Below are positions 1 through 64,000 of a stretch of 64,000 nt of DNA, in pieces; positions within the stretch are counted from its first letter, which is position 1, and each line of letters opens with the position of its first letter. The notes under the pieces are model-generated. The model did no database searches and had not been told where the DNA came from. It saw nothing but the letters and a program-made list of their open reading frames with translations. The stretch comes from Rhodobacter aestuarii (GTDB lineage Bacteria; Pseudomonadota; Alphaproteobacteria; Rhodobacterales; Rhodobacteraceae), in assembly GCF_900156655.1 (NCBI RefSeq), contig NZ_FTOG01000001.1:248001-312000 (forward strand), in the 5' to 3' direction. The position numbers and the translations under genes are program-made.

Positions 1-1
1 C

Positions 2-1237
2 TCGGCGGGCTTTGGTGCGCTGACGGCGGCCTTGGCGGGGATGCTGGCCACACGCGAAAGCCGCACGCTTTGGCCGGGTCTCGTAACGGCGGCACTGGTT
101 GCGGTGTCGCCCGGGCTTTCTGGCAACGCACTCAATGGGCTGGAAACCTCGCTCGCGGCTGCGCTTCTGCTCTGGGTGCTTTGGCTGGTGCAGGGGACGG
201 ACGGGCAGGGGTCTTTTGCGCGTGCCGCAATCATTGGTGGCGTTGCGGGCGCGGCACTTTTGGCGCGGATTGACAGTGTGCTTTTCCTGCTGCCAGCCGG
301 GCTTTGGGGGCTTTCCCGGCTTGGGGTCTTGCGCACCGCAGTCGTGGCCTTTGTGGCGGCGGTCGTTGTGCTGCCTTGGGTGCTTTACTGCCTGCGCTTC
401 GGCGCACCAGTGCCCGAAAGTGGCGCCGCAGTGCGCCAAATTGTGGAGTTTCATCACACGATTGAAAAACTTGGCCCGATGATGGGGCTCAACCGAATTG
501 GGATCGCCCTTGATACGCTGCTTTCAGATCGTGTTTTGGGGATTGGTGCCATCATCGTTCTGGGCAGCTTGTTGGCGGGGCTGGCGCAGCTTTGGCGCGC
601 ACGGGCCATGAATCTCGGTGGCGTCCTTGCGCTTTCGGGGTTGCTTTATCTGGGGTTCTATCTGTTCTATTTGCCCGCCTTTTGGTTCTTTGATCGCTAT
701 TTGAACCCGGTTTTGCTGTTTTCGACGATCTTGCTGGTCCTCACCTTTGCCGCGCAGGTGGAGGCGCGCGCAGGGCGGGTCGTTGGTGCGCTTGCGCTTG
801 GGGGTGTTTTGATCGCGATCAGTGCCTCAACCCATCTGCGCGTGCTTTCCAACCCGATGATGCTGCGCACAGATCGGGGGTACACGCGGCAGGTGGAAGG
901 GATTTTGGACCAGCTTCCCGCAGACGCGGTCTTGGCGGCGATGCAATCCGGAGCCTTGGGATGGTGGGCGGAAAGTGCGCCCTATGCGGAAAAGCACATC
1001 CGGGTCATCAATCTTGATGGCGTTGTGAACCGTGCCGCGAAAGAGGCGATTGGGGCGCATCGGTTGGGCGATTATCTCGCGCAGATTGAGGCGACCCATT
1101 TTGCCGATTGGCCCACAAACGTTTTGATGCTGAACACCTATCTGGGGGCCGCGCCAAAGGTGCGTCTGGGCGATAAGGTCTTCTCAGGTCATCTCGGCGA
1201 TAGCTTCGATCTGTATATGGTGGTTCCGGGCGCGTAA
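2..1237 (+). CDS. Polytopic membrane protein, 5' end outside window (possible GT-C type glycosyltransferase)
   Basis: The reading frame is open from the first bases of the window to the TAA at 1235-1237, so about 411 C-terminal residues are visible and the true start lies upstream. The visible part has roughly eight hydrophobic segments, then a soluble C-terminal domain of about 130 residues. An LLARIDSVLFLLPAG-type segment after the first helices resembles the loop of GT-C integral membrane glycosyltransferases, and the closing soluble domain is common in that group. This is family resemblance only; no catalytic Asp/Glu pair can be assigned because the N-terminus is missing. It converges on the DUF1289 gene, 8 bp away. 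Confidence 0.6.
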   Translation, partial: SAGFGALTAALAGMLATRESRTLWPGLVTAALVAVSPGLSGNALNGLETSLAAALLLWVLWLVQGTDGQGSFARAAIIGGVAGAALLARIDSVLFLLPAGLWGLSRLGVLRTAVVAFVAAVVVLPWVLYCLRFGAPVPESGAAVRQIVEFHHTIEKLGPMMGLNRIGIALDTLLSDRVLGIGAIIVLGSLLAGLAQLWRARAMNLGGVLALSGLLYLGFYLFYLPAFWFFDRYLNPVLLFSTILLVLTFAAQVEARAGRVVGALALGGVLIAISASTHLRVLSNPMMLRTDRGYTRQVEGILDQLPADAVLAAMQSGALGWWAESAPYAEKHIRVINLDGVVNRAAKEAIGAHRLGDYLAQIEATHFADWPTNVLMLNTYLGAAPKVRLGDKVFSGHLGDSFDLYMVVPGA

Positions 1238-1245
1238 GCGCCCCC

Positions 1246-1476
1246 TTACTCGCTCTGCCGGGCTGCGCGCCCACCGCGGCGTTTGGCAAGGCGTGGCGCG
1301 CGGGCTGGCAGCTCTGCCATAATCGCGCGGCGTTCTTCGGGCGAAAGCACCGACCATTGGCCGATTTCGTCCAAACTGCGGTAGCATCCGATGCAAATCC
1401 GTTCCTCGCGGTGGATTTGACACAGCTTCACGCAGGGGCTTTGAATCTCGTCACGTTTCCAGACGTCATCCGTCAT
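1246..1476 (-). CDS. DUF1289 family protein
   Basis: A 76-residue protein with the DUF1289 pattern: SPCVKLC near residue 13, CIGC near residue 28, then SLDEIGQW and a PEERRAIMAELPAR segment. The four cysteines are arranged C-x3-C and C-x2-C and look like a small metal or Fe-S site. The C-terminus is Arg-rich. The ATG at 1476 is chosen because the family starts just before the first cysteine pair; the frame stays open further upstream but that overlaps ruvX heavily. The first 11 bp overlap the end of ruvX, so it is probably co-transcribed and translationally coupled. Cellular function is unknown. Confidence 0.85.
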   Translation of the reverse strand: MTDDVWKRDEIQSPCVKLCQIHREERICIGCYRSLDEIGQWSVLSPEERRAIMAELPARAPRLAKRRGGRAARQSE

Positions 1477-1951
1477 TGGCCTGTCTCCGAAGGTGCCCGA
1501 GCCGGTCGAGCGCGCCTTGCAAGATAAAGCCCGCAGCCACATGGTCCACCAATTCGGCGCGACGTTTTCGAGATAAATCCGCCTCAAGCATCGCGCGTTC
1601 GGCCGCGACGGTCGACAAACGCTCATCCCAAAAGGCAATCGGCAGGGGGGTGAGCTTTTCAAGGTTACGCGCAAAGGCGCGGGTGGATTGCGCGCGCGGG
1701 CCCTCGGAGCCATCCATATTCATTGGCAGACCGAGCACCAGCCCGACAATTTCGCGCTCCTCCACGATCTTCAAAAGCTCCGCCGCATCGAGCGTGAACT
1801 TTTGCCGCCGGATGGTGCGCAAGGGCGTGGAGATTGAGCGCAACCCGTCAGAGATAGAGACCCCAAGTGTCTTGGTGCCAAGGTCAAGCCCCGCCAAACC
1901 GCCAATGCGGGGCAGGGCGGTGGCAAACTCTTCGATGCTAGCACAGATCAT
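1466..1951 (-). CDS. ruvX: RuvX/YqgF family putative pre-16S rRNA nuclease (Holliday junction resolvase-like)
   Basis: A 161-residue RNase H-fold protein. GLAGLDLGTKTLGVSISD near residues 18-35 carries the first catalytic Asp, VGLVLGLPMNMDGSEGP is the second strand and loop, FWDERLSTVAAERAML follows, and the final Asp lies in VDHVAAGFILQGALD. Family members act in 16S rRNA 5'-end maturation and were earlier annotated as Holliday junction resolvases. The length is normal. Its start codon overlaps the ccmI stop by 4 bp (ATGA), and its end overlaps the DUF1289 gene, giving a tight ccmI-ruvX-DUF1289 operon. Confidence 0.9.
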   Translation of the reverse strand: MICASIEEFATALPRIGGLAGLDLGTKTLGVSISDGLRSISTPLRTIRRQKFTLDAAELLKIVEEREIVGLVLGLPMNMDGSEGPRAQSTRAFARNLEKLTPLPIAFWDERLSTVAAERAMLEADLSRKRRAELVDHVAAGFILQGALDRLGHLRRQANDG

Positions 1952-3492
1952 TCGCTTACCCCGGCGGATTTGGCAGCGGCCTCAAGCGCGGCAAGGGCTT
2001 GCGCATCCTCGGCCAAGGCGGCACGGGCTTTGGCGAGCATCTCTTTCGCCTCATCCGTTTTGCCGATGGTGGAGAGCGCGCCAATCGCGCGAGTCCATTC
2101 CTCCACGCTGCCGCCTTCTTCGTTAAGGCGGGTCACGAGGCGCTCGACCATGCCTTCGATCATCGCTTGTCGATCCTCGGCGCTCATTTCGCCTGCGGCT
2201 TGCACCTGCTCGGCGCTTGGGCCGGGCATCATCGGCGCGGCGGGGGCGGGGTCTTCCACTTTTTCGCCCAAAGGTGTGGCGGCAGCGGCCTCGATCCGCG
2301 CAAGATCTTCGGCGCGGTTGGCGAATTTCTCGCGTGCCTCGCCAGCGATGGCCCCGGCACGCTCCGCCTCGCCAATGATCCGCAAAGACGAGATCAGTTT
2401 TTCCCAATCGTCGATCGTGCCGCCTTCATTGGCCATCCGCGCATTGAGCGCCTCGACCATGCCGCGCACCATTTGCGCGCGCTCTGCCGGAGGCATATCT
2501 TGCGCGGCGGCCAAATCTTCGGCGGTCGGGCCGCGCGGCACCGGCATCGGTGCGGTGTAATCATCCTCGCCCGCCAGCCATGCAAGCGCGTCGATATTTT
2601 GCATGATCAGCGGCACCCAAGGATCTTCGGGGGCCGAGACGCGCAAAGCTGCATCCCACAGCCGAAACGCACGGTCTGGGCGCTGGTTTTGCCCCATCAT
2701 CAGACCAAGGTAGAAAAGCGCGCGCGCATTGGTGCGGTCTTTGTCGAGCGCGGTGGCAAAGGCGGCTTCGGTCTCGGGGGTAATGATGCCTTGGCCTGCC
2801 GCGATGAACATGAACTCGCCCAGACGCGCGTAATCTTCTGCGGTGGCGCTGTCGCCTTTGAGCGCGATCAGCCGCCGTTGTGCCTCCCATCCGGCATGAT
2901 AATTGCCGACCTGCATCTCGTTCACGGCGAGAAGGTCAAGCCCGCGAATATCGTTGGGGCGATCTTGCACGGCTTTGCGCAGGCGCTCCATAAGTTCTTG
3001 GAACTCTTGCGGAACCTCCGGCGTCGGGCCGCGCTCGGCCAAGGCGACCTTTTCCGCCTCTTCTTGCGAGGGGCGGCTTGTGTAGCTGTCATTGGCCGCC
3101 GCAATGCGCTTCGCCATCGGCTCATCGGGCATGCCATTTGCCCCCAGCCAATCATAAAGGAAGAAGGTGCCCGCAAGGGCGGCAACCACAATCCCAGCCA
3201 TCGCAACGGTCAACCCGCGCGGCGCTTGCCCGCCCGCTTGCACCATTGCGGCTTGCGCGGCGCGATCTGCTTCGAGCAGGCGGCGCGAGATTTCGATTTT
3301 CAGCCGATCCGCCTCTTCTGGCGCCAGCACGCCGCGCGCGCGGTCTTTTTCCACCTCGGCCAATTGCGTGCGATACACCTGCATATCTTGCACGGCAGCG
3401 GGCACCTCGGCCCCGCGCGGGCGCAACAGCGTGATCGCAAGGGCAAAGGCGATGGCAGCCACCAAAGTGGCGCAGATGATCCAGAACAGCAT
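1948..3492 (-). CDS. ccmI: c-type cytochrome biogenesis protein CcmI
   Basis: A 514-residue protein. It starts MLFWIICATLVAAIAFALAI as a membrane helix, followed by a cytoplasmic loop with a VYRTQLAEVEKDRARGVLAPEEAD pattern, a second helix at about 97-115, and a long periplasmic region with TPR-like repeats. CcmI acts in the apocytochrome c and CcmFH haem ligation step. In Rhodobacter the N-terminal membrane module and the C-terminal TPR module have separate roles. The distal region contains two similar segments around ERAQMVRGMVEALNARM and DRQAMIEGMVERLVTRL, so an internal duplication is visible. The ATG has GGAG upstream. No other ccm gene lies in the window. Confidence 0.92.
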   Translation of the reverse strand: MLFWIICATLVAAIAFALAITLLRPRGAEVPAAVQDMQVYRTQLAEVEKDRARGVLAPEEADRLKIEISRRLLEADRAAQAAMVQAGGQAPRGLTVAMAGIVVAALAGTFFLYDWLGANGMPDEPMAKRIAAANDSYTSRPSQEEAEKVALAERGPTPEVPQEFQELMERLRKAVQDRPNDIRGLDLLAVNEMQVGNYHAGWEAQRRLIALKGDSATAEDYARLGEFMFIAAGQGIITPETEAAFATALDKDRTNARALFYLGLMMGQNQRPDRAFRLWDAALRVSAPEDPWVPLIMQNIDALAWLAGEDDYTAPMPVPRGPTAEDLAAAQDMPPAERAQMVRGMVEALNARMANEGGTIDDWEKLISSLRIIGEAERAGAIAGEAREKFANRAEDLARIEAAAATPLGEKVEDPAPAAPMMPGPSAEQVQAAGEMSAEDRQAMIEGMVERLVTRLNEEGGSVEEWTRAIGALSTIGKTDEAKEMLAKARAALAEDAQALAALEAAAKSAGVSE

Positions 3493-3687
3493 CGGGTCTC
3501 CTCTTCTCCGCTTTCCCCTTAGCGGTTTCGAACCGTTCCAGAAAGAGCCAAGCGCGCGGGGCGCTCCTCACAGCCCCGTTCCTCACAGCCTCGTGTTCAT
3601 GCTGCACGTGCAATGTCGCTTTTTTCTCTCGGATGCCGCTTGAGGGGGGCTTTCGGGGGGCAGGGAGGTTCATCTAAGAAAAAACAT

Positions 3688-3700
3688 GCGACAGAGTCGC
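3688..3700. promoter_or_regulatory. Inverted repeat upstream of soxB
   Basis: The sequence GCGAC-AGA-GTCGC is a perfect 5-bp-arm palindrome with a 3-bp centre, 28 bp upstream of the soxB ATG. Position and symmetry suggest an operator for the soxBDAG operon. No regulator gene is adjacent, and the arms are short, so chance is possible in GC-rich DNA. Confidence 0.3.
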
Positions 3701-3727
3701 CACTGCTTCCCAACCCAGAGAGGGCCG

Positions 3728-4972
3728 ATGAGACGTTATTCGATCTTCGCCGTTGCGCGCGAGGCGCTGCGCTACCATTCCGGATGGGAAAAGGCCTGGG
3801 CATCGCCTGAACCGAAAAAACGCTATGACGTGATCATCGTCGGCGCGGGTGGCCACGGGCTGGCCACGGCTTACTACCTTGGCAAGGTGCATGGCATCAC
3901 CAATGTGGCCATCATCGAAAAGGGCTGGCTTGGCGGCGGTAACACGGGCCGCAATACCACGATCATCCGCTCGAACTATCTGCAAGATCCGTCGGCGGCG
4001 ATCTATGAAAAGGCGCGTTCGCTTTACGAAGAGCTGAGCGCTGACCTGAACTACAACGTAATGTTCAGCCCGCGCGGCCTTTTGATGCTGGCGCAGTCCG
4101 AACATGAGATGCGCGGCTACAAGCGCACCGTCTATGCCAACAACCTGCAAGGCGTCGAAACCCGCTGGATCGAACGCGATGAGGTCAAAAGCCTCGTGCC
4201 GATCCTGAACATCGACGGGCCGCGCTACCCGGTTCTGGGCGCGCTTTATCAAGAACGCGGTGGCACCGCGCGCCACGATGCGGTGGCTTGGGGCTATGCC
4301 CGCAAATGCTCGGCAATGGGCATGGATATCATCCAAAACTGCGAAGTGACCGGCGTGCGCACCGCGCGCGGCAAGGTTGTGGGCGTGAACACCACCAAAG
4401 GTGAGATCGATTGCAACAAGCTCGCCATGGTCGTTGCCGGCCATTCGAGCGTTCTGGCCGAAATGGCGGGCTTCCGTCTGCCGATCGAATCCGCCGCGCT
4501 GCAAGCTTGGGTGTCTGAGCCGATCAAACCGACCATTGACGTGGTGGTGATGGCGAACCTCGTGCACGGCTACATGTCGCAATCCGACAAGGGCGAATTG
4601 GTCATTGGCGGCGGCACCGACGGGTTCAACAACTACACCCAACGCGGCTCGTGGCACCATGTCGAGCAAACGACCCGTGCCTTGGTGGAAACCTTCCCGG
4701 TGATCTCGCGGCTCAAGATGCTGCGCCAATGGGGTGGCATTGTGGACATGACCGGCGACCGCTCGCCGATCCTGTCGAAAACCCCGGTCGAGGGCATCTA
4801 TGTCAACTGCGGCTGGGGCACCGGCGGCTTCAAGGCGATCCCGGGTTCGGGCTATGCGATGGCGGAACTTGTCGCCAAAGAATATTCGCCCTTGGCCGCC
4901 GATTTCAGCCTCAAACGCTTCAAAGAAGGCCAGTTCATCGACGAGAGCGTTGCCGCCGGGGTGGCGCACTGA
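3728..4972 (+). CDS. soxB: Heterotetrameric sarcosine oxidase, beta subunit
   Basis: A 414-residue flavoprotein subunit. Heterotetrameric sarcosine oxidase oxidatively demethylates sarcosine to glycine, giving H2O2 and formaldehyde, or 5,10-methylene-THF when folate is present. YDVIIVGAGGHGLATAYYL near residue 32 is the FAD-binding Rossmann fold. GGNTGRNTTIIRSNY follows as in the family. RGGTARHDAVAWG near residue 183 carries the histidine that binds FMN covalently in characterised enzymes, and CGWGTGGFKAIPGSG closes the FAD site. The ATG at 3728 is preferred over an upstream in-frame start because it has GAGAGGG spacing and matches the MRRYS family N-terminus. It is the first gene of soxBDAG. 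Confidence 0.95.
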   Translation: MRRYSIFAVAREALRYHSGWEKAWASPEPKKRYDVIIVGAGGHGLATAYYLGKVHGITNVAIIEKGWLGGGNTGRNTTIIRSNYLQDPSAAIYEKARSLYEELSADLNYNVMFSPRGLLMLAQSEHEMRGYKRTVYANNLQGVETRWIERDEVKSLVPILNIDGPRYPVLGALYQERGGTARHDAVAWGYARKCSAMGMDIIQNCEVTGVRTARGKVVGVNTTKGEIDCNKLAMVVAGHSSVLAEMAGFRLPIESAALQAWVSEPIKPTIDVVVMANLVHGYMSQSDKGELVIGGGTDGFNNYTQRGSWHHVEQTTRALVETFPVISRLKMLRQWGGIVDMTGDRSPILSKTPVEGIYVNCGWGTGGFKAIPGSGYAMAELVAKEYSPLAADFSLKRFKEGQFIDESVAAGVAH

Positions 4973-5049
4973 TGCTGTGCTGCAACCCGACTTCTTTCCA
5001 CTTTGCCGGGGCGCAAAACCCGGCGCGCGTCATCAAGAAGGCCCGCTGA
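4972..5049 (+). CDS. Possible 25-residue microprotein between soxB and soxD
   Basis: An ORF of 25 codons begins at the ATG that shares one base with the soxB stop (TGATG). It ends one base before the soxD ATG, so it fills the gap exactly. The peptide begins MLCCNPTSFHF and ends ARVIKKAR, with a Cys pair and a basic end. There is no separate Shine-Dalgarno site; translation would depend on reinitiation after soxB. It may only serve to carry ribosomes to soxD, or may be chance. No family is recognised. Confidence 0.3.
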   Translation: MLCCNPTSFHFAGAQNPARVIKKAR

Positions 5050-5050
5050 C

Positions 5051-5374
5051 ATGCTGACACTCACCTGCCCCTGTTGCGGCGTGACCGTCGAGGAGACCGA
5101 ATTGGCCCCCGGCGGCGAGGCGCATCTGAAACGCTTTGGCCCCGGCTCGTCGGACGAAGAGTTTGAAACCTATATGTTCGCCCGCAAAAACCCCAAAGGC
5201 GTGCATTTTGAGCGCTGGCGCCATGCCTATGGCTGCGGCAAGTGGTTTTTGACCGCGCGCTGCACTGCCACGCTTGAGGTTTTTGGCTCCTATCCGGCGC
5301 AAACGACCGAACCCCCCGCCGAGCTGATTGCCAAAATCAAAGAAAAACGCCCCGGTTGGGAGGGCTACAAATGA
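5051..5374 (+). CDS. soxD: Heterotetrameric sarcosine oxidase, delta subunit
   Basis: A 107-residue protein, full length for the SoxD family. Cys6 and Cys9 in CPCCG, with His58 and Cys62 in RHAYGCGKWF, reproduce the zinc site of this small structural subunit. The central FARKNPKGVHFERW region and the R-C-T-A segment are typical. It has no catalytic role of its own and binds the alpha subunit. The stop codon overlaps the soxA start by 4 bp (ATGA), so translation is probably coupled. The ATG at 5051 is chosen because the cysteine motif must lie close to the N-terminus. Confidence 0.95.
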   Translation: MLTLTCPCCGVTVEETELAPGGEAHLKRFGPGSSDEEFETYMFARKNPKGVHFERWRHAYGCGKWFLTARCTATLEVFGSYPAQTTEPPAELIAKIKEKRPGWEGYK

Positions 5375-8325
5375 GCCAACGTCTGAAAACGGGCGGCCGT
5401 CTGATTGACCGCTCGAAGGAACTGACCTTCACCTTCAACCATTCCCGCTACAAAGGCTATGAGGGCGACACGCTTGCCTCGGCGCTGCTCGGGGCTGGCA
5501 AATCGCTGTTGGGCCGCTCGTTCAAATATCACCGCGCGCGTGGGCTTGTGGCCTCGGGCGTGGAAGAGCCGAACGTGCTGTTGAACCTCGGCAAAGGCGA
5601 CCGGCTGGAGCCCGATCAGCGCGCCACCACCACCGAGCTGTTCAACGGTGCTGTGGCTTCGAGCCAAAACCACTGGCCGACGCTCGCTTTCGATGTGGGC
5701 GCGATCAACGACTACGCCTATCGGATGCTGCCCGCGGGCTTTTACTACAAGACCTTCATGGTCTCCACTTGGGCGTGGCACAAACTCTTTGAGCCGATCG
5801 TACGGCAAGCGGCGGGCCTTGGCGCTGCGCCGACCAAAGCCGACGCGGACCGCTATGAACAAGCCTATGCCTATTGCGACGTGCTGGTTGCGGGCGGCGG
5901 TGTTGCAGGCCTGATGGCGGCGCTGAAAGCGGCGGCAGAGGGCAAACGCGTTCTCGTAGCCGAGCAAACCGCGCATTGGGGCGGGCGTGCGCCTGTCGAT
6001 GGCGGTGAGATCGACGGCATGGACCCCGAGGCTTGGGTGAAGAAAACCCTCGAAGCCCTTGGCAAGATGGACAATGTCCGTCTGATGACCCGTACGATGG
6101 TGGCGGGGCTTCATGACCACGGCTATGCGATCCTTTACGAACGTGTGGCTGACCACACCCCGGGTGATGGCCGTCCGCGCCACCGGTTGTGGCGTGTCCG
6201 CGCGGGCCTGACCAAAGTGGCTTCGGGCGCGATTGAACGCCCGCTGGCGTTTGCGGGCAACGATGTGCCGGGCGTCATGCTCGCCTCTGCCGTGCGCGAT
6301 TATATCGTCAACTGGGCGGTTTCTCCGGGCAAGGAAATCGTGGTTGTGACCAACAACGACGATGCCTATCGCACCGCGCTTTGTGCGCTCGATGCCGGGC
6401 AAAAAGTCGTTGCCGTGATCGACGCGCGCGAAATGGCCAATGGCCCGCTCGTGCAGGCGGTCAAAGAGCGTGGCGTGAAAGTGCTTGAAGGCCATGCGAT
6501 CTCCAAAGTGCGCGGCAAGTCGGGCGTTGTGGCGGTGGAAATCTGCCGTCAAAACGGCACCGGCAGCGTTGAAGATGTGCTGGGCTGCGATTGTGTGGCG
6601 ATGTCGGGCGGTTGGTCGCCGGTCGTGCACCTTTATTCGCATTCGGGCGGCAAGGTGATGTGGGATGAAGCGGGCGCGATGTTCCGCCCCGATCCGGCCC
6701 GTCCGCCGGTGGGCGACAAAGGCCAGCCGATTGCCGAAGTGGTCGGTTCCGCCAATGGCGCGCTGACGCTTACCGCGCTTTGCGCCGAGGCTGGCATTGC
6801 AGGTGGTGCGGAAGAAGAACACCCGATCACCCCGGTTTGGATCATGCCCGCCAAGGCTGGCAATGATCTCAAATTCAAATCCTTCCTCGACTTCCAAAAC
6901 GACGTGAAGGTTTCGGACGTGCAATTGGCCGCCCGCGAAGGCTATGCCTCGGTTGAGCATACCAAGCGCTATACCACGCTTGGGATGGCCACCGATCAAG
7001 GTAAGCTCAGCAATATCAACGGTCTGGCCGTGCTTTCTGATGCGCTTGGCCAAGCCATTCCGCAAACCGGCACCACCACCTTCCGCCCGCCCTACACGCC
7101 GATCTCCTTCGGCGCGGTCACCGGCGAAGCGCGCGGCGAAATTTTCCAACCGCTGCGCAAAACGCCGATGCATGGCTGGCACGAAGCGCATGGCGTGCAT
7201 TGGGAGCCGGTGGGCCTGTGGCGCCGCCCCTATACCTACCCGCGTGCGGGCGAGGGGCATCGCGACAGTGTCAACCGCGAGATCGTCAACACCCGCACCA
7301 ATGTGGGCCTGCTTGACGCTTCGACGCTCGGCAAAATCGTCGTCAAAGGGCCCGATGCCGGCAAATTCCTCGACATGATGTATACCAACATGATGTCGAC
7401 CCTGCCGGTCGGTAAATGCCGCTATGGTCTGATGTGCTCGGACAACGGCTTCCTGATCGACGATGGTGTTGTCGTGCGTCTGGCCGAAGACACTTGGCTG
7501 TGCCACACCACCTCGGGTGGGGCGGATCACATCCACGGCCATATGGAAGATTGGCTGCAATGCGAATGGTGGGATTGGAAGGTCTATACCGCCAACCTGA
7601 CCGAGCAATATGCGCAAATCGCCGTGGTCGGCCCGAAAGCGCGCAAGCTGCTTGAGAAACTCGGCGGGATGGATGTCTCGAAAGAGGCGCTGCCCTTCAT
7701 GACCTTCAAAGAAGGCGAGCTTGGTGGCTTCCCGGTGCGGATCTACCGGATTTCGTTCTCGGGCGAGTTGTCCTATGAAATCGCGGTCCCCGCGAATATG
7801 GGCCTCGCGCTTTGGGAAAAACTGAACGAGGCCGGGGCCGAGTTCAGCGCCATGCCTTACGGTACCGAAGCTCTGCACGTGATGCGCGCCGAAAAAGGCT
7901 TCATCATGATCGGTGACGAAACCGATGGCACGGTGATCCCGCAAGACCTCAACCTTGGCTGGGCGATTTCCAAGAAGAAGGAAGACTTCCTTGGCAAGCG
8001 CGCGCAACTGCGCACCCATATGGCCGACCCGGATCGGTGGCGGCTTGTGGGGCTTGAAACGCTTGATGGCACGGTGCTGCCCGATGGCGTTTATGCCGTG
8101 GATCAAGGCGTGAACGAGAACAACCAGCGCAACGTGCAAGGCCGCGTGACCTCCACCTATTATTCGCCGATGCTGAAAAAAGGCATCGCGATGGGTCTGG
8201 TGAAACACGGGCCGGAGCGGATGGGCGAAGTGCTTGATTTCCCCGCCGACAATGGCGTGGTGCTCCAAGCGCGGATCGTCGATCCGGTGTTCTACGACAA
8301 AGCAGGGGAGAAAGCCGATGTCTAA
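5371..8325 (+). CDS. soxA: Heterotetrameric sarcosine oxidase, alpha subunit
   Basis: A 984-residue subunit with three visible parts. Residues about 15-95 form a ferredoxin-like fold with FNHSRYKGYEGDTLASALL. From about 168, DVLVAGGGVAGLMAALKAA begins an NAD(P)-binding and pyridine nucleotide oxidoreductase region. The C-terminal 390 residues are a GcvT-like folate-binding and aminomethyltransferase region, including RAEKGFIMIGDETDGTVIP near the end. In the complex this subunit carries the noncovalent NAD+ and the THF site that captures the methyl group of sarcosine. It overlaps soxD by 4 bp and soxG by 8 bp. Confidence 0.96.
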   Translation: MSQRLKTGGRLIDRSKELTFTFNHSRYKGYEGDTLASALLGAGKSLLGRSFKYHRARGLVASGVEEPNVLLNLGKGDRLEPDQRATTTELFNGAVASSQNHWPTLAFDVGAINDYAYRMLPAGFYYKTFMVSTWAWHKLFEPIVRQAAGLGAAPTKADADRYEQAYAYCDVLVAGGGVAGLMAALKAAAEGKRVLVAEQTAHWGGRAPVDGGEIDGMDPEAWVKKTLEALGKMDNVRLMTRTMVAGLHDHGYAILYERVADHTPGDGRPRHRLWRVRAGLTKVASGAIERPLAFAGNDVPGVMLASAVRDYIVNWAVSPGKEIVVVTNNDDAYRTALCALDAGQKVVAVIDAREMANGPLVQAVKERGVKVLEGHAISKVRGKSGVVAVEICRQNGTGSVEDVLGCDCVAMSGGWSPVVHLYSHSGGKVMWDEAGAMFRPDPARPPVGDKGQPIAEVVGSANGALTLTALCAEAGIAGGAEEEHPITPVWIMPAKAGNDLKFKSFLDFQNDVKVSDVQLAAREGYASVEHTKRYTTLGMATDQGKLSNINGLAVLSDALGQAIPQTGTTTFRPPYTPISFGAVTGEARGEIFQPLRKTPMHGWHEAHGVHWEPVGLWRRPYTYPRAGEGHRDSVNREIVNTRTNVGLLDASTLGKIVVKGPDAGKFLDMMYTNMMSTLPVGKCRYGLMCSDNGFLIDDGVVVRLAEDTWLCHTTSGGADHIHGHMEDWLQCEWWDWKVYTANLTEQYAQIAVVGPKARKLLEKLGGMDVSKEALPFMTFKEGELGGFPVRIYRISFSGELSYEIAVPANMGLALWEKLNEAGAEFSAMPYGTEALHVMRAEKGFIMIGDETDGTVIPQDLNLGWAISKKKEDFLGKRAQLRTHMADPDRWRLVGLETLDGTVLPDGVYAVDQGVNENNQRNVQGRVTSTYYSPMLKKGIAMGLVKHGPERMGEVLDFPADNGVVLQARIVDPVFYDKAGEKADV

Positions 8326-8869
8326 GGCCGTTTCTGCACTGAACGGGCAATCCCACACCGGCTTTGCCACTGTCACCGAGGCGGGTCTGAAGGGCATGGT
8401 CACCCTGCGCGCTGATTTGGACTCCAAGGCACTTGCCAAAGGGCTCAAGGCGCTGGGGCTTAAAGTCCCGGCACAACGCGCCATCGTGACCGAAGGCGCC
8501 CGCTCGGTCGCTTGGATGAGCCCGGATGAGCTTTTGGTTCTGTGCGGCTATGAAGAAGCCGCACAAGTCACCGCTGATCTGGAACAGGCTTTGGCCAAGG
8601 AACATGCGCTTGTGACCAATGTGTCGGATGCCCGCGCGATGTTCACCGTTTCAGGCGCCAAAGGCGATGAAGTGCTGATGAAGCTCTGCCCCATCGACTT
8701 TGAAACCCTTGAAGCGGGCGAGATGCGCCGCTCGCGTGCCGCCCAAGTGGCCGCCGCCGTCTGGCGCTCGGGCCCCGAAGAACTCAGCGTGATCTGCTTC
8801 CGTTCGGTGGCCGGTTACATGATGGGCCTTTTGGAGGTTTCGTCGCGCAAAGGTGGCGAGATCTACTAA
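8318..8869 (+). CDS. soxG: Heterotetrameric sarcosine oxidase, gamma subunit
   Basis: A 183-residue protein resembling the GcvT C-terminal fold of SoxG. SVAWMSPDELLVL, VTNVSDARAMFTVSGAKGDEVLMKLCPIDF and FRSVAGYMMGLLEV are the family landmarks. The ATG at 8318 has GGGGAG upstream and lies inside the end of soxA, an 8-bp overlap typical of these operons. It is the last gene of soxBDAG; a strong hairpin with a T-run follows 66 bp downstream. Confidence 0.94.
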   Translation: MSKAVSALNGQSHTGFATVTEAGLKGMVTLRADLDSKALAKGLKALGLKVPAQRAIVTEGARSVAWMSPDELLVLCGYEEAAQVTADLEQALAKEHALVTNVSDARAMFTVSGAKGDEVLMKLCPIDFETLEAGEMRRSRAAQVAAAVWRSGPEELSVICFRSVAGYMMGLLEVSSRKGGEIY

Positions 8870-8934
8870 GCCGGGCAGGGGGCTTCCCCCTGTTTTCAAA
8901 CGAGTGTCGGGTGAAAATCACTCGGGCAAGGATT

Positions 8935-8956
8935 GGGGGGCTTTGCCCCCCTTTTT
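8935..8956 (+). terminator. Rho-independent terminator after soxBDAG
   Basis: A perfect 7-bp stem GGGGGGC-TTT-GCCCCCC is followed directly by TTTTT. It lies between soxG and the next gene on the same strand, so it should end the sarcosine oxidase transcript. Confidence 0.8.
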
Positions 8957-9013
8957 GCTTGCGCGTCCCAAAGGCGGGTGGAACAAAGGCCGCGCACTTT
9001 GTTGGAGTATTCG

Positions 9014-9454
9014 ATGTTTAAGCCCATTTTCGCGTGTGTTGCTGTGCTTGCCTGCCTTGCGTCACCTGCATTTTCCAAATCACCGCGCCCGAGCTTCAAA
9101 GCACCGCCCGGCGGCAAGCTGATCAGTTGTACGATGACCCAGCGCCCGCGCGGGAACTGGATTCAGCCTGAGATTTTTGTGGTGGTCGATAAGTCTGGCA
9201 AGACCGTGGCCTATGATCCCGTCATTGCGCATGTGCATGGGCAACCTGTCACCGCACGCATCACCGTCGATAACGCCCGTCGGACAACCTATGCTTGGAC
9301 CGTCAAGGGGGCGCGTGACAGCGGCAGCCAATATGCGCCCTACCTCGATTACAAACTCACCATCGTCAAAGTGACGAACCGCGCTAGCCTGTCGATGATC
9401 CCCCGCGGCTTTTCCAATACCTTCCGCGGCGAAGGGGCCTGCCGCGAAGAATAA
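9014..9454 (+). CDS. Small secreted protein of unknown function
   Basis: A 146-residue protein with a clear Sec signal: MFKPIFACVAVLACLASPAFS, probable cleavage after about residue 21. The mature part is basic and beta-rich in appearance. It holds only two cysteines, in the segments KLISCTMTQRPRGNW and GEGACREE at the end, which could form a disulfide. No family is recognised. The ATG at 9014 is chosen because it places the signal peptide at the N-terminus and has TGGAG 8 bp upstream. It stands alone after the soxG terminator. Confidence 0.75.
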   Translation: MFKPIFACVAVLACLASPAFSKSPRPSFKAPPGGKLISCTMTQRPRGNWIQPEIFVVVDKSGKTVAYDPVIAHVHGQPVTARITVDNARRTTYAWTVKGARDSGSQYAPYLDYKLTIVKVTNRASLSMIPRGFSNTFRGEGACREE

Positions 9455-9475
9455 GGCTGCGACATTGCAACTCCC

Positions 9476-9505
9476 CCCGTTTCACGCGACACTATGTGAA
9501 ACGGG
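9476..9505 (+). promoter_or_regulatory. Perfect 10-bp inverted repeat overlapping the ribosome binding site of the next gene
   Basis: The arms CCCGTTTCAC and GTGAAACGGG are separated by 10 bases. The 3' arm ends in the GGG of the GGGAG that is the likely Shine-Dalgarno site for the ATG at 9515. As RNA it would sequester that site; as DNA it could be an operator. There is no T-run, so it is not a normal terminator for the upstream gene. Confidence 0.5.
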
Positions 9506-9514
9506 AGACCACTC

Positions 9515-9694
9515 ATGGACTATTCAAAATCAGGCGGCGTGAAGCCGGGCCAAAACGCGCCGCGTCACGCCGAGCACAATGCCAAAGGCTCGGCCAAGAA
9601 CCCCTTTGGCAAGGGCGCGGACAAGGCGGATCTGCTGGCCCGGATGAAGGCGGCAGCCGAGGCGCGCAAGACCACAGAAGACGACATCGGCTAA
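9515..9694 (+). CDS. Small Lys/Ala-rich conserved-type protein
   Basis: A 59-residue ORF beginning MDYSKSGGVKPGQNAPRHAE and ending TTEDDIG. It is hydrophilic and Lys/Ala-rich, without Cys or a membrane segment, and has a likely helix in KADLLARMKAAAEARK. Similar short proteins with an N-terminal YSKSG and a GKGADKADLLARMKAAAEA helix occur in related bacteria, from memory of the pattern. GGGAG lies 7 bases upstream of the ATG, inside a strong inverted repeat. No function is known. Confidence 0.7.
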   Translation: MDYSKSGGVKPGQNAPRHAEHNAKGSAKNPFGKGADKADLLARMKAAAEARKTTEDDIG

Positions 9695-9805
9695 TGTGCA
9701 CCTAGGGCCCGAGGGCTGTGCAGAATTTATCCGCTGCTTGCCCTTGACCTTGGCGCTTTCGGTGCTTCATTTAGTCGCAACAGAACCGAAAAAAGGATCA
9801 ATCCA

Positions 9806-10405
9806 ATGGCTTTTGAACTTCCCGATCTTCCCTATGCCCATGATGCGCTTGCTGGTCTGGGCATGTCGGCGGAAACGCTCGAATACCACCACGACCTGCA
9901 CCACAAAGCCTATGTCGATAACGGCAATAAGCTGATCGCGGGCACAGAATGGGAAGGCAAATCGGTCGAAGAGATCGTCAAAGGCACCTATGCCGCGGGC
10001 GCCGTGGCGCAATCGGGCATTTTCAACAACGCGTCGCAGCATTGGAACCACGCCCAGTTTTGGGAAATGATGGGGCCGGGCGGCAAAGTGATGCCGGGCG
10101 AGCTGGAAAAAGCGCTGGTCGAAAGCTTCGGCTCGGTTGAGAAATTCAAAGAAGACTTCGCCGCTGCGGGCGCCGCGCAATTCGGCTCGGGCTGGGCGTG
10201 GCTGGTGAAAGACACCGATGGCGCGCTGAAAGTCACCAAGACCGAAAACGGCGTGAACCCGCTGTGCTTTGGCCAAACCGCTTTGCTTGGCTGCGACGTG
10301 TGGGAGCACAGCTATTACATCGACTTCCGCAACAAGCGCCCGGCCTACCTCACCAACTTCCTCGACAAGCTGGTGAACTGGGAAAACGTCGCCTCGCGTC
10401 TCTGA
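9806..10405 (+). CDS. sodB: Superoxide dismutase, Fe type
   Basis: A 199-residue Fe/Mn-family superoxide dismutase converting superoxide to H2O2 and O2. Metal ligands are visible: His28 in LEYHHDLHH, the second His in NNASQHWNH, and the Asp and last His in DVWEHSYYIDFRN. The Gln in NNASQHWNH, placed before the second ligand, is characteristic of the iron form; the manganese form places it elsewhere. No signal peptide is present, so the enzyme is cytoplasmic. An AAAAAAGGA ribosome site lies 7 bases upstream. It is monocistronic and ends at a strong terminator shared with the convergent tryptophanase gene. Confidence 0.95.
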   Translation: MAFELPDLPYAHDALAGLGMSAETLEYHHDLHHKAYVDNGNKLIAGTEWEGKSVEEIVKGTYAAGAVAQSGIFNNASQHWNHAQFWEMMGPGGKVMPGELEKALVESFGSVEKFKEDFAAAGAAQFGSGWAWLVKDTDGALKVTKTENGVNPLCFGQTALLGCDVWEHSYYIDFRNKRPAYLTNFLDKLVNWENVASRL

Positions 10406-10432
10406 GGCACCGAAATAACCTCCGGAAAGACG

Positions 10433-10464
10433 AAACCGGCCCCTTTGGGGGCCGGTTTTATTTT
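10433..10464 (+). terminator. Rho-independent terminator after sodB
   Basis: The 11-bp stem AAACCGGCCCC with loop TTTG and GGGGCCGGTTT is followed by TATTTT. It may also work in the opposite direction for the convergent tryptophanase gene, because an A-run flanks the other arm. Confidence 0.88.
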
Positions 10465-10499
10465 GTGTCGCTCCGTAAGCCTTGGCCCGGTTCCCGCCC

Positions 10500-11864
10500 T
10501 TAAAGCTTTTCGAACCGGCAGGTGAAGTGGCGCATCAGCTTCGGCTCTTTCACGATCTTATAGCCGCGCAGGCTGTCTTTCGCGGCTACCACCTCTTCAA
10601 AGGCCTCGACGATGTAATCGGCATGGCTTTGCGTATAGGTGCGGCGCGGGAAGGCAAGGCGCACCAAATCCATCGCGGCGGGCTTTTCAGACCCATCGGG
10701 CTGGCGGCCAAACATCGCGGTGCCAATCTCACAAGAGCGGATGCCCGCAATTTCATAAAGCGCCACGGCCAAAGCCTGACCGGGGTATTGCAGCGGCGGA
10801 ATATGGTCGAGCCACGCGCGCGCATCAATAAAGACCGCATGCCCGCCCGCCGGTTTCACCACCGGAATGCCCATCGCATCGAGCCGTTCCACGATGTATT
10901 CATTGGTGCGGATGCGGTAGCGCAGATAATCTTCTTCCACGATCTCGCTCAGACCTTGTGCCAGCGCATCCAAATCGCGCCCCGCAAGTCCGCCATAGGT
11001 CACAAATCCCTCGGTGCGGATCAGGTGCCCGCGCGCTTGCTCGGCCAGATCATCATCATTGAGCGCGAGCCAGCCACCAATATTGCCAAACGCGTCTTTC
11101 TTGGCCGACATCGTCATGCCATCGGCCACGGCAAAGCAATCGCGCACGATCTCGGGGATGGTGCGATCGGCTTGCCCCTCTTCGCGGCATTTGATGAACC
11201 ACGCGTTTTCGGCAAAGCGGCAGCCATCAATGATGAAGGGCTTGCCAAAGCGATGCGCAAGCGCGGCCACACCGCGAATGTTTTCAAGGCTGACCGGCTG
11301 GCCGCCGCCCGCATTGTTGGTGATGGTCAGCATCACCACCGGCACGGCATCACCATGCTCTTGCAGGTAAGCTTCGAGCTTGTCCAGATCCATATTGCCT
11401 TTAAACGGATGCAGGCTTTGCGGGTCTTTGCCCTCGGCAATCACAAGGTCATCGCCTTGCGCGCCCGAAGCCTCGATATTGCCGCGCGTGGTGTCAAAAT
11501 GGGTGTTCGACGGGATGCATTTGCCCGCGCCCCCAAAGATCGAAAACAAGATCGCTTCCGCCGCACGGCCTTGGTGGGTGGGGATCACATGTTTGAACGG
11601 CATCAGGTTCTTCACCGCCGCTTCAAAGCGGGTGAAGCTGGGCGAGCCGGCATAGCTTTCATCGCCGCGCATCACCGCCGCCCATTGGTGCGAAGACATC
11701 GCGCCAGTGCCGGAATCGGTGAGAAGGTCAATCAGCACATCGTCGGAATGCAGACCAAACAGGTTATAGCCAACCTCCGCCAGCATCCGCTCACGCTCGG
11801 GGCGCGAGGTCAGGCGGATCGGCTCAACCGATTTGATGCGAAAGGGTTCGATGATTGTTTTCAT
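10500..11864 (-). CDS. tnaA: Tryptophanase (beta-eliminating lyase)
   Basis: A 454-residue PLP enzyme of the tryptophanase/tyrosine phenol-lyase family. DLLTDSGTGAMS, PTHQGR and the PLP lysine in MSAKKDAFGN (about Lys256) are clear. Two positions separate the activities. Tyrosine phenol-lyase has Thr124 and Arg381; here FDTTRG gives Asp124 and SCEIG gives Ile380, as in tryptophanase. Indole, pyruvate and ammonia are therefore the expected products. The ATG at 11864 is set by AGGAG 7 bases upstream and the EPFRIKSVEP family start. It is monocistronic, convergent with sodB and divergent from rarD. Length is slightly below E. coli TnaA (471). Confidence 0.88.
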   Translation of the reverse strand: MKTIIEPFRIKSVEPIRLTSRPERERMLAEVGYNLFGLHSDDVLIDLLTDSGTGAMSSHQWAAVMRGDESYAGSPSFTRFEAAVKNLMPFKHVIPTHQGRAAEAILFSIFGGAGKCIPSNTHFDTTRGNIEASGAQGDDLVIAEGKDPQSLHPFKGNMDLDKLEAYLQEHGDAVPVVMLTITNNAGGGQPVSLENIRGVAALAHRFGKPFIIDGCRFAENAWFIKCREEGQADRTIPEIVRDCFAVADGMTMSAKKDAFGNIGGWLALNDDDLAEQARGHLIRTEGFVTYGGLAGRDLDALAQGLSEIVEEDYLRYRIRTNEYIVERLDAMGIPVVKPAGGHAVFIDARAWLDHIPPLQYPGQALAVALYEIAGIRSCEIGTAMFGRQPDGSEKPAAMDLVRLAFPRRTYTQSHADYIVEAFEEVVAAKDSLRGYKIVKEPKLMRHFTCRFEKL

Positions 11865-12009
11865 CACGGGGCTCCTGAAATCGACCCCGTCAGACTCGTG
11901 GCAACCATTGCACGATGGGGCCGAAGCGCCGCGGTTGCCCGGATATAGCCGGACCGCGCTCAGCGCCCAAAGGGGTTGCGGGGTGAAAAATGCCACCCGG
12001 CGCAGCTTT

Positions 12010-12051
12010 GGTCAAGTCGCGCTTGACGGCGCCGCAAGGGCGGGCTCTTAA
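12010..12051. promoter_or_regulatory. Candidate divergent promoters between tnaA and rarD
   Basis: A palindrome GTCAAG-TCGCG-CTTGAC at 12011-12027 contains two outward -35-like hexamers: TTGACC on the minus strand (12015-12010) and TTGACG on the plus strand (12023-12028). The plus hexamer is followed after 17 bp by TCTTAA at 12046-12051. The minus -10 is weak. A protein bound here would affect both genes. Confidence 0.4.
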
Positions 12052-12074
12052 GCGTTTTGACGCAGGAGAAAGCG

Positions 12075-12959
12075 ATGCAAGAGACCACCAAAGGCTTTTG
12101 GGCGATTGTTGCGGCCTGCGTGGTTTGGGGGCTGTCGGGCATCTATTATAAGGCGCTCTCTGAGGTGCCCCCGACCGAGGTCTTGGCGCATCGCACAATC
12201 TGGTCGGCGGTCTTTTTGGGGGCGGTGGTCGCGGCGCAGGGCCGGGGCGCGGTGCTTTGGGCGGCGCTACGAAGCCGCGCTTTGCGGGTGCTGCTGGTTG
12301 CCGCCGTGGTTATTTCAATCAACTGGTTTGGTTTTATTTGGTCGGTGCAAAACGGACATGCGGTCGAAGCTTCGCTCGGCTACTACATCTTCCCGTTGGT
12401 CGCCGTGGCTTTGGGTATGGCAGTCTTTGGCGAAAAGATGGGGCGCGCCCAAGGGATGGCTGTGGCCATTGCCGCCGTCGCGGTGGGTTACCTGACTTGG
12501 GCCTTGGGCGCGGCACCTTGGATTGCGCTTCTGCTCGCGGGCACTTTTGGCCTTTATGGGCTGATCAAAAAGCGCATCGAAGTGCCGCCTGTGATCTCGG
12601 TTTTGGCCGAGGTGGTGATTTTGGTGCCGCTTGCGGTGGGGCTACTGGCGGCGAAGCACTTTGGCTGGTTTGGTCTGCCGCCCCATTCTGGGGCCTTTGG
12701 GCAAAGCCTCAGCCATTCGGTGATGCTGGCTTTTTCCGGCATTTTGACCGGCGGGCCTTTGATGCTCTTTTCCTATGCGGCGCGGCGGGTGCGCATGGCC
12801 ACTTTGGGGCTGGTGCAATACCTTAACCCCACGCTGCAATTCCTTGTGGCGGTTGTGGTTTTTGCCGAACCCTTCACCGCGGCCCATGCGGTCGCCTTCC
12901 CGCTGATTTGGGGCGCTTTGGCACTCTATTCCGCCGCCAGCCTGCGCCGCAAAGGCTGA
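12075..12959 (+). CDS. rarD: EamA/RarD family transporter
   Basis: A 294-residue inner-membrane protein with about ten helices in the DMT (drug/metabolite) arrangement. The RarD signature is strong: GFWAIVAACVVWGLSGIYYKAL at the start, VLAHRTIWSAVF, INWFGFIWSVQNGHAVEASLGYYIFPL and TLGLVQYLNPTLQFLVAV. RarD proteins were first named for chloramphenicol sensitivity; the substrate is not established. The ATG at 12075 follows AGGAG by 7 bases; an upstream TTG is rejected. It stands alone between divergent tnaA and the convergent LOG gene. Confidence 0.88.
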   Translation: MQETTKGFWAIVAACVVWGLSGIYYKALSEVPPTEVLAHRTIWSAVFLGAVVAAQGRGAVLWAALRSRALRVLLVAAVVISINWFGFIWSVQNGHAVEASLGYYIFPLVAVALGMAVFGEKMGRAQGMAVAIAAVAVGYLTWALGAAPWIALLLAGTFGLYGLIKKRIEVPPVISVLAEVVILVPLAVGLLAAKHFGWFGLPPHSGAFGQSLSHSVMLAFSGILTGGPLMLFSYAARRVRMATLGLVQYLNPTLQFLVAVVVFAEPFTAAHAVAFPLIWGALALYSAASLRRKG

Positions 12960-13000
12960 GCTTGCGGGGGTAGCGCCCCAGCACCCTTTGCGAGAGGCGT

Positions 13001-13573
13001 TTAGCTAAAAGCGGTGTCGAGCGCGGTCTCCAGCGCTTCGACCGTGTCGATCACTTGCACCATGTCCAAAAGGCTTGCGCTGGCAAACCCCTCCGCCACC
13101 ACATGGTCATTGAGCGCCAAGAGCGGGTTCCAATAGCCCTCGGTATTGAGCAGATAGATCGGCTTTTCATGCAGCCCGATCTGGCGCCATGTGAGCACCT
13201 CGTAAAACTCATCCAAACTGCCCGCGCCGCCGGGCAGCACCACCACCGCATCCGAGTTCATATGCATGACCTTTTTGCGCTCATGCATGTTTTCGGTGAC
13301 GATGAAAGTGTTCAGATCGCGCTTGCCGACCTCAAGGCGAAACAGATGTTCGGGGATCACGCCAAAGGTCTCGGCCCCGGCCTCTTGTGCGGCGCGCGCG
13401 ACCTCGCCCATCAGCCCCACATCGCCCGCCCCATAAACCAACCGCCAGCCGCGCCGCGCCAGCATTTGCCCGGTGGCTTGGGCATCATTGGTATAGGCGG
13501 CGCGGGTGCCGTGGCGCGAGCCGCAGAACACACAGACCGAACGGGCGGGTTTGACGGGGGAGGAAGCACTCAT
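13001..13573 (-). CDS. LOG family protein (TIGR00730), probable nucleotide phosphoribohydrolase
   Basis: A 190-residue Rossmann-like protein. SVCVFCGSRHG begins the fold, RLVYGAGDVGLMGEVA binds phosphate, and PGGAGSLDEFYEVLTWRQIG is the PGGxGTxxE catalytic and nucleotide motif, here with Ser in place of Thr. Family members release ribose 5-phosphate from cytokinin-type or other nucleoside 5'-monophosphates; older databases call them lysine decarboxylases, wrongly. The ATG at 13573 has AAGGA upstream. It is divergent from the LysM gene with 116 bp between the starts. Confidence 0.88.
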   Translation of the reverse strand: MSASSPVKPARSVCVFCGSRHGTRAAYTNDAQATGQMLARRGWRLVYGAGDVGLMGEVARAAQEAGAETFGVIPEHLFRLEVGKRDLNTFIVTENMHERKKVMHMNSDAVVVLPGGAGSLDEFYEVLTWRQIGLHEKPIYLLNTEGYWNPLLALNDHVVAEGFASASLLDMVQVIDTVEALETALDTAFS

Positions 13574-13689
13574 CTGACGGTCCTTATGGGAAAATTCGAC
13601 TTTGGCGGGAGTTGCTTTCCTTCGTGATACCGGGTCAGATGAGCGCACTCAAGCGGCGGGTGGCTGCCAAGACGAAGAAGGATCGCGCG

Positions 13690-14994
13690 ATGTCCGAAGG
13701 TGGAATTCGGGGCGGGGCTTGGCTCGGCGGGGCGAGCGCGCTGGTGCTGGCGCTCGCGGGCTATGGTTGGTGGAGTTTCTCCGGGCGCGATCTGACGCCC
13801 GCGCCCGCACCGGAACCCAAGCTGGCCATGCCGGAGGCGGTCACAGAACCCGCCGTTGCGCCCGCGCTCGCGGTGGAGCCTGCGCCAGAAATCGTGCCAG
13901 AGCCTGTGCTTGCACAGGAAACATCGCCCGAAGTTGTGGCCCCGGAGCCCGAGCCTGCGCCCGTTTTGGCGGAAGATGTGCAGCCGGACCCAGAGCCCGC
14001 CCCCGTGGCCCGCTATGATGCTTTGCGCGTGACGCCTGAAGGGGCACTAACTTTGGCGGGCACCGTGGCGCCCGGTGCGCAGGTGGAATTGCTGCTTGAA
14101 GGCGCGGTGATTGAGACGGTGACCCCCAACGCCACCGGAGCCTTTGCCGCACTCGTGGATATTGACCCTTCTGCCGAACCGCGTGCGCTGCAGCTCCGGG
14201 TGACCGGGGAAGATGGCGTCGCGCAAGTGGCGGGCGAAAGCCTGACCGTCGCGCCAAGCCCGCTTGCCCTTGCGCAGGCGGCGACCGAGGCAGGTGCGGC
14301 CCCTGACGCCGTGGCCGAACAGGTGGAGGCGGCGCAGGTTTTGGCCGAAAAGCCGCTGGTCACCGATGCTGAGACCGGCACCACTCGCGTGCTGGCGGGC
14401 GCGGCCGTCGATTTGGTGATCGACACGCTGGCTTTCGCGCCCGATGACACGATCACGCTGTCGGGCCGGGGCGCGCCCGAGGCGGCGCTTTTGCGCGCCT
14501 ATATCGACAATGCCGAGGTCGGGCTTGTGCAAGCGGGCAGCACGGGGGATTGGTCGATGCGCTTGCCTGCCGCCGCTGCCGGGCCGCATAGCCTGCGCGT
14601 CGATGCGCTGGATGCGGCGGGCAAAGTGCTCGCACGTGCCGAACAAGCCTTTGAAGGCGTGGCACCGCCAGTTTTGGAGGCGGCCCTTGCCCCAATGCCC
14701 GATCTGCCGCAGGCCAGTGCCATGCTCACCACCGCGCCGCCGCAACCCGAGACGGTTGCAACCGCCGCGCCGCAGCCTGAGCCAGCAAAGGCCTCTGCGC
14801 CTCAATCGGCACCCGCCTCCGGGCCGCCGCGCACCCGTGCTGTGACGATCGCGGCGGGCAACACGCTTTGGGCGATTGCCGGGGCGACCTATGGCGACCC
14901 CTATCTTTACGTGCAGATATTTGAGGCGAACCGCGACCAAATCCGTGACCCCGACCGGATCTACCCCGGGCAGGTCTTTACGCTGCCCGAATAG
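13690..14994 (+). CDS. LysM domain protein with Pro/Glu/Ala-rich linker
   Basis: A 434-residue envelope protein. An N-terminal membrane anchor (GGAWLGGASALVLALAGYGWW) precedes a low-complexity Ala/Pro/Glu region of about 70 residues, Ig-like segments with a TLAGTVAPGAQVELLLEG pattern, a second Pro-rich linker, and a C-terminal LysM domain (RAVTIAAGNTLWAIAGATYG to YPGQVFTLPE). LysM binds peptidoglycan; the linker could span the periplasm. The ATG at 13690 has AAGAAGGA 7 bases upstream. An in-frame ATG at 13639 adds 17 residues but lacks a ribosome site. Confidence 0.82.
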   Translation: MSEGGIRGGAWLGGASALVLALAGYGWWSFSGRDLTPAPAPEPKLAMPEAVTEPAVAPALAVEPAPEIVPEPVLAQETSPEVVAPEPEPAPVLAEDVQPDPEPAPVARYDALRVTPEGALTLAGTVAPGAQVELLLEGAVIETVTPNATGAFAALVDIDPSAEPRALQLRVTGEDGVAQVAGESLTVAPSPLALAQAATEAGAAPDAVAEQVEAAQVLAEKPLVTDAETGTTRVLAGAAVDLVIDTLAFAPDDTITLSGRGAPEAALLRAYIDNAEVGLVQAGSTGDWSMRLPAAAAGPHSLRVDALDAAGKVLARAEQAFEGVAPPVLEAALAPMPDLPQASAMLTTAPPQPETVATAAPQPEPAKASAPQSAPASGPPRTRAVTIAAGNTLWAIAGATYGDPYLYVQIFEANRDQIRDPDRIYPGQVFTLPE

Positions 14995-15162
14995 GCGCGG
15001 CCTATGCGCGTTGGTTTTGCCTTGGGCAAACCGCGTGCCGTTGCGGGCTGTGGGCCGAGGCCGCGCCCACTTGGCACTGGACAATCCCGCCACGGCTTTT
15101 AGGTTGCCCCCCGCAGGGGCCTGACCCCGACTCCCTTAAAGATGTTTTGGAAGGAGGGGCTA

Positions 15163-17007
15163 ATGCCGCCCTCTCAGATTACGCAAGCTGGCAAGATGGA
15201 CAAATCCGAGCGCGCGCGCGGTTGGCGCACAATTCGCTCGGTCGCGCCGTATCTGTGGCCCGCCGATCACCCTTGGGTGAAGAAGCGCGTGATGATTGCG
15301 ATGGCGTTTTTGATCACGGCCAAGATTGTCGCGGTCTGCACGCCCTTCCTTTACAAAGCTGCCGTTGATGTGCTGGCGGGCGAGGGCCGCTCGGAAGCCT
15401 GGCTCTTGCCGCTGGGCGCGATTGCGCTCACCGTAGCCTATGGCGTGGCGCGTCTGATGTCGGTTGGCTTTGGCGAATTGCGTGACGCGGTCTTTGTGCG
15501 CGTGGCACAACGCGCGCTTCGCCAATTGGCGCTTGAGACCTTCCAACACATCCACGCGCTTTCTTTGCGCTATCACATCACCCGCAAAACCGGCGGGCTG
15601 TCGCGCATCGTTGAGCGTGGGGTGAAGGGCGTCGACTTCCTTTTGCGCTTCATGCTGTTCTCGGTCGGCCCGCTGATTTTGGAGCTGACGCTGGTCACGC
15701 TGATCTTCGCGTTTCTGTTTGACTGGCGCTATGCGCTGGTCGTCGTTGGCACGATCTGGACCTATGTCACCTATACGTTCCGCATCACCGAATGGCGCGT
15801 TTCGATCCGCAAAAAGATGAACGAGGCCGATAGCGACGCGAACCAAAAAGCGATCGACAGCCTGCTGAACTTTGAAACGGTGAAGTATTTCGGCGCCGAA
15901 AAGCGCGAGGCAAAGCGCTATGACGCCTCGATGCACCATTATGAACAAGCGGCGGTGAAAACTGGGCAAAGCCTTGCCGCGCTCAACGCCGGCCAAGCGC
16001 TGATCATCACCACCGGTCTTGTGGCGGTAATGGTGATGGCGGGGCTCGAGGTGCAAGCGGGCACGCTCACCGTGGGCGATTTCGTCATGGTGCAGGCCTA
16101 TATGATCCAAATCACCATGCCGCTTGGCTTCTTGGGCACGGTGTATCGCGAAATTCGTCAAGCGCTTGTCGATATGGGCGAGATGTTCGATCTGCTGCAT
16201 CAACCCGCCGAAATCCAAGACGCGCCGGATGCCAAGCCGATCAAGGTCACGGGCGGGGAAATCCGTTTTGAAAACGTCGATTTCGCCTATTACCCGGATC
16301 GTCCGATCCTCAAAGGGGTGACGCTTCCGGTGGGCGCGGGGCAGAAGGTGGCGCTGGTTGGCCCCTCTGGCTCGGGCAAATCCACCATTGGGCGGCTCTT
16401 GTTCCGCTTCTATGAGGTGACGGGCGGCGCAATCACGATTGACGGGCAAGACCTGCGCGCGGTCACGCAAGAAAGCCTGCATGAGGCGATTGGCGTGGTG
16501 CCGCAAGACACGGTGCTTTTCAACGACACGATCCGCTATAACATCGCCTATGGGAAGGCCGAGGCCACGCAAGAAGAGATCGAGGCCGCGGCGAAAAAGG
16601 CCAAGATCCATGACTTCGTGATGAGCTTGCCCGAAGGCTATGAGACCCAAGTGGGCGAGCGCGGCCTGAAGCTTTCGGGTGGGGAGAAGCAACGCGTCGG
16701 CATTGCGCGCACGCTGCTCAAAGACCCGCCGATCTTACTCTTGGATGAAGCGACCTCGGCGCTTGATACCCAGACCGAACGCGACATCCAAGAAAGCCTT
16801 GATGCGATGGAACGGGGCCGCACGGTGATTGTGATCGCGCACCGGCTTTCCACCATTGTTGATGCGGACCGAATTGTGGTGCTCGAACAGGGTGTGATCA
16901 CCGAAGAAGGCACGCATGAAGAGTTGCTCGCACGCGGGGGCCGCTATGCGGGCATGTGGGCGGTGCAAAAGGCCGAAGAAGAGGCCGAGGCGGAAGCCGC
17001 CGAATAA
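15163..17007 (+). CDS. ABC exporter of the Atm1/HMT1 type (fused permease and ATPase)
   Basis: A 614-residue half-transporter. Five to six membrane helices span residues about 40-310. The ATPase domain has Walker A GPSGSGKST, signature LKLSGGEKQRVGIART, Walker B ILLLDEATSALD and the H-loop IVIAHRLSTI. The EAKRYD and LNFETVKYFGAEKRE segments match the Atm1/ABCB7 group. Bacterial members export glutathione conjugates or glutathione polysulfides linked to metal tolerance and Fe-S metabolism. The ATG at 15163 has AAGGAGG upstream; an in-frame ATG lies 21 bases earlier. The C-terminus ends in an acidic Glu/Ala tail. It is monocistronic or leads into the next gene 112 bp away. Confidence 0.88.
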   Translation: MPPSQITQAGKMDKSERARGWRTIRSVAPYLWPADHPWVKKRVMIAMAFLITAKIVAVCTPFLYKAAVDVLAGEGRSEAWLLPLGAIALTVAYGVARLMSVGFGELRDAVFVRVAQRALRQLALETFQHIHALSLRYHITRKTGGLSRIVERGVKGVDFLLRFMLFSVGPLILELTLVTLIFAFLFDWRYALVVVGTIWTYVTYTFRITEWRVSIRKKMNEADSDANQKAIDSLLNFETVKYFGAEKREAKRYDASMHHYEQAAVKTGQSLAALNAGQALIITTGLVAVMVMAGLEVQAGTLTVGDFVMVQAYMIQITMPLGFLGTVYREIRQALVDMGEMFDLLHQPAEIQDAPDAKPIKVTGGEIRFENVDFAYYPDRPILKGVTLPVGAGQKVALVGPSGSGKSTIGRLLFRFYEVTGGAITIDGQDLRAVTQESLHEAIGVVPQDTVLFNDTIRYNIAYGKAEATQEEIEAAAKKAKIHDFVMSLPEGYETQVGERGLKLSGGEKQRVGIARTLLKDPPILLLDEATSALDTQTERDIQESLDAMERGRTVIVIAHRLSTIVDADRIVVLEQGVITEEGTHEELLARGGRYAGMWAVQKAEEEAEAEAAE

Positions 17008-17119
17008 GCGAAAGCGTGTCGGGGCAGCGCCCCCGCTTGCGGCGGTTCAGGGCATTTCCTGCCCTTGGCATTGGTGCGCCCTTGCGTATAGATAGGGCAA
17101 AGATCAGGGAGCCTTGAGC

Positions 17120-17764
17120 GTGCACGACAGCGACAGTTTCATCGACGAAGTCACCGAAGAAGTGCGGCGCGACCGGTTGTGGACGCTGTTTCGCAAATAT
17201 GGCTGGATCGGCGTTGTCGCGATTTTGGCGCTGGTGGGCGGTTCGGCCTATGTCGAATGGCAAAAGGCTACCGCCAAGGCCGAGGCTGAAAGCTTTGGCG
17301 ATGCGGTTTTGGCCGCGATGCAGACCGAAAACCCCGGCGAGGCTTTGGCCGGGATTTTGGCCGTTGGTCCTCAAGAGGCTTTGGTGAAATTGCTCACGGC
17401 TGCGCAGGCCGCTGAAGATGGCAAGCCCGAAGCCGCGCTTGCGGATTTGCGCGCCGTTGGTGCCGATACAAGCTTGCCCGACAGCCTGCGCCAATTGGCG
17501 CGTCTGAAGGCGGTGCTGGTGGCTGGGGATCTGATGAGCGCTGATGAGCGTGCGGCAGAGCTTGAGCTTTTGGCCAATCCCGGTGCGCCGTTCCGCCTCT
17601 TGGCGATGGAACAACAAGCGCTGGCGGCGGTGGCGGCGGGTGATACCGATGCCGCGCTGGCCAAGTCACGCGAAATTCTGGCCGAGGATGGCGTCACCTC
17701 GGGCTTGCAACAACGCGCGACAGAGTTGATTGTGGCGCTGGGCGGTGACCCGGCGGCGGCCTAA
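17120..17764 (+). CDS. YfgM-like membrane-anchored TPR protein
   Basis: A 214-residue protein. A cytoplasmic SFIDEVTEEVRRDRLWTLFRKYG segment precedes one membrane helix (WIGVVAILALVGGSAYVEW), and a periplasmic helical-repeat domain follows. This is the YfgM/TPR_21 layout; YfgM works with the SecYEG-associated chaperone network. Next to bamB and der this order is conserved in many proteobacteria (yfgM-bamB-der). The start is taken as GTG at 17120, 8 bases after AGGGAG; a TTG at 17114 is the alternative but is too close to that site. Confidence 0.83.
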   Translation: MHDSDSFIDEVTEEVRRDRLWTLFRKYGWIGVVAILALVGGSAYVEWQKATAKAEAESFGDAVLAAMQTENPGEALAGILAVGPQEALVKLLTAAQAAEDGKPEAALADLRAVGADTSLPDSLRQLARLKAVLVAGDLMSADERAAELELLANPGAPFRLLAMEQQALAAVAAGDTDAALAKSREILAEDGVTSGLQQRATELIVALGGDPAAA

Positions 17765-17808
17765 GGCCAAACGTGCGGGCAGGCAGGAACAAGAGCGGGG
17801 AGAGTGCC

Positions 17809-19128
17809 GTGAAGCGGATTGCGGGAATTGCCATTCTGGGCGCGGCCATGGCGCTTACGGCCTGTGAGCGTGAGGTGCATCTGGAAGGCGAGCGGCTTGA
17901 TCCGCGCGCGGTGCTGGGGGATGGCGGCGGGGCAGAGCCCGCAAGCGCGCTTGAGGCGGCCCGTCCGATTTCACTTCCCGCAGTCGTTGCCAATGCCGAT
18001 TGGCCGCAACGTGGGGGCAGTGCATCGCATGGGCTGATGAATGCTGCCATCGGGCAGGGGCTGACGCATGTCTGGTCCGCGCCGATCGGGCAGGGGCAAT
18101 CGCGCCGCTACCGCATTGCCGCCGCGCCTGTGGCGGCGGGTGGCAAGGTCTTCACGCTTGATAGCCGCGCGCAACTGACCGCGACCGCAACCTCGGGCGC
18201 CACGGTCTGGGCGACCGATATCGCCGCGCCGGGCGACCGCGATGATGATGCAACCGGTTCGGGTCTCGCCTATGCCGATGGCCGGATTTACGCGACCACG
18301 GGCTTTGCCGAACTCGTCGCCGTGGATGCGGCCAGCGGGGCGGTGGTCTGGCGGCAAAAGTTTGATGCGGGCATTGGCGGTGCGCCCACCGTGGCCGATG
18401 GCTCTGTTTATGTTCTGGCGCGCGATGGCTCGGCTTGGGCGATAGATGCGGCTGATGGCAAGGTGCAATGGCAAATGGGCGGCGTGCCGGGCAAAGCGGG
18501 CATGTCGGGCGTTTCGGCCCCGGCGATTGCTGGCAAAACGGTGATTTTCCCGTTTGCGACGGGCGAGATGGTCGCGGTGGAACGCGCCTCCGGCATGGGC
18601 GTTTGGCGCGCGCGGGTCGTGGGCGGGCGCACCGGGCGCGGCTATACGATTGTCTCTGACCTGACCGGCGATCCGGTCGTGGTTGGCAATACCGTCTATG
18701 CGGGCTCTTCTGCGGGGAAACTCGGTGCCTTTGATGCCACGAGCGGTATGCGGCTTTGGGGCGCCGATGAAGGCGCTGTGAGCCCGGTGCAAGTTGCTGG
18801 CGGCTCAATCTTCCTGATCTCGGACGAAGGCAAGCTGATGCGGCTGGACGCGTCGACGGGCGAAACGATCTGGTCCGAAGACTTGCCCTATTTCGTCAAA
18901 GACAAGATCAAGCGCCAAAACGAGATCCATGTGAACCTTGGCCCGGTATTGGCGGGGGGAAAGCTGTTTGTTGTTTCCTCTGACGGGCTGTTGCGCAGCT
19001 TCGATCCGGCCAATGGCGCGCTCATTGGGCAGGCCGAAATCCCCGGCGGGGCGGCGACCGATGCGATCGTTGCGGGCTCTACCCTTTATGTCGTTTCGCG
19101 CACGGGGCAATTGCACGCTTTCCGTTGA
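17809..19128 (+). CDS. bamB: Outer membrane assembly lipoprotein BamB-like, PQQ-repeat beta-propeller
   Basis: A 439-residue lipoprotein. The signal peptide MKRIAGIAILGAAMALTAC ends in a lipobox with Cys19. The mature part has repeated PQQ-type blades, for example GRIYATTGFAELVAVDAASGAVVW, GSVYVLARDGSAWAIDAADG and NTVYAGSSAGKLGAFDATSG. BamB belongs to the BAM complex that inserts outer-membrane beta-barrels. The GTG at 17809 is chosen because GGGGAGAG lies just upstream and the signal peptide starts there. The protein is longer than E. coli BamB, as is common in alphaproteobacteria. It sits between yfgM-like and der. Confidence 0.88.
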   Translation: MKRIAGIAILGAAMALTACEREVHLEGERLDPRAVLGDGGGAEPASALEAARPISLPAVVANADWPQRGGSASHGLMNAAIGQGLTHVWSAPIGQGQSRRYRIAAAPVAAGGKVFTLDSRAQLTATATSGATVWATDIAAPGDRDDDATGSGLAYADGRIYATTGFAELVAVDAASGAVVWRQKFDAGIGGAPTVADGSVYVLARDGSAWAIDAADGKVQWQMGGVPGKAGMSGVSAPAIAGKTVIFPFATGEMVAVERASGMGVWRARVVGGRTGRGYTIVSDLTGDPVVVGNTVYAGSSAGKLGAFDATSGMRLWGADEGAVSPVQVAGGSIFLISDEGKLMRLDASTGETIWSEDLPYFVKDKIKRQNEIHVNLGPVLAGGKLFVVSSDGLLRSFDPANGALIGQAEIPGGAATDAIVAGSTLYVVSRTGQLHAFR

Positions 19129-19189
19129 GGGAAAATCCGTGTAAGCGGGCGGCTTCACGCGCGGCTTTTGGCCGCGACAGGAGCATGAC

Positions 19190-20695
19190 ATGAGCTTTAC
19201 CCTTGCCATCGTAGGCCGCCCTAACGTTGGGAAATCGACCCTTTTCAATAGGTTGGTCGGCAAGCGGCTGGCGCTTGTCGATGATACGCCCGGTGTGACC
19301 CGCGATTTGCGCGAGGGCGATGCGCGGCTTGGCGATCTGCGTTTTGTGGTGATCGATTCGGCGGGGCTGGAGCTTGCCGAGGATGACAGCCTGCAAGGTC
19401 GGATGCGGCGGCTTACCGAGCGCGCGGTGGAGGAAGCGGATATCTGCCTCTTTCTCGTCGATGCGCGGGTGGGCGTGACCCCGGCCGATGAGATTTTTGC
19501 CGATATCCTGCGCAAGAAAAACGCCCATGTGATTTTGGCCGCGAACAAGGCCGAAGGCGCGGCGGGCGATGCGGGCGCTTTGGAGGCTTGGGGCCTTGGC
19601 CTTGGCGAGCCCATCCGTATTTCTGCAGAACATGGAGAGGGGCTGGACGATCTTTACGACGTGCTGCGCCCCTTGGCCGATGACTTTGCCGAGAGAAACG
19701 TCGCGCATATGCCCGAAGTGGATGTGACGCTTTCTGAGGAAGAAGCCGAGGAAGACGAAAGCGCGGTGCCGATGCCGACCGAGGCGCGTCCGCTTCAGCT
19801 TGCCGTGATTGGCCGCCCGAATGCGGGCAAATCGACCCTGATCAACAAGATCATCGGTGAAGATCGTTTGCTCACCGGGCCAGAGGCGGGCATCACCCGC
19901 GACGCGATTTCAGTCTCGACGAAGTTCATGGGCACGCCGATGCGGATCTGGGACACCGCTGGCATGCGCAAAAAGGCCAAGGTCTCGGGCAAGCTCGAGA
20001 AACTCTCGGTCGCCGATGGCCTGCGCGCGGTGCGCTTTGCCGAAGTGGTCGTGGTGCTTTTGGATGTGAACATTCCCTTTGAGGTGCAAGACCTGCGGAT
20101 CGCCGATTTCGCCGAGACCGAGGGGCGTGCCGTGGTTGTGGCCGCGAACAAATGGGATCTTGAGGAAGACAAACCCGAGAAGCTCAAAGAGCTGCGCGAG
20201 AATTTTGAACGCCTGCTGCCGCAGTTGCGTGGCGCGCCTTTGGTCACCGTTTCGGCGAAAACCGGCAAGGGGCTTGATCGGCTGCACAATGCGATCTTGA
20301 AGGCCTATGAGGTGTGGAACCGCCGCGTCTCCACCGCAAAGCTGAACCAATGGCTGATCGCGATGACCGAGGCGCACCCGCCGCCCGCGCCGGGCGGGCG
20401 CCGCATCAAACTGCGCTATATCACCCAAGCGAAAACCCGCCCGCCGGGGTTTGTGATCAAGGCGACCCATACCGATCAGATCCCGGAAAGCTATGGGCGC
20501 TATCTGGTCAATGGGTTGCGCGCCGATTTTGACATGCCCGGCACGCCGATCCGGATTTACTTCCGCGACCAAGGCAGCGCGAACCCCTATAAGGATCGCA
20601 AAAAGTCGATCCCTTCGCGGCTGACCAAGCACGTGGAGAAGAAAAAGCACACCGCGCGCAAAGAAAAGGGCCTGCCCTCCAAGCCGAAAGGCTAA
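19190..20695 (+). CDS. der: Ribosome biogenesis GTPase Der (EngA)
   Basis: A 501-residue protein with two consecutive GTPase domains. The first has GRPNVGKST near residue 7 and DTPGVT; the second has GRPNAGKST near residue 206, DTAGM and NKWD. A C-terminal KH-like domain ([20 protein letters not shown]) follows, with a Lys/Arg-rich tail. Der acts in 50S subunit maturation and is essential in most bacteria. An acidic linker ([11 protein letters not shown]) joins the two G domains. It ends the yfgM-bamB-der group. Confidence 0.96.
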
Positions 20696-20803
20696 ACGGG
20701 GCGCCCTTGGCGTGATTTGAAAAGCGCAAATCTGTCTCCTTCTCCGCCCCTTGCCGGGGCGGATGGGGCTGGTATCGTGGCACGGTCCAGACCGGAGACC
20801 CGA

Positions 20804-21964
20804 ATGCGCGCCGACATCCTTGATCCGCAAGCCCTTGAGGCATTGACCGCATGGCGGCGCGCGCGGCATGCCGCGCCCGAGTTGTCTGGCCATGAGGTGG
20901 AGACCGCGCGGCAGGTTTGCGCGGCCTTGCAAGAAACCCGCCCCGATACGTTGCTGTCTGGGCTTGGGGGCAATGGGGTGGCGGCGGTTTATGAAGGCGC
21001 GGTACCGGGGCCGAGTGTGATGATCCGCTGCGAGTTGGACGGTTTGCCGATTGCAGAAATTGGTACGCATCCGCACCGCTCAACCGTGCCGGGGCAGGGG
21101 CATCTGTGCGGGCATGATGGCCATATGGCGATTGTGCTTGGCGTGGCCCGCTGGCTGGGCATGCATCGGCCCGCGCGGGGGCGCGCTATCTTGCTTTTTC
21201 AGCCCGCCGAAGAAGATGGCTCCGGCGCTGCGGCGGTGTTGGCCGATCCGAAATTTGCGCCGTTGCGCCCCGATCTGGCTTTGGCATTGCACAATTATCC
21301 GGGGCTGCCCTTGGGCGCTGCGGTGGTGCGCGATGGGGTGGCCCATTGCGCCTCGCGCGGCATGAAGATCGTTCTTGAGGGGCGCACCGCGCACGCCGCG
21401 CAGCCCGATTTGGGGCTCTCGCCGGGGCCGGTTTTGGCGCGGCTGATCGAGCGGCTGCCGGGGCTCAGTCAGGGGCACAGCCCGGAGGAAGAGGTTTTCG
21501 CATTGGTCACGGTCACCCATGCAAGCCTTGGCGCGCCAAGTTTTGGCATCGCGCCGGGGCGGGCGGAGCTTTGGGTGACTTTGCGCACCCGCACAGATGC
21601 GGGGATGCAGCAACTGACCGAAGCGGTCGAAGAATTGATCGCGGCAGAAGTCACCGCCGCGGGGCTGCGCGCCCAACACGAATGGCATGACGTGTTTCGC
21701 CATTGCGAAAACGCGCCCGAGGCGGTGGCGGTCTTCACCCGGGCGATGCAGGCGGCGGGCATCCCCGCCACCGATCTGGATCTGCCGATGCGCGCCTCCG
21801 AAGATTTTGGCCGGTTTTCGGACCTTTGCCCGGCGGCTATGTTGCTTTTGGGCGCGGGGGAGGAATGCGCGCCGCTGCATGCGCCCGATTACGACTTTCC
21901 CGATGCACTGATCGAGCCGGGGGTGGCGCTGTTCACCGCTGCCTTGCGCGCGCAGCTTTTTTAG
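20804..21964 (+). CDS. M20 family amidohydrolase (aminoacylase/hippurate hydrolase type)
   Basis: A 386-residue metallohydrolase. GQGHLCGHDGHMAIVLGVA gives the CGHDGH metal motif, LLFQPAEEDGSGA the catalytic Glu pair, LALHNYPGLPLG the next His, and the dimerisation domain follows with EGRTAHAAQPDLG. The subfamily hydrolyses N-acyl amino acids or similar amides; the substrate cannot be read from sequence. The ATG at 20804 follows GGAGACCCGA. The gene converges on the histidine kinase gene and their stops overlap by 4 bp. Confidence 0.87.
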   Translation: MRADILDPQALEALTAWRRARHAAPELSGHEVETARQVCAALQETRPDTLLSGLGGNGVAAVYEGAVPGPSVMIRCELDGLPIAEIGTHPHRSTVPGQGHLCGHDGHMAIVLGVARWLGMHRPARGRAILLFQPAEEDGSGAAAVLADPKFAPLRPDLALALHNYPGLPLGAAVVRDGVAHCASRGMKIVLEGRTAHAAQPDLGLSPGPVLARLIERLPGLSQGHSPEEEVFALVTVTHASLGAPSFGIAPGRAELWVTLRTRTDAGMQQLTEAVEELIAAEVTAAGLRAQHEWHDVFRHCENAPEAVAVFTRAMQAAGIPATDLDLPMRASEDFGRFSDLCPAAMLLLGAGEECAPLHAPDYDFPDALIEPGVALFTAALRAQLF

Positions 21965-24033
21965 GCGCGCGGCACGCGCAGGGTGAAGGTGGTGCCTGCG
22001 CCCGGCGCGCTTTCAAAGCTCAGCCCGCAGCCGCTCATTTCGGCAAAGCGGCGCGCCAAGGCAAGCCCGACGCCCGCGCCGTCAATGGTGCTGTTTTCAT
22101 GGCCAAGCCGCTGGAACGCCTCAAAAACCGTTTCATGGTCTTCGGGGGCAATACCGATCCCACTATCGGTGACGCGGATCGCCAGATCGTTGCTGCTCTC
22201 TTGATCGAACGAGACCACGACCGCCCCGCCCTCAATATTGTATTTCACCGCATTTGAGATCAGTTGGTCGAGGATGCGGACCAACACTTCGCTGTCGCAG
22301 CGCACTTGGGGCAGGGTGTCGGGCGCTTCAATGCGCATCGTAAGCCCCATTCGCGCCGCTTCGGGGGCCATCACCTGCAAGGCGGTTTCGACAAGCGGCA
22401 GCACGTCAATCGGTTCGGCTTTCAACTGTATGTCTTGGCGTTCAAGCCGGCTGAGATCGAGCACCATCTCCACCAGCCGCACCAGCGTCCAGCCCGCTTT
22501 GGAGATCGCTTTCACCTGTGCGAGCCGCGCCCCGTCAAGCCGCTGCCCGGCAGAGCCTTCCAGCAGATCGGCATAGCCAATGATCGCGGTCAGCGGCGTG
22601 CGCAACTCATGGCTCATCGCCGATAGGAAGTCCGATTTCGCCCGGTTCACCGCATCAAGTTTATCGCCCATTTTGACCAGATGCTCGGCCACGCGCTGCA
22701 ATTCAGTGATTTCCGATTGCCCCGGATCATCAAGCGTGCCGCCTTGGGCAATCACCGCCATCCGGCCTTCAAACGCATTGAGCGGTTCGGCAACGCGGTC
22801 GCTCATCTTCTTGGAGCGGCGCCAGAGCACGGCAAAAAAGATCGCGTAGAAGATCACCAAAATGCCGACCATCGTTTGGCTCACGAAGGACAATTGACTG
22901 CGCAAAGACGTGGATTCCGTCAAGATGCGGTCCTCATGGGTCAGCACCAAAAGCTGCCAATTCGGCCCGGCAACGGTCGACCACGCCGCAAACATCGGTT
23001 CATCAAGCGTGATGCGGCGCAGCCCCTCGGCCTCGGCGCGCATTTCTTTGGCAAGCCCGGAAAGCATGTGCTTGGTGAAGATGTTGAACTCTGCCGGTTT
23101 GAACGTATCGGCCAAGATCGCTTCTTCATATTTGTGGCCAACCAATTCGGTCAGCCCAAGGTCGCTTTCGCCCTCGGGCGGCAGGGCAAGGATCGTCCCG
23201 TCGCGCCCCACCAAAACCGCATAGCCATCGCCGGGCAGCGCGATATTCAGCACGCGCTCAACAATCGTGCTAATGGTGACGTCAATCCCGACCACGGCTT
23301 CGAGCTTGTCTGGGCCATAGACCGGCGCGATGGACGACACCATCCAGCCACCGCCTGCCGGGTCGACATAGGCATCGGTCCAGACCGGTTTGCGCTCCGG
23401 GTTATGGGCGGCATCAGCCTCATAATAGAAGTTGTAGCTTGGGATATCCATTTTCGGCGCATAGACGCCGCGCACGTCAAACCATGGATAGATCCGGTTA
23501 TAGCTGTCCCATGTGTTGAGATAGATCTGCGCGATCAGCGGATCGGCCTGCTGGATCGAGCGCATCAGCGGGTCAAGCGGCACTGTGCGCCAGACCTTCT
23601 CTTTCTCGGCAGGGCCTACGGGCACAAAGCCAGAATAAAAGACTGCCGAGCCGCCATTATCTGCGGTGGTGACAAAGGCGCCCTCTGCGGTCATCGCGTG
23701 GCGACCCTTTTCGGCGGCGCTGACGGTCGCGGGCGTGGCAAGCGCGCGCCCGGTTTCTTCGGCATAGACTTTGGTCAGCGCCGAAATCGCATCAAGCCGA
23801 TGGGCGATGATATTCGCCTCGCGCGTGGCAGCGTCGCGCAGCCCGTCTGACGAAATTTGCGTGATGGCGGCGGCGGAGCGTTCATAGACCACCTGATTGG
23901 TGGCCCAGTAGATCGAGAGAAACCCGAGTTCGATCAGCAAAAGCGGGACAAGTGCCGCGCGCACATAGGCGCGCCACAACCATGTCTTCAGAGGCACCGG
24001 CGCCGGTGCCCTTGCCTTGCCAAACAGTCTCAC
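21961..24033 (-). CDS. Membrane sensor histidine kinase with extracytoplasmic Cache-type domain
   Basis: A 690-residue protein. Membrane helix 1 (AALVPLLLIELGFLSIYWATN) and helix 2 (FVSQTMVGILVIFYAIFFAVLW) enclose a periplasmic region of about 350 residues resembling a double Cache sensor (VSSIAPVYGPDKLEAVVGID). A HAMP-like stretch, HisKA (SAMSHELRTPLTAIIGYADLL, phospho-acceptor His) and HATPase (DQLISNAVKYN, DSGIGI, GVGLALARRFAE) follow. No response regulator is adjacent, so it is an orphan kinase. The GTG at 24033 is chosen over upstream starts because AGGGGGG lies 6 bases before it. Confidence 0.85.
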   Translation of the reverse strand: MRLFGKARAPAPVPLKTWLWRAYVRAALVPLLLIELGFLSIYWATNQVVYERSAAAITQISSDGLRDAATREANIIAHRLDAISALTKVYAEETGRALATPATVSAAEKGRHAMTAEGAFVTTADNGGSAVFYSGFVPVGPAEKEKVWRTVPLDPLMRSIQQADPLIAQIYLNTWDSYNRIYPWFDVRGVYAPKMDIPSYNFYYEADAAHNPERKPVWTDAYVDPAGGGWMVSSIAPVYGPDKLEAVVGIDVTISTIVERVLNIALPGDGYAVLVGRDGTILALPPEGESDLGLTELVGHKYEEAILADTFKPAEFNIFTKHMLSGLAKEMRAEAEGLRRITLDEPMFAAWSTVAGPNWQLLVLTHEDRILTESTSLRSQLSFVSQTMVGILVIFYAIFFAVLWRRSKKMSDRVAEPLNAFEGRMAVIAQGGTLDDPGQSEITELQRVAEHLVKMGDKLDAVNRAKSDFLSAMSHELRTPLTAIIGYADLLEGSAGQRLDGARLAQVKAISKAGWTLVRLVEMVLDLSRLERQDIQLKAEPIDVLPLVETALQVMAPEAARMGLTMRIEAPDTLPQVRCDSEVLVRILDQLISNAVKYNIEGGAVVVSFDQESSNDLAIRVTDSGIGIAPEDHETVFEAFQRLGHENSTIDGAGVGLALARRFAEMSGCGLSFESAPGAGTTFTLRVPRA

Positions 24034-24160
24034 GCGCACCCCCCTGCGCCCCCAAGCCCTACCTAGTCCTCTTGGGGCTAGCACGAAAGAGTCGCTAAAG
24101 TATGGAAAGGGCTGCGGGCCAATCTGTCGCAATTAAAACAATTCAAAAGGCTTCTGCCCA

Positions 24161-24191
24161 AAGAAAAAGCCCCGTGCGGACACGGGGCTTT
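24161..24191 (-). terminator. Rho-independent terminator after the BAX inhibitor-1 gene
   Basis: Read on the minus strand, the stem AAAGCCCCGTG-TCCG-CACGGGGCTTT runs into TTTTTCTTT. It starts 28 bp beyond the stop codon of the gene at 24219-24938. Confidence 0.88.
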
Positions 24192-24218
24192 CCGGAGGTG
24201 CTGCGGGGAGGCGCGTTG

Positions 24219-24938
24219 TTATTCGCGGTTGCCCAGGAACTGCAGCAAGAACATGAAGAGGTTCAGGAAGTCGAGGTAGAGCTGCAAAGCGCCCAAGATC
24301 GCCGCCTTGCCAAGGAAGTCGGAATCGCTGTGCGCGAGTTGCAGATAGGTGTTTTTGATGTTTTGCGTGTCGTAAGCGGTCAGACCGGCAAAGATCAGCA
24401 CACCCAGCACCGAGATTGCAAATTGCAGCGCGCTCGAGGCGATGAAGATGTTCAGGATCGAGGCGATCACCAGACCGACAACGCCCATCATCAGGAACGA
24501 GCCAAACGCGCTCAGGTTGCGCTTCGTGGTGTAGCCGTAAAGCGAGAGCGAGGCGAAGGCGATCGCTGTCACCAAGAAGGTCTGGGCGATCGAAATGCCG
24601 GTATAGGCTTTGAAGATGAAGCTGATCGACAGGCCCATCAGCGCCGAATAGCCAATGAAGACCATTTGAGCGGTTTGCGTCGACATTTTGTGGATCATCG
24701 CGCCGAAGGCAAAGACAACGGCCAGCGGCGCCAGCATCACCACCCATTTGATCGGGGTGCCGAAGATCGCAGCAATCAGTTGGTCGTTGGTACCCACGCC
24801 AAAGGCGACCGCACCGGTGATCAACATCGCCAGCGACATCAGCCCATAGACTTTGTTCATGTGGGCGCGCAGCCCCTCGTCGATGCGGGCCGCATTGCCC
24901 GCGACCGATCGGGCGCGCATGGTATTGAAATCAGCCAT
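24219..24938 (-). CDS. BAX inhibitor-1 (YccA/YbhL) family membrane protein
   Basis: A 239-residue protein with seven predicted membrane helices. The family signature is present in the middle and end: YSALMGLSISFIFKAYTG, GLTAYDTQNIK and ALQLYLDFLNLFMFLLQFLG. Related proteins act as pH-sensitive calcium leaks or modulate FtsH-dependent quality control. The ATG at 24938 has AAGGAGG upstream. It is monocistronic with its own terminator, 185 bp from the histidine kinase start. Confidence 0.93.
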   Translation of the reverse strand: MADFNTMRARSVAGNAARIDEGLRAHMNKVYGLMSLAMLITGAVAFGVGTNDQLIAAIFGTPIKWVVMLAPLAVVFAFGAMIHKMSTQTAQMVFIGYSALMGLSISFIFKAYTGISIAQTFLVTAIAFASLSLYGYTTKRNLSAFGSFLMMGVVGLVIASILNIFIASSALQFAISVLGVLIFAGLTAYDTQNIKNTYLQLAHSDSDFLGKAAILGALQLYLDFLNLFMFLLQFLGNRE

Positions 24939-25083
24939 CGAGTGCCTCCTTGAAGATCATGGCGGCGCTTGTTCGGCACCGCTTCAGGGTGTCATTTGGG
25001 AAAGGCGGGGGCAGGTTTCAAGAAGTTTCCGCCGGATTTTGGCGCCAATTTTCCCGTCTTTTGCCCCGACCTTGCGGCAGTCG

Positions 25084-26043
25084 TCACCGCATCGTGACGA
25101 CAATCTTTCCGGTGGAGCGGCGCGTGCGCAGCATCTCCAACGCCTCTTCCACCTGATCGAGCGGGAAGGTGGCGGAAATATGGGGCTTTAAGCTGCCATC
25201 TGCGGCCAAAGCGAACAACTCTTGCATCGAGCGGCGCAGTGCCGCGGGGTCCAGTTTCAGATAACCGCCCCAATAAAGGCCGTGGACTTCAAGGTTCTTC
25301 ACGAGCGCGTGATTGAGCTTTAGCTCGGGCTGTTCGCCACCCGCGAAGCCAATCACCAAGAACCGTCCGCCGGGTCTCAGCGCGCCAAAGCCCGCCGTGC
25401 CCAAAGCGCCGCCCACCGCGTCATAGACCACATCCGCACCGCCAAGGTCTTTCAGCGCGGCCTTCAGATCGGGCGTTTCGGCATCCAGCACCTCCGCCGC
25501 GCCTGCGGCTTTGGCGACGGCGAGCTTTTCCAGCCCGCGCGCCACCGCAATCACCCGCGCGCCCATCCGCGCGCCAATTTCCACCGCCGTCAGCCCCACG
25601 CCGCCTGCCGCGCCCAGAACCACAAGCGTTTCCCCCGGTGCCAGCCGCGCGCGCTGGGTGAGTGCGAGATGCGATGTGCCATAAGCGATTTGAAAAGCGG
25701 CTGCCGTTTCAAAGCTGATCGTTTCGGGCAGCACGGTGCAGCGCGCCTCCGCAAACACGCCCGCCTCGGCCAGCCCGCCTTGCCCGGCATAAATCGCAAC
25801 CCGCGTTCCGGGGGCAAGCGTTGTGCACGGCCCGGCAGCGGTGACCGTGCCTGCCGCCTCAAGCCCCAGCACGAAGGGCAGGGGGGGCGTATCTTGATAC
25901 TTGCCCGCACACATCAAGAGATCGGCAAAGTTCAGCCCGCAAGCGGCGATCTCTACCGCCACTTCGCCCGGTCCGGGGGCGGGCAGGGGGCGGTCTGTCA
26001 GCCGCGGCGGGGCGTCATGGGCGGTCACTTCATAGGCGCGCAT
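25084..26043 (-). CDS. Quinone oxidoreductase-like NADPH oxidoreductase (MDR superfamily, zinc-free)
   Basis: A 319-residue medium-chain dehydrogenase/reductase. CGLNFADLLMCAGKYQ is the quinone oxidoreductase N-terminal motif, LVLGAAGGVGLTAVEIGARMGARVIAVA the NADPH-binding fold, and GRFLVIGFAGGEQPELKLNHALVKN follows. Cysteines for structural zinc are missing, as in the QOR group. The MRAYEVTAHDAPPRL start at 26043 is chosen over an upstream in-frame start because it matches family N-termini. Likely activity is reduction of quinones or enones; the substrate is unknown. It is divergent from the XRE regulator with 372 bp between. Confidence 0.87.
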   Translation of the reverse strand: MRAYEVTAHDAPPRLTDRPLPAPGPGEVAVEIAACGLNFADLLMCAGKYQDTPPLPFVLGLEAAGTVTAAGPCTTLAPGTRVAIYAGQGGLAEAGVFAEARCTVLPETISFETAAAFQIAYGTSHLALTQRARLAPGETLVVLGAAGGVGLTAVEIGARMGARVIAVARGLEKLAVAKAAGAAEVLDAETPDLKAALKDLGGADVVYDAVGGALGTAGFGALRPGGRFLVIGFAGGEQPELKLNHALVKNLEVHGLYWGGYLKLDPAALRRSMQELFALAADGSLKPHISATFPLDQVEEALEMLRTRRSTGKIVVTMR

Positions 26044-26193
26044 TGGGTCCGGTTCCTTGCTCTTATGGTGACGATAACGGTGCAAAGGCGTTCCGACCAG
26101 CCCCGATGGACTGCACTGTCTGGTTCAGGGTGAGGCGACTGCGGGGGGTGTCCGAATCAACCTGTGCGAGAATGCAAAAGTGACGCAAGGGTA

Positions 26194-26229
26194 GTTGCAG
26201 CTTGCATTGCAACTTGCAAAACATCTTGC
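26194..26229. repeat. CTTGC direct repeats at 12-bp period, with GTTGCA/TGCAAC palindrome
   Basis: CTTGC occurs at 26201, 26213 and 26225, exactly 12 bp apart. The same stretch contains the inverted pair GTTGCA (26194-26199) and TGCAAC (26208-26213). The regular phasing suggests tandem binding of a regulator upstream of the XRE gene. Function is unknown. Confidence 0.45.
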
Positions 26230-26277
26230 GGATGAAAGGCTTTTCGGCGGTGCGCCTTTGGGCTGTTTACGATGTTT

Positions 26278-26298
26278 GATTGACAAACTGGGTCAATC
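26278..26298. promoter_or_regulatory. GATTGAC-N7-GTCAATC palindrome upstream of the XRE regulator
   Basis: Two perfect 7-bp arms flank a 7-bp centre, 118 bp before the ATG of the regulator. The left arm includes TTGACA (26280-26285), a consensus -35 hexamer, although no good -10 follows at 17 bp. It is a candidate operator, perhaps for autoregulation. Confidence 0.45.
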
Positions 26299-26415
26299 GG
26301 CGCCAACTTTTGGTCTAGTAACTATCTTTTTTGCTAGGTTTTTGTGTTTGAGGCCGAACTCTCTTTTTTCGTCGTGTTATTCTGAGGACCGAAGTGATTT
26401 TCCGGGGAAGTGGGA

Positions 26416-26778
26416 ATGAAGCATCCAGTTGATGTCCATGTGGGCAAACGTATCCGTCATCGCCGCTGGATGGTGGGGGTAACGCAACAACAGCTGGCCG
26501 ATAAGGTTGGCATCAAGTTTCAGCAGATCCAAAAGTATGAAACCGGGATGAACCGCGTTTCAGCTTCGCGGCTGTGGGATATCGCCGATGCGCTTGACGT
26601 GCCGGTGTCGTTCTTCTTCGAAGGGCTTGCGGGCGAAGAGCCCGAGGCCAGTAGCAGAGAAGGCGATCTTTTCTCCGACAAAGAAGCCTTGGCACTGGTG
26701 CGGTCGTATTACGCGATCCCGGAAGAACAGCGTCGTCGGCTCTTTGAACTCGCGAAGGTGCTTTCGAACGTGGCTTGA
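26416..26778 (+). CDS. XRE family helix-turn-helix transcriptional regulator
   Basis: A 120-residue DNA-binding protein. The HTH_3 domain spans residues about 10-65: VGKRIRHRRWMVGVTQQQLADKVGIKFQQIQKYETGMNRVSASRLWDIADALDVP. A C-terminal helical part ends EEQRRRLFELAKVLSNVA. Closely similar short XRE proteins with the KRIRHRRW and KFQQIQKYETG motifs are widespread in alphaproteobacteria and are often involved in cell-cycle or developmental control. The ATG at 26416 is preferred to a GTG 6 bases earlier. A perfect terminator follows. Confidence 0.88.
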   Translation: MKHPVDVHVGKRIRHRRWMVGVTQQQLADKVGIKFQQIQKYETGMNRVSASRLWDIADALDVPVSFFFEGLAGEEPEASSREGDLFSDKEALALVRSYYAIPEEQRRRLFELAKVLSNVA

Positions 26779-26806
26779 TCCGCTGCGGCCGAAAGGTTTT
26801 AAGAAC

Positions 26807-26836
26807 GGGGAGCGGAAACGCTCCCCTTTCTTTTTG
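26807..26836 (+). terminator. Rho-independent terminator after the XRE regulator
   Basis: The stem GGGGAGCG with a GAAA tetraloop and CGCTCCCC is followed by TTTCTTTTT. It separates the regulator from hisN. Confidence 0.92.
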
Positions 26837-26860
26837 CCCACTCGCTTTCGGAGTTATCTC

Positions 26861-27682
26861 ATGCCGCATGCGTTCTCTTTGGCTGAACAGGCCGATCTCC
26901 TCTCCACCGCAGAGGCATTGGCCGAGGCGGCGCGGGGGGCGACGCTGGCGCATTTCCGCCCGCAAGGCGGGATTGGGGCGGAAAACAAGCTCACAAGCGG
27001 CTTTGACCCTGTCACCGTGGCCGACCGTGCCGCCGAAGCGGCGATGCGCGAGATTTTGGCCACCCGGCGCCCGAAAGACGGAATCTGGGGCGAGGAATAT
27101 GGCGTCACCAAAGGAACCTCCGGCTTCACTTGGGTGCTTGATCCGATTGATGGCACGCGGGGCTATTTGTCGGGCACGCCCACTTGGGGGGTGCTGATCG
27201 GGCTGTCCGAGGAAGGGGAAAGCAAACCGGGCGCGCCGCTGATGGGGGTGATTGATCAGCCCTATATTGGCGAGCGTTTTCTGGGCGGCTTTGGCACGGC
27301 GCGGGTCACTGGCCCGATGGGGCAGGCCGAGTTGCGCGCGCGGGCGGGCGGCGATCTTGCGCAAGCGGTGCTGTTTTCCACCTTCCCCGAGGTCGGCACG
27401 GCTGAGGAAGGCGCGGCTTTCGCGCGGCTCGCCAAACAGGTGAAACTCACCCGCTATGGCACGGATTGCTATGCCTATGCGCTTTTGGCGGCAGGGCAGA
27501 TTGATCTTGTGGTGGAAGCGGGGCTGCAACCCTATGACGTGGCCGCGCCGATTGCAGTGATTGAGGCCGCAGGCGGCCTTGTCACCGATTGGGCGGGTGG
27601 CCCTGCTTACGAAGGCGGCCGGGTGCTCGCCGCCGCCAATGCCGAAATTCACGCCGCCGCAATGGCAGTTTTGCAGGGCTGA
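26861..27682 (+). CDS. hisN: Histidinol-phosphatase, inositol monophosphatase family
   Basis: A 273-residue Mg-dependent phosphatase. WGEEYG carries the first metal ligands, WVLDPIDGTRGYLSG is the DPIDGT core, and YDVAAPIAVIEAAGGLVTDWAG gives the last Asp. The subfamily pattern, with DRAAEAAMREIL and PTWGVLIGL, matches alphaproteobacterial HisN, which removes phosphate from histidinol phosphate; other IMPase activities remain possible. The ATG at 26861 follows GGAGTTATCTC; frame-open sequence upstream overlaps the XRE gene and its terminator and is not coding. The next gene starts 28 bp downstream, probably in one transcript. Confidence 0.88.
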   Translation: MPHAFSLAEQADLLSTAEALAEAARGATLAHFRPQGGIGAENKLTSGFDPVTVADRAAEAAMREILATRRPKDGIWGEEYGVTKGTSGFTWVLDPIDGTRGYLSGTPTWGVLIGLSEEGESKPGAPLMGVIDQPYIGERFLGGFGTARVTGPMGQAELRARAGGDLAQAVLFSTFPEVGTAEEGAAFARLAKQVKLTRYGTDCYAYALLAAGQIDLVVEAGLQPYDVAAPIAVIEAAGGLVTDWAGGPAYEGGRVLAAANAEIHAAAMAVLQG

Positions 27683-27710
27683 ACCGCCCGCCGAGATCAA
27701 GGAGACCACG

Positions 27711-29048
27711 ATGCGTGAGGTTTTGATCCAAGCCGCCGAGGTCGTGGTGACGATGGATGGCACCCGGCGCGAGTTGAAAGGCGCCGATGTGCTGATCCGG
27801 GGCGGGGTGATTGCCGCCGTGGGCGAGGGGCTCACCAGCGAGGGGCAGGTCGTCTCGGCCAAGGGCTGCGTGGTCACGCCCGGTTTGATCAACACCCACC
27901 ACCATCTTTATCAAACGCTCACCCGCGCGGTGCCGGGCGGGCAAGATGCGTTGCTCTTTGGCTGGCTCAAAACGCTTTACCCGATCTGGGCGCAGATGGG
28001 GCCGGAAGAGATACATGTCTCGGCGCTCACCGGCTTGGCCGAGCTTGCGTTGTCGGGCTGCACGCTCAGCTCCGATCATCTCTATCTCTACCCCAATGGC
28101 GCGCGGCTCGATGATACGATCGCGGCGGCCGATGACATTGGCCTGCGTTTTCACCCCACACGCGGCGCGATGAGCATTGGCGAAAGCGCCGGTGGTCTGC
28201 CGCCCGACAGTCTGGTGGAGCGTGAAGCGGCCATTTTGGAGGATTGCATCCGGGTGATTGACGCCCACCACGACCCGCGCGCGGGCGCGATGGTGCGGGT
28301 GGGGGTGGCGCCCTGTTCGCCGTTTTCGGTCAGCCGCGAGTTGATGCGCGATGCGGCTTTGCTCGCGCGCGACAAAGGCGTGATGCTGCACACCCATCTG
28401 GCGGAAAATGACGAAGACATCGCCTATAGCTTGCATCACTTCGGCTGTCGCCCCGGCCAATATGCCGAGGATTTGGGTTGGACGGGGGCCGATGTCTGGC
28501 ACGCGCATTGCGTGAAACTTTCTAGCGAGGAAATCGGGCTTTTTGCCCGCTCGCTCACCGGGGTGGCGCATTGCCCCTGTTCGAACTGTCGCCTTGGTTC
28601 GGGCATCGCACCGGTGCGGGCGATGCGCGACGCGGGGGTTAAGGTGGCGCTCGGTGTTGATGGTTCTGCCAGCAACGACGCGGGCAATCTGATCGGAGAG
28701 GCACGCCAAGCGATGCTGTTGCAGCGCGTGCAAAATGGGGCCGATGCCATGTCGGTGCGCGAGGCGCTGGAAATCGCCACTTTGGGCGGCGCGCAGGTCT
28801 TGGGGCGGTCTGATCTGGGCAGCCTAGAGCCCGGCAAACGCGCCGATCTGGCGATTTGGGATGTGTCGGGCCTAGAGGCCGCAGGGGCGTGGGATCCGGT
28901 CGCCGCGCTATTGCTCTCTGGCCCCACACGCGTGAAGCATCTCTTTGTCGAGGGGCGGCAAGTGGTGGCGGAGGGCCAAATCACCACGCTTGATCTGCCC
29001 CGCGTGATTGAACGCCACAACGCTTTGGCACGCAAACTCGCCCGTTGA
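27711..29048 (+). CDS. 8-oxoguanine deaminase (amidohydrolase superfamily)
   Basis: A 445-residue metal-dependent deaminase. Metal ligands appear in TPGLINTHHHLYQTLTRAV (His-x-His), MLHTHLAENDED, WHAHCVKLS and GVDGSASNDAGN. The HHLYQTLTRA and LFGWLKTLYPIWAQM segments are those of 8-oxoguanine deaminases, which convert 8-oxoguanine to urate and ammonia, rather than of chlorohydrolases such as AtzA. The ATG at 27711 has AAGGAG upstream. It lies 28 bp after hisN and converges on guanine deaminase, so two purine-base deaminases meet here. Confidence 0.87.
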   Translation: MREVLIQAAEVVVTMDGTRRELKGADVLIRGGVIAAVGEGLTSEGQVVSAKGCVVTPGLINTHHHLYQTLTRAVPGGQDALLFGWLKTLYPIWAQMGPEEIHVSALTGLAELALSGCTLSSDHLYLYPNGARLDDTIAAADDIGLRFHPTRGAMSIGESAGGLPPDSLVEREAAILEDCIRVIDAHHDPRAGAMVRVGVAPCSPFSVSRELMRDAALLARDKGVMLHTHLAENDEDIAYSLHHFGCRPGQYAEDLGWTGADVWHAHCVKLSSEEIGLFARSLTGVAHCPCSNCRLGSGIAPVRAMRDAGVKVALGVDGSASNDAGNLIGEARQAMLLQRVQNGADAMSVREALEIATLGGAQVLGRSDLGSLEPGKRADLAIWDVSGLEAAGAWDPVAALLLSGPTRVKHLFVEGRQVVAEGQITTLDLPRVIERHNALARKLAR

Positions 29049-29055
29049 CCGCCCC

Positions 29056-29103
29056 TTTCTTCTTGGCCGAAATACCTCGGGGGTCCGGGGGCAGCGCCCC
29101 CGG
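29056..29103 (-). repeat. Intergenic repeat element, copy 1 (minus orientation)
   Basis: Read on the minus strand: a hairpin CCGGGGGCGCTGCCCCCGG, then ACCCCCGAGGTATTTCGG and CCAAGAAGAAA. It matches the copies at 41329-41380 and 61565-61613 in order and spacing. Here it sits between the convergent 8-oxoguanine and guanine deaminase genes. Confidence 0.75.
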
Positions 29104-29110
29104 CTTGCGC

Positions 29111-30397
29111 TCAAACCTGCCGCTGGCCCGCCACCCAGACGGCAGAAATCGCCCGGTCATCGCCCATCATGATGGTGGGGAAGAGGCTTTCCCAAAAGTC
29201 CTCCGCCCGCGCCACGCGCTGCGCGATGACAGGGGTGGAGGCGAGATCAAGCGCGATCAGATCGGCCTCCATGCCGGGCGCAAGGTTGCCCACACGCTCC
29301 TCGATCCGCAACAGCCGCGCCGCGCCTGTGGTGGCCAAATACCAAAGCTGTGCGGGATGCAGCGCCACGCCGCGCAGTTGCGCCACCTCATAGGCCGCCG
29401 CCATCGTGCGCAGCATCGAGAAGTTGGAGCCGCCGCCGGTATCGGTGGCAAGCCCCACGCGTAGCCCCGCGCCCGCCAGCCCCGCCGCATCAAAAAGCCC
29501 CGAGCCGATGAAGGTGTTGGAGGTCGGGCAATGCGCCAGCCCCGCGCCCACCTCGCGCAGCCGGGCCACCTCGCGCGGCTCAAGGTGGATCGCATGGCCG
29601 TAAACGCCATTTTCTCCAAGCAGACCAAAGGTTTCATAGGTGTCTAGGTAGTCCCGCGCCTGCGGGTAGAGGCTTTTCACCCAAGCGATTTCATCGACCT
29701 GCTCGCTCAGATGCGTTTGCATCAAGCAATCGGGATGCTCGGCCCACAGGCTGCCCAAGGCCAAAAGTTGATCGGGGGTCGAGGTGGGCGAAAACCGGGG
29801 CGTGATGACGTAAGACAGCCTGTCGCGCCCGTGCCAATGCTCCAAAAGCGCCTTGCTTTCATCATAGGCCGCTTGCGCGGTATCGCGCAGGCCCTCGGGC
29901 GCGGTGTCGCGGTCCATGCAGGTGCGGCCCGCAAGCGCGCGCAGTCCGCGCGCCTGCGCCTCGGCAAAGAACGCCTCGACCGAGGCCGGGTGGATCGTGG
30001 CATAGCTGCACATGGAGGTCGTGCCATGCGCGAGCGCCAAATCGAAATAGGTGCTTGCCACCGCCGCCGCATAGGCCGGGTCCGCAAAGCGCATTTCTTC
30101 GGGGAAGGTGTAGGTGTTGAGCCAATCAATCAACCGCTTGCCCCAACTCGCGATGATCGCGGTTTGCGGGTAGTGGACATGGGTATCAATGAACCCCGCC
30201 GAGAGAAGCTTGTCGCCCATATCGGTCATGGTGGCCTGCGGGTAGCGCGCGCGCAGATCGTCTGCGGTGCCCACATCCGCAATGCGCCCCTCTTCAATGG
30301 CCACAGCCCCGCGCCGTTCATGCCGCGCGGCGCTTGCGCCTTCCGCCATCGGATCCGCGGCAAACCACAGCACCTGCCCGAAGATCAGCTCGACCAT
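29111..30397 (-). CDS. guaD: Guanine deaminase
   Basis: A 428-residue amidohydrolase converting guanine to xanthine and ammonia. SAGFIDTHVHYPQTAIIASWG has the HxH zinc pair, LMQTHLSEQVDEI the third His, GVYGHAIHLEPREV the fourth, and GLATDTGGGSNFSMLRTM the Asp. LLSAGFIDTHVHYPQ and LNTYTFPEE are typical of bacterial GuaD. The ATG at 30397 has AAGGAGC upstream. It is convergent with the 8-oxoguanine deaminase gene and divergent from mgtE. Confidence 0.94.
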   Translation of the reverse strand: MVELIFGQVLWFAADPMAEGASAARHERRGAVAIEEGRIADVGTADDLRARYPQATMTDMGDKLLSAGFIDTHVHYPQTAIIASWGKRLIDWLNTYTFPEEMRFADPAYAAAVASTYFDLALAHGTTSMCSYATIHPASVEAFFAEAQARGLRALAGRTCMDRDTAPEGLRDTAQAAYDESKALLEHWHGRDRLSYVITPRFSPTSTPDQLLALGSLWAEHPDCLMQTHLSEQVDEIAWVKSLYPQARDYLDTYETFGLLGENGVYGHAIHLEPREVARLREVGAGLAHCPTSNTFIGSGLFDAAGLAGAGLRVGLATDTGGGSNFSMLRTMAAAYEVAQLRGVALHPAQLWYLATTGAARLLRIEERVGNLAPGMEADLIALDLASTPVIAQRVARAEDFWESLFPTIMMGDDRAISAVWVAGQRQV

Positions 30398-30525
30398 CTT
30401 ATGCTCCTTATTCTTCGCCCCATGCTAGGGTGCGCTCAAGACTTTGCCAATCTCGCCTTTTGTGTTGCGAATGGCTCGTTTAAGGTGCCCCCAAGCCGAG
30501 ACAAGCCATTTCAAGCGGGGGCGGA

Positions 30526-31905
30526 ATGACGGAAGAGCGGACAGAAGACGATTTTGAAGAAGACTATGCGCTGTCTGGAGACTTGGTTGAACAGGTTCTG
30601 GCGGCGACGGAGGCACAAGACGCCCCCCTTCTGACAGAGCTTCTGGAACCGCTGCACCCTGCTGACATTGCCGACCTTCTGGAACAGGTGGGCTCGCATG
30701 ATCGGCGTGAACTGCTTCGGCTTTATGGCCCCGAGATGGACGGGGAAATCCTCACCGAGATCGACGAATCGATCCGCGAAGAGGTGATCGAACAACTGCC
30801 CGCTGAAGTGCTGGCCGAGGCGGTTCGCGAACTTGATTCCGATGACGTGGTCGACCTGATCGAAGATCTGGAAGAGCCGCAGCAGGAAGCCATCCTTGAG
30901 GCGCTCGATGAAAGCGATCGGGCGGCGGTGGAGCAATCGCTCACATGGCCGGAATATTCGGCGGGTCGCTTGATGCAACGCGAGGTGGTGACCGCGCCTG
31001 CGCATTGGACCGTGGGCGAAGCGATTGATTTTCTGCGTGCCGAGGAATGGTTGCCCGATCAGTTTTACCATGTGGTGCTGGTTGACCCCGGTCATCATCC
31101 GGTGGGCTATGTCACCTTGGGTAAGGTCTTGGCCTCAAAGCGCGATGTGGCGCTGGCTTCGATCACCGAAGACAGTTTCCGCACCATCTGGGCGCGTCAA
31201 GAAGAGGCCGATGTCGCCTATGCGTTCAATCAATATCACCTGATTTCTGCCCCCGTTGTGGATGATGACGACCGCCTTGTCGGCGTGATTACCATCGACG
31301 ATGCGATGAACGTGCTTGATGAAGAGCACGAAGAAGACATTCTCCGCCTTGCCGGTGTGGGCGATGAAAGCTCGATCTCGGACAGTGTGGCCGAGACCGT
31401 GCGCCAGCGCCTGCCGTGGCTGATGGTGAACCTTCTCACTGCGATCATCGCTTCGGGGGTGATTGCGCTCTTTGAGGGCACGATTGAGCGGCTCGTTGCT
31501 TTGGCGGTGCTGATGCCGATTGTGGCTTCGATGGGCGGCAATGCGGGCACGCAAACGCTGACCGTGGCGGTGCGGGCACTTGCCACCAAAAGCCTGACCG
31601 AAAGCAACGTATGGCGGGTGATCCGACGCGAGGCGGTGGTGGGCTTTGCCAATGGCGCGGTCTTCGCCGCTGTGATGGGGGCTGTGGCTTGGGTCTGGTT
31701 TGGGGCGCCCGAATTGGGCGTTGTGATCGGCGTGGCGATGGTGATCAATCTTTTCGTCGCAGCACTTGCGGGCATTGCTGTGCCCTTGGCGCTGGAGCGC
31801 TTGGGGGCAGACCCCGCGCTCGCCTCGGGCACCTTTGTTACAACGGTCACCGATGTGGTGGGTTTCTTTGCCTTCTTGGGGCTGGCGGGGCTGGTGCTGC
31901 TATGA
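30526..31905 (+). CDS. mgtE: Magnesium transporter MgtE
   Basis: A 459-residue Mg2+ channel. An acidic N domain with LHPADIADLLEQV and LDSDDVVDLIEDL helical repeats is followed by two CBS domains (MQREVVTAPAHWTVGEAIDFL; YHLISAPVVDDDDRLVGVITIDDAMNVL) and five membrane helices with RLPWLMVNLLTAI and the pore segment MPIVASMGGNAGTQT. The cytoplasmic N and CBS domains sense Mg2+ and close the pore. The stop overlaps the next ATG by 4 bp. No Mg riboswitch was recognised in the 128-bp upstream gap. Confidence 0.95.
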   Translation: MTEERTEDDFEEDYALSGDLVEQVLAATEAQDAPLLTELLEPLHPADIADLLEQVGSHDRRELLRLYGPEMDGEILTEIDESIREEVIEQLPAEVLAEAVRELDSDDVVDLIEDLEEPQQEAILEALDESDRAAVEQSLTWPEYSAGRLMQREVVTAPAHWTVGEAIDFLRAEEWLPDQFYHVVLVDPGHHPVGYVTLGKVLASKRDVALASITEDSFRTIWARQEEADVAYAFNQYHLISAPVVDDDDRLVGVITIDDAMNVLDEEHEEDILRLAGVGDESSISDSVAETVRQRLPWLMVNLLTAIIASGVIALFEGTIERLVALAVLMPIVASMGGNAGTQTLTVAVRALATKSLTESNVWRVIRREAVVGFANGAVFAAVMGAVAWVWFGAPELGVVIGVAMVINLFVAALAGIAVPLALERLGADPALASGTFVTTVTDVVGFFAFLGLAGLVLL

Positions 31906-32462
31906 GCGATTTGATCGAATTAAAAGCGGCCGCCCGTAAGCAAGCTTTCGCCCGCCGCAAGGAAGCCTTTGCTGCGGGGCAGGGCTGGGCGTGCCAGCAT
32001 CTGACCGCGGCGCTGATGCGCTTTGGCCCTGCGCCTTTGGCGGGTTATATGCCGATCCGCACCGAGATCGACCCGCGCCGGGTGATGGAGGGGCATTCCG
32101 GCCCGGTGGGCGTGCCGGTGATTTTGGGGCCGGGACGGGGGCTTATTTTCCGCAAATGGACTGCCCAGACCCCACTCATTGAAGGCGAATATGGCGCGGC
32201 GATCCCGCAAGACGGGCCAGAGATCACGCCGCGTGTGTTGATTGTGCCGCTTGTCGCGTTTGATCGGCGCGGCTATCGGCTTGGCTATGGCGGCGGTTTT
32301 TATGATCGCACACTTGAGGCGCTGCGCTCCAAAGGTCCAACCACGGCGATTGGCTATGCCTTTAGCGCGCAAGAAATCGACGAAGTGCCGATTGAGCCGA
32401 CCGATCAACCGCTGGATCTGATTGTCACGGAAAACGGCCCGATCTGGCCGCGCGGGGCCTGA
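31902..32462 (+). CDS. 5-formyltetrahydrofolate cyclo-ligase
   Basis: A 186-residue enzyme (YgfA/MTHFS family) converting 5-formyl-THF plus ATP to 5,10-methenyl-THF. The hallmark GYRLGYGGGFYDRTLE is intact near residue 122, with LIVPLVAFDRRG before it and a basic N-terminus (KAAARKQAFARRKEAF) that binds ATP. ATG at 31902 overlaps the mgtE stop (ATGA), so it is translationally coupled to mgtE. It belongs to folate one-carbon metabolism, as does the folate-linked sarcosine oxidase elsewhere in the window. Confidence 0.93.
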   Translation: MSDLIELKAAARKQAFARRKEAFAAGQGWACQHLTAALMRFGPAPLAGYMPIRTEIDPRRVMEGHSGPVGVPVILGPGRGLIFRKWTAQTPLIEGEYGAAIPQDGPEITPRVLIVPLVAFDRRGYRLGYGGGFYDRTLEALRSKGPTTAIGYAFSAQEIDEVPIEPTDQPLDLIVTENGPIWPRGA

Positions 32463-32519
32463 CCTCCTGCGCTGCCAATACCCTTGCTTTTGGGCCGCCC
32501 TTGGGCCTATGGAAAATTC

Positions 32520-33335
32520 ATGAAAATACTTTTTCTTGGCGATGTGATGGGGCGCGCTGGGCGCGCGGCGGTGGTCGAGCAGCTTCCTCGGCTGCGCGAG
32601 GAATGGCGGCTCGATTTTGTGGTCGTCAATGGCGAGAATGCCTCGGGTGGCATGGGGCTCACGGGCGATCATGCGCGGGTGCTTTTGGCGGCGGGTGCCG
32701 ATGTGGTGACGCTCGGCGATCATGCCTTTGACCAAAAAGACATGCTGCGCTTTATCGAAAGCGAGCCGCGGGTGATCCGTCCGCTCAATTTTGCCAAGGA
32801 AGCGCCGGGCAAGGGCGCGCGGCTCTTTGAAGATCGGCGCGGGCGCAAGGTGCTGGTCACCCAAGTGCTGGGCCAAGTTTTCATGAAACGCGCCTTTGAC
32901 GACCCGTTCTCGGCGATGGATGCCGTATTGCGCGCGCATCCCTTGGGCGGGCAGGCGCAGGCGATCTTGGTCGATGTGCATTGCGAGGCGACCTCGGAAA
33001 AGATGGCGATGGGCCATTTTTGCAATGGGCGCGCAAGCCTTGTGGTTGGCACCCATACCCATGTGCCCACCGGCGATGCGATGATCCTCTCTGATGGCAC
33101 CGGCTATCTGACCGATGCAGGCATGTGCGGCGATTATGATTCCGTCATCGGCATGGAAAAGGCCGAACCGATGCGCCGGTTCATCACCGGGATGATGCGC
33201 GAAAAGTTCAGCCCCGCGCGGGGCTCGGTGACGCTTTCGGGGGTCTACATCGAGACCGATGACAAGACCGGGCGTGCAACCCGCATTGTTCCGGTGCGCC
33301 AAGGCGGCCATCTGCAGCAATCTGCGCCAGTTTGA
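32520..33335 (+). CDS. ymdB: YmdB family metallophosphoesterase
   Basis: A 271-residue protein of the TIGR00282 family. MKILFLGDVMGRAGRAAV has the first metal Asp, FVVVNGENASGGMGL the Asn-Glu, ADVVTLGDHAFDQ the next ligands, LVDVHCEATSEKMAMG and VVGTHTHVPTGDA the His ligands. Bacillus YmdB is a 2',3'-cyclic nucleotide phosphodiesterase affecting development and biofilm; the proteobacterial role is unclear. The ATG at 32520 is chosen to match the MKIL family start; there is only a weak ribosome site. It lies 57 bp after the cyclo-ligase gene. Confidence 0.9.
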   Translation: MKILFLGDVMGRAGRAAVVEQLPRLREEWRLDFVVVNGENASGGMGLTGDHARVLLAAGADVVTLGDHAFDQKDMLRFIESEPRVIRPLNFAKEAPGKGARLFEDRRGRKVLVTQVLGQVFMKRAFDDPFSAMDAVLRAHPLGGQAQAILVDVHCEATSEKMAMGHFCNGRASLVVGTHTHVPTGDAMILSDGTGYLTDAGMCGDYDSVIGMEKAEPMRRFITGMMREKFSPARGSVTLSGVYIETDDKTGRATRIVPVRQGGHLQQSAPV

Positions 33336-33428
33336 GCTTTGATCTGTTTTTACGTGACGGCTGTGACGATGCGGGCTTGCCGGGCGCATTGGCGCTTGTA
33401 GTATCGCCCCGATGAACAGAGGTGCGCG

Positions 33429-35213
33429 ATGATCGACCTTGGACTGAGCCAGACCATGGAAGCCTGGCTGACCCTTGCGCTTGTCGTGGGGATGCTTGTT
33501 CTTTTCATGCGCGAGACATTTGCCACCGAAGTGACCGCGATTGGCGGCGCGGCGGTGCTGTTGATGCTCGGCATTGTGCCCTACAAAGAGGCGACGGCGG
33601 TGCTGTCAAACTCGGCCCCATGGACCATCGTGATGATGTTCCTGCTCATGGGGGGGCTTGTGCGCACCGGCGCGCTGGATTGGCTGACACGGCTTGCCGA
33701 AAAGCATGTCGATGACCGCCCCGTTATTGCCGTGATGGCGATTTTTGCTGCGATTGCGGCCGCTTCGGCGTTTTTGAACAACACCCCCGTGGTGGTGTTG
33801 ATGATGCCGGTGATGATGGCTTTGGCGCGCCGCATTGGGGTTGCGCCCTCCAAATTCCTGATCCCGCTCTCTTATGCGGCGATCTTGGGCGGCACCGTCA
33901 CCTTGATTGGCACCTCGACCAACCTGCTTGTCGATGGCGTCGCACGGCAAAAGGGGATGGAGCCTTTCACCATGTTCGAAATCTCGGGCATGGGGCTGGT
34001 GCATGTGCTGGTGGGCGGCGCTTACATGCTGCTCATCGGGCGGCACCTGCTGCCTGATCGCACCTCGATGGGCGCGCTCTTGGGCGATAAGCGCAAGATG
34101 AAATTCTTCACCGAGGTGGCTTTGCCCGAAGGCTCTGGCCTCATCGGCCAGCCGGTTCTGGAGGCGGAACTTTTCAAGCGCGAAGGCATGCGGGTGATCG
34201 ACGTTTTGCGCGGCGATGCCTCCTTGCGGCGCGATCTTGCGGGCGCGGTCTTGGCCGCTGGTGACCGTGTGGTTTTGCGCACCGAAATGGCCGAATTGAT
34301 GAGCCTGCAGCAAAACACCGATCTGCGCATGGTGGATAAGCTGTCGTCGGTGCAGACCGAAACGGTCGAGGTGCTGATCTCGCCCGGTTGCCGGATGATT
34401 GGCCGCTCGCTTGGCGATCTGCGCCTGCGCCGCCGCTACGGTGTTTATGTGCTTGCCGCGCATCGGCGGAACCAAAACATTGGCCGCAAGCTGGATGATC
34501 TGGTGGTGGTTGTCGGTGATACGCTGCTGCTTGAGGGCGCCCCCGAAGATATTGCGCGCTTGGCGGCGGACATGGATTTGGTCGATGTCACAAAGCCCAC
34601 GATCCGCGCGTTTCGGCGCACCAAGGCCCCCATCGCCGTGGGGGCGATGGCCGCCGTGGTGGCGCTTGCTGCTTTTGACGTGGCGCCGATTTTGCTTTTG
34701 GCCACGCTGGCGGTGGCGGTGATCTTGCTTACCCGCGCGATTGACCCCGATGAGGCGTTTTCCTTTATCGAAGGGCGGTTGATGGCGCTCATCTTCGCCA
34801 TGTTGGTCGTGGGGGTGGGGCTGGAACGCTCGGGCGCGGTGCTGTTGCTCGTTGATGCGGTCGCGCCCTATCTGCAGGGGCTTTCGCCGCATCTGACGCT
34901 TTTTGCCGTGTTCTTGCTTGGCTCGGTGCTGACCGAGTCCGTCTCCAACAATGCCGTTGCGGTTATTTTGACGCCAATCGCGATCCAACTTGGCCAGTCC
35001 TTGGGGCTTGATCCGCGCCCGCTGGTGGTGGCGGTGATGTTCTCTGCTTCGGCCTCTTTTGCCACGCCGATTGGCTATCAGACGAACACGCTTGTCTATG
35101 GCCCCGGCGGCTATCACTTCTCCGACTATCTAAAGGTCGGCGTGCCGCTGAACCTGCTCTTGGCCATTGTCGGCACATTCGTCATTCCGTTGATCTGGCC
35201 GCTTGTGCCTTGA
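33429..35213 (+). CDS. SLC13/DASS family permease with two RCK_C (TrkA-C) domains
   Basis: A 594-residue transporter. The N-terminal membrane half contains SAFLNNTPVVVLMMPV and ILGGTVTLIGTSTNLLVDG, the C-terminal half SVLTESVSNNAVAVILTPIA and ASFATPIGYQTNTLVYGPGGY; these are the paired SNT-type substrate/Na+ motifs of the DASS fold. Between them, residues about 210-390, lie two TrkA-C domains (KFFTEVALPEGSGLIGQPV; TVEVLISPGCRMIGRSLGDL). Relatives transport sulfate or other divalent anions. The ATG at 33429 has AGAGG upstream. A lipoprotein gene follows after 8 bp. Confidence 0.9.
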   Translation: MIDLGLSQTMEAWLTLALVVGMLVLFMRETFATEVTAIGGAAVLLMLGIVPYKEATAVLSNSAPWTIVMMFLLMGGLVRTGALDWLTRLAEKHVDDRPVIAVMAIFAAIAAASAFLNNTPVVVLMMPVMMALARRIGVAPSKFLIPLSYAAILGGTVTLIGTSTNLLVDGVARQKGMEPFTMFEISGMGLVHVLVGGAYMLLIGRHLLPDRTSMGALLGDKRKMKFFTEVALPEGSGLIGQPVLEAELFKREGMRVIDVLRGDASLRRDLAGAVLAAGDRVVLRTEMAELMSLQQNTDLRMVDKLSSVQTETVEVLISPGCRMIGRSLGDLRLRRRYGVYVLAAHRRNQNIGRKLDDLVVVVGDTLLLEGAPEDIARLAADMDLVDVTKPTIRAFRRTKAPIAVGAMAAVVALAAFDVAPILLLATLAVAVILLTRAIDPDEAFSFIEGRLMALIFAMLVVGVGLERSGAVLLLVDAVAPYLQGLSPHLTLFAVFLLGSVLTESVSNNAVAVILTPIAIQLGQSLGLDPRPLVVAVMFSASASFATPIGYQTNTLVYGPGGYHFSDYLKVGVPLNLLLAIVGTFVIPLIWPLVP

Positions 35214-35221
35214 GGTATCCT

Positions 35222-35593
35222 ATGCGCTCCTTCCTTCTTCTGCCCGCCGTTGCTTTGCTGTCTGCCTGTGCGCTGCCGGGCGCCTCACCGCTTGCGCGCC
35301 CTGATCATGTGAGCTTGCTGGAAAACCAACTGACCGTGGTTTTGACCGATGGCAGCCGCTGTGGTGCGAACAGTGCGGCGATGCCATCGGGCACGCTAGA
35401 GGGCTGTTCAACTGCCTATGATTATGCCGTTGAGATGAAACGCCCGGTTTGGGTGCAGGGGGCGGAGGCTTTCCTTGAACCCTATGCGATGATCACGCTC
35501 ACCCGCCAAGAAGATGGGCGGCGGTTTGTGTTTGAAACGCCGAAAGCTGGCGAAGATAAGCCCGTGCCAAATTACGGCACGACGTCGCAATAA
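35222..35593 (+). CDS. Small lipoprotein of unknown function
   Basis: A 123-residue protein with the lipoprotein signal [16 protein letters not shown], Cys16 as the lipidated residue. The mature part has two further Cys ([10 protein letters not shown] and [10 protein letters not shown]) that may form a disulfide, and a Pro/Lys-rich end. No family is recognised. The ATG at 35222 has GAGG upstream; an in-frame TTG 12 bases earlier is rejected. It begins 8 bp after the SLC13 transporter and is probably co-transcribed. Confidence 0.8.
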
Positions 35594-35697
35594 GCGCACC
35601 TGCGGGGCCAATCTGCGGGGGCGGCGCTGCGCCGCTTGCGATGCCCGGCTGCACTGGCTATAGAAGCCGCCAAACCGATAGTGCGACGGAGACGGGC

Positions 35698-36438
35698 ATG
35701 GCAGGCCATTCCAAATGGGCGAACATCCAGCACCGCAAGGGCAAGCAGGATGCAATCCGCTCGAAAATGTTCTCGAAGCTGGCGAAGGAAATTACCGTCG
35801 CCGCGAAAATGGGCGATCCCGACCCGGATAAAAACCCGCGTCTGCGGCTTGCGGTGAAGGCGGCCAAGGCGCAGTCGATGCCGAAAGACGTCATCGACCG
35901 GGCGATCAAAAAATCGCAAATGGGCGATGCGGCGGATTACACCGAAATCCGGTATGAGGGTTACGGCCCGAACGGGATTGCGATCATCGTCGAGGCGCTG
36001 ACTGACAACCTCAACCGCACCGCCTCCAACGTGCGCAGCTACTTCACCAAATCGGGCGGCAATATGGGCCAAACTGGTTCGGTGAGCCACGGCTTCGACC
36101 GCGTGGGTGAGATTTCCTATCCGGCCTCGGCGGGCGATGCGGACACGGTGATGATGGCGGCGCTTGAAGCCGGTGCCGATGACGTGGAAAGCGACGAAGA
36201 AGGCCACTGGATCTATTGCGCGGTGGAGAACCTTTCGGAGGTGTCCGAGGCGCTTGAGGCGGCTTTGGGCGAGTCGACCGAATCCAAGCTGATCTGGAAA
36301 CCGCAGGTTTCGACCGAGGTGGATCTGGAAACCGCGCAAAAGCTGATGAAGCTGATTGATGCGCTGGAAGAAGATGATGACGTGCAAACGGTGACGCATA
36401 ACTTTGACGTCCCCGAAGACGTGGCCGCGCAGCTTTAA
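35698..36438 (+). CDS. YebC/PmpR family regulator (TACO1 homologue)
   Basis: A 246-residue protein, normal length. [19 protein letters not shown] at the N-terminus, [28 protein letters not shown], and [29 protein letters not shown] are the family signatures. Family members are described both as transcriptional regulators and as translation factors that relieve ribosome stalling on proline stretches. The ATG at 35698 gives the canonical start. A strong terminator follows 25 bp after the stop. Confidence 0.95.
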
Positions 36439-36463
36439 GCGCCGCCCATCTGCACCACTGTTT

Positions 36464-36492
36464 AAGGCGCCCCTTGGGGCGCCTTTTGCTTT
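36464..36492 (+). terminator. Rho-independent terminator after yebC
   Basis: The 10-bp stem AAGGCGCCCC with loop TT and GGGGCGCCTT runs into TTGCTTTT. It lies between yebC and the convergent TRAP permease gene. Confidence 0.85.
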
Positions 36493-36597
36493 TGGGGGCG
36501 GTGGCGTCGCAACACACTTCAACTGCGGGAAAAGATCTTCCGCGAGCATCGGCACCAAGCGAAATGAAAACGGCGGCCCGAGGGCCGCCGCTTTGCT

Positions 36598-38445
36598 TTA
36601 GTTTCCGATTGGGGCGCCGCCCAAGCCCATGGGGGCGGGGATGCCGAGGCTTGCGCCACCGCCTTGCGGCGGCTGTTGCGGGTTGCCTGTCGGTGCGCCC
36701 AGACCCGGCGGCGGACCACCGAGCGAGGGGGCCCCAAGGCTCAGCCCACCGCCCGGCGCGGCCGGTTGCCCACCAATCGGCGGCAGCCCCATGCCCCCCG
36801 GTGCGCCCAGACCACCACCAAGGCCGGGCATCCCGGGCAGGGTGATCTCGACATTGCTCACATCGACGGGCTTGCCTTTGTAGTGCATCACCATCTGCGG
36901 GAAGGCGATCACCACCGCGATCATCACGATCTGGATGAACACAAACGGCACAGCGCCCCAATAGATTTGCGAGGTCTTCACCGGATCGGTCAGCTGCCCT
37001 GTCACCTTATCCACATAAGGATTTTTCGGCGCGACAGAGCGCAAGAAGAACAGGGCAAAGCCAAACGGCGGGTGCATGAACGAGGTTTGCATGTTCACGC
37101 CCAAGATCACCCCGAACCAGATCAGGTCGATGCCCAGCTTCTCGGCTGCGGGGGCCAGAAGCGGCACGATGATGAAGGCCAGCTCGAAGAAGTCGAGGAA
37201 GAAGGCGAGGAAGAAGACGAGCAGGGAGACCACGATCAAGAAGCCCATCTCACCGCCCGGCAGCGACACCAGCAGGTGTTCCACCCAAAGGTGACCGTTC
37301 ACCCCGTAGAAGGTGAGCGAGAACACCCGCGCGCCCAAAAGTATGAACATCACAAAGGCCGAAAGCCGGGTGGTGGCCGCCAGCGCCTCGCGCACCACAT
37401 GCATGCTGAGCCGCTTTTTGACACCCGAGAGGATCAGCGCCCCCACCGCGCCCATTGCGCCACCTTCGGTCGGCGTGGCCACGCCCAAGAAGATGGTGCC
37501 AAGCACAAGGAAGATCAGCGCCAGCGGCGGGATCAGCACGATCACCACTTGCTGCGCAAGGCGGCTCATGCGGTTGAGATGCGTACCTTTGTCGATCAGG
37601 GCGATGACATAAATCACCACCACGGCCAAAGCGGCCGCTAGAATATCGGCGTTTGAATCGCGCGCATCGGGCACATGCAGCCAGTTATAGGTGGCAAAGA
37701 AAGTGGCAATGCCAATCGCCAGCACGACGAACAGCGAGGTGACGCCAGAGCCCAGCGTGCGCGCCTCTTTCGGCAGGGCCGGCATGGCGGCAGGGCGCAC
37801 AATCGACATCACCGCCACATAGCCAAGGTAGATGCCCGTCAGCACAAGGCCGGGGATCAGCGCACCTTTATACATATCGCCCACCGAGCGGCCAAGCTGG
37901 TCGGCCAGAACGATCAAAACGAGCGAGGGCGGGATGATCTGTGCCAGCGTGCCAGAGGCGGCAATCACCCCCGAGGCGATGCGCCGATCATAACCGTAAC
38001 GCAGCATGATCGGCAGCGAGATCAGCCCCATCGCAATCACCGAGGCCGCGACAACGCCGGTGGTCGCCGCCAAAAGCGCGCCCACAATAATCACCGCATA
38101 GGCAAGCCCGCCGCGCACCGGGCCGAAAAGCTGGCCGATGGTATCCAGCAGGTCTTCCGCCATGCCGGATTTTTCCAGCACGATCCCCATGAAGGTGAAG
38201 AAGGGAATGGCTAGGAGTGTCTCGTTACTTAAGACGCCCCAGAACCGTTCTGGCATCGCGTTGAGCAAAGGCCAGCTGAGGTTGATCGAGCCGCCCGAAA
38301 GCGGGGCCAGTTCAACACCAATGATGAAGAAGACAAGACCGTTCGCCGCGAGCGAAAATGCCACCGGATAGCCCAGCAGCAAAAACACGATAAGCGAGAC
38401 GAACATGATCGGTGCCATGTTCGTGGCAATGAGTTCCAAAAGCAT
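36598..38445 (-). CDS. TRAP transporter large permease (DctM type) with Gly/Pro-rich C-terminal tail
   Basis: A 615-residue membrane protein. The DctM core shows LLLGYPVAFSLAANG, IPFFTFMGIVLEKSG, GVVAASVIAMGLISLPIML, IIPPSLVLIVLADQLG and ATPTEGGAMGAVGAL. About 180 residues longer than a typical DctM (about 430), owing to an insertion near residues 230-310 with extra helices and to a tail of about 75 residues made mostly of Gly, Pro, Leu and Ala. The ATG at 38445 begins 1 bp after the small permease stop. No binding-protein gene (dctP) is nearby, so the substrate is unknown. Confidence 0.87.
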   Translation of the reverse strand: MLLELIATNMAPIMFVSLIVFLLLGYPVAFSLAANGLVFFIIGVELAPLSGGSINLSWPLLNAMPERFWGVLSNETLLAIPFFTFMGIVLEKSGMAEDLLDTIGQLFGPVRGGLAYAVIIVGALLAATTGVVAASVIAMGLISLPIMLRYGYDRRIASGVIAASGTLAQIIPPSLVLIVLADQLGRSVGDMYKGALIPGLVLTGIYLGYVAVMSIVRPAAMPALPKEARTLGSGVTSLFVVLAIGIATFFATYNWLHVPDARDSNADILAAALAVVVIYVIALIDKGTHLNRMSRLAQQVVIVLIPPLALIFLVLGTIFLGVATPTEGGAMGAVGALILSGVKKRLSMHVVREALAATTRLSAFVMFILLGARVFSLTFYGVNGHLWVEHLLVSLPGGEMGFLIVVSLLVFFLAFFLDFFELAFIIVPLLAPAAEKLGIDLIWFGVILGVNMQTSFMHPPFGFALFFLRSVAPKNPYVDKVTGQLTDPVKTSQIYWGAVPFVFIQIVMIAVVIAFPQMVMHYKGKPVDVSNVEITLPGMPGLGGGLGAPGGMGLPPIGGQPAAPGGGLSLGAPSLGGPPPGLGAPTGNPQQPPQGGGASLGIPAPMGLGGAPIGN

Positions 38446-38446
38446 C

Positions 38447-39019
38447 TCAGAGCCCCTCTTCTTCGACCAGCGCCTCGGCAGTGCCGTGGTGGCCGGTATA
38501 GGTGTGGGGATCTGCAATCAGCCCACGCATGATCGCGATTTTCTTGATGATCTCAGAGATGGCTTGCAAGAAAAGCAGCCCAAAGCCGATCAGCAAGAGT
38601 GACTTTGCCGGCCACAAGATCAGCCCGCCCGCGTTCGTGGACATTTCCCCAGATGTGAAGGAGCGCAGCACGAAGGGCGTCAGCATGTAAAGCATCAAGC
38701 AGATGAAGGGCAGCAGGAAGAAGACATGGCCAAAAAGGTCAATCCAGTGCTGCACCCGGCGCGAGAAGGCGCCATAGACGATGTCGATCCGGATATGCTC
38801 GTTTTGCTTGAGCGTATAGGCCGCTGCCAGCAAGAAAGCCGCGCCATACAAATACCATTGTGCCTCAAGCCATGCGTTCGATGAGGTGTTGAACACCTTG
38901 CGCACGATGGCGTTGGTGGCCGAAACCAGCACCGCCACCAGAATGAGCCAAGCGACTGACTTTCCGATGACTTCGTTGATGCGGTCGACGGCCCGTGACA
39001 GAGCCAGCAAAGCGCCCAT
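38447..39019 (-). CDS. TRAP transporter small permease (DctQ type)
   Basis: A 190-residue protein with four membrane helices, full length for DctQ. RINEVIGKSVAWLILVAVLVSATNAIVRK begins the domain; EAQWYLYGAAFLLAAAYTLKQNEHIRIDIVYG is the conserved middle segment. With the adjacent large permease it forms the membrane part of a secondary, Na+-driven uptake system. The ATG at 39019 has GGGGAGGAG upstream. Its promoter must lie in the 350-bp gap shared with the ilvB locus. Confidence 0.9.
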   Translation of the reverse strand: MGALLALSRAVDRINEVIGKSVAWLILVAVLVSATNAIVRKVFNTSSNAWLEAQWYLYGAAFLLAAAYTLKQNEHIRIDIVYGAFSRRVQHWIDLFGHVFFLLPFICLMLYMLTPFVLRSFTSGEMSTNAGGLILWPAKSLLLIGFGLLFLQAISEIIKKIAIMRGLIADPHTYTGHHGTAEALVEEEGL

Positions 39020-39370
39020 CGTCTCCTCCCCTTCCAATGCCCTTTATCCCCATAAGGGGCTGGGCTGTTCCTGCCGGGTGCGCGCAGGAAAAGCAAGGAA
39101 TTCGGCCCTCGGCGGTTCGATTTCCTGACCAATCTTGCAGAATTTTCGCCTCTAAGTGGTGTCGGGGCACGGCACCGGCCAAAATGGCAGCATCTTCCCT
39201 AAGGGCAAAGGGGGCGCAGGCGCGACTCGTTTGTAAACCATAGGTGGGAAAGGGCCGAATCGGGCCTGTTTGCTTGTGGGTGACTTGCGAAAATGTCACC
39301 GATTTGCCGATCTGCGCAATTTTTGGAACGCTTTACCCTTTGGCGCGACATTATATTCAGTGTTTTGCCG
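39020..39370. other. Intergenic region between dctQ and the ilvB promoter
   Basis: This stretch must hold the minus-strand promoter of the TRAP operon. The only clear structure is an inverted repeat GGTGAC-N10-GTCACC at 39279-39300. No convincing ORF or RNA gene is seen in it. Confidence 0.5.
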
Positions 39371-39399
39371 TTGACGCCCCCAAGGGCACCCCCTAATGT
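39371..39399 (+). promoter_or_regulatory. Sigma-70-type promoter of ilvB-ilvH
   Basis: TTGACG (39371-39376), a 17-bp spacer and TAATGT (39394-39399) form a near-consensus promoter. Transcription would start near 39406, about 23 bases upstream of the leader peptide ATG and about 170 upstream of ilvB. Confidence 0.65.
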
Positions 39400-39428
39400 C
39401 CGCCCCAATAGAGGCGAAAGGATCAGCG

Positions 39429-39476
39429 ATGTTCGCGCTTGTGGTCGTAGTAGGGAATTGGCGCATGGGCCGGTAA
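39429..39476 (+). CDS. ilvB leader peptide (15 residues, Leu-Val-Val-Val-Val)
   Basis: The ORF encodes MFALVVVVGNWRMGR and stop. One Leu and four consecutive Val codons (CTT GTG GTC GTA GTA, 39438-39452) are the expected regulatory codons of a branched-chain amino acid leader. AAAGGA lies 7 bases upstream of the ATG. The end of the ORF overlaps the first arm of the antiterminator-like stem. Position after a good promoter and just before a terminator hairpin and ilvB supports attenuation. Confidence 0.75.
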   Translation: MFALVVVVGNWRMGR

Positions 39477-39529
39477 CGGTTGACCATTTTGGTTCCCATG
39501 CGCCCTCGCCGATCACGCGGGGGCTTTTT
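39460..39529 (+). promoter_or_regulatory. Transcription attenuator of ilvB-ilvH (antiterminator and terminator)
   Basis: Two alternative stems are visible. Stem 1 pairs GGCGCATGGG (39460-39469) with CCCATGCGCC (39495-39504), 10 perfect pairs. Stem 2 pairs GCCCTCGC (39502-39509) with GCGGGGGC (39517-39524), with one T-G wobble and a 7-base loop, followed by TTTTT: an intrinsic terminator. The stems share 39502-39504. A ribosome finishing the leader would cover the first arm and allow termination; stalling at the Val codons would leave it free and favour read-through. Confidence 0.72.
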
Positions 39530-39577
39530 GTTGGCGAAGGCACGGGGTGAAACGGACCCCGGAAAGGACGGATAAAG

Positions 39578-41323
39578 ATGTCGCGGCAGATGACCGGCGC
39601 GGAAATGGTGGTGCAAGCGCTCAAGGATCAGGGGGTCGATACGATCTTCGGTTATCCCGGTGGTGCGGTATTGCCGATCTATGACGCGATCTTTCAGCAA
39701 AACGACATCAAGCACATCCTTGTGCGCCACGAACAAGCTGCCGTGCATATGGCCGAGGGTTACGCCCGCTCGACCGGCAAGCCAGGCTGTGTGCTGGTGA
39801 CCTCTGGCCCCGGCGCGACGAATGCCGTGACCGGCCTCACCGATGCGCTGATGGACAGCATTCCTTTGGTGGTCTTTTCGGGGCAGGTGCCGACCTTCAT
39901 GATCGGCACCGATGGCTTCCAAGAAGCCGATACGATTGGCATCACGCGGGCCTGCACCAAGCATAACTGGCTGGTGAAAGACCCGGCGAAGCTTTCGGAA
40001 ACGATCCACCAAGCCTTCCATGTCGCGACCTCTGGCCGCCCCGGTCCGGTGCTGGTGGATCTGCCGAAAGACGTGCAATTCGCTTCGGCTGAATATACCG
40101 GGCCGAAAACCGCGCGCACCGAGCATTATCAGCCCAAGGTCAAAGGCGATCTGGACGCGATCACCAAGCTTGTCGAGCTGATGGAAAAGGCCGAACGCCC
40201 GATCTTTTACACCGGCGGCGGCGTGATCAACTCGGGCACCGGTGCAAGCCAACTTCTGCGTGAAGTGGTGGATGCAACGGGCTTCCCGATCACCTCGACG
40301 TTGATGGGCCTTGGCGCTTACCCGGCCTCCGGCAAGAACTGGCTTGGGATGCTGGGCATGCATGGTCTTTATGAGGCCAACCTCGCCATGCATGACTGCG
40401 ATCTGATGATCAACCTCGGCGCGCGGTTTGATGACCGCATCACCGGGCGCGTGGCCGATTTCAGCCCGCATTCGATCAAGGCGCATGTCGATATTGATGC
40501 CTCGTCGATCAACAAGATCATTCAGGTCGATCTGCCGATCTTGGGCGACATTGGCCATGTGCTCGAAGACCTGCTCAAGGTCTGGAAAGCGCGTGGGCGC
40601 AAGACTAACAAAGAGGGCCTTGGCAAGTGGTGGCAAAAGATCGACGAATGGAAGAAGGTGCGCTGCCTGAGCTACACCAATTCCGACACGATCATTAAGC
40701 CGCAATATGCGCTGCAACGGCTTGAGGAACTTACCAAGGGCCGCGACCGCTACATCACCACCGAAGTCGGCCAGCACCAAATGTGGGCGGCGCAGTTCTT
40801 GGGCTTTGACGCGCCGAACCGCTGGATGACCTCGGGCGGCTTGGGCACGATGGGCTATGGCTTCCCGGCCTCGATCGGGGTGCAAATCGCCCATCCCGAA
40901 AGCCTTGTGATCAACATCGCGGGCGAAGCCTCGTGGCTGATGAACATGCAAGAAATGGGCACCTGCACCCAGTTCCGCACCCCGGTGAAACAGTTCATCT
41001 TGAACAATGAACGCCTTGGCATGGTGCGGCAATGGCAAGACCTGCTGCATGGCGGGCGCTATTCGCAAAGCTGGTCGGAAAGCCTGCCGGACTTTGTGAA
41101 ATTGGCCGAAGCCTTTGGCTGGAAGGGCATTGTGGTCAGCGACCCGAAAGAGCTTGATGACGCGATCATGGAGATGATCGAATACGATGGCCCGGTGCTG
41201 TTTGATTGCCTCGTTGAGAAGCATGAAAACTGCTTCCCGATGATCCCGTCCGGCAAGCCGCATAATGACATGCTGCTTTCGGCCGATGCCGAGGCCTTCC
41301 GCGGCGGCGCCGCGCTGGTGTGA
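39578..41323 (+). CDS. ilvB: Acetolactate synthase (acetohydroxyacid synthase), large catalytic subunit
   Basis: A 581-residue ThDP enzyme condensing pyruvate with pyruvate or 2-ketobutyrate, the first common step to Val, Leu and Ile. DTIFGYPGGAVLPIYDAI, the catalytic Glu in LVRHEQAAVHMAEGYAR, SGPGATN and GTDGFQEADTIGITRACTKHN are typical. The ThDP/Mg site reads NIAGEASWLMNMQEMG, so the usual GDG is GEA here. The ATG at 39578 has AAAGGACGG upstream. The gene lies behind a leader-peptide attenuator and is followed by ilvH after 79 bp. ilvI is an alternative name. Confidence 0.95.
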   Translation: MSRQMTGAEMVVQALKDQGVDTIFGYPGGAVLPIYDAIFQQNDIKHILVRHEQAAVHMAEGYARSTGKPGCVLVTSGPGATNAVTGLTDALMDSIPLVVFSGQVPTFMIGTDGFQEADTIGITRACTKHNWLVKDPAKLSETIHQAFHVATSGRPGPVLVDLPKDVQFASAEYTGPKTARTEHYQPKVKGDLDAITKLVELMEKAERPIFYTGGGVINSGTGASQLLREVVDATGFPITSTLMGLGAYPASGKNWLGMLGMHGLYEANLAMHDCDLMINLGARFDDRITGRVADFSPHSIKAHVDIDASSINKIIQVDLPILGDIGHVLEDLLKVWKARGRKTNKEGLGKWWQKIDEWKKVRCLSYTNSDTIIKPQYALQRLEELTKGRDRYITTEVGQHQMWAAQFLGFDAPNRWMTSGGLGTMGYGFPASIGVQIAHPESLVINIAGEASWLMNMQEMGTCTQFRTPVKQFILNNERLGMVRQWQDLLHGGRYSQSWSESLPDFVKLAEAFGWKGIVVSDPKELDDAIMEMIEYDGPVLFDCLVEKHENCFPMIPSGKPHNDMLLSADAEAFRGGAALV

Positions 41324-41328
41324 CAGAG

Positions 41329-41380
41329 CCGGGGGGTGCTGCCCCCCGGACCCCCCGGGATATTTCCGGCAAGATGAAAG
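41329..41380 (+). repeat. Intergenic repeat element, copy 2
   Basis: A hairpin CCGGGGGGTGCTGCCCCCCGG, then ACCCCCCGGGATATTTCC and GGCAAGATGAAAG. It starts 5 bp after the ilvB stop and ends 22 bp before the ilvH ATG, inside the operon. It matches copies at 29056-29103 and 61565-61613. Confidence 0.75.
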
Positions 41381-41402
41381 ATATTCGGAAGGGAGAGGGC
41401 AC

Positions 41403-41972
41403 ATGGCCGCTCTGAACATCAAAAAAGGCTCCACCAGCCATTCCGCTTATGACCTGCGCGACACCCACTCGGATGTGGAACGCAGCCATACGCTGGCGGT
41501 GATTGTGGAAAACGAACCGGGCGTGCTGGCGCGCGTGATCGGGCTGTTTTCGGGCCGGGGCTATAACATCGACAGCCTGACCGTGGCCGAGATCGACCAT
41601 AAGGGCCACCGCTCGCGCATCACCATCGTGACTCGCGGCACCGAGGCGGTGATTGAGCAAATCCGCGCGCAACTGGGCCGGATCGTGCCGGTGCATGAGG
41701 TGCATGACCTCACCACCGAAGCCTCGGCAGTGGAACGCGAATTGGCGCTCTTTAAGGTCGCCGCCACGGGCGAAAAGCGCGTTGAATCGTTGCGTTTGGC
41801 CGATATTTTCCGCGCCAATGTGGTCGATAGCACGCTTGAAAGCTTTGTTTTTGAGATCACCGGCACGTCAGAAAAGATCGACGCTTTTGCGGAGTTGATG
41901 CGCCCCTTGGGGCTGGTCGATGTCGCCCGCACCGGGGTCGCGGCGCTCGCGCGTGGCGTTGGCAACCTTTAA
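41403..41972 (+). CDS. ilvH: Acetolactate synthase small (regulatory) subunit
   Basis: A 189-residue protein. The ACT domain spans HTLAVIVENEPGVLARVIGLFSGRGYNIDSLTVAE; the second half holds FRANVVDSTLESFVFEITGTSEKIDAFAELM. It activates the large subunit and confers valine feedback inhibition. Compared with the enterobacterial protein it has about 25 extra N-terminal residues before the ACT domain, as is common in alphaproteobacteria. The ATG at 41403 follows GGGAGAGGG. A terminator follows 25 bp downstream. Confidence 0.95.
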   Translation: MAALNIKKGSTSHSAYDLRDTHSDVERSHTLAVIVENEPGVLARVIGLFSGRGYNIDSLTVAEIDHKGHRSRITIVTRGTEAVIEQIRAQLGRIVPVHEVHDLTTEASAVERELALFKVAATGEKRVESLRLADIFRANVVDSTLESFVFEITGTSEKIDAFAELMRPLGLVDVARTGVAALARGVGNL

Positions 41973-41997
41973 GCGCCAAGGCTCACTAGGATGAGAG

Positions 41998-42021
41998 AAG
42001 GGGGCCGCTGGCCCCCTTTTT
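41998..42021 (+). terminator. Rho-independent terminator after ilvB-ilvH
   Basis: The stem AAGGGGGCC-GCT-GGCCCCCTT is followed by TTT. Its T-run touches the stop codon of the convergent DUF3422 gene, so it may serve both directions. Confidence 0.85.
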
Positions 42022-43306
42022 AATGCCCGACGCTATTGCGGATCCGCCGCAGCGCCAGCCAGACAATCGCCACCACAAAGGGCGTGAGCCCCGCGACGGC
42101 CATTTCTTTGGAAATGCCCACTTCCTTGGCGATCGGGTAAACGGCATAGGCGGCAAGGCTCACCGCATAATAGCTGATCGCCACAACCGAGAGCCCCTCG
42201 ACCGTGCGTTGCAGACGCAATTGCAGATCGGACCGGCGGTCCATGCTTTCGAGGAGTTTTTGGTTTTGCGCTTGGCGCGCCACATCGACCCGCGTGCGCA
42301 GCAATTCCCCCGCCCGCGCGGCGCGTTCGACCATTGCGTTCAATCGCACCTCAGCCGATTTCACCGTCCGCATCGCCGGGTCATAGCGGCGCATCATGAA
42401 CTCTTCGAACTTCTGGCGGCCATTGAATCGGCTTTCGCGCAGCACCTGCACGCGGTCATGCACAATCGCCTCATAGGCATTGGTGGCCGAAAACCGGAAT
42501 GTGTGGGTCACGGCGAGGCTTTCGAGTTCGGTTGAAACCTCCAAAAGCCGATGCAGCGTATCCTCTGCCGGATGAGCATCGTCTTTCATACTATCGACAA
42601 GCGCGCTCAGCTCCGGCTCCAGCGCATTGAGCTTGGTGGTGAGTTGGCGCGCGCGACCAAGGCCCAGCATCGAAACGGCGCGATAGGTTTCTATCTCGCA
42701 CAGTCGCTGCACAATCCGCCCGATGCGGCCTTGCCCGGTGCCGGGTTTGGCAAAAAGCGCAAAGCGCATCAGCCCCGCCGGGTCGATCCGAAAATCGGTC
42801 GCGACAACGGCGGTTTCATCCAAAACCCATGCGCAAACAAGGCTTTCTGGCACGAACCAGCTTTCCACCGCGGGCAAGATCTTCATCGGATCTTCGGGCA
42901 GTTCCTCAATCCGGATCGAGACCGCCGCAATCCGCCGTCCCGGCGCGGCTTTCATCCACGCGGGCGGAAAGACCTCGGCCTCTGCCGGGTCAAATGGGCG
43001 CTCTGACACGCCGGGCGCATGCGCCAGATAGGTGGTGAATTCGGTATGGCTTTCCCATTTGAGCACATGGCGGCCAATTTCGCCGGTGTAATGCGTCGCG
43101 CCTTCGGGCGGCACAGCCCCGCCCGCGCGGGTCAACAGGTCAACGAGATGGTCATGGTCTTTGCTGCGGTCGCGGTTGGCCGCATCTTTGGGTTCTTTGA
43201 ACGCCAGATAGATCACATGCGCGGGCGCACCCACCGCCGGAAACGGGCGGGCGTGCAATTCGTTCACCAGCGCATAGCGCAGCGGGTGGTCATCATTGGG
43301 GGTCAA
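42020..43306 (-). CDS. DUF3422 family membrane protein
   Basis: A 428-residue protein. DHPLRYALVNELHARPFPAV at the N-terminus and two membrane helices near the C-terminus (LSVVAISYYAVSLAAYAVYPI; AVAGLTPFVVAIVWLALRRI) define the family; the middle is helical, possibly coiled coil. Function is unknown. The start is a TTG at 43306: GGAGG lies 6 bases upstream, the family N-terminus begins there, and no in-frame ATG exists nearby (two ATGs at 43296 and 43293 are out of frame). Confidence 0.85.
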   Translation of the reverse strand: MTPNDDHPLRYALVNELHARPFPAVGAPAHVIYLAFKEPKDAANRDRSKDHDHLVDLLTRAGGAVPPEGATHYTGEIGRHVLKWESHTEFTTYLAHAPGVSERPFDPAEAEVFPPAWMKAAPGRRIAAVSIRIEELPEDPMKILPAVESWFVPESLVCAWVLDETAVVATDFRIDPAGLMRFALFAKPGTGQGRIGRIVQRLCEIETYRAVSMLGLGRARQLTTKLNALEPELSALVDSMKDDAHPAEDTLHRLLEVSTELESLAVTHTFRFSATNAYEAIVHDRVQVLRESRFNGRQKFEEFMMRRYDPAMRTVKSAEVRLNAMVERAARAGELLRTRVDVARQAQNQKLLESMDRRSDLQLRLQRTVEGLSVVAISYYAVSLAAYAVYPIAKEVGISKEMAVAGLTPFVVAIVWLALRRIRNSVGH

Positions 43307-43506
43307 CGCGGGCCTCCGGTCCGATGCGGGTCAAGTTTCACCTAGCCTAGCATGCGCAGGGGACAAGCAAAAAACGTGTGAGGCTTGGGGCTTGCGGCAT
43401 AGGGGCGCATGAGACGCGGCGAGAATGGCGCAAATTGCAGGCGTGGTGTTGACCCTTCGGGCGGCTTCGTGCAGCGATGGGGCTCTTGGCTTTGACAGGA
43501 TTTCCC

Positions 43507-44643
43507 ATGGCGTTCAGTTTCCTACATGCATCCGATTTGCATTTGGGCAAACCCTTTGGCGGCTACCCCGAGGCGATCCGCAACCGCCTGCGCGAGGCGC
43601 GCCACGGCGCGATTGCGGCGCTTGCGACGGCGGCAAGGTCTGGGCGGGCGCGCCATGTGCTGCTTGCGGGCGATACCTTCGATGCAGAAACTCCTGCGCC
43701 AGAGACCCTGCGCCAAGCGCTTTCGGCGATGGCGGAGGAATCTGACATTGCTTGGACCCTTCTGCCCGGCAACCATGACAGCTTGGCCGCGACGGAACTT
43801 TGGCGGCGCATTGCGACGGAAGCGCCCGAGAACCTGCGCGTGCTCACCACGCCCGACCCCATCGCCCTTTCGGGTGGCGTTTATGTGCTGCCCGCGCCGT
43901 GTACCCAGCGCCGACCGGGGCGCGATTTGACCGAGGCAATGTCGGCCCCGACGCCAGAGGGCGCTGTGCGCATCGGGCTCGGCCACGGCGCGATCACCGA
44001 TTTTTCCGGCGGTGAAAGCTTGGCCGAAGAGGGCGGCGCCGGGATCATTCCGCCCGATCGTGCCACGCGCTCGGGGCTTGATTACCTTGCCCTTGGCGAT
44101 TGGCACGGGCAGATGCAGGTCGGGCCGCGCACATGGTACTCGGGCACGCCCGAGCCGGATGGCTTCAAGCATGATCTGGCGGGTGGCGCGCTCTTGGTGA
44201 GCCTTGATCGCCCCGGTGATCCGCCCGATGTGACGCCGATGGAAACCGGGCATCTGCGCTGGCATGGGCTGTCTTTAGAGATGCTGCCGGGCGAAGACAC
44301 GACAGCACTGTTGGATCTGATGCTACCAGGGTCGCGGCGGCGAAACCATTTGGTGAAGCTGGTGATATCTGGCCGGCTCCCCTTGGCCGAGCGCGCCGCT
44401 TTGGAGGCGGAACTCGCCCGGCTTGCGCCCGAATTTGGCTGGTGGGCGGCGGATCTTTCGCGCCTTGGGGTGGAGGCTTTGCCCGAAGACCTGGACCAGA
44501 TCGACCGCGCCGGGGCTTTGCGCCAAGCGGCCGAGGTGCTTTTGGCGGAAAGCGGGGATTTGGCGCTGTCGCAAGCGGATCGTGATGTGGCGGCGCGCGC
44601 GCTTGCCCGGCTTTATGCGCTCTCGCAAGAGGTGCAGGCATGA
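43507..44643 (+). CDS. SbcD/YhaO-like DNA repair metallophosphoesterase
   Basis: A 378-residue Mre11-type phosphoesterase. FLHASDLHLGKPFGG has the first Asp-His pair, VLLAGDTFDAE the bridging Asp, LLPGNHDSLAA the Asn-His, IGLGHGAITDF and LALGDWHGQM the later His ligands. It overlaps the next gene (a large coiled-coil ATPase) by 4 bp. The pair matches the YhaO-YhaN or SbcD-SbcC arrangement, an ATP-dependent nuclease complex for DNA ends. The ATG at 43507 follows AGGA by 6 bases. Confidence 0.88.
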   Translation: MAFSFLHASDLHLGKPFGGYPEAIRNRLREARHGAIAALATAARSGRARHVLLAGDTFDAETPAPETLRQALSAMAEESDIAWTLLPGNHDSLAATELWRRIATEAPENLRVLTTPDPIALSGGVYVLPAPCTQRRPGRDLTEAMSAPTPEGAVRIGLGHGAITDFSGGESLAEEGGAGIIPPDRATRSGLDYLALGDWHGQMQVGPRTWYSGTPEPDGFKHDLAGGALLVSLDRPGDPPDVTPMETGHLRWHGLSLEMLPGEDTTALLDLMLPGSRRRNHLVKLVISGRLPLAERAALEAELARLAPEFGWWAADLSRLGVEALPEDLDQIDRAGALRQAAEVLLAESGDLALSQADRDVAARALARLYALSQEVQA

Positions 44644-47294
44644 AACTGCGCGCGATTGAACTCTCCAACATCCGCCGCTTTGCGGGGCAACGCGCGCGGC
44701 TCTCTGGGCTGGGCGATGGGCTCACGGTGCTCTCTGAGCCCAATGAATTTGGCAAATCCACCTTTTTCGATGCGCTGCATGCGGTGTTTTTTGAACGTCA
44801 TCGGGCCTCTGGCGCGGGGGTGAAAAGCCTGCGCCCGCATGCGGGGGGGGCGCCAGAAGCGAGCGTTGAGGTGGAACTTACCAAGGGGCATTACACGATC
44901 TTCAAGCGCTGGCTTTCGCGTCCGCAAGCGCGCATCACCGAGGCGGGCGGGCGGATCATCGCGCAAGATGATGAGGCCGAGGCATGGATTGAGGCGCTGA
45001 TGCAAGATGGCGCCGGGGCTGGCGGGCTCGCCGGGCCTTCGGGTCTTGTCTGGGTGCGCCAAGGGCTGTTGGGGCTTGAACCCGAGGGCACGAGTGCAGA
45101 CGAGAAACGCATCCGCGAACGCGGGCTCAACACCCGGCGCGATTTGCTCTCGTCCGTCGCGGGCGAGATTGAGGCGATGACCGGCGGGCGGCGCATGGAT
45201 GCCGTCGTGGCGCGGGTGGTTGAAGACCTCGCCCCCTTGGTTACTGCGACCGGCAAGCCGAAATCTGGCGGCGCTTGGGCGACAGCCTTGGCGGAGGTGG
45301 AGAGTTTGGCCAAAGAAATCGCCGAGTTGCGCCCCAAAGCCGAGCGTCTTTCCGGCGATTTGGCGCGGCGTGGTGAGGTGCAACGGCAGATCGCTCGGCT
45401 CACCGACCCGGCGGAAGCGGAGGCCCGCACGGAAGCGGTGAAGGCTGCGAAAGCCGCCTATGAGGCCGCGCAGGCCCATGCGGCGCAACTGGCCCAAAGT
45501 GAGACCGCCCTGCGCCTTGCGCAAAACGAGGAAGCGGCGGCAAACGGAGAGATTTCGCGTCTGACCCAGCTTCAAGCGCGGCTCAAAGATTTGGCGCAAG
45601 CGCGCGACGCGGCAGAGACAAAGGCCGAAGCGGCGCGCCAAAGGGCCGAAGACCTTGCGGGGCGCGAAGGGGCCGCGCGGCAAAAGGCGGAGACCACCGG
45701 ACAAGCCTTGCGGGATTTGCGCGCGCGTCTTGGTGCCGCGCAAAAGGCGCAGCTTGCCCGCGCGGCCGCGGCGCGCGCCGAGGCGCTGTCAAGCCAAGTC
45801 AAACGTGCCGAGAGCCTGCAACAAGAGGCCGAGCAGATCACCGCGAAATTGGGGTTGATGCGCATTTCGCCCAAAGCGCTGCAAGCGGCGGAAGAGGCGC
45901 AAGCGGCGCTGGATCGGTTGACGGTGCAGGCCGAATTGCAAGCGGTGCAAATTACCGCCCACCCCACGGGCGGGGGCCAAGCGCTGCTGGAGGGCGTGCC
46001 TTTGGGGCCGGGGCCGCATCCGGTGCTTGCGGCCTGCGAGATCACCTTGCCGGGCTTTGGCAGCCTGCATCTGGACCCCGGCGCCAAGCGCGGCGCGGAA
46101 ACCGCGCAAAGGTTGGATCAGGCGCGGGGCGCACGCGATGCGGCGCTGGCCGCTTGTGGGGCAGAAAGCCTGTCCGACGCGCGCCACTTGCTGAACGAGG
46201 CGCAGCGGCTGCGCGAGGCGCTCAAGCAAATCACGGCCAGTTTGGCCGATGTCGCGCCCAAAGGGGCGGAATCTTTGCGCGCCGATCTGGCCCGCGCACA
46301 GGCGGAGGCCACGCAGGCACCGCAACAGGGGGCGGAGGAAGATATTCCCGGGCTGGAAGTGGCCCTTGCCCAAGCCGACGAAGCGGCGAGCACGGCGCAA
46401 GCCGAGGCCCGCACGGCGCAAGACCTCGCCAGCACCGCGCGCGAGGCGCGGGCCGGGGCGGAGGCCGCGCGGCTGGCCCAAAAGCAAGCGCATGAGGCGG
46501 CGCAACAAGAGGCGGGCGATCCGCAAGCTCTGGCCGAACGGCTTGCGGTTCTGCGGGCGGAGCTGCCGAAACGCGCGCAAGCCACAGCGGAAAAGGCGCA
46601 AGCGCATCAGCTCCTTACCGCCGCCGCCCCCGATCTTGCGACCGCCGAGGCACGGCTTGCCCGTGCCACCAGCGCGGCCGAACAAGCGCGCCACGAGATT
46701 GAGGAAGGCCGCCGCCATCTGGCCGAACTCGACACCCGCATCAGCGTTTTGGCTGAAGAAGGGATTGAGGAGCGCTTGGCCGATCTGGAAGGCCGTCACC
46801 AAGAGGCCGAGGCCCGCGCGGGGCGTTACGAGGGCGAGGTGAAAGCGCTGACCCGGCTGCGCGTGGCGCTTGAGGCTGCCCGCAGTGCCGCGCGGGAGGC
46901 CTATTTTGAGCCGGTGATGCGCGAGTTGAAGCCGCTTCTGTCGATCCTGCATCCGGGGGCAGAGATCGAGATTGATGATCAAACGCTGCTGCCCGCGATT
47001 TTGACCCGCGAGGGGGAGGCGGAATCGCTCGGCATTCTCTCAGGTGGCACGCGCGAGCAATTGGCGATCCTGACCCGGCTCGCTTTCGCGCGGCTTTTTG
47101 CGCAGGCGGGGCACCCCGTGCCGGTGATTTTGGACGATGCTTTGGTGATGAGCGATGATGACCGGATCGAGGCGATGTTCACCGCGCTGCACCGGGTGGC
47201 GCGCGATCAGCAGATCATCGTCTTTACCTGCCGCCAACGCGCCTTTGCCCAATTGGGCGGGGCGAAAGCGCAAGTGACGGTTGAGGCGCTTTGA
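44640..47294 (+). CDS. SbcC/YhaN-like coiled-coil AAA ATPase
   Basis: An 884-residue SMC/Rad50-like protein. MKLRAIELSNIRRFAGQRAR begins the ATPase head, SEPNEFGKSTFFDAL is the P-loop with Glu where the first Gly usually is, and the C-terminal head has LGILSGGTREQLAILTRLAFARL (signature) and VPVILDDALVMSDDDRIEAM (Walker B). The middle 500 residues are extremely Ala/Glu/Arg-rich coiled coil. No zinc-hook CxxC is seen, which favours the YhaN type over SbcC. It acts with the upstream phosphoesterase, to which it is translationally coupled (ATGA). Confidence 0.85.
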   Translation: MKLRAIELSNIRRFAGQRARLSGLGDGLTVLSEPNEFGKSTFFDALHAVFFERHRASGAGVKSLRPHAGGAPEASVEVELTKGHYTIFKRWLSRPQARITEAGGRIIAQDDEAEAWIEALMQDGAGAGGLAGPSGLVWVRQGLLGLEPEGTSADEKRIRERGLNTRRDLLSSVAGEIEAMTGGRRMDAVVARVVEDLAPLVTATGKPKSGGAWATALAEVESLAKEIAELRPKAERLSGDLARRGEVQRQIARLTDPAEAEARTEAVKAAKAAYEAAQAHAAQLAQSETALRLAQNEEAAANGEISRLTQLQARLKDLAQARDAAETKAEAARQRAEDLAGREGAARQKAETTGQALRDLRARLGAAQKAQLARAAAARAEALSSQVKRAESLQQEAEQITAKLGLMRISPKALQAAEEAQAALDRLTVQAELQAVQITAHPTGGGQALLEGVPLGPGPHPVLAACEITLPGFGSLHLDPGAKRGAETAQRLDQARGARDAALAACGAESLSDARHLLNEAQRLREALKQITASLADVAPKGAESLRADLARAQAEATQAPQQGAEEDIPGLEVALAQADEAASTAQAEARTAQDLASTAREARAGAEAARLAQKQAHEAAQQEAGDPQALAERLAVLRAELPKRAQATAEKAQAHQLLTAAAPDLATAEARLARATSAAEQARHEIEEGRRHLAELDTRISVLAEEGIEERLADLEGRHQEAEARAGRYEGEVKALTRLRVALEAARSAAREAYFEPVMRELKPLLSILHPGAEIEIDDQTLLPAILTREGEAESLGILSGGTREQLAILTRLAFARLFAQAGHPVPVILDDALVMSDDDRIEAMFTALHRVARDQQIIVFTCRQRAFAQLGGAKAQVTVEAL

Positions 47295-47330
47295 AAAAGG
47301 CGCGGCCCGAGGGTTCCCCCCCCCGGGCCG
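47293..47330 (-). terminator. Candidate terminator after fghA
   Basis: Read on the minus strand, CGGCCCG pairs with CGGGCCG across a 14-base loop that holds a run of G, and is followed by CGCCTTTTTC. The loop is long and a 4-base spacer precedes the T-run, so strength is uncertain. Confidence 0.5.
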
Positions 47331-47336
47331 ACCTGT

Positions 47337-48167
47337 TTAGCCTTTCAACGCGGCCGCATGATGGGCGATGTGATCGCCGATGAAGCTTGCGATGAAATAA
47401 TAGCTGTGGTCATAGCCCGGCTGGCGGCGCAGCGTCAGCGGATGGCCCAGACGCTCGGCCTCGGCAGCAAAGATCTCGGGCTTAAGCTGATTTTCCAAGA
47501 ACGGGTCCGCCTCGCCTTGGTCAATCAGCACCGGAAGCCGCTCGGAAGCGCCCGCCAAAAGCGCGGTCGCATCCCATTCGGCCCACGTGGCGCGATCTTC
47601 GCCCAAATAGGCGGTGAAGGCTTTTTCGCCCCACGGCACCTGAGTGGGCGCCAAAATCGGCGAAAAGGCCGAGACGGCGGCATAACGACCGGGGTTTTTC
47701 AGCGCGATCGTGAGCGCGCCGTGGCCCCCCATCGAATGCCCCATGATCGAGCGTTTGTCCGAGGCCGGGAACTCCGCCTCGATCAGTTTGGGCAGTTCCT
47801 TGGTGATGTAATCATACATCTTGAAGTGCTGCGCCCAGGGGCCTTGCGTGGCGTTGAGGTAGAACCCCGCGCCTTGGCCCAGATCATAAGCCTCATCATC
47901 GGCCACATCCGCGCCACGGGGCGAGGTATCGGGTGCCACCAAAATCACCCCATGCTGGGCGGCAAATTGTTGCGCGCCCGCTTTGGTGATGAAGTTTTGC
48001 TCGTTACAGGTCAGCCCCGACAGCCAATAGATCACCGGCAGCCGCTCCCCCGCCGCATGGGCGGGGGTAAAAACGGCAAAGCTCATCTCACAGCCCAGCA
48101 CCTCGGATGCGTGCTTCCAGACCGTTTGCGCGCCGCCAAAACAGGCGTGCGATTCAAGCCGTTCCAT
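47337..48167 (-). CDS. fghA: S-formylglutathione hydrolase
   Basis: A 276-residue esterase D family enzyme that hydrolyses S-formylglutathione to formate and glutathione. The nucleophile is the Ser in IMGHSMGGHGALTIAL; LSGLTCNEQNFITKAGAQ and APDTSPRG are signature segments; the catalytic His is in PGYDHSYYFIASFI. The ATG at 48167 (MERLESHACFGG) matches family starts; upstream in-frame sequence overlaps adhC. It lies 10 bp after adhC and completes the frmR-adhC-fghA operon. Confidence 0.95.
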   Translation of the reverse strand: MERLESHACFGGAQTVWKHASEVLGCEMSFAVFTPAHAAGERLPVIYWLSGLTCNEQNFITKAGAQQFAAQHGVILVAPDTSPRGADVADDEAYDLGQGAGFYLNATQGPWAQHFKMYDYITKELPKLIEAEFPASDKRSIMGHSMGGHGALTIALKNPGRYAAVSAFSPILAPTQVPWGEKAFTAYLGEDRATWAEWDATALLAGASERLPVLIDQGEADPFLENQLKPEIFAAEAERLGHPLTLRRQPGYDHSYYFIASFIGDHIAHHAAALKG

Positions 48168-48177
48168 CTGCGCAGCC

Positions 48178-49571
<1,394 letters not shown>

Positions 49572-49589
49572 GAGGGGCTCCCGTGTCGT

Positions 49590-49606
49590 ATACTCGGGTA
49601 TAGTAT
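49590..49606. promoter_or_regulatory. FrmR-type operator
   Basis: ATACT-CGGGTAT-AGTAT: perfect 5-bp arms around a 7-bp centre with a GGG core, 19 bp upstream of the frmR ATG. Known FrmR operators share ATACT and AGTAT arms around a G/C-run centre. On the minus strand TATACT (49607-49602) can be the -10 element, so repressor binding would block the promoter. Confidence 0.65.
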
Positions 49607-49734
49607 ATTTTCAAGCGGTCAGCGCAACCGGAAAATACCGAAAGCCTAGCAGAGGCGGAGAAGGGCGCCGCACCCCAGAGGGTGAGGGATGCGGTTCTTT
49701 TGCGTTTGTGAAGGCGGCACAAGGGGGGGCGGGC

Positions 49735-50733
49735 TCAGCCAAGCAAGATCAGATGCGAGCGCAAGATCGCGTAAATCGTCACCGCGCCAAAGGCGGCAAA
49801 GCCTGCCATCGCCCAAAGTGTGAGCCGCTTCAGTACCGGGGGCAGGGGGGCGCGCAGGCTGTCACGGCGCTTGAACGGGGCCACCGCGCCCAGCCCAAGC
49901 GCGAGCGCAGTTGCGCCAAAAAGCGGGATGTAGAACGCGTAGCCAATATAGCCGTATTCGCGCTGCAAGATGCAAAACGGGCAATGGTGGTTGGGGTTTT
50001 CATAGATGTAGAGCGAAATCACCGAGATGATCGCGGTCATCGCCACGGCAAAGAAACCCGCCCCCGCAAGCGCAAAGGCGCCATGCCCGCGCCCGGTTTG
50101 GACGGCATAGGCGCCTAGGCCCAGAACCAAAGCCTCGGCCCCCGCCAAAGCCCAAAGCGCAAGCGCCGGATCAACGGCGGCCATCTCATCGGAGAGCCCC
50201 GCATTCGCCGGGGTGAACAGCTTCGAGCAGCACGAGGTGATCACATCGGTCTTGAGGCCAAGGTAATAGGTCAGCTCCAGCCCGCCCGCCAAAAGCACCA
50301 AGGGCGCAATCGCCAACACCAGCGCGTATTTGGCGCGCGTCAGCGGATAGTCGCGGCCAAGCCGGTCCACATGGTCGATCACCAGCCAAACGGCGGCGGC
50401 AAAGAAGACGCTGATCTTGGCGTAAAGCGCGGGGAAGCCATAGGCGTTGACGTTGAGCGTGCCCACCGCGCACATCGCGCCAACGAACAGGGCCGCCATC
50501 CGGTCTGCGTTGAAGACAAACAGAAACAGCGCCACTGCCTCGGCCAGCATCACCATGGCAAACAGGGTCGAGATGAGTTCGGTGCGCCGCTCCATCACCA
50601 ATTGTGCGCGGCTGCCAGAGGCCAGATCCCACTGCCGCAACACGCGTTGCCCAAACCACGCCGCGCCCAAGGCCACCAAAATGGCAAGGGCAGAGACCAA
50701 GAGCAGCGTCAGGATGGGCGTGCGGAAGATCAT
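49735..50733 (-). CDS. Polytopic membrane protein with HHCPFC loop, unknown function
   Basis: A 332-residue inner-membrane protein with about nine hydrophobic segments. Two cysteine sites stand out: Cys168-Cys169 in VITSCCSKLFTP, and His249-His250-Cys251-x2-Cys254 in NPNHHCPFCILQREYGY, both in loops next to helices. The arrangement suggests metal binding or a thiol-redox pair; it is not a recognised VKOR or DsbB sequence. Its ATG overlaps the stop of the ABC ATPase gene by 4 bp, so it is the last gene of the NosL/ABC operon. No family name can be assigned. Confidence 0.75.
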   Translation of the reverse strand: MIFRTPILTLLLVSALAILVALGAAWFGQRVLRQWDLASGSRAQLVMERRTELISTLFAMVMLAEAVALFLFVFNADRMAALFVGAMCAVGTLNVNAYGFPALYAKISVFFAAAVWLVIDHVDRLGRDYPLTRAKYALVLAIAPLVLLAGGLELTYYLGLKTDVITSCCSKLFTPANAGLSDEMAAVDPALALWALAGAEALVLGLGAYAVQTGRGHGAFALAGAGFFAVAMTAIISVISLYIYENPNHHCPFCILQREYGYIGYAFYIPLFGATALALGLGAVAPFKRRDSLRAPLPPVLKRLTLWAMAGFAAFGAVTIYAILRSHLILLG

Positions 50734-51410
50734 CCCCGCACCTCGACCACTTTGCCATCGCGCATTTCAACGACCGCGGTCACGGCACTGGCGGCGATGA
50801 TCCGCGGGTCATGGCTTGTCAGGATCACGGTTTTGCCCTCATCCCGCAGCCCAGCGACAATATCCAAAAACCGATGCGTGAGCGCGGTATCAAGGTTGGC
50901 GGTTGGCTCATCGGCAATCAGCACCGGGGCATCGTTGACCAAGGCGCGCGCAATCGCGGCGCGCTGCGTTTCGCCGCCCGACAGCACCTCAACCGGCATC
51001 AAGGCTTTCTCGGCCAGCCCCAAAGCCTCAAGCCGCATCATCGCGCGGGCTTGCACGGTTTTTGGCTCTTCGCCCAAGGGGGCGGCGGGCAGCATCACAT
51101 TATCCAACACGCTCAAGCCGCGAATGAGGTTGAAGCGCTGGAACACAAACCCAAATTTCACGCGTCGCAACTCGGTCAAGAACCGCTCGGGCAGGCCCGA
51201 GACCGGCTCCCCATCAAGCGTGATCCGCCCGGTGGTGGGGCGTGCCATGCAGCCCACAAGGCTCAACAGCGTGGTCTTGCCCGAGCCTGAAGGGCCCATG
51301 AACACCGTCACCCCCTCGCGCGCGATATCAAGCGTGACGCTGCGCAGCGCGGCCACCTCATTCGGGCGGCCCTCGTTATAGGTTTTGGAGACATCGGAGA
51401 GAGAGATCAT
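50730..51410 (-). CDS. ABC transporter ATP-binding protein, MacB/LolD type
   Basis: A 226-residue ATPase. Walker A GPSGSGKTTLLSLVG, Q-loop FGFVFQRFNLI, signature VEVLSGGETQRAAIARAL, Walker B VLIADEPTANLD and H-loop VILTSHDPRI are all intact. It groups by pattern with the MacB/LolD/DevA ATPases, which pair with FtsX-like permeases. The ATG at 51410 (MISLSDVSKTY) overlaps the permease stop by 4 bp. It energises the permease encoded just upstream. Confidence 0.92.
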   Translation of the reverse strand: MISLSDVSKTYNEGRPNEVAALRSVTLDIAREGVTVFMGPSGSGKTTLLSLVGCMARPTTGRITLDGEPVSGLPERFLTELRRVKFGFVFQRFNLIRGLSVLDNVMLPAAPLGEEPKTVQARAMMRLEALGLAEKALMPVEVLSGGETQRAAIARALVNDAPVLIADEPTANLDTALTHRFLDIVAGLRDEGKTVILTSHDPRIIAASAVTAVVEMRDGKVVEVRG

Positions 51411-52543
51411 CGCATCACCGCATCGGGGTCGGCACTCGCCGCGCGCCACACCGGCACCACGGTCGCGGCGGCATAGGGAAGCACGGTCAAAAGGAAAAGC
51501 GTCACCAATTGCGAGCCGTCAATCACCGGGGCAAGCGCAAAGTCCGGGTAGATCACCGCCCAGCCCTTCAGCACCGGGGCAAAAAGCGGCGCGCCAAACC
51601 AAAACACATGCGCATAGGCGGCCACCGCGCCCAACAAAAACGCGCCGACCGAGACAAGCCCGCCTTCCCAAAGCTTCATCGCAATCACATCGCGCGTATC
51701 CCAGCCGATGGCTTTCAAAATGCCAATCTCGCGCGCTTCTTCGGCCGAGAGTCCCGAGGCTTTATCGGCGGCAAAAATCGCAAAAGCGAGCATCGCCATC
51801 GCGCCAAGGGCGACCATAAGCCCCTCGCGCCAATCAAACAGCTTCATATAGGTGCGGGCAATATCATCGCGGCTGACAAAGCGTTCATCGGGCATCAGGC
51901 TCGTGGCTTTGTCGATGATCGTGGCAAGCTCATTGGCGTTGCGCACCCGCGCGGCGATATCGGTATAAACCCCTTCGGGGACCGAGAAGAAGGCGCGGAA
52001 ATCAGCCTCGTTCATCAACAAGAGATCGGCGGTCAAAAGCGCGGAATCGCTGCTGTAGATCTGTGCAATATCAAAGCGGTTCAGATCGCCCTGCTTGCGG
52101 CTTAGGAACAGCGGCGCCCCCTCCCAATCGAGCCCGCGCGCGCGGGGAATACCCTCGCCCACAATCACCTGACCAGGCGCAGGCATCTGCCCGCCATCGG
52201 GCACCATCACCGTGTAATTCGCGCCGCTAACCCGATCATAATAATAGCCCCAAAGTCGCCCACGCACCTTGGAGACACCGCGAATGCTTTCGAGCTCCGC
52301 AATCCGGTCTTCAGAGATCATCCCCTGACGGCCAAGGCTAAGGTGCTGCACAATCAAATCGGGCACACCTTCCAAAGCCGCGCTCGCCTCATGCCGCAGC
52401 GCCGAAGCGAAGAACATGGCTGAGGCAAGCAAAAACACCACAAGCGAGAACACGCCCACAAGGGCAAGGTTCTTCACCTTGCGCCGCGCCAAAGCGGCGA
52501 GCGTGTAATCGGCCAGCGCGCGCTGGCGGCGCAGCGCTTTCAT
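51407..52543 (-). CDS. ABC transporter permease, FtsX/MacB type
   Basis: A 378-residue permease. One N-terminal helix (NLALVGVFSLVVFLLASAMFF), a periplasmic domain of about 190 residues, and three C-terminal helices with the mechanotransmission-type segment ADKASGLSAEEAREIGILKAIGWDTRDVIAMKLWEG give the FtsX layout. The ATG at 52543 has AGGAGG 7 bases upstream. Overlaps on both sides are 4 bp. It would move or extract a substrate at the inner membrane with the adjacent ATPase, in the periplasmic context of the NosL proteins. Confidence 0.9.
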   Translation of the reverse strand: MKALRRQRALADYTLAALARRKVKNLALVGVFSLVVFLLASAMFFASALRHEASAALEGVPDLIVQHLSLGRQGMISEDRIAELESIRGVSKVRGRLWGYYYDRVSGANYTVMVPDGGQMPAPGQVIVGEGIPRARGLDWEGAPLFLSRKQGDLNRFDIAQIYSSDSALLTADLLLMNEADFRAFFSVPEGVYTDIAARVRNANELATIIDKATSLMPDERFVSRDDIARTYMKLFDWREGLMVALGAMAMLAFAIFAADKASGLSAEEAREIGILKAIGWDTRDVIAMKLWEGGLVSVGAFLLGAVAAYAHVFWFGAPLFAPVLKGWAVIYPDFALAPVIDGSQLVTLFLLTVLPYAAATVVPVWRAASADPDAVMR

Positions 52544-52887
52544 TGCGTGACCTCCTGCGGCGCAAATCCAAGTTTGGCCGTGCCCCAAGGGCCGGCGGGC
52601 GGCACAAAAGAGCCTGAGGGGAAATGCTCAAAACTGCCCGGCGCATCTTGGAAGGCCGAGGCATTATCGGCCAGCGCCGGGTGGCGGGTGTAGCGCGCCT
52701 CGGTGAAAAGCGCCAAATCGCTAAGGCCCAAATCGCGCACAAGCGCGCGGTTGGCGGCGATCCGGGCCGCTTCGCGTGGCGCGGTGGCCAGCGCATGCAC
52801 CGCCTGCGCGGCTCCCAAGGCGAGCAAAAGGCCAAGCGCCGTGAAGACCGGGGTCAAGGGGCGGCGGTAAGGGCGCGGTTGGCTCAC
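52540..52887 (-). CDS. Small membrane-anchored protein of unknown function
   Basis: A 115-residue protein. One N-terminal helix (PVFTALGLLLALGAAQAVHAL) precedes a periplasmic region ending GPWGTAKLGFAPQEVTQ. No cysteines are present. The start is a GTG at 52887, overlapping the NosL stop by 4 bp (GTGA), with AAGG upstream; translational coupling is likely. Its conserved placing between NosL and the permease in this operon suggests a partner role, but no family is recognised. Confidence 0.7.
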   Translation of the reverse strand: MSQPRPYRRPLTPVFTALGLLLALGAAQAVHALATAPREAARIAANRALVRDLGLSDLALFTEARYTRHPALADNASAFQDAPGSFEHFPSGSFVPPAGPWGTAKLGFAPQEVTQ

Positions 52888-53411
52888 TCGAATGCGCCTT
52901 CATCGAGCTTGAAGGGCAGATCGGGCGTGACCTCGTCAAAACTCAAAAGCCGCTGGCCCTTATGGTCGGCCATGAAATCCGTGGCATCCGCCTCCGAAGC
53001 AAGCGGCACAAATTCATGCCCCATGGGCCCGAGCACATCTGAGCCCACGGCATAAACCGCTTCGCGCGCATCGACGAGGGCAACCTCGTAATAATCGCTC
53101 ACCCCCATGCCGGTGATTTGGTCGCGCGTGCGGCCCGTGGCGTATTTGCCGGGGTCATGCAGGAATTTGAAGAAATCCTTCGCGCCATCAAAATGGACCG
53201 CTTCGCCATCGGCAAATTGGATCGTGGCCACCCAATCGGGGTAGCGCGCCACAAACATCCCGCAAACGGGGCAGGTGTCGCGCGGGCCGGGCGGCGGCAG
53301 GTCGATCGCGGTGGCTTTGGCGCGCGCGGCACGCGGCGCAAGGGGCAGGGCGGATGCACCCAAAAGCAGCGCCAAAGTGGTGCGGCGGTTCGGGCGAGAG
53401 ATGGTGCACAT
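52884..53411 (-). CDS. NosL family protein, probable copper chaperone
   Basis: A 175-residue exported protein. The N-terminus PNRRTTLALLLGASALPLAP has a twin Arg and looks like a Tat-type signal, lacking the lipobox Cys usual in NosL. The mature part has TCPVCGMFVARYPDW (Cys47, Cys50, Met52) and VLGPMGHEFVPLASEADATDF with Met130 and His132, the conserved NosL segments. NosL binds Cu(I) and delivers it to nitrous oxide reductase. No nosZ, nosD or nosF is in the window. ATG at 53411 follows AGGAGG. Confidence 0.85.
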   Translation of the reverse strand: MCTISRPNRRTTLALLLGASALPLAPRAARAKATAIDLPPPGPRDTCPVCGMFVARYPDWVATIQFADGEAVHFDGAKDFFKFLHDPGKYATGRTRDQITGMGVSDYYEVALVDAREAVYAVGSDVLGPMGHEFVPLASEADATDFMADHKGQRLLSFDEVTPDLPFKLDEGAFE

Positions 53412-53468
53412 ACGCGTTCCTCCTGAACCGGCCACGCCCTCGCAGGCGCGGCCAGCCATGTGATGGTG

Positions 53469-54110
53469 TTAGTTGCCCGAGGGCATTTCCATGCCCATCT
53501 GCTTGCGTTTTTCGCCGCGCCGCTTGCGGATGGCGAGCGTGTCTTTCGCCATATCCAAATAGGCCAAAGTCAGCGCTTCTTCAAAAGTGGCGGTCTTCGC
53601 GCCTTTGCTCGCCGCCTCCTCGGCCTTGGCCGCATCGGCATAGGCCCATTTGGAGACCGCCGTCATCGTGCCGGGTTTGGCCGGGTCGATCACATAGGTC
53701 ATGGCGGCGGTATCGGCGAGCGGTTTCACCTCGCCCTCGGCCCCGGCATCGCCCGCATAAATCGCCTTCGGCCCGGCATCCATATTGAGCGAAAGCGAGA
53801 TCGCCGCGCAATGCAGCGAGCAGGTGCCATCCACCGTGTCATTGCCATAAACGATCAGGTGGCGGCTGTGCGAATACATCTGCCGCATCATCCCGCAATA
53901 GGGGCAGCGCGGGTATTTTGCGAATTCGTCGTTCAGCGGATCGGTGTCGTGTTTCAAAAACCGGGTGAGCCCGTTTTCATCGGTCCATTGCATCGGGCTG
54001 ACGGGCTTTTCGCCGGGGCTCATCGCCATTTCGGCATGCGCGGCGGCGGCCCCGAGGCTCGCAAAGGCGGCACCGGTGGTGGTGGTCAAAAGAAAATCGC
54101 GACGGTTCAT
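53469..54110 (-). CDS. NosL-like protein with Tat signal, second copy
   Basis: A 213-residue protein. MNRRDFLLTTTTGAAFASLGAAAAHA is a strong Tat signal. The core RCPYCGMMRQMYSHSRHLIVYGN (Cys69, Cys72, Met74, Met75) and DGTCSLHCAAISLSLN (Cys97, His100, Cys101) are metal-site patterns found in the wider NosL superfamily. The C-terminus is Met-rich (KQMGMEMPSGN), a frequent copper-protein trait. It differs in length and motif from its neighbour, so it is not a recent duplicate. Tat export would allow folding or cofactor loading in the cytoplasm. Confidence 0.82.
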   Translation of the reverse strand: MNRRDFLLTTTTGAAFASLGAAAAHAEMAMSPGEKPVSPMQWTDENGLTRFLKHDTDPLNDEFAKYPRCPYCGMMRQMYSHSRHLIVYGNDTVDGTCSLHCAAISLSLNMDAGPKAIYAGDAGAEGEVKPLADTAAMTYVIDPAKPGTMTAVSKWAYADAAKAEEAASKGAKTATFEEALTLAYLDMAKDTLAIRKRRGEKRKQMGMEMPSGN

Positions 54111-54222
54111 GGAAATCTCCAAAATTTGGCTGAAAAGCGCCCAAGGGCGCAGGGTCTGGCTGAGACAAGAAAGCCTTTGCTGCACCGGCATCGCGGGACG
54201 CTGCGCACCGGTGCAAAGGGCC

Positions 54223-54690
54223 TTACGCGGCCGGTGGTGCGCGGATCAGGCCAGAGCGGCGCGGTGCCGCGATAATGTCGAAGGGTATAAAAAGTACAGG
54301 TTCTGCAACGGCTTGCAGCGTGAAATTGGGTGTGGGGGCGGTGGCGCCCGTAGGGGCATCAAAGCTGCACACTCCCGCGCTGGAACAAACCGCGCAATCG
54401 CCGTGGCTGGTTGGGCTGGGCAGGCTTTGGCCCGGTGCGGTGACCATCTTGCCGGTGGCGGGGTCGTAAAGCGCGATCCCTTCGCCGGTGCAGATTTGCA
54501 AGAACCCCAGCCGTTCGCCGGGCGTGACCGAGCCCATCGCATGAACCGCAGAGGCGCCCAGATGTTCGGCAAAGAACACCACCTGCACCAGCATCGCCAA
54601 AACCGCGAGCGCGCGCAGCACAGGGCTGCGAGACGGGCGCGAGGGGGCAGGGCGGGCAGATCTCAAAGGGGCGGTCTTTCCGGGTGGCAC
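54223..54690 (-). CDS. Small DUF2946-like protein, unknown function
   Basis: A 155-residue protein. A basic N-terminus with several Arg precedes one helix (LRALAVLAMLVQVVFFAEHLG) and a region with three cysteines (QICTGEGIALYDP and HGDCAVCSSAGVC). The N-terminal helix plus CxxC is reminiscent of DUF2946 proteins, which occur near copper genes; this is a weak match. The start is taken as the GTG at 54690, without a good ribosome site, so the N-terminus is uncertain. It is the first gene of the run, 112 bp before the second NosL. Confidence 0.6.
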   Translation of the reverse strand: MPPGKTAPLRSARPAPSRPSRSPVLRALAVLAMLVQVVFFAEHLGASAVHAMGSVTPGERLGFLQICTGEGIALYDPATGKMVTAPGQSLPSPTSHGDCAVCSSAGVCSFDAPTGATAPTPNFTLQAVAEPVLFIPFDIIAAPRRSGLIRAPPAA

Positions 54691-54873
54691 GGTTTCGCGG
54701 CAGGTTCACCGCAGTTGGTTAAAAAAGCAACACCCTTCGCGGGACTTGCGGCGCGAAGCTGCGACATTTTCACCGCGCTAGCCGCTGCGTCCGCGCCTTT
54801 CCTTGACCGAAATCAAATCCGCCCCTCTGGCATGCGGGCGCGGCGCAGGCTAGAGCAGGGGCAGGAGACCCCC

Positions 54874-55491
54874 ATGACACCCAGTTCCACCGCCGCATTT
54901 GCTGGTTTTCGTCTTGGCCTTGGCCTGATTTTGGCAATTGGCGCGCAAAACGCCTTTGTGCTGCGCCAAGGGCTGCGGCGCGAGCATGTCTTTGCGGTGG
55001 CGCTGTTTTGTGCCGCCTCGGACGCGCTTTTGATCGCGCTCGGCGTTTCTGGCATGGGGACGCTGTCGAACCTCGCGCCTTGGGTGGCGGAGGCTTTGCG
55101 CTGGGGCGGCGTGGCCTTTCTCACTTGGTACGGGATGCGCGCAGCACTGGCCGCATGGCGCGGTGGGGAACGACTTGAGGCAGGCGCGGGCGCGGCGCCC
55201 ACGTTGCGCAGCGTGATGGTAACGGTCGCCGCACTCACTTGGGCGAACCCGCATGTTTGGCTTGATACGGTGGTGCTTTTGGGCGCGGTTTCGGCGCAGT
55301 TTCCGGGGCAGGGCTTGGCCTTTGGCGCGGGGGCGGTTTGCGCCTCTTTCATCTTCTTTTTTGCGCTCGCTTATGGGGCGCGGTTGCTCGCCCCGCTCTT
55401 TGCCAAACCTATCGCTTGGCGGGTGCTTGATGCGCTTGTCGCGCTTATCATGTTTTCGGTGGCGCTGAAGCTCGCGCTTTCGCCGCTGTAA
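54874..55491 (+). CDS. LysE/ArgO family amino acid exporter
   Basis: A 205-residue membrane protein with about six helices. LGLILAIGAQNAFVLRQGLRREHVFAVALFCAASDALLIALG is the LysE/ArgO signature, and VTVAALTWANPHVWLDTVVLLG matches the second half. The family exports basic amino acids such as Lys or Arg. The ATG at 54874 has GCAGGAG upstream; the frame is open far upstream but that sequence is antisense to the NosL genes. It is divergent from the NosL operon with 183 bp between. Confidence 0.9.
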   Translation: MTPSSTAAFAGFRLGLGLILAIGAQNAFVLRQGLRREHVFAVALFCAASDALLIALGVSGMGTLSNLAPWVAEALRWGGVAFLTWYGMRAALAAWRGGERLEAGAGAAPTLRSVMVTVAALTWANPHVWLDTVVLLGAVSAQFPGQGLAFGAGAVCASFIFFFALAYGARLLAPLFAKPIAWRVLDALVALIMFSVALKLALSPL

Positions 55492-55542
55492 CGGGCACAA
55501 TCGCGCACTTGCCAAGTGCCGGGCCGCGCCGCAGAAAGAGCC

Positions 55543-56478
55543 ATGACTTCTGCCCCTGCCGCCCCCGAAAAAAACGCCATGAAACCCGCAGCCAAACCTG
55601 CCCAAGACCGCCCGCTTGCCGGGCTTTTGTGGATGCTGGGCACCACGCTCAGCTTCACGGCTGTCAATGTGATCGTGCATTACCTCGGCTCCAACCTGCC
55701 CGCGACGCAAACCTCTTTTGTACGGTTCGCTTGGGGCTGGGTCTTTGTGGCCCCGGCGCTTTGGCATATTTTGCACATGAAGCTCTCGCCCAAGGTCTGG
55801 GGGCTCTTTGGCCTGCGCGGCCTGTTGCAGGCGATTGCGGTTTTGATGTGGTTTTACGCGATGGCGCGCATTCCGATCGCAGATGTTACGGCGATTGGCT
55901 ATCTCAACCCGATTGTGGTGAGCCTTGGCGGCGCGTTGTTGCTCGGCGAGGGCTTTGCCTGGCGGCGTGGCGTGGCTGTGGTGGTGGCGCTCATCGGGGC
56001 GCTGGTGATCTTGCGACCCGGCATGCGCGCGATTGAGCCGGGCCATGTGGCGCAGCTTGGCGCGGCCTTCTTCTTTGGCCTCTCCTATCTGATGATGAAG
56101 CGGCTTTCGGGCCTAGCCCCCGCTACGGTGGTGGTGGCGCTGATGACGGTGGTGGTCACGCTCTGCCTCGCGCCGCTCGCCGTGCTCAATTGGCAGCCGA
56201 TGACATGGTCGGAAAACCTTTGGCTCGGCGCGACCGCGCTCTTTGCGACGCTTGGGCATTATTGCATGACCCGCGCCTTTGCTTGCGCGCCGGTCACGGT
56301 CACGCAGCCAGTGGTGTTCTTGCAACTCGTTTGGGCCTCAAGCGCGGGCTATGTGCTCTTTGGCGAGGCGCTTGATCCGTTCGTTTTCTTGGGCGCAGCG
56401 ATGATCGTGGGCGCGGTGAGCTATATGGCGTGGCGCGAAGCGGTGATGAAGCGGCGTAAGGCCGCCCAGCAAAGCTAA
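55543..56478 (+). CDS. EamA/DMT family transporter
   Basis: A 311-residue protein with ten membrane helices in two EamA repeats. LLWMLGTTLSFTAVNVIVHYLGSNLPATQTSFVRFAWG begins the first repeat and AQLGAAFFFGLSYLMMKRLSG the second; YAMARIPIADVTAIGYLNPIVVSLGGALLLGE is typical. The substrate is unknown. The ATG at 55543 has AAAGAG close upstream; a GTG 27 bases earlier is an alternative. It lies 51 bp after the LysE gene, likely in one transcript, and ends at a strong terminator. Confidence 0.88.
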   Translation: MTSAPAAPEKNAMKPAAKPAQDRPLAGLLWMLGTTLSFTAVNVIVHYLGSNLPATQTSFVRFAWGWVFVAPALWHILHMKLSPKVWGLFGLRGLLQAIAVLMWFYAMARIPIADVTAIGYLNPIVVSLGGALLLGEGFAWRRGVAVVVALIGALVILRPGMRAIEPGHVAQLGAAFFFGLSYLMMKRLSGLAPATVVVALMTVVVTLCLAPLAVLNWQPMTWSENLWLGATALFATLGHYCMTRAFACAPVTVTQPVVFLQLVWASSAGYVLFGEALDPFVFLGAAMIVGAVSYMAWREAVMKRRKAAQQS

Positions 56479-56481
56479 AGA

Positions 56482-56512
56482 AAAGGCCCCTCGCAAGGGG
56501 CCTTTGTTTTTT
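56482..56512 (+). terminator. Rho-independent terminator after the EamA gene
   Basis: The stem AAAGGCCCC with loop TCGCAA and GGGGCCTTT is followed by GTTTTTT. It lies in the gap to the convergent choV gene. Confidence 0.9.
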
Positions 56513-56527
56513 GCTCTTGGGTTTGGC

Positions 56528-57580
56528 TTATTCCGCCGCCTGTGCGCCGCGCGGATCAATCAGCCGCCCAATCACCCCCTCGCGGGTGATTTTGCGGCCA
56601 TCGCTCAGCGCCACGGCGGGCACATGGCGCAACAATTCCATGATCTCGATCACCGGCAGCGACGGGTCGACCGGCGCGCCCTCCGCGGTGCCGGGCTCGG
56701 CCACATCGCCCGCAGTCAGCACACCGAGCGGGTTCATATGCGCCACGAAATCCTCGACATAATCATTGACCGGATTGGCGATGATGTCGCGCGCGGTGCC
56801 GCATTGCACGATCCGCCCGCCCTCCATCAAAGCGATCCGGTTGCCGATCTTGAAGGCCTCATCAAGGTCGTGAGACACAAAAACGATGGTGCGTTTGAGC
56901 GTGGATTGCAGCTCCAAGAGTTCATCTTGCAGCTTTGCGCGAATGAGCGGATCAAGCGCCGAGAAGGGTTCATCCATCAACAAAATCGGTGCTTCGGTCG
57001 CAAAGGCGCGGGCCAAGCCTACCCGCTGCTGCATCCCGCCCGAAAGCTCGCCCACTTTGCGGTCTGCCCAGTCTTCCAAATGGACAAGCTGCAATTGCGC
57101 ATCCACCCGGTCGCGCCGCTCGGCCTTGGACATGCCGCCAAGCTCAAGCCCAAGGCCCACGTTTTCACGCACGGTGCGCCACGGCAGCAGGCCAAATTGC
57201 TGAAACACCATCGCCACACGGCTCAGCCGGATGCGGCGCAGAGTTTGCGCATCGGCATGTGTGACCTCAACCAGCCCATTGCCGTCACACACCTCCACCT
57301 TGCCACGGCAGACCGGGTTGAGCCCGTTCACCGCGCGCAAAAGCGTGGATTTGCCCGAGCCCGAAAGCCCCATCAGCACCAAAATCTCGCCCTCGGCCAC
57401 ATCAAGCGAGCAGTTATGCACGCCCAAGACTTGGCCGGTTTGCGTTTGGATTTCGCCGCGCGACTGGCCCGCATCCATCAAGGGCAAAGCCCGCGCGGGA
57501 TGATCGCCAAAAACGATCGAGACATTGTCAAACCGCACCGCAACGCCTGCGGTTTTGGCGGGGGTCATTTCCATGTTCAT
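56528..57580 (-). CDS. choV: Choline ABC transporter ATP-binding protein
   Basis: A 350-residue ATPase of the glycine betaine/choline class. Walker A MGLSGSGKSTLLRAVNGLNP, Q-loop MVFQQFGLLPWRTV, signature VGELSGGMQQRVGLARAFA and Walker B PILLMDEPFSALDPLIRAKLQ are intact. The extension before Walker A, with a GQVLGVHNCSLDV segment, and the C-terminal regulatory extension are typical of ChoV. The ATG at 57580 overlaps the choW stop by 4 bp. Third gene of choX-choW-choV. Confidence 0.93.
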   Translation of the reverse strand: MNMEMTPAKTAGVAVRFDNVSIVFGDHPARALPLMDAGQSRGEIQTQTGQVLGVHNCSLDVAEGEILVLMGLSGSGKSTLLRAVNGLNPVCRGKVEVCDGNGLVEVTHADAQTLRRIRLSRVAMVFQQFGLLPWRTVRENVGLGLELGGMSKAERRDRVDAQLQLVHLEDWADRKVGELSGGMQQRVGLARAFATEAPILLMDEPFSALDPLIRAKLQDELLELQSTLKRTIVFVSHDLDEAFKIGNRIALMEGGRIVQCGTARDIIANPVNDYVEDFVAHMNPLGVLTAGDVAEPGTAEGAPVDPSLPVIEIMELLRHVPAVALSDGRKITREGVIGRLIDPRGAQAAE

Positions 57581-58413
57581 TTCTTGCCCCCCATGCGCAG
57601 CATCCGGTCAAGGATGATGGCCACCACGACGATGATCATCCCCGCTTCAAAGCCAAGCGCGGTATTGACCGAGTTGAGCGCGCGCACCACCGGCACCCCA
57701 AGCCCGTTCGCACCCACAAGTGCGGCAATCACCACCATCGACAGCGACAGCATGATCGTTTGGTTGAGCCCCGCCATGATCTGCGGCAGCGCATAGGGAA
57801 GCTCGACCTTCCACAACACTTGGCGCGGCGTGGCACCAAAAGCGCGCGCAGCCTCCAAAAGCGCTTGCGGCGTGGTGGAGACACCAAGATGCGTAAGCCG
57901 GATCGGTGCAGGCAGCACAAAGATCACGGTCGAGATCAGCCCCGGCACCATGCCGATGCCAAAAAACACAATGGCAGGAATAAGATAGACGAAGGTGGGC
58001 AGGGTTTGCATCAGGTCCAGCACCGGCTGCATCGCCATGTAAAGGCGCGGGCGATGCGCTGCCGCAATCCCAATCGGCACGCCAACAGCCATGCACACCA
58101 CACAGGCGGAAAGCACGAGCGTGAGGCTTTCCATCGTGGGCTTCCAATAGCCTTGGTTGAGGATGTAGAGGAACCCGGCCAGAACCAACAAAACCATTTG
58201 CCACTTGCGCTGGGTGACCCATGTCAGCGCGCAAAACAGCGCGACGATCACCAGCGGTGGCGGCGTTTGAAGCAGCCACAAGATCCCGTCGATCAGGGCC
58301 TGCATCAGTGCGGAAAGCATATCGAAGAAGCCCGAGGCATTCTCCTTGAACCAGTCGAAGACGTGTTTTGCCGTCTTGCCGACCGGAAGTTTGTGGTCCG
58401 TCAGCCACTCCAT
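57577..58413 (-). CDS. choW: Choline ABC transporter permease
   Basis: A 278-residue permease with about six helices. The binding-protein-dependent transport domain shows VVCMAVGVPIGIAAAHRPRLYM, LDLMQTLPTFVYLIPAIVFFGIGMVPGLISTVIFVLPAPIRLTHLG and the EAA-type loop EAARAFGATPRQVLWKVELPYALPQIMAGLNQ. These are ProW/ChoW features. The ATG at 58413 has AAGGAG 10 bases upstream. A strong intercistronic hairpin precedes the gene in the 68-bp gap after choX. Confidence 0.93.
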   Translation of the reverse strand: MEWLTDHKLPVGKTAKHVFDWFKENASGFFDMLSALMQALIDGILWLLQTPPPLVIVALFCALTWVTQRKWQMVLLVLAGFLYILNQGYWKPTMESLTLVLSACVVCMAVGVPIGIAAAHRPRLYMAMQPVLDLMQTLPTFVYLIPAIVFFGIGMVPGLISTVIFVLPAPIRLTHLGVSTTPQALLEAARAFGATPRQVLWKVELPYALPQIMAGLNQTIMLSLSMVVIAALVGANGLGVPVVRALNSVNTALGFEAGMIIVVVAIILDRMLRMGGKK

Positions 58414-58437
58414 GTGGGGGGAGCTCCTTGCTCTGGT

Positions 58438-58466
58438 GCCGTTCCCCGGGGGCTTCGGGGAACGGC
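58438..58466 (-). promoter_or_regulatory. Intercistronic hairpin between choX and choW
   Basis: Arms GCCGTTCCCC and GGGGAACGGC form 10 perfect pairs with a 9-base loop. On the minus strand (sense for this operon) no T-run follows, so it is more likely an mRNA-stabilising structure for the choX 3' end than a full terminator. Confidence 0.6.
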
Positions 58467-58481
58467 TTTGTCTCTTGGCGC

Positions 58482-59408
58482 TTAGTTCAGCGCTTCGGTC
58501 ACGGCGGCCAGCGCATCGCCACCATCTTTGGTGGTCACGCCGTCAAGCCACGGGCCCAGCACATCCGGGTGCGCCGACAGCCACGCTTTGGCGGCCTCAT
58601 TCGGGTCTTCGCCATCATTGAGGATCGCGCCCATGATTTCATTTTCCATCGCGAGCGAAAACTCAAGGTTTTCCAAAAGTTTGCCAACATTCGGGCATTC
58701 GGCCACATAGCCCGCGCGCACGTTGGTCGCGACTTCGGCCCCGCCAAAGTTCGGGCCAAAGAAATCATCCCCGCCCGCCAGATAGGTCATGTCGAAATTG
58801 GCGTTCATCGGATGCGGTTCCCAGCCAAGGAAGATCACCGGCTTGCCCGCTTTATCGGCGCGCTCGACCTGCGCGAGCATCCCTTGTTCGGAGCTTTCCA
58901 CCACTTCAAAGCCCTCAAGGCCAAAAGCATTGGCGGTGATCATATCCATGATCAGACGGTTGCCATCGTTGCCGGGCTCAATGCCGTAAATCTGGCCATC
59001 CAGATCGTCTTTATGCGCGGCGATATCGGCAAAATCCTTGATCCCGAGCGCGGCGCCAGCGGCATTGGTGGCCAGCGTATACTTCGCGCCAACAAGGTTG
59101 GTGCGCACTGTTTCAACGCTGCCATCTTCGCGATAGGGGGCAATATCGGCCTCCATCGTCGGCATCCAGTTGCCCAAGAACACATCCACATCGCCACCCG
59201 AAAGCGCGGTGTAGGTGACCGGCACCGAGAGCAGTTTCACATCGGTTTCATAGCCAAGCGCATCAAGCACGGTGACGGTGGCGGCGGTGGTCGCGGTGAT
59301 GTCGGTCCAGCCCACATCCGAAAATACGACCTTGCCGCAATCGGCAGAGGCGGGCAGCGCGAGCGTCAGGCTTGCCGCACCAGCAAGAAGGACAGAGCGA
59401 AGTGTCAT
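58482..59408 (-). CDS. choX: Choline-binding periplasmic protein
   Basis: A 308-residue substrate-binding protein. Signal peptide MTLRSVLLAGAASLTLALPASA is cleaved near residue 22. ADCGKVVFSDVGWTDITATTA, FLGNWMPTMEADIAPY, YGIEPGNDGNRLIMDMI and FLGWEPHPMNANFDM contain the aromatic and acidic residues used by ChoX to cage the trimethylammonium group. It captures choline for the ChoWV channel. First gene of the operon, transcribed away from betI with 118 bp between the starts, where a BetI-type palindrome lies. Confidence 0.94.
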   Translation of the reverse strand: MTLRSVLLAGAASLTLALPASADCGKVVFSDVGWTDITATTAATVTVLDALGYETDVKLLSVPVTYTALSGGDVDVFLGNWMPTMEADIAPYREDGSVETVRTNLVGAKYTLATNAAGAALGIKDFADIAAHKDDLDGQIYGIEPGNDGNRLIMDMITANAFGLEGFEVVESSEQGMLAQVERADKAGKPVIFLGWEPHPMNANFDMTYLAGGDDFFGPNFGGAEVATNVRAGYVAECPNVGKLLENLEFSLAMENEIMGAILNDGEDPNEAAKAWLSAHPDVLGPWLDGVTTKDGGDALAAVTEALN

Positions 59409-59456
59409 CAGAGTCTCCCATGTGTTGCCCGGTTCCGGGTCAGACGTTTTTTGTTG

Positions 59457-59470
59457 ATTGACGAGTCAAT
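59457..59470. promoter_or_regulatory. BetI-type operator between choX and betI
   Basis: ATTGAC-GA-GTCAAT is a perfect 6-bp-arm palindrome in the divergent choX/betI gap. Its extended form, TTGATTGACGAGTCAATAAA, resembles the choline-responsive BetI site of enterobacteria. One site could control both directions. Confidence 0.65.
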
Positions 59471-59526
59471 AAACTTTCAGGTAGCTCCAGAATGCAAGAG
59501 ATTTCTTTGACGGAGTCGCAAAACAC

Positions 59527-60108
59527 ATGCCGAAGCTTGGGGCAGAGCCTATTCGACGGGCAGCCTTGGTGAAAGCCACGATTGAAACCGTGGGGGAGGC
59601 CGGGTCGCTGGAGGTGACGGTCGCGCAAATCGCGCGGCGCGCGGGCATGTCTTCGGCCTTGGCGCATCATTACTTCGGCTCAAAAGAGCAAATCTTTCTG
59701 GCAGCCATGCGCGCGATTCTGACCCTTTACGGGGCCGAGGTGCGCGGCGCATTGGCCACCGCCGACACGCCCGAAAGCCGCTTACGCGCGATTGTGGCGG
59801 GTTCTTTTGCGCAGGGCAGCTTTCGGCGCGAAACGATCTCGGCTTGGCTCAACTTCTATGTGCTCGCGCAAACCAACCCGCAGGCGCATCGGCTCTTGCG
59901 GATCTATCAGCGCCGGCTGCGCTCGAACCTGCGGCACGAATTGCGCCCGTTGGTGGGTGCGCGTGCGCAAGCCGTGGCGCGTGGCTTGGGGGCTATGATC
60001 GACGGCGTCTATATTCGTGCAGCGCTGGCTGACGATGCGCCAGACCGAGACTACGCCCTTGATATCGTGAATGAATATATCGACCGTGAACTGGAGGGGA
60101 CGCCATGA
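59527..60108 (+). CDS. betI: Choline-responsive TetR-type repressor BetI
   Basis: A 193-residue TetR protein. [48 protein letters not shown] is the helix-turn-helix domain with the BetI pattern, and [33 protein letters not shown] follows in the ligand domain. BetI represses choline oxidation genes and is released by choline. The stop overlaps betB by 4 bp (ATGA), so it is the first gene of betI-betB-betA. Confidence 0.93.
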
Positions 60109-61556
60109 AGGCCCAACCGAAAGCCAGCCATTTCATTGATGGCAAATGGCATGAAGACAGCGCAGGCGAGGTGATCGAGGTCACCTATCCCGGCACGGGC
60201 GAGGTGATTGCGCGGCTGCATGCGGCCACGCCCGCCGTGGTGGATGCGGCGATCGCTTCGGCAGAACGTGCGCAAAAAGACTGGGCGCGGATGCAGCCGG
60301 TGGAACGGGGCCGCATTTTGCGCCGCGCGGTGGACATCATCCGCGACCGGGGGGCGGAGCTTGCGCATCTTGAAACGCTCGACACTGGCAAGCCGATCCA
60401 AGAGACCGAAGTGGCCGATTGGCCTTCGGGTGCCGATGCGTTGGAATATTTCGCCGGGCTTGCGCCGACGCTAACGGGCGAGACCATCCCCTTGGGCGGC
60501 GATTTTGCCTATACGATCCGCGAGCCTTTGGGGGTTTGCGTGGGCATTGGCGCGTGGAACTACCCTAGCCAAATTGCCTGCTGGAAGGCGGCGCCTGCGC
60601 TTTCGACCGGCAATGCGATGGTGTTCAAACCCTCCGAAATCACGCCCTTGGGGGCGCTGAAACTGGCCGAGATTTTCATTGAGGCGGGCATGCCTGCGGG
60701 CGTGTTCAACGTGGTGCAGGGGCGCGGGGCCGTGGGCGCGGCGCTTTCAACTGATCCGCGCGTCGCCAAGGTTTCGCTCACCGGCTCTGTGCCGACAGGC
60801 GAAAAGGTCTATGCCGCCGCCGCTGCGGGCATGAAGCATGTGACGATGGAATTGGGCGGCAAGTCGCCGCTGATCATTTTCGACGATGCGGATCTCGAAA
60901 GTGCGATTGGCGCGGCGATGCTGGCGAACTTCTATTCCTCGGGCCAAATCTGTTCGAACGGCACCCGCGTCTTTGTGCAAAAGGGCATCAAAGAGCGGTT
61001 CCTCGCGCGGTTGGCAGAGCGCACCGGCACGATTATCGCGGGCGACCCGCTCGATCCGGCCACGCAATTTGGCCCACTGATCACCGCGGACCAGCATGTG
61101 AAGGTGATGTCTTACATCGCCAAGGGCAAGGAAGAGGGCGCACGGCTTATTTGCGGCGGCGCGACAGGCAATGAAGGCGCGCTGTTTGTGCAGCCCACGG
61201 TCTTTGCGGATGTTACGGATAGCATGACCATCGCGCGCGAAGAGATTTTTGGCCCGGTGATGGCGGTGCTTGATTTTGAGACCGAGGAAGAGGCGATCGC
61301 GCGCGCCAATGACACGCAATTTGGCCTCGCCGCCGGGGTCTTCACCGCAGACCTCGCACGCGGGCATCGGGTGATTGGCCAATTGGAGGCGGGCACCTGC
61401 TGGATCAACACCTATAACCTGACCCCGGTCGAAATGCCCTTTGGCGCGGTCAAAGCTTCGGGCCTTGGGCGCGAAAACTCGAAAGCCGCGATCGAGCACT
61501 ACACGCAGGTGAAGTCGGTCTATGTCGGCATGGGCCCGGTCGATAGCCCCTATTGA
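60105..61556 (+). CDS. betB: Betaine aldehyde dehydrogenase
   Basis: A 483-residue NAD(P)+-dependent aldehyde dehydrogenase converting betaine aldehyde to glycine betaine. [19 protein letters not shown] is the nucleotide fold entry, [16 protein letters not shown] has the general-base Glu, and [15 protein letters not shown] the catalytic Cys. Length and motifs are normal for BetB. The ATG at 60105 overlaps betI by 4 bp. betA follows after a 65-bp gap that contains a repeat element. Confidence 0.95.
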
Positions 61557-61564
61557 GCCAACCG

Positions 61565-61613
61565 CCGGGGGCTTTGCCCCCGGACCCCCAGGATATTTGT
61601 CGCAAGATGAAAG
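61565..61613 (+). repeat. Intergenic repeat element, copy 3
   Basis: A hairpin CCGGGGGCTTTGCCCCCGG, then ACCCCCAGGATATTTGTC and GCAAGATGAAAG. It occupies most of the betB-betA gap and supplies an ATG (61607) and an AAAGAG ribosome site used by betA at 61622. It matches copies at 29056-29103 and 41329-41380. Confidence 0.75.
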
Positions 61614-61621
61614 AGCACGAT

Positions 61622-63277
61622 ATGGAAGCGGATTATGTGATCGTTGGGGCGGGCTCGGGCGGCTCGGCGCTGGCCTATCGGCTCTCGGAAGCGGGCAAGA
61701 AAGTGGTGATCATCGAACATGGCGGCTCTGACTGGGGGCCGTTCATCCAGATGCCTGCGGCTTTGTCTTATCCGATGAATATGGGGCTTTATGATTGGGG
61801 CATGTCCACCGAGCCTGAGCCGCATCTGGGTAACCGCCGCTTGGTCACGCCGCGCGGCAAGGTGATTGGCGGCTCCTCTTCGATCAATGGCATGGTCTAT
61901 GTGCGCGGCCATGCGCGCGACTTTGACCATTGGGCGGAGCAGGGCGCAAGCGGCTGGTCCTATGCCGATGTGCTGCCCTATTTCAAACGGCAAGAAAACT
62001 GGCATGGCGAGGATGATGGCGCCGATGCGGCGTGGCGCGGTCATCAAGGCCCGCTGCATGTGACCCGTGGGCCCCGTGAAAACGTGCTCTTTGAGCATTT
62101 CATCCAAGCGGGCGCGGCAGCGGGCTACCCGGTGACGATGGATTATAACGGCGCGCAGCAAGAAGGCTTCGGCCCGATGGAGGCCACCATCTGGCAAGGG
62201 CGGCGCTGGTCCACCGCCAATGCCTATCTGCGCCCCGCGCGCAAAAACGGCAACCTGAAGATCGTGCGTGGTCTTGCGCGCAAAGTGGTGATTGAAAATG
62301 GCCGCGCTGTCGGCGTGGAATATGAGCGCAAGGGCGAGGTGAAGGTCTTGCGCGCGCGGGCCGAGGTGGTGCTGGCAGCCTCGTCGCTCAATACGCCCAA
62401 GCTTTTGATGCTTTCGGGCATTGGTGATGCAGAGCATCTCAAAGCGCACGGGATCGAGGTTTTGGCGCATCGCCCCGGCGTTGGGGCGAACCTACAAGAC
62501 CACCTTGAAATCTATATGCAATTTGCCGCGCAAGAGCCAGTGACCTTGTTCAAATACTGGAACCTGTGGGGCAAGATCACCGTCGGGGCGCGGTGGCTTT
62601 TCACCAAAAACGGGCTTGGCGCGTCGAACCAGTTTGAAGCTTGCGGGTTCATTCGGTCGGACAAGGGCGTTGAATATCCCGATATTCAATATCACTTCCT
62701 GCCGCTTGCGGTGCGTTATGATGGCAAGGTCGCCGCAGAGGGGCATGGCTTCCAAGTGCACACCGGGCCGATGCGGTCGAAATCGCGCGGCAAGGTGACC
62801 CTGCGCAGCGCCAACCCGGCAGACAATCCGGTCATTCGCTTCAACTATATGTCTCACCCCGATGATTGGGCCGAGTTCCGCAAAGTGGTGCGGCTCACGC
62901 GCGAGATTTTTGCCCAAGCGCCGATGCAACCGCATGTGAAGCACGAAATCCAGCCCGGCACGGATCTGCAAACGGATGAGCAGATCGACAGTTTCATTCG
63001 CGACCATGCCGAAAGCGCCTATCACCCCTGTGGCACGGCGCGGATGGGCCGGGCCGATGATCCGATGGCGGTGGTGGACCCGGAGGGCCGCGTGATTGGG
63101 GTGGAGGGGTTGCGCGTCGCTGATAGCTCGATCTTCCCGCGCATCACCAATGGAAACCTCAATGGCCCCTCGATCATGGTGGGGGAAAAGGTCGCCGACC
63201 ATATTCTGGGCCGTCGTTTGCCGGCGGAAAACGTCGAACCGTGGATCAACCCGAACTGGCAAACCGCGCAGCGTTAA
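61622..63277 (+). CDS. betA: Choline dehydrogenase
   Basis: A 551-residue GMC flavoprotein oxidising choline to betaine aldehyde at the membrane. [29 protein letters not shown] binds [23 protein letters not shown] and [16 protein letters not shown] are the two GMC signatures; [10 protein letters not shown] and [20 protein letters not shown] carry the catalytic His and Asn. The ATG at 61622 (MEADYVIVG) is preferred over an in-frame ATG at 61607 because AAAGAG is placed 6 bases before it. It is the last gene of betI-betB-betA. Confidence 0.95.
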
Positions 63278-63354
63278 CGCTACATCTTGCGGTTGTGTTG
63301 AGTTTGGCCACAGAATTGGCTTGCGCTGGCGCGTGGGCGCGCTAGCGTCGCGCC

Positions 63355-64000
63355 ATGGTGAAGTGGGTTTTGATAGCACTGCTGATGGCGCAGCCCGTCG
63401 CGGCTGAGGTCGTGCAAGGGCGCGCGCGGGTGATTGATGGTGACACGCTCGCCATTGGCGCGGTGCGGGTGCGGTTGCATGGCATTGACGCGCCGGAAAA
63501 GGACCAAACCTGCCAAGATCCGGCAGGGCGCGATTGGCGCTGCGGAGCGGCGGCGACGGCGGCTTTGGAGCGGATGACCGCGCGCGGCGACACCCGCTGC
63601 GAGGGGGAAGACTATGACCGCTATGATCGGCTGATTGCCGTGTGCCGTGCGGGTGGGCGCAATCTCAATGCCGCGCTGGTGGCGGAGGGCTATGCCGAGG
63701 CCTACCGTAAATATGCGCAAGATTATGTGGGTGAAGAACAGGCCGCACGCGCCGCGCAAAAGGGCATTTGGTCCGGCGCGCATCTGAACCCTGAAGCCGC
63801 GCGGCGGCAGGCGCGGAAGGGGGCAGCACAACAGCCTCCCGGCGCGTGTTTGATCAAAGGCAATATCTCGCGGTCGGGGCGGATTTTTCACACCACCGCC
63901 TCGCGCGATTATGCTGCGACGCGGATTGATCCGTCTAAAGGCGAGCGCTGGTTTTGCACCGAGGCAGAGGCTTTGGCGGCGGGCTGGCGTCCTGTGCATC
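63355..64000 (+). CDS. Secreted thermonuclease-like (SNase) protein, 3' end outside window
   Basis: The frame is open from the ATG at 63355 to the window edge, 215 codons. A short signal peptide (MVKWVLIALLMAQPVAA) precedes an SNase domain: ARVIDGDTLAIGAVRVRLHGIDAPEKDQ with the Ca-binding Asp and catalytic Arg, CEGEDYDRYDRLIAVCRAG, and LVAEGYAEAYRKYAQDYVGEEQAAR with the second Arg region. A C-terminal module follows, CLIKGNISRSGRIFHT to GERWFCTEAEALAAGWRPV, like the small Cys-containing domain often found after bacterial SNase domains. Predicted periplasmic or secreted nuclease. Confidence 0.85.
   Translation, partial: MVKWVLIALLMAQPVAAEVVQGRARVIDGDTLAIGAVRVRLHGIDAPEKDQTCQDPAGRDWRCGAAATAALERMTARGDTRCEGEDYDRYDRLIAVCRAGGRNLNAALVAEGYAEAYRKYAQDYVGEEQAARAAQKGIWSGAHLNPEAARRQARKGAAQQPPGACLIKGNISRSGRIFHTTASRDYAATRIDPSKGERWFCTEAEALAAGWRPVH

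Follow-up and report, generated by a model that had tools for sequence, protein, structure and literature searches.

The question raised by this locus is what two NosL-like copper proteins do in an operon that has an ABC transporter of another class than that of the nos system. It was originally predicted to encode an ABC machine that loads or extracts copper for a target other than N2O reductase. We hold with moderate confidence that it is a Cu(I) delivery machine for respiratory cuproenzymes, under copper and, here, probably oxygen control, with N2O reductase as target in many lineages and another cuproenzyme as target in this genome; the cargo, direction and target of the machine are what we infer. 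The operon has seven co-directional genes (54690-49735, minus strand) in the window, by which we mean the whole 64-kb stretch of DNA analysed. The features are as follows.

FNR-like box, 54803..54816, no strand assigned: symmetric TTGAY-N4-RTCAA, whose first base lies 126 nt ahead of the GTG start of A
A, 54690-54223, minus strand: 155 aa, GTG start; putative CruR/CutF-like copper-responsive upstream ORF with CAVC motif and C-terminal IRAPPAA
A-B intergenic region, 54111..54222, minus strand: 112 nt, in which a hairpin can be drawn
B, 54110-53469, minus strand: 213 aa; NosL-family protein 1, twin-arginine N-terminus (RRDFL), CPYCGM motif
C, 53411-52884, minus strand: 175 aa; NosL-family protein 2, RR-containing N-terminus, CPVCGM motif, conserved Met130
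D, 52887-52540, minus strand: 115 aa, GTG start; small protein with a single N-terminal hydrophobic segment (by eye)
E, 52543-51407, minus strand: 378 aa; FtsX-type ABC permease
F, 51410-50730, minus strand: 226 aa; ABC ATPase of the FtsE/MacB/LolD kind
G, 50733-49735, minus strand: 332 aa; orphan protein with eight long helices

The gene coordinates confirm the seven co-directional genes and four 4-bp overlaps first reported (C/D, D/E, E/F and F/G), and the fifth tight junction claimed at that time is obtained only by counting the 57 nt between B and C, A and B being 112 nt apart. Conservation of the gene order had been proposed as a check, and 10 of 13 relative loci indeed have all of A-G in order, as do 26 of 27 from a genome scan (L030-L056), where the exception (L044) ends at a contig edge. 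The arrangement is therefore not due to chance. Genes D to G, which form the core, and the two NosL genes were found again in alpha-, beta- and gammaproteobacteria, and we found no description of the module in the literature searched.

Both B and C pass the 24-bit cut-off of Pfam NosL (PF05573), with 28.9 and 108.1 bits respectively (for Pfam, B, C and F were each extended at the N-terminus by between 1 and 7 codons), and the profiles of both match solved NosL. They carry the CXXCXM motif that is given for clade II NosL in PMC6530538, and C69, C72, M74 and M149 are unchanging across 43 B sequences, as are C47, C50, M52 and M130 across 46 C sequences. The earlier recognition of two different NosL-like proteins with Tat-like signals is upheld, both being genuine NosL-family proteins, and so is the reading of the operon as conserved and copper-related. 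No other NosL match was found in the window's genome. Like NosDFYL, the module combines copper proteins of the NosL family with an ABC transporter, and it is tied to nosZ by co-occurrence and linkage, with many exceptions. It differs in that NosL is present twice, with twin-arginine-like N-termini in which we saw by eye no lipobox Cys (12 sequences each of B and C), in an FtsX-type permease in place of NosY, in having no NosD in the unit and in occurring without nosZ.

With regard to the transporter itself, E scores 33.8 bits against Pfam FtsX (cut-off 25.5), and the top Foldseek match of its model (pLDDT 83.9) is LolE of LolCDE (E 1.5e-15). There are 58 matches at E <= 0.001, and the best 50 of the 58 are LolCDE, MacB, HrtB, YbbP, BceB, FtsX and similar permeases. 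F gives 100 bits with Pfam ABC_tran and scores under the cut-offs of the FtsE, MacB and LolD models. By the modelled fold of its permease and its LolD/MacB-like ATPase, E/F is an ABC of the LolCDE/MacB type; this class is other than that of the nos system, as had been claimed, and Pfam gave no NosD match among the seven genes. The module shares with LolCDE, MacB and HrtBA the permease fold (a helix, a large periplasmic domain and more helices) and the kind of ATPase, but it has a single permease gene, joined with NosL proteins, D and G, and the unit is without a lipoprotein or tripartite-efflux partner. LolCDE/MacB-type ABCs transport lipoproteins, haem or drugs, and it is for this reason that we only infer copper as the cargo.

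D and G match no Pfam family at E <= 1. D has the conserved stretch LFTEARYTRHP...AD...FQD...HFPSG. G, noted earlier as a polytopic protein with cysteine loops, is indeed an 8-TM cysteine protein: Met87, Cys88, Cys168, Cys169, His249, His250 and Cys251 are invariant in 62 of 62 sequences and Cys254 is present in 60 of the 62, and a charge count places these conserved loops in the periplasm. With respect to a fold that may be shared with DsbB/VKOR-like thiol oxidoreductases, Foldseek gave no match at E <= 0.001, and the VIA-align rows cover helical bundles.

In the case of gene A we go beyond the original prediction, which listed it as a DUF2946-like protein. It scores 20 bits against Pfam DUF2946 (PF11162), under the cut-off of 23.7. 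Of 29 orthologues found (one of those found, L054, was removed by a coverage filter), 26 have 47 residues between CXXC and RAPP and one has 45, and the remaining two end in RGPP. A spacing of 45, constant to within one or two residues, is reported in PMC9426467, and a distance of 45 +/- 2 is found in 27 of the 29, the window's A among them. Because the near-fixed spacing of CXXC and RAPP matches cases given in PMC9426467 and PMC9973294, A is best read, from its sequence, as a CruR/CutF-like copper-responsive leader ORF and not as a machine component. Like CruR of Bordetella pertussis and CutF of Rhodobacter capsulatus, both DUF2946, it is the first gene of its operon and has a CXXC and a C-terminal RAPP, but it differs in heading a NosL/ABC operon, in the spacing of 47 instead of 45 and in the score below the Pfam cut-off. 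The distance to the next gene is 99-205 nt in 26 of 27 loci, and the fold of the A-B intergenic region is not better than that of shuffles (z -0.84).

The box upstream of A, whose sequence we take to be the FNR-like consensus, is the only match in the window. Of 29 regions upstream of A, 9 have a box agreeing at 9 or 10 of 10 positions, two pairs of near relatives among them, as against 1.9% of 1768 tiles, a background that still contains the operon's own upstream regions; a good box is absent from the other 20. Judging from these matches, an FNR-type regulator probably acts on the A promoter.

In line with the original statement, neither nosZ nor nirK was found: the TIGR04244 profile gave no nosZ candidate in the window's genome, and the earlier refuting condition, a nosZ cluster elsewhere in the genome that would have marked the operon as a nos accessory set, thus has a negative outcome. 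The module can therefore be retained without NosZ. The proposal of a non-nos target is nevertheless not supported, as relatives are enriched in genomes with clade II NosZ and in several genomes lie in or beside nos clusters. What stands of the earlier reading is the link to copper, the two NosL proteins, the other ABC class and the missing nosZ. By Fisher tests, which ignore phylogeny, the association with clade II NosZ has p 8e-8 in 150 Rhodocyclaceae and 8e-6 in 394 Rhodobacteraceae, and that with any NosZ has p 0.04 in the same Rhodobacteraceae, with G136 (fragments of 88 bits) counted in, and 0.0016 in 299 Pseudomonadota, where G518 and G732 (<100 bits) are excluded from clade II but retained in any NosZ, and where the module match of G483 is weak (113 bits). 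In the Rhodocyclaceae the module is present in 19 of 41 clade II genomes (the 41 include the weak or partial G782, G795, G826 and G829, of which G782 and G829 have the module), 3 of 44 with clade I and 4 of 65 without NosZ. Only a few first-look candidates per genome were scored in these large samples, and absences of module or NosZ can thus be misses. NosZ was counted at >250 bits, with matches of about 18-24 bits dropped (21/61 became 18 and 36/49 became 32), and at E <= 1e-20 the family matched none of 14 control genomes. Clade II was assigned from below-cut-off scores (about 280-410 bits when whole), verified by eye on L123, L124, L126 and L127 and by Pfam on L069.

There is also physical linkage. 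In 6 of the 22 Rhodocyclaceae genomes with both, nosZ is within 20 kb of the module, one of the six being a NosZ fragment. G is followed by nosZ in L090, and in Thauera aminoaromatica a NosL-like ORF ends 13 nt before the start of D. In L069, L081, L090 and L095 we identified the nos genes by eye, and nosZ in addition with TIGR04244 and, for L069, with Pfam. Because the module both co-occurs with NosZ and is linked to it, N2O reductase, mainly clade II, is supported as the target in many lineages. However no module match was found in 22 of the 41 clade II Rhodocyclaceae, and among module genomes 5 of 14 and 17 of 49 gave no NosZ (the 49 come from 50 of 80 loci, favouring long contigs and loci new to the scan, minus L042), and the module is therefore neither required for NosZ nor devoted to it.

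These data bear on the view that the operon is strictly a nos accessory set, which matures N2O reductase only and is a leftover here after loss of nosZ. The clade II association and linkage favour it, as do relatives in the genus that carry both module and NosZ, and PMC6769254 places betaproteobacterial NosL mostly in species possessing N2O reductase. We nonetheless think it unlikely, as A-G are all present and open without a NosZ match in this genome, G011, G017 and every Thioclava genome searched (six, of which one is a MAG and the others are isolates), and many NosZ genomes are without a module match. Furthermore dN/dS for B-G between two NosZ-less genomes is 0.08-0.20, well below 1, and the genes look to be under selection there; part of the low value could predate nosZ loss.

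In 53 further loci (L057-L109), mostly of beta- and gammaproteobacteria, the neighbours include SCO (24), TlpA-like thioredoxin (32), DsbD_2 membrane protein (17) and heavy-metal P-type ATPase (18), one representative of each class having been identified by Pfam. Genes of SCO/TlpA/CcoI-type assembly thus adjoin the module in many loci outside Rhodobacterales, whereas SCO, TlpA-like and P-type ATPase genes are not conserved neighbours in L030-L056. The presence of SCO and TlpA-like genes nearby suggests assembly of cuproenzymes. The gene sets for cytochrome oxidase assembly are not known to include an ABC.

The invariant cysteine pairs of G and the TlpA-like and DsbD_2 neighbours would also suit a thiol redox route, in which the cargo of the ABC would be not copper but a thiol or sulfur compound required by a Cu-S or CuA centre, and NosDFY is proposed as sulfide supplier for CuZ in PMC6530538. 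This seems to us less likely still, since the unit contains two NosL copper chaperones and G has no match to a described family or solved structure. It also counts against it that this genome is without N2O reductase, to our knowledge the sole enzyme with CuZ. Least likely is export or detoxification of copper or another thiophilic metal, with the ABC extruding the metal or a metal-binding molecule and the NosL proteins as periplasmic scavengers, for although P-type ATPases occur near the module and CutF-like leaders also precede efflux and multicopper-oxidase operons (PMC9973294), Pfam and loci L030-L056 gave no outer-membrane factor, adaptor or RND gene in the A-G unit, its neighbours suggest enzyme assembly and it is associated with NosZ.

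We thus prefer Cu(I) delivery. The machine would come into play when copper is low and, in this genome, probably when oxygen is low as well, with an FNR-type regulator, as the box suggests, on the operon promoter. By analogy with CruR and CutF, copper may be read by the CXXC of the nascent A peptide, with a stall at RAPP, such that B-G would be made according to copper status. From their fold, E and F would use ATP hydrolysis to shift periplasmic domains with no channel opened, and D may be an anchored periplasmic helper. On its periplasmic side G would have a site rich in Cys, His and Met, serving either to hold Cu(I) or to maintain thiols in the reduced state, and NosL1 and NosL2, as their family suggests, would accept Cu(I) and pass it to the apo-enzyme. 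For the target in this genome our guess is a cbb3-type oxidase.

More tentatively, we suggest that this may be a third kind of copper-loading machine beside NosDFY-NosL and SCO/PCuAC, in which a mechanotransmission ABC and a membrane Cys/His copper site (G) charge a pair of NosL proteins. A nascent peptide that senses copper would be its switch, together with oxygen over some of its range, and it could serve more than one cuproenzyme. N2O reductase removes the greenhouse gas N2O, and the copper route to periplasmic enzymes such as this is an open problem, with clade II systems less studied. For the copper-delivery pathway, a widespread two-NosL ABC module found together with clade II NosZ offers a missing piece that can be tested, and gene A would add a copper-sensing leader-peptide family with almost fixed motif spacing. 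The presence of the module, with signs of selection, in genomes without a NosZ match would imply that chaperones of the NosL type are not reserved for N2O reductase.

Seven co-directional genes, called A to G here, lie where the original prediction placed them:

A, 54690-54223, minus strand: DUF2946 match below cut-off (Pfam)
B, 54110-53469, minus strand: NosL, 28.9 bits (Pfam)
C, 53411-52884, minus strand: NosL, 108.1 bits (Pfam)
D, 52887-52540, minus strand: no Pfam family
E, 52543-51407, minus strand: FtsX (Pfam)
F, 51410-50730, minus strand: ABC_tran (Pfam)
G, 50733-49735, minus strand: no Pfam family

Five tight junctions had been predicted, four of them 4-bp overlaps; the overlaps are at C/D, D/E, E/F and F/G, but there are gaps of 57 nt at B/C and 112 nt at A/B. 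The DUF2946 likeness of the first gene is seen, but under the cut-off. That B and C are both NosL-like is confirmed, as their orthologue profiles also match solved NosL structures (best E 6.7e-05 for B and 4.1e-13 for C). The copper motif has the form CXXCGM in 43/43 B and 46/46 C aligned sequences, and CXXCXM is the form given for clade II NosL in PMC6530538. A formaldehyde set (frmR, class III alcohol dehydrogenase and S-formylglutathione hydrolase, 47337-49571) directly follows G, and was rejected as part of the operon, as it was not found beside the module (D-E-F-G with B and C) in 13 relative loci.

AlphaFold models E (pLDDT 83.9) as N-terminal helices together with a large mixed alpha/beta domain and more long helices. 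Foldseek matches of the model include LolE, LolC, MacB and HrtB, in keeping with the predicted FtsX-type permease. For F, predicted to be a MacB-type ATPase, the top-scoring models are FtsE, MacB and LolD, but each is under its cut-off. G was rightly described as polytopic with cysteine loops: its model shows eight long helices (pLDDT 91.5), and Met87, Cys88, Cys168, Cys169, His249, His250 and Cys251 are invariant in 62/62 sequences, with Cys254 kept in 60/62. Foldseek gave no solved relative of G at E <= 0.001, and in VIA-align both halves fit unrelated helical bundles. The conserved Met, Cys and His residues are all in loops 2, 4 and 6. Per residue, positive charges are sparser in these than in loops 1, 3, 5 and 7, so the conserved residues probably face the periplasm, where they could either bind Cu(I) or act in thiol redox chemistry.

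The gene order is conserved, as the prediction of a functional unit would have it. The best relatives in the genome scan are Rhodobacter species; G is present in 14/61 relatives and patchy in the genus (11/18 genomes, this one included). The complete A-G order is found in 10/13 relative loci, the other three being L028 (B-G, no match to A), L026 (begins within E at a contig end, with B and C on another contig of that genome) and L029 (G alone). The G gene of L029 (G029:C20:57109-57834) has an in-frame TGA and is a decaying copy; no other module gene was found within its 20-kb stretch, and the genome has a clade I NosZ. The order is also complete in 26/27 genome-scan loci (L030-L056, Rhodobacteraceae or Rhodobacterales by title, eight being the same genomes as in the 13-locus set or very near), and since the neighbours differ from locus to locus the unit is self-contained there.

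Taking the best 80 of the 388 E relatives reported by the scan gave 53 further loci (L057-L109), most of them from beta- or gammaproteobacteria and some from alphaproteobacteria. All of D-E-F-G is present in 49; in the remaining four, D or G is missing where the stored stretch ends. B and C are within the stored flanks in 31. Recurrent neighbours, each identified by Pfam from a single representative, are a TlpA-like thioredoxin (32/53), SCO (24/53), a heavy-metal P-type ATPase (18/53) and a DsbD_2 membrane protein (17/53). Between the TlpA-like and P-type ATPase genes are two orphan families (L070:13370-13837 and L092:13922-14590, in 9 and 6 loci), with no Pfam match for one representative each. 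In two gammaproteobacterial loci a short protein (L066:8515-8826, and a like place in L058), which by eye we take to resemble encapsulated ferritin, is immediately upstream of D.

The predicted absence of nosZ extends to the whole genome (3.84 Mb, 31 contigs): TIGR04244, the NosZ family profile, found none, and so no nosZ cluster elsewhere to which these genes could be accessory, nor was NirK found, or any NosL except B and C. A look at co-occurring cuproenzymes had been proposed, and NosZ was counted with TIGR04244 in four samples. By Fisher tests that ignore relatedness, NosZ is in 9/14 module genomes vs 9/47 others among the relatives (p 0.002) and in 5/7 vs 44/292 among 299 Pseudomonadota (p 0.0016); 394 Rhodobacteraceae, about one per genus, include six with the module, four with clade II NosZ and three with both (p 8e-6); and in 150 Rhodocyclaceae the module is in 19/41 clade II, 3/44 clade I and 4/65 NosZ-less genomes (p 8e-8 for clade II). 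Many of the 394 Rhodobacteraceae carry clade I NosZ (95 over cut-off), and the sole one of these with a module match is that with the broken G; in Rhodobacter itself module and clade I NosZ occur together in several genomes (G004, G008, G009, G014).

In 6/22 Rhodocyclaceae genomes with both, nosZ is <20 kb from the module (G103, G104, G797, G833, G880 and, through a NosZ fragment, G782), and nos genes share the stretch with it in L069, L081, L090 and L095. In Thauera aminoaromatica (L094) a clade I nosZ lies at a distance of 11 kb, and D starts 13 nt past an ORF that by eye is NosL-like, carrying a lipobox and CVRCNM. UbiA-like prenyltransferase genes (by eye) are present between nosY and D in Thauera (L095:8738-9697) and, in a MAG of Rhodocyclaceae, close to nosD (L081:15516-16487).

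Many module genomes have no NosZ that we could find: of 49 others, of unstated completeness, 32 gave a NosZ and 17 gave none, all six Thioclava being among the 17. From these counts the link with N2O reductase is real, yet exclusive in neither direction. The proposal that the target is other than nos is not supported as it stands: the module is associated and linked with NosZ elsewhere, though it can be kept where no NosZ was found, as in those 17 genomes and here. PMC10390337 reports for Ca. Nitricoxidivorans perseverans neighbouring nosL genes (OHM77_08590 and 08595), both transcribed and one detected as protein, numbered far from the nos cluster (OHM77_060xx); the pair is a lead as candidate counterparts of B and C.

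As to control, PMC9973294 describes CutF of R. capsulatus, where copper promotes translation of the gene that follows; of the CutF-like ORFs whose spacer is very short or absent, nearly 60% are reported there to lie before a nitrous oxide reductase gene or its regulator gene. R. capsulatus has five CutF-like proteins and NosL is named among genes near such ORFs (PMC8456105), so the pairing of a CutF-like gene with a nearby NosL gene is already in print. In the A family the CXXC-RAPP distance is exactly 47 residues in 26/29 and 45 in one. The other two, leader ORFs of Maritimibacter (L040:7861-8274 and L047:7878-8294), end in RGPP, a natural variant of the presumed RAPP arrest motif. On these motifs gene A is best read as the operon's copper sensor, which alters the picture of control.

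Upstream of A, TTGATTTCGGTCAA at 54803-54816 is the sole match in the 64-kb window to TTGAY-N4-RTCAA, the FNR-like consensus. Boxes with at least 9/10 positions occur <=300 nt from A in 9/29 loci (including two pairs of near relatives) vs 1.9% of 1768 tiles, and 20/29 have none; FNR-type control here and in some relatives, not all, is a reasonable inference.

Comparison with the G017 genome, neither NosZ nor NirK having been found in either genome, gives dN/dS of 0.08-0.20 for B-G and 0.28 for A, so the operon seems kept by selection, which may partly predate the loss of nosZ. In the open literature searched, we found no description of the module. Gene order, families, motifs, the association and linkage with NosZ and the failure to find nosZ here are direct observations. 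The reading that fits best is a copper-sensed, partly oxygen-controlled system that would deliver Cu(I) to respiratory cuproenzymes, where we infer the cargo, the direction and the roles of D and G; N2O reductase would be a frequent client, and in R. aestuarii the putative client would be another.
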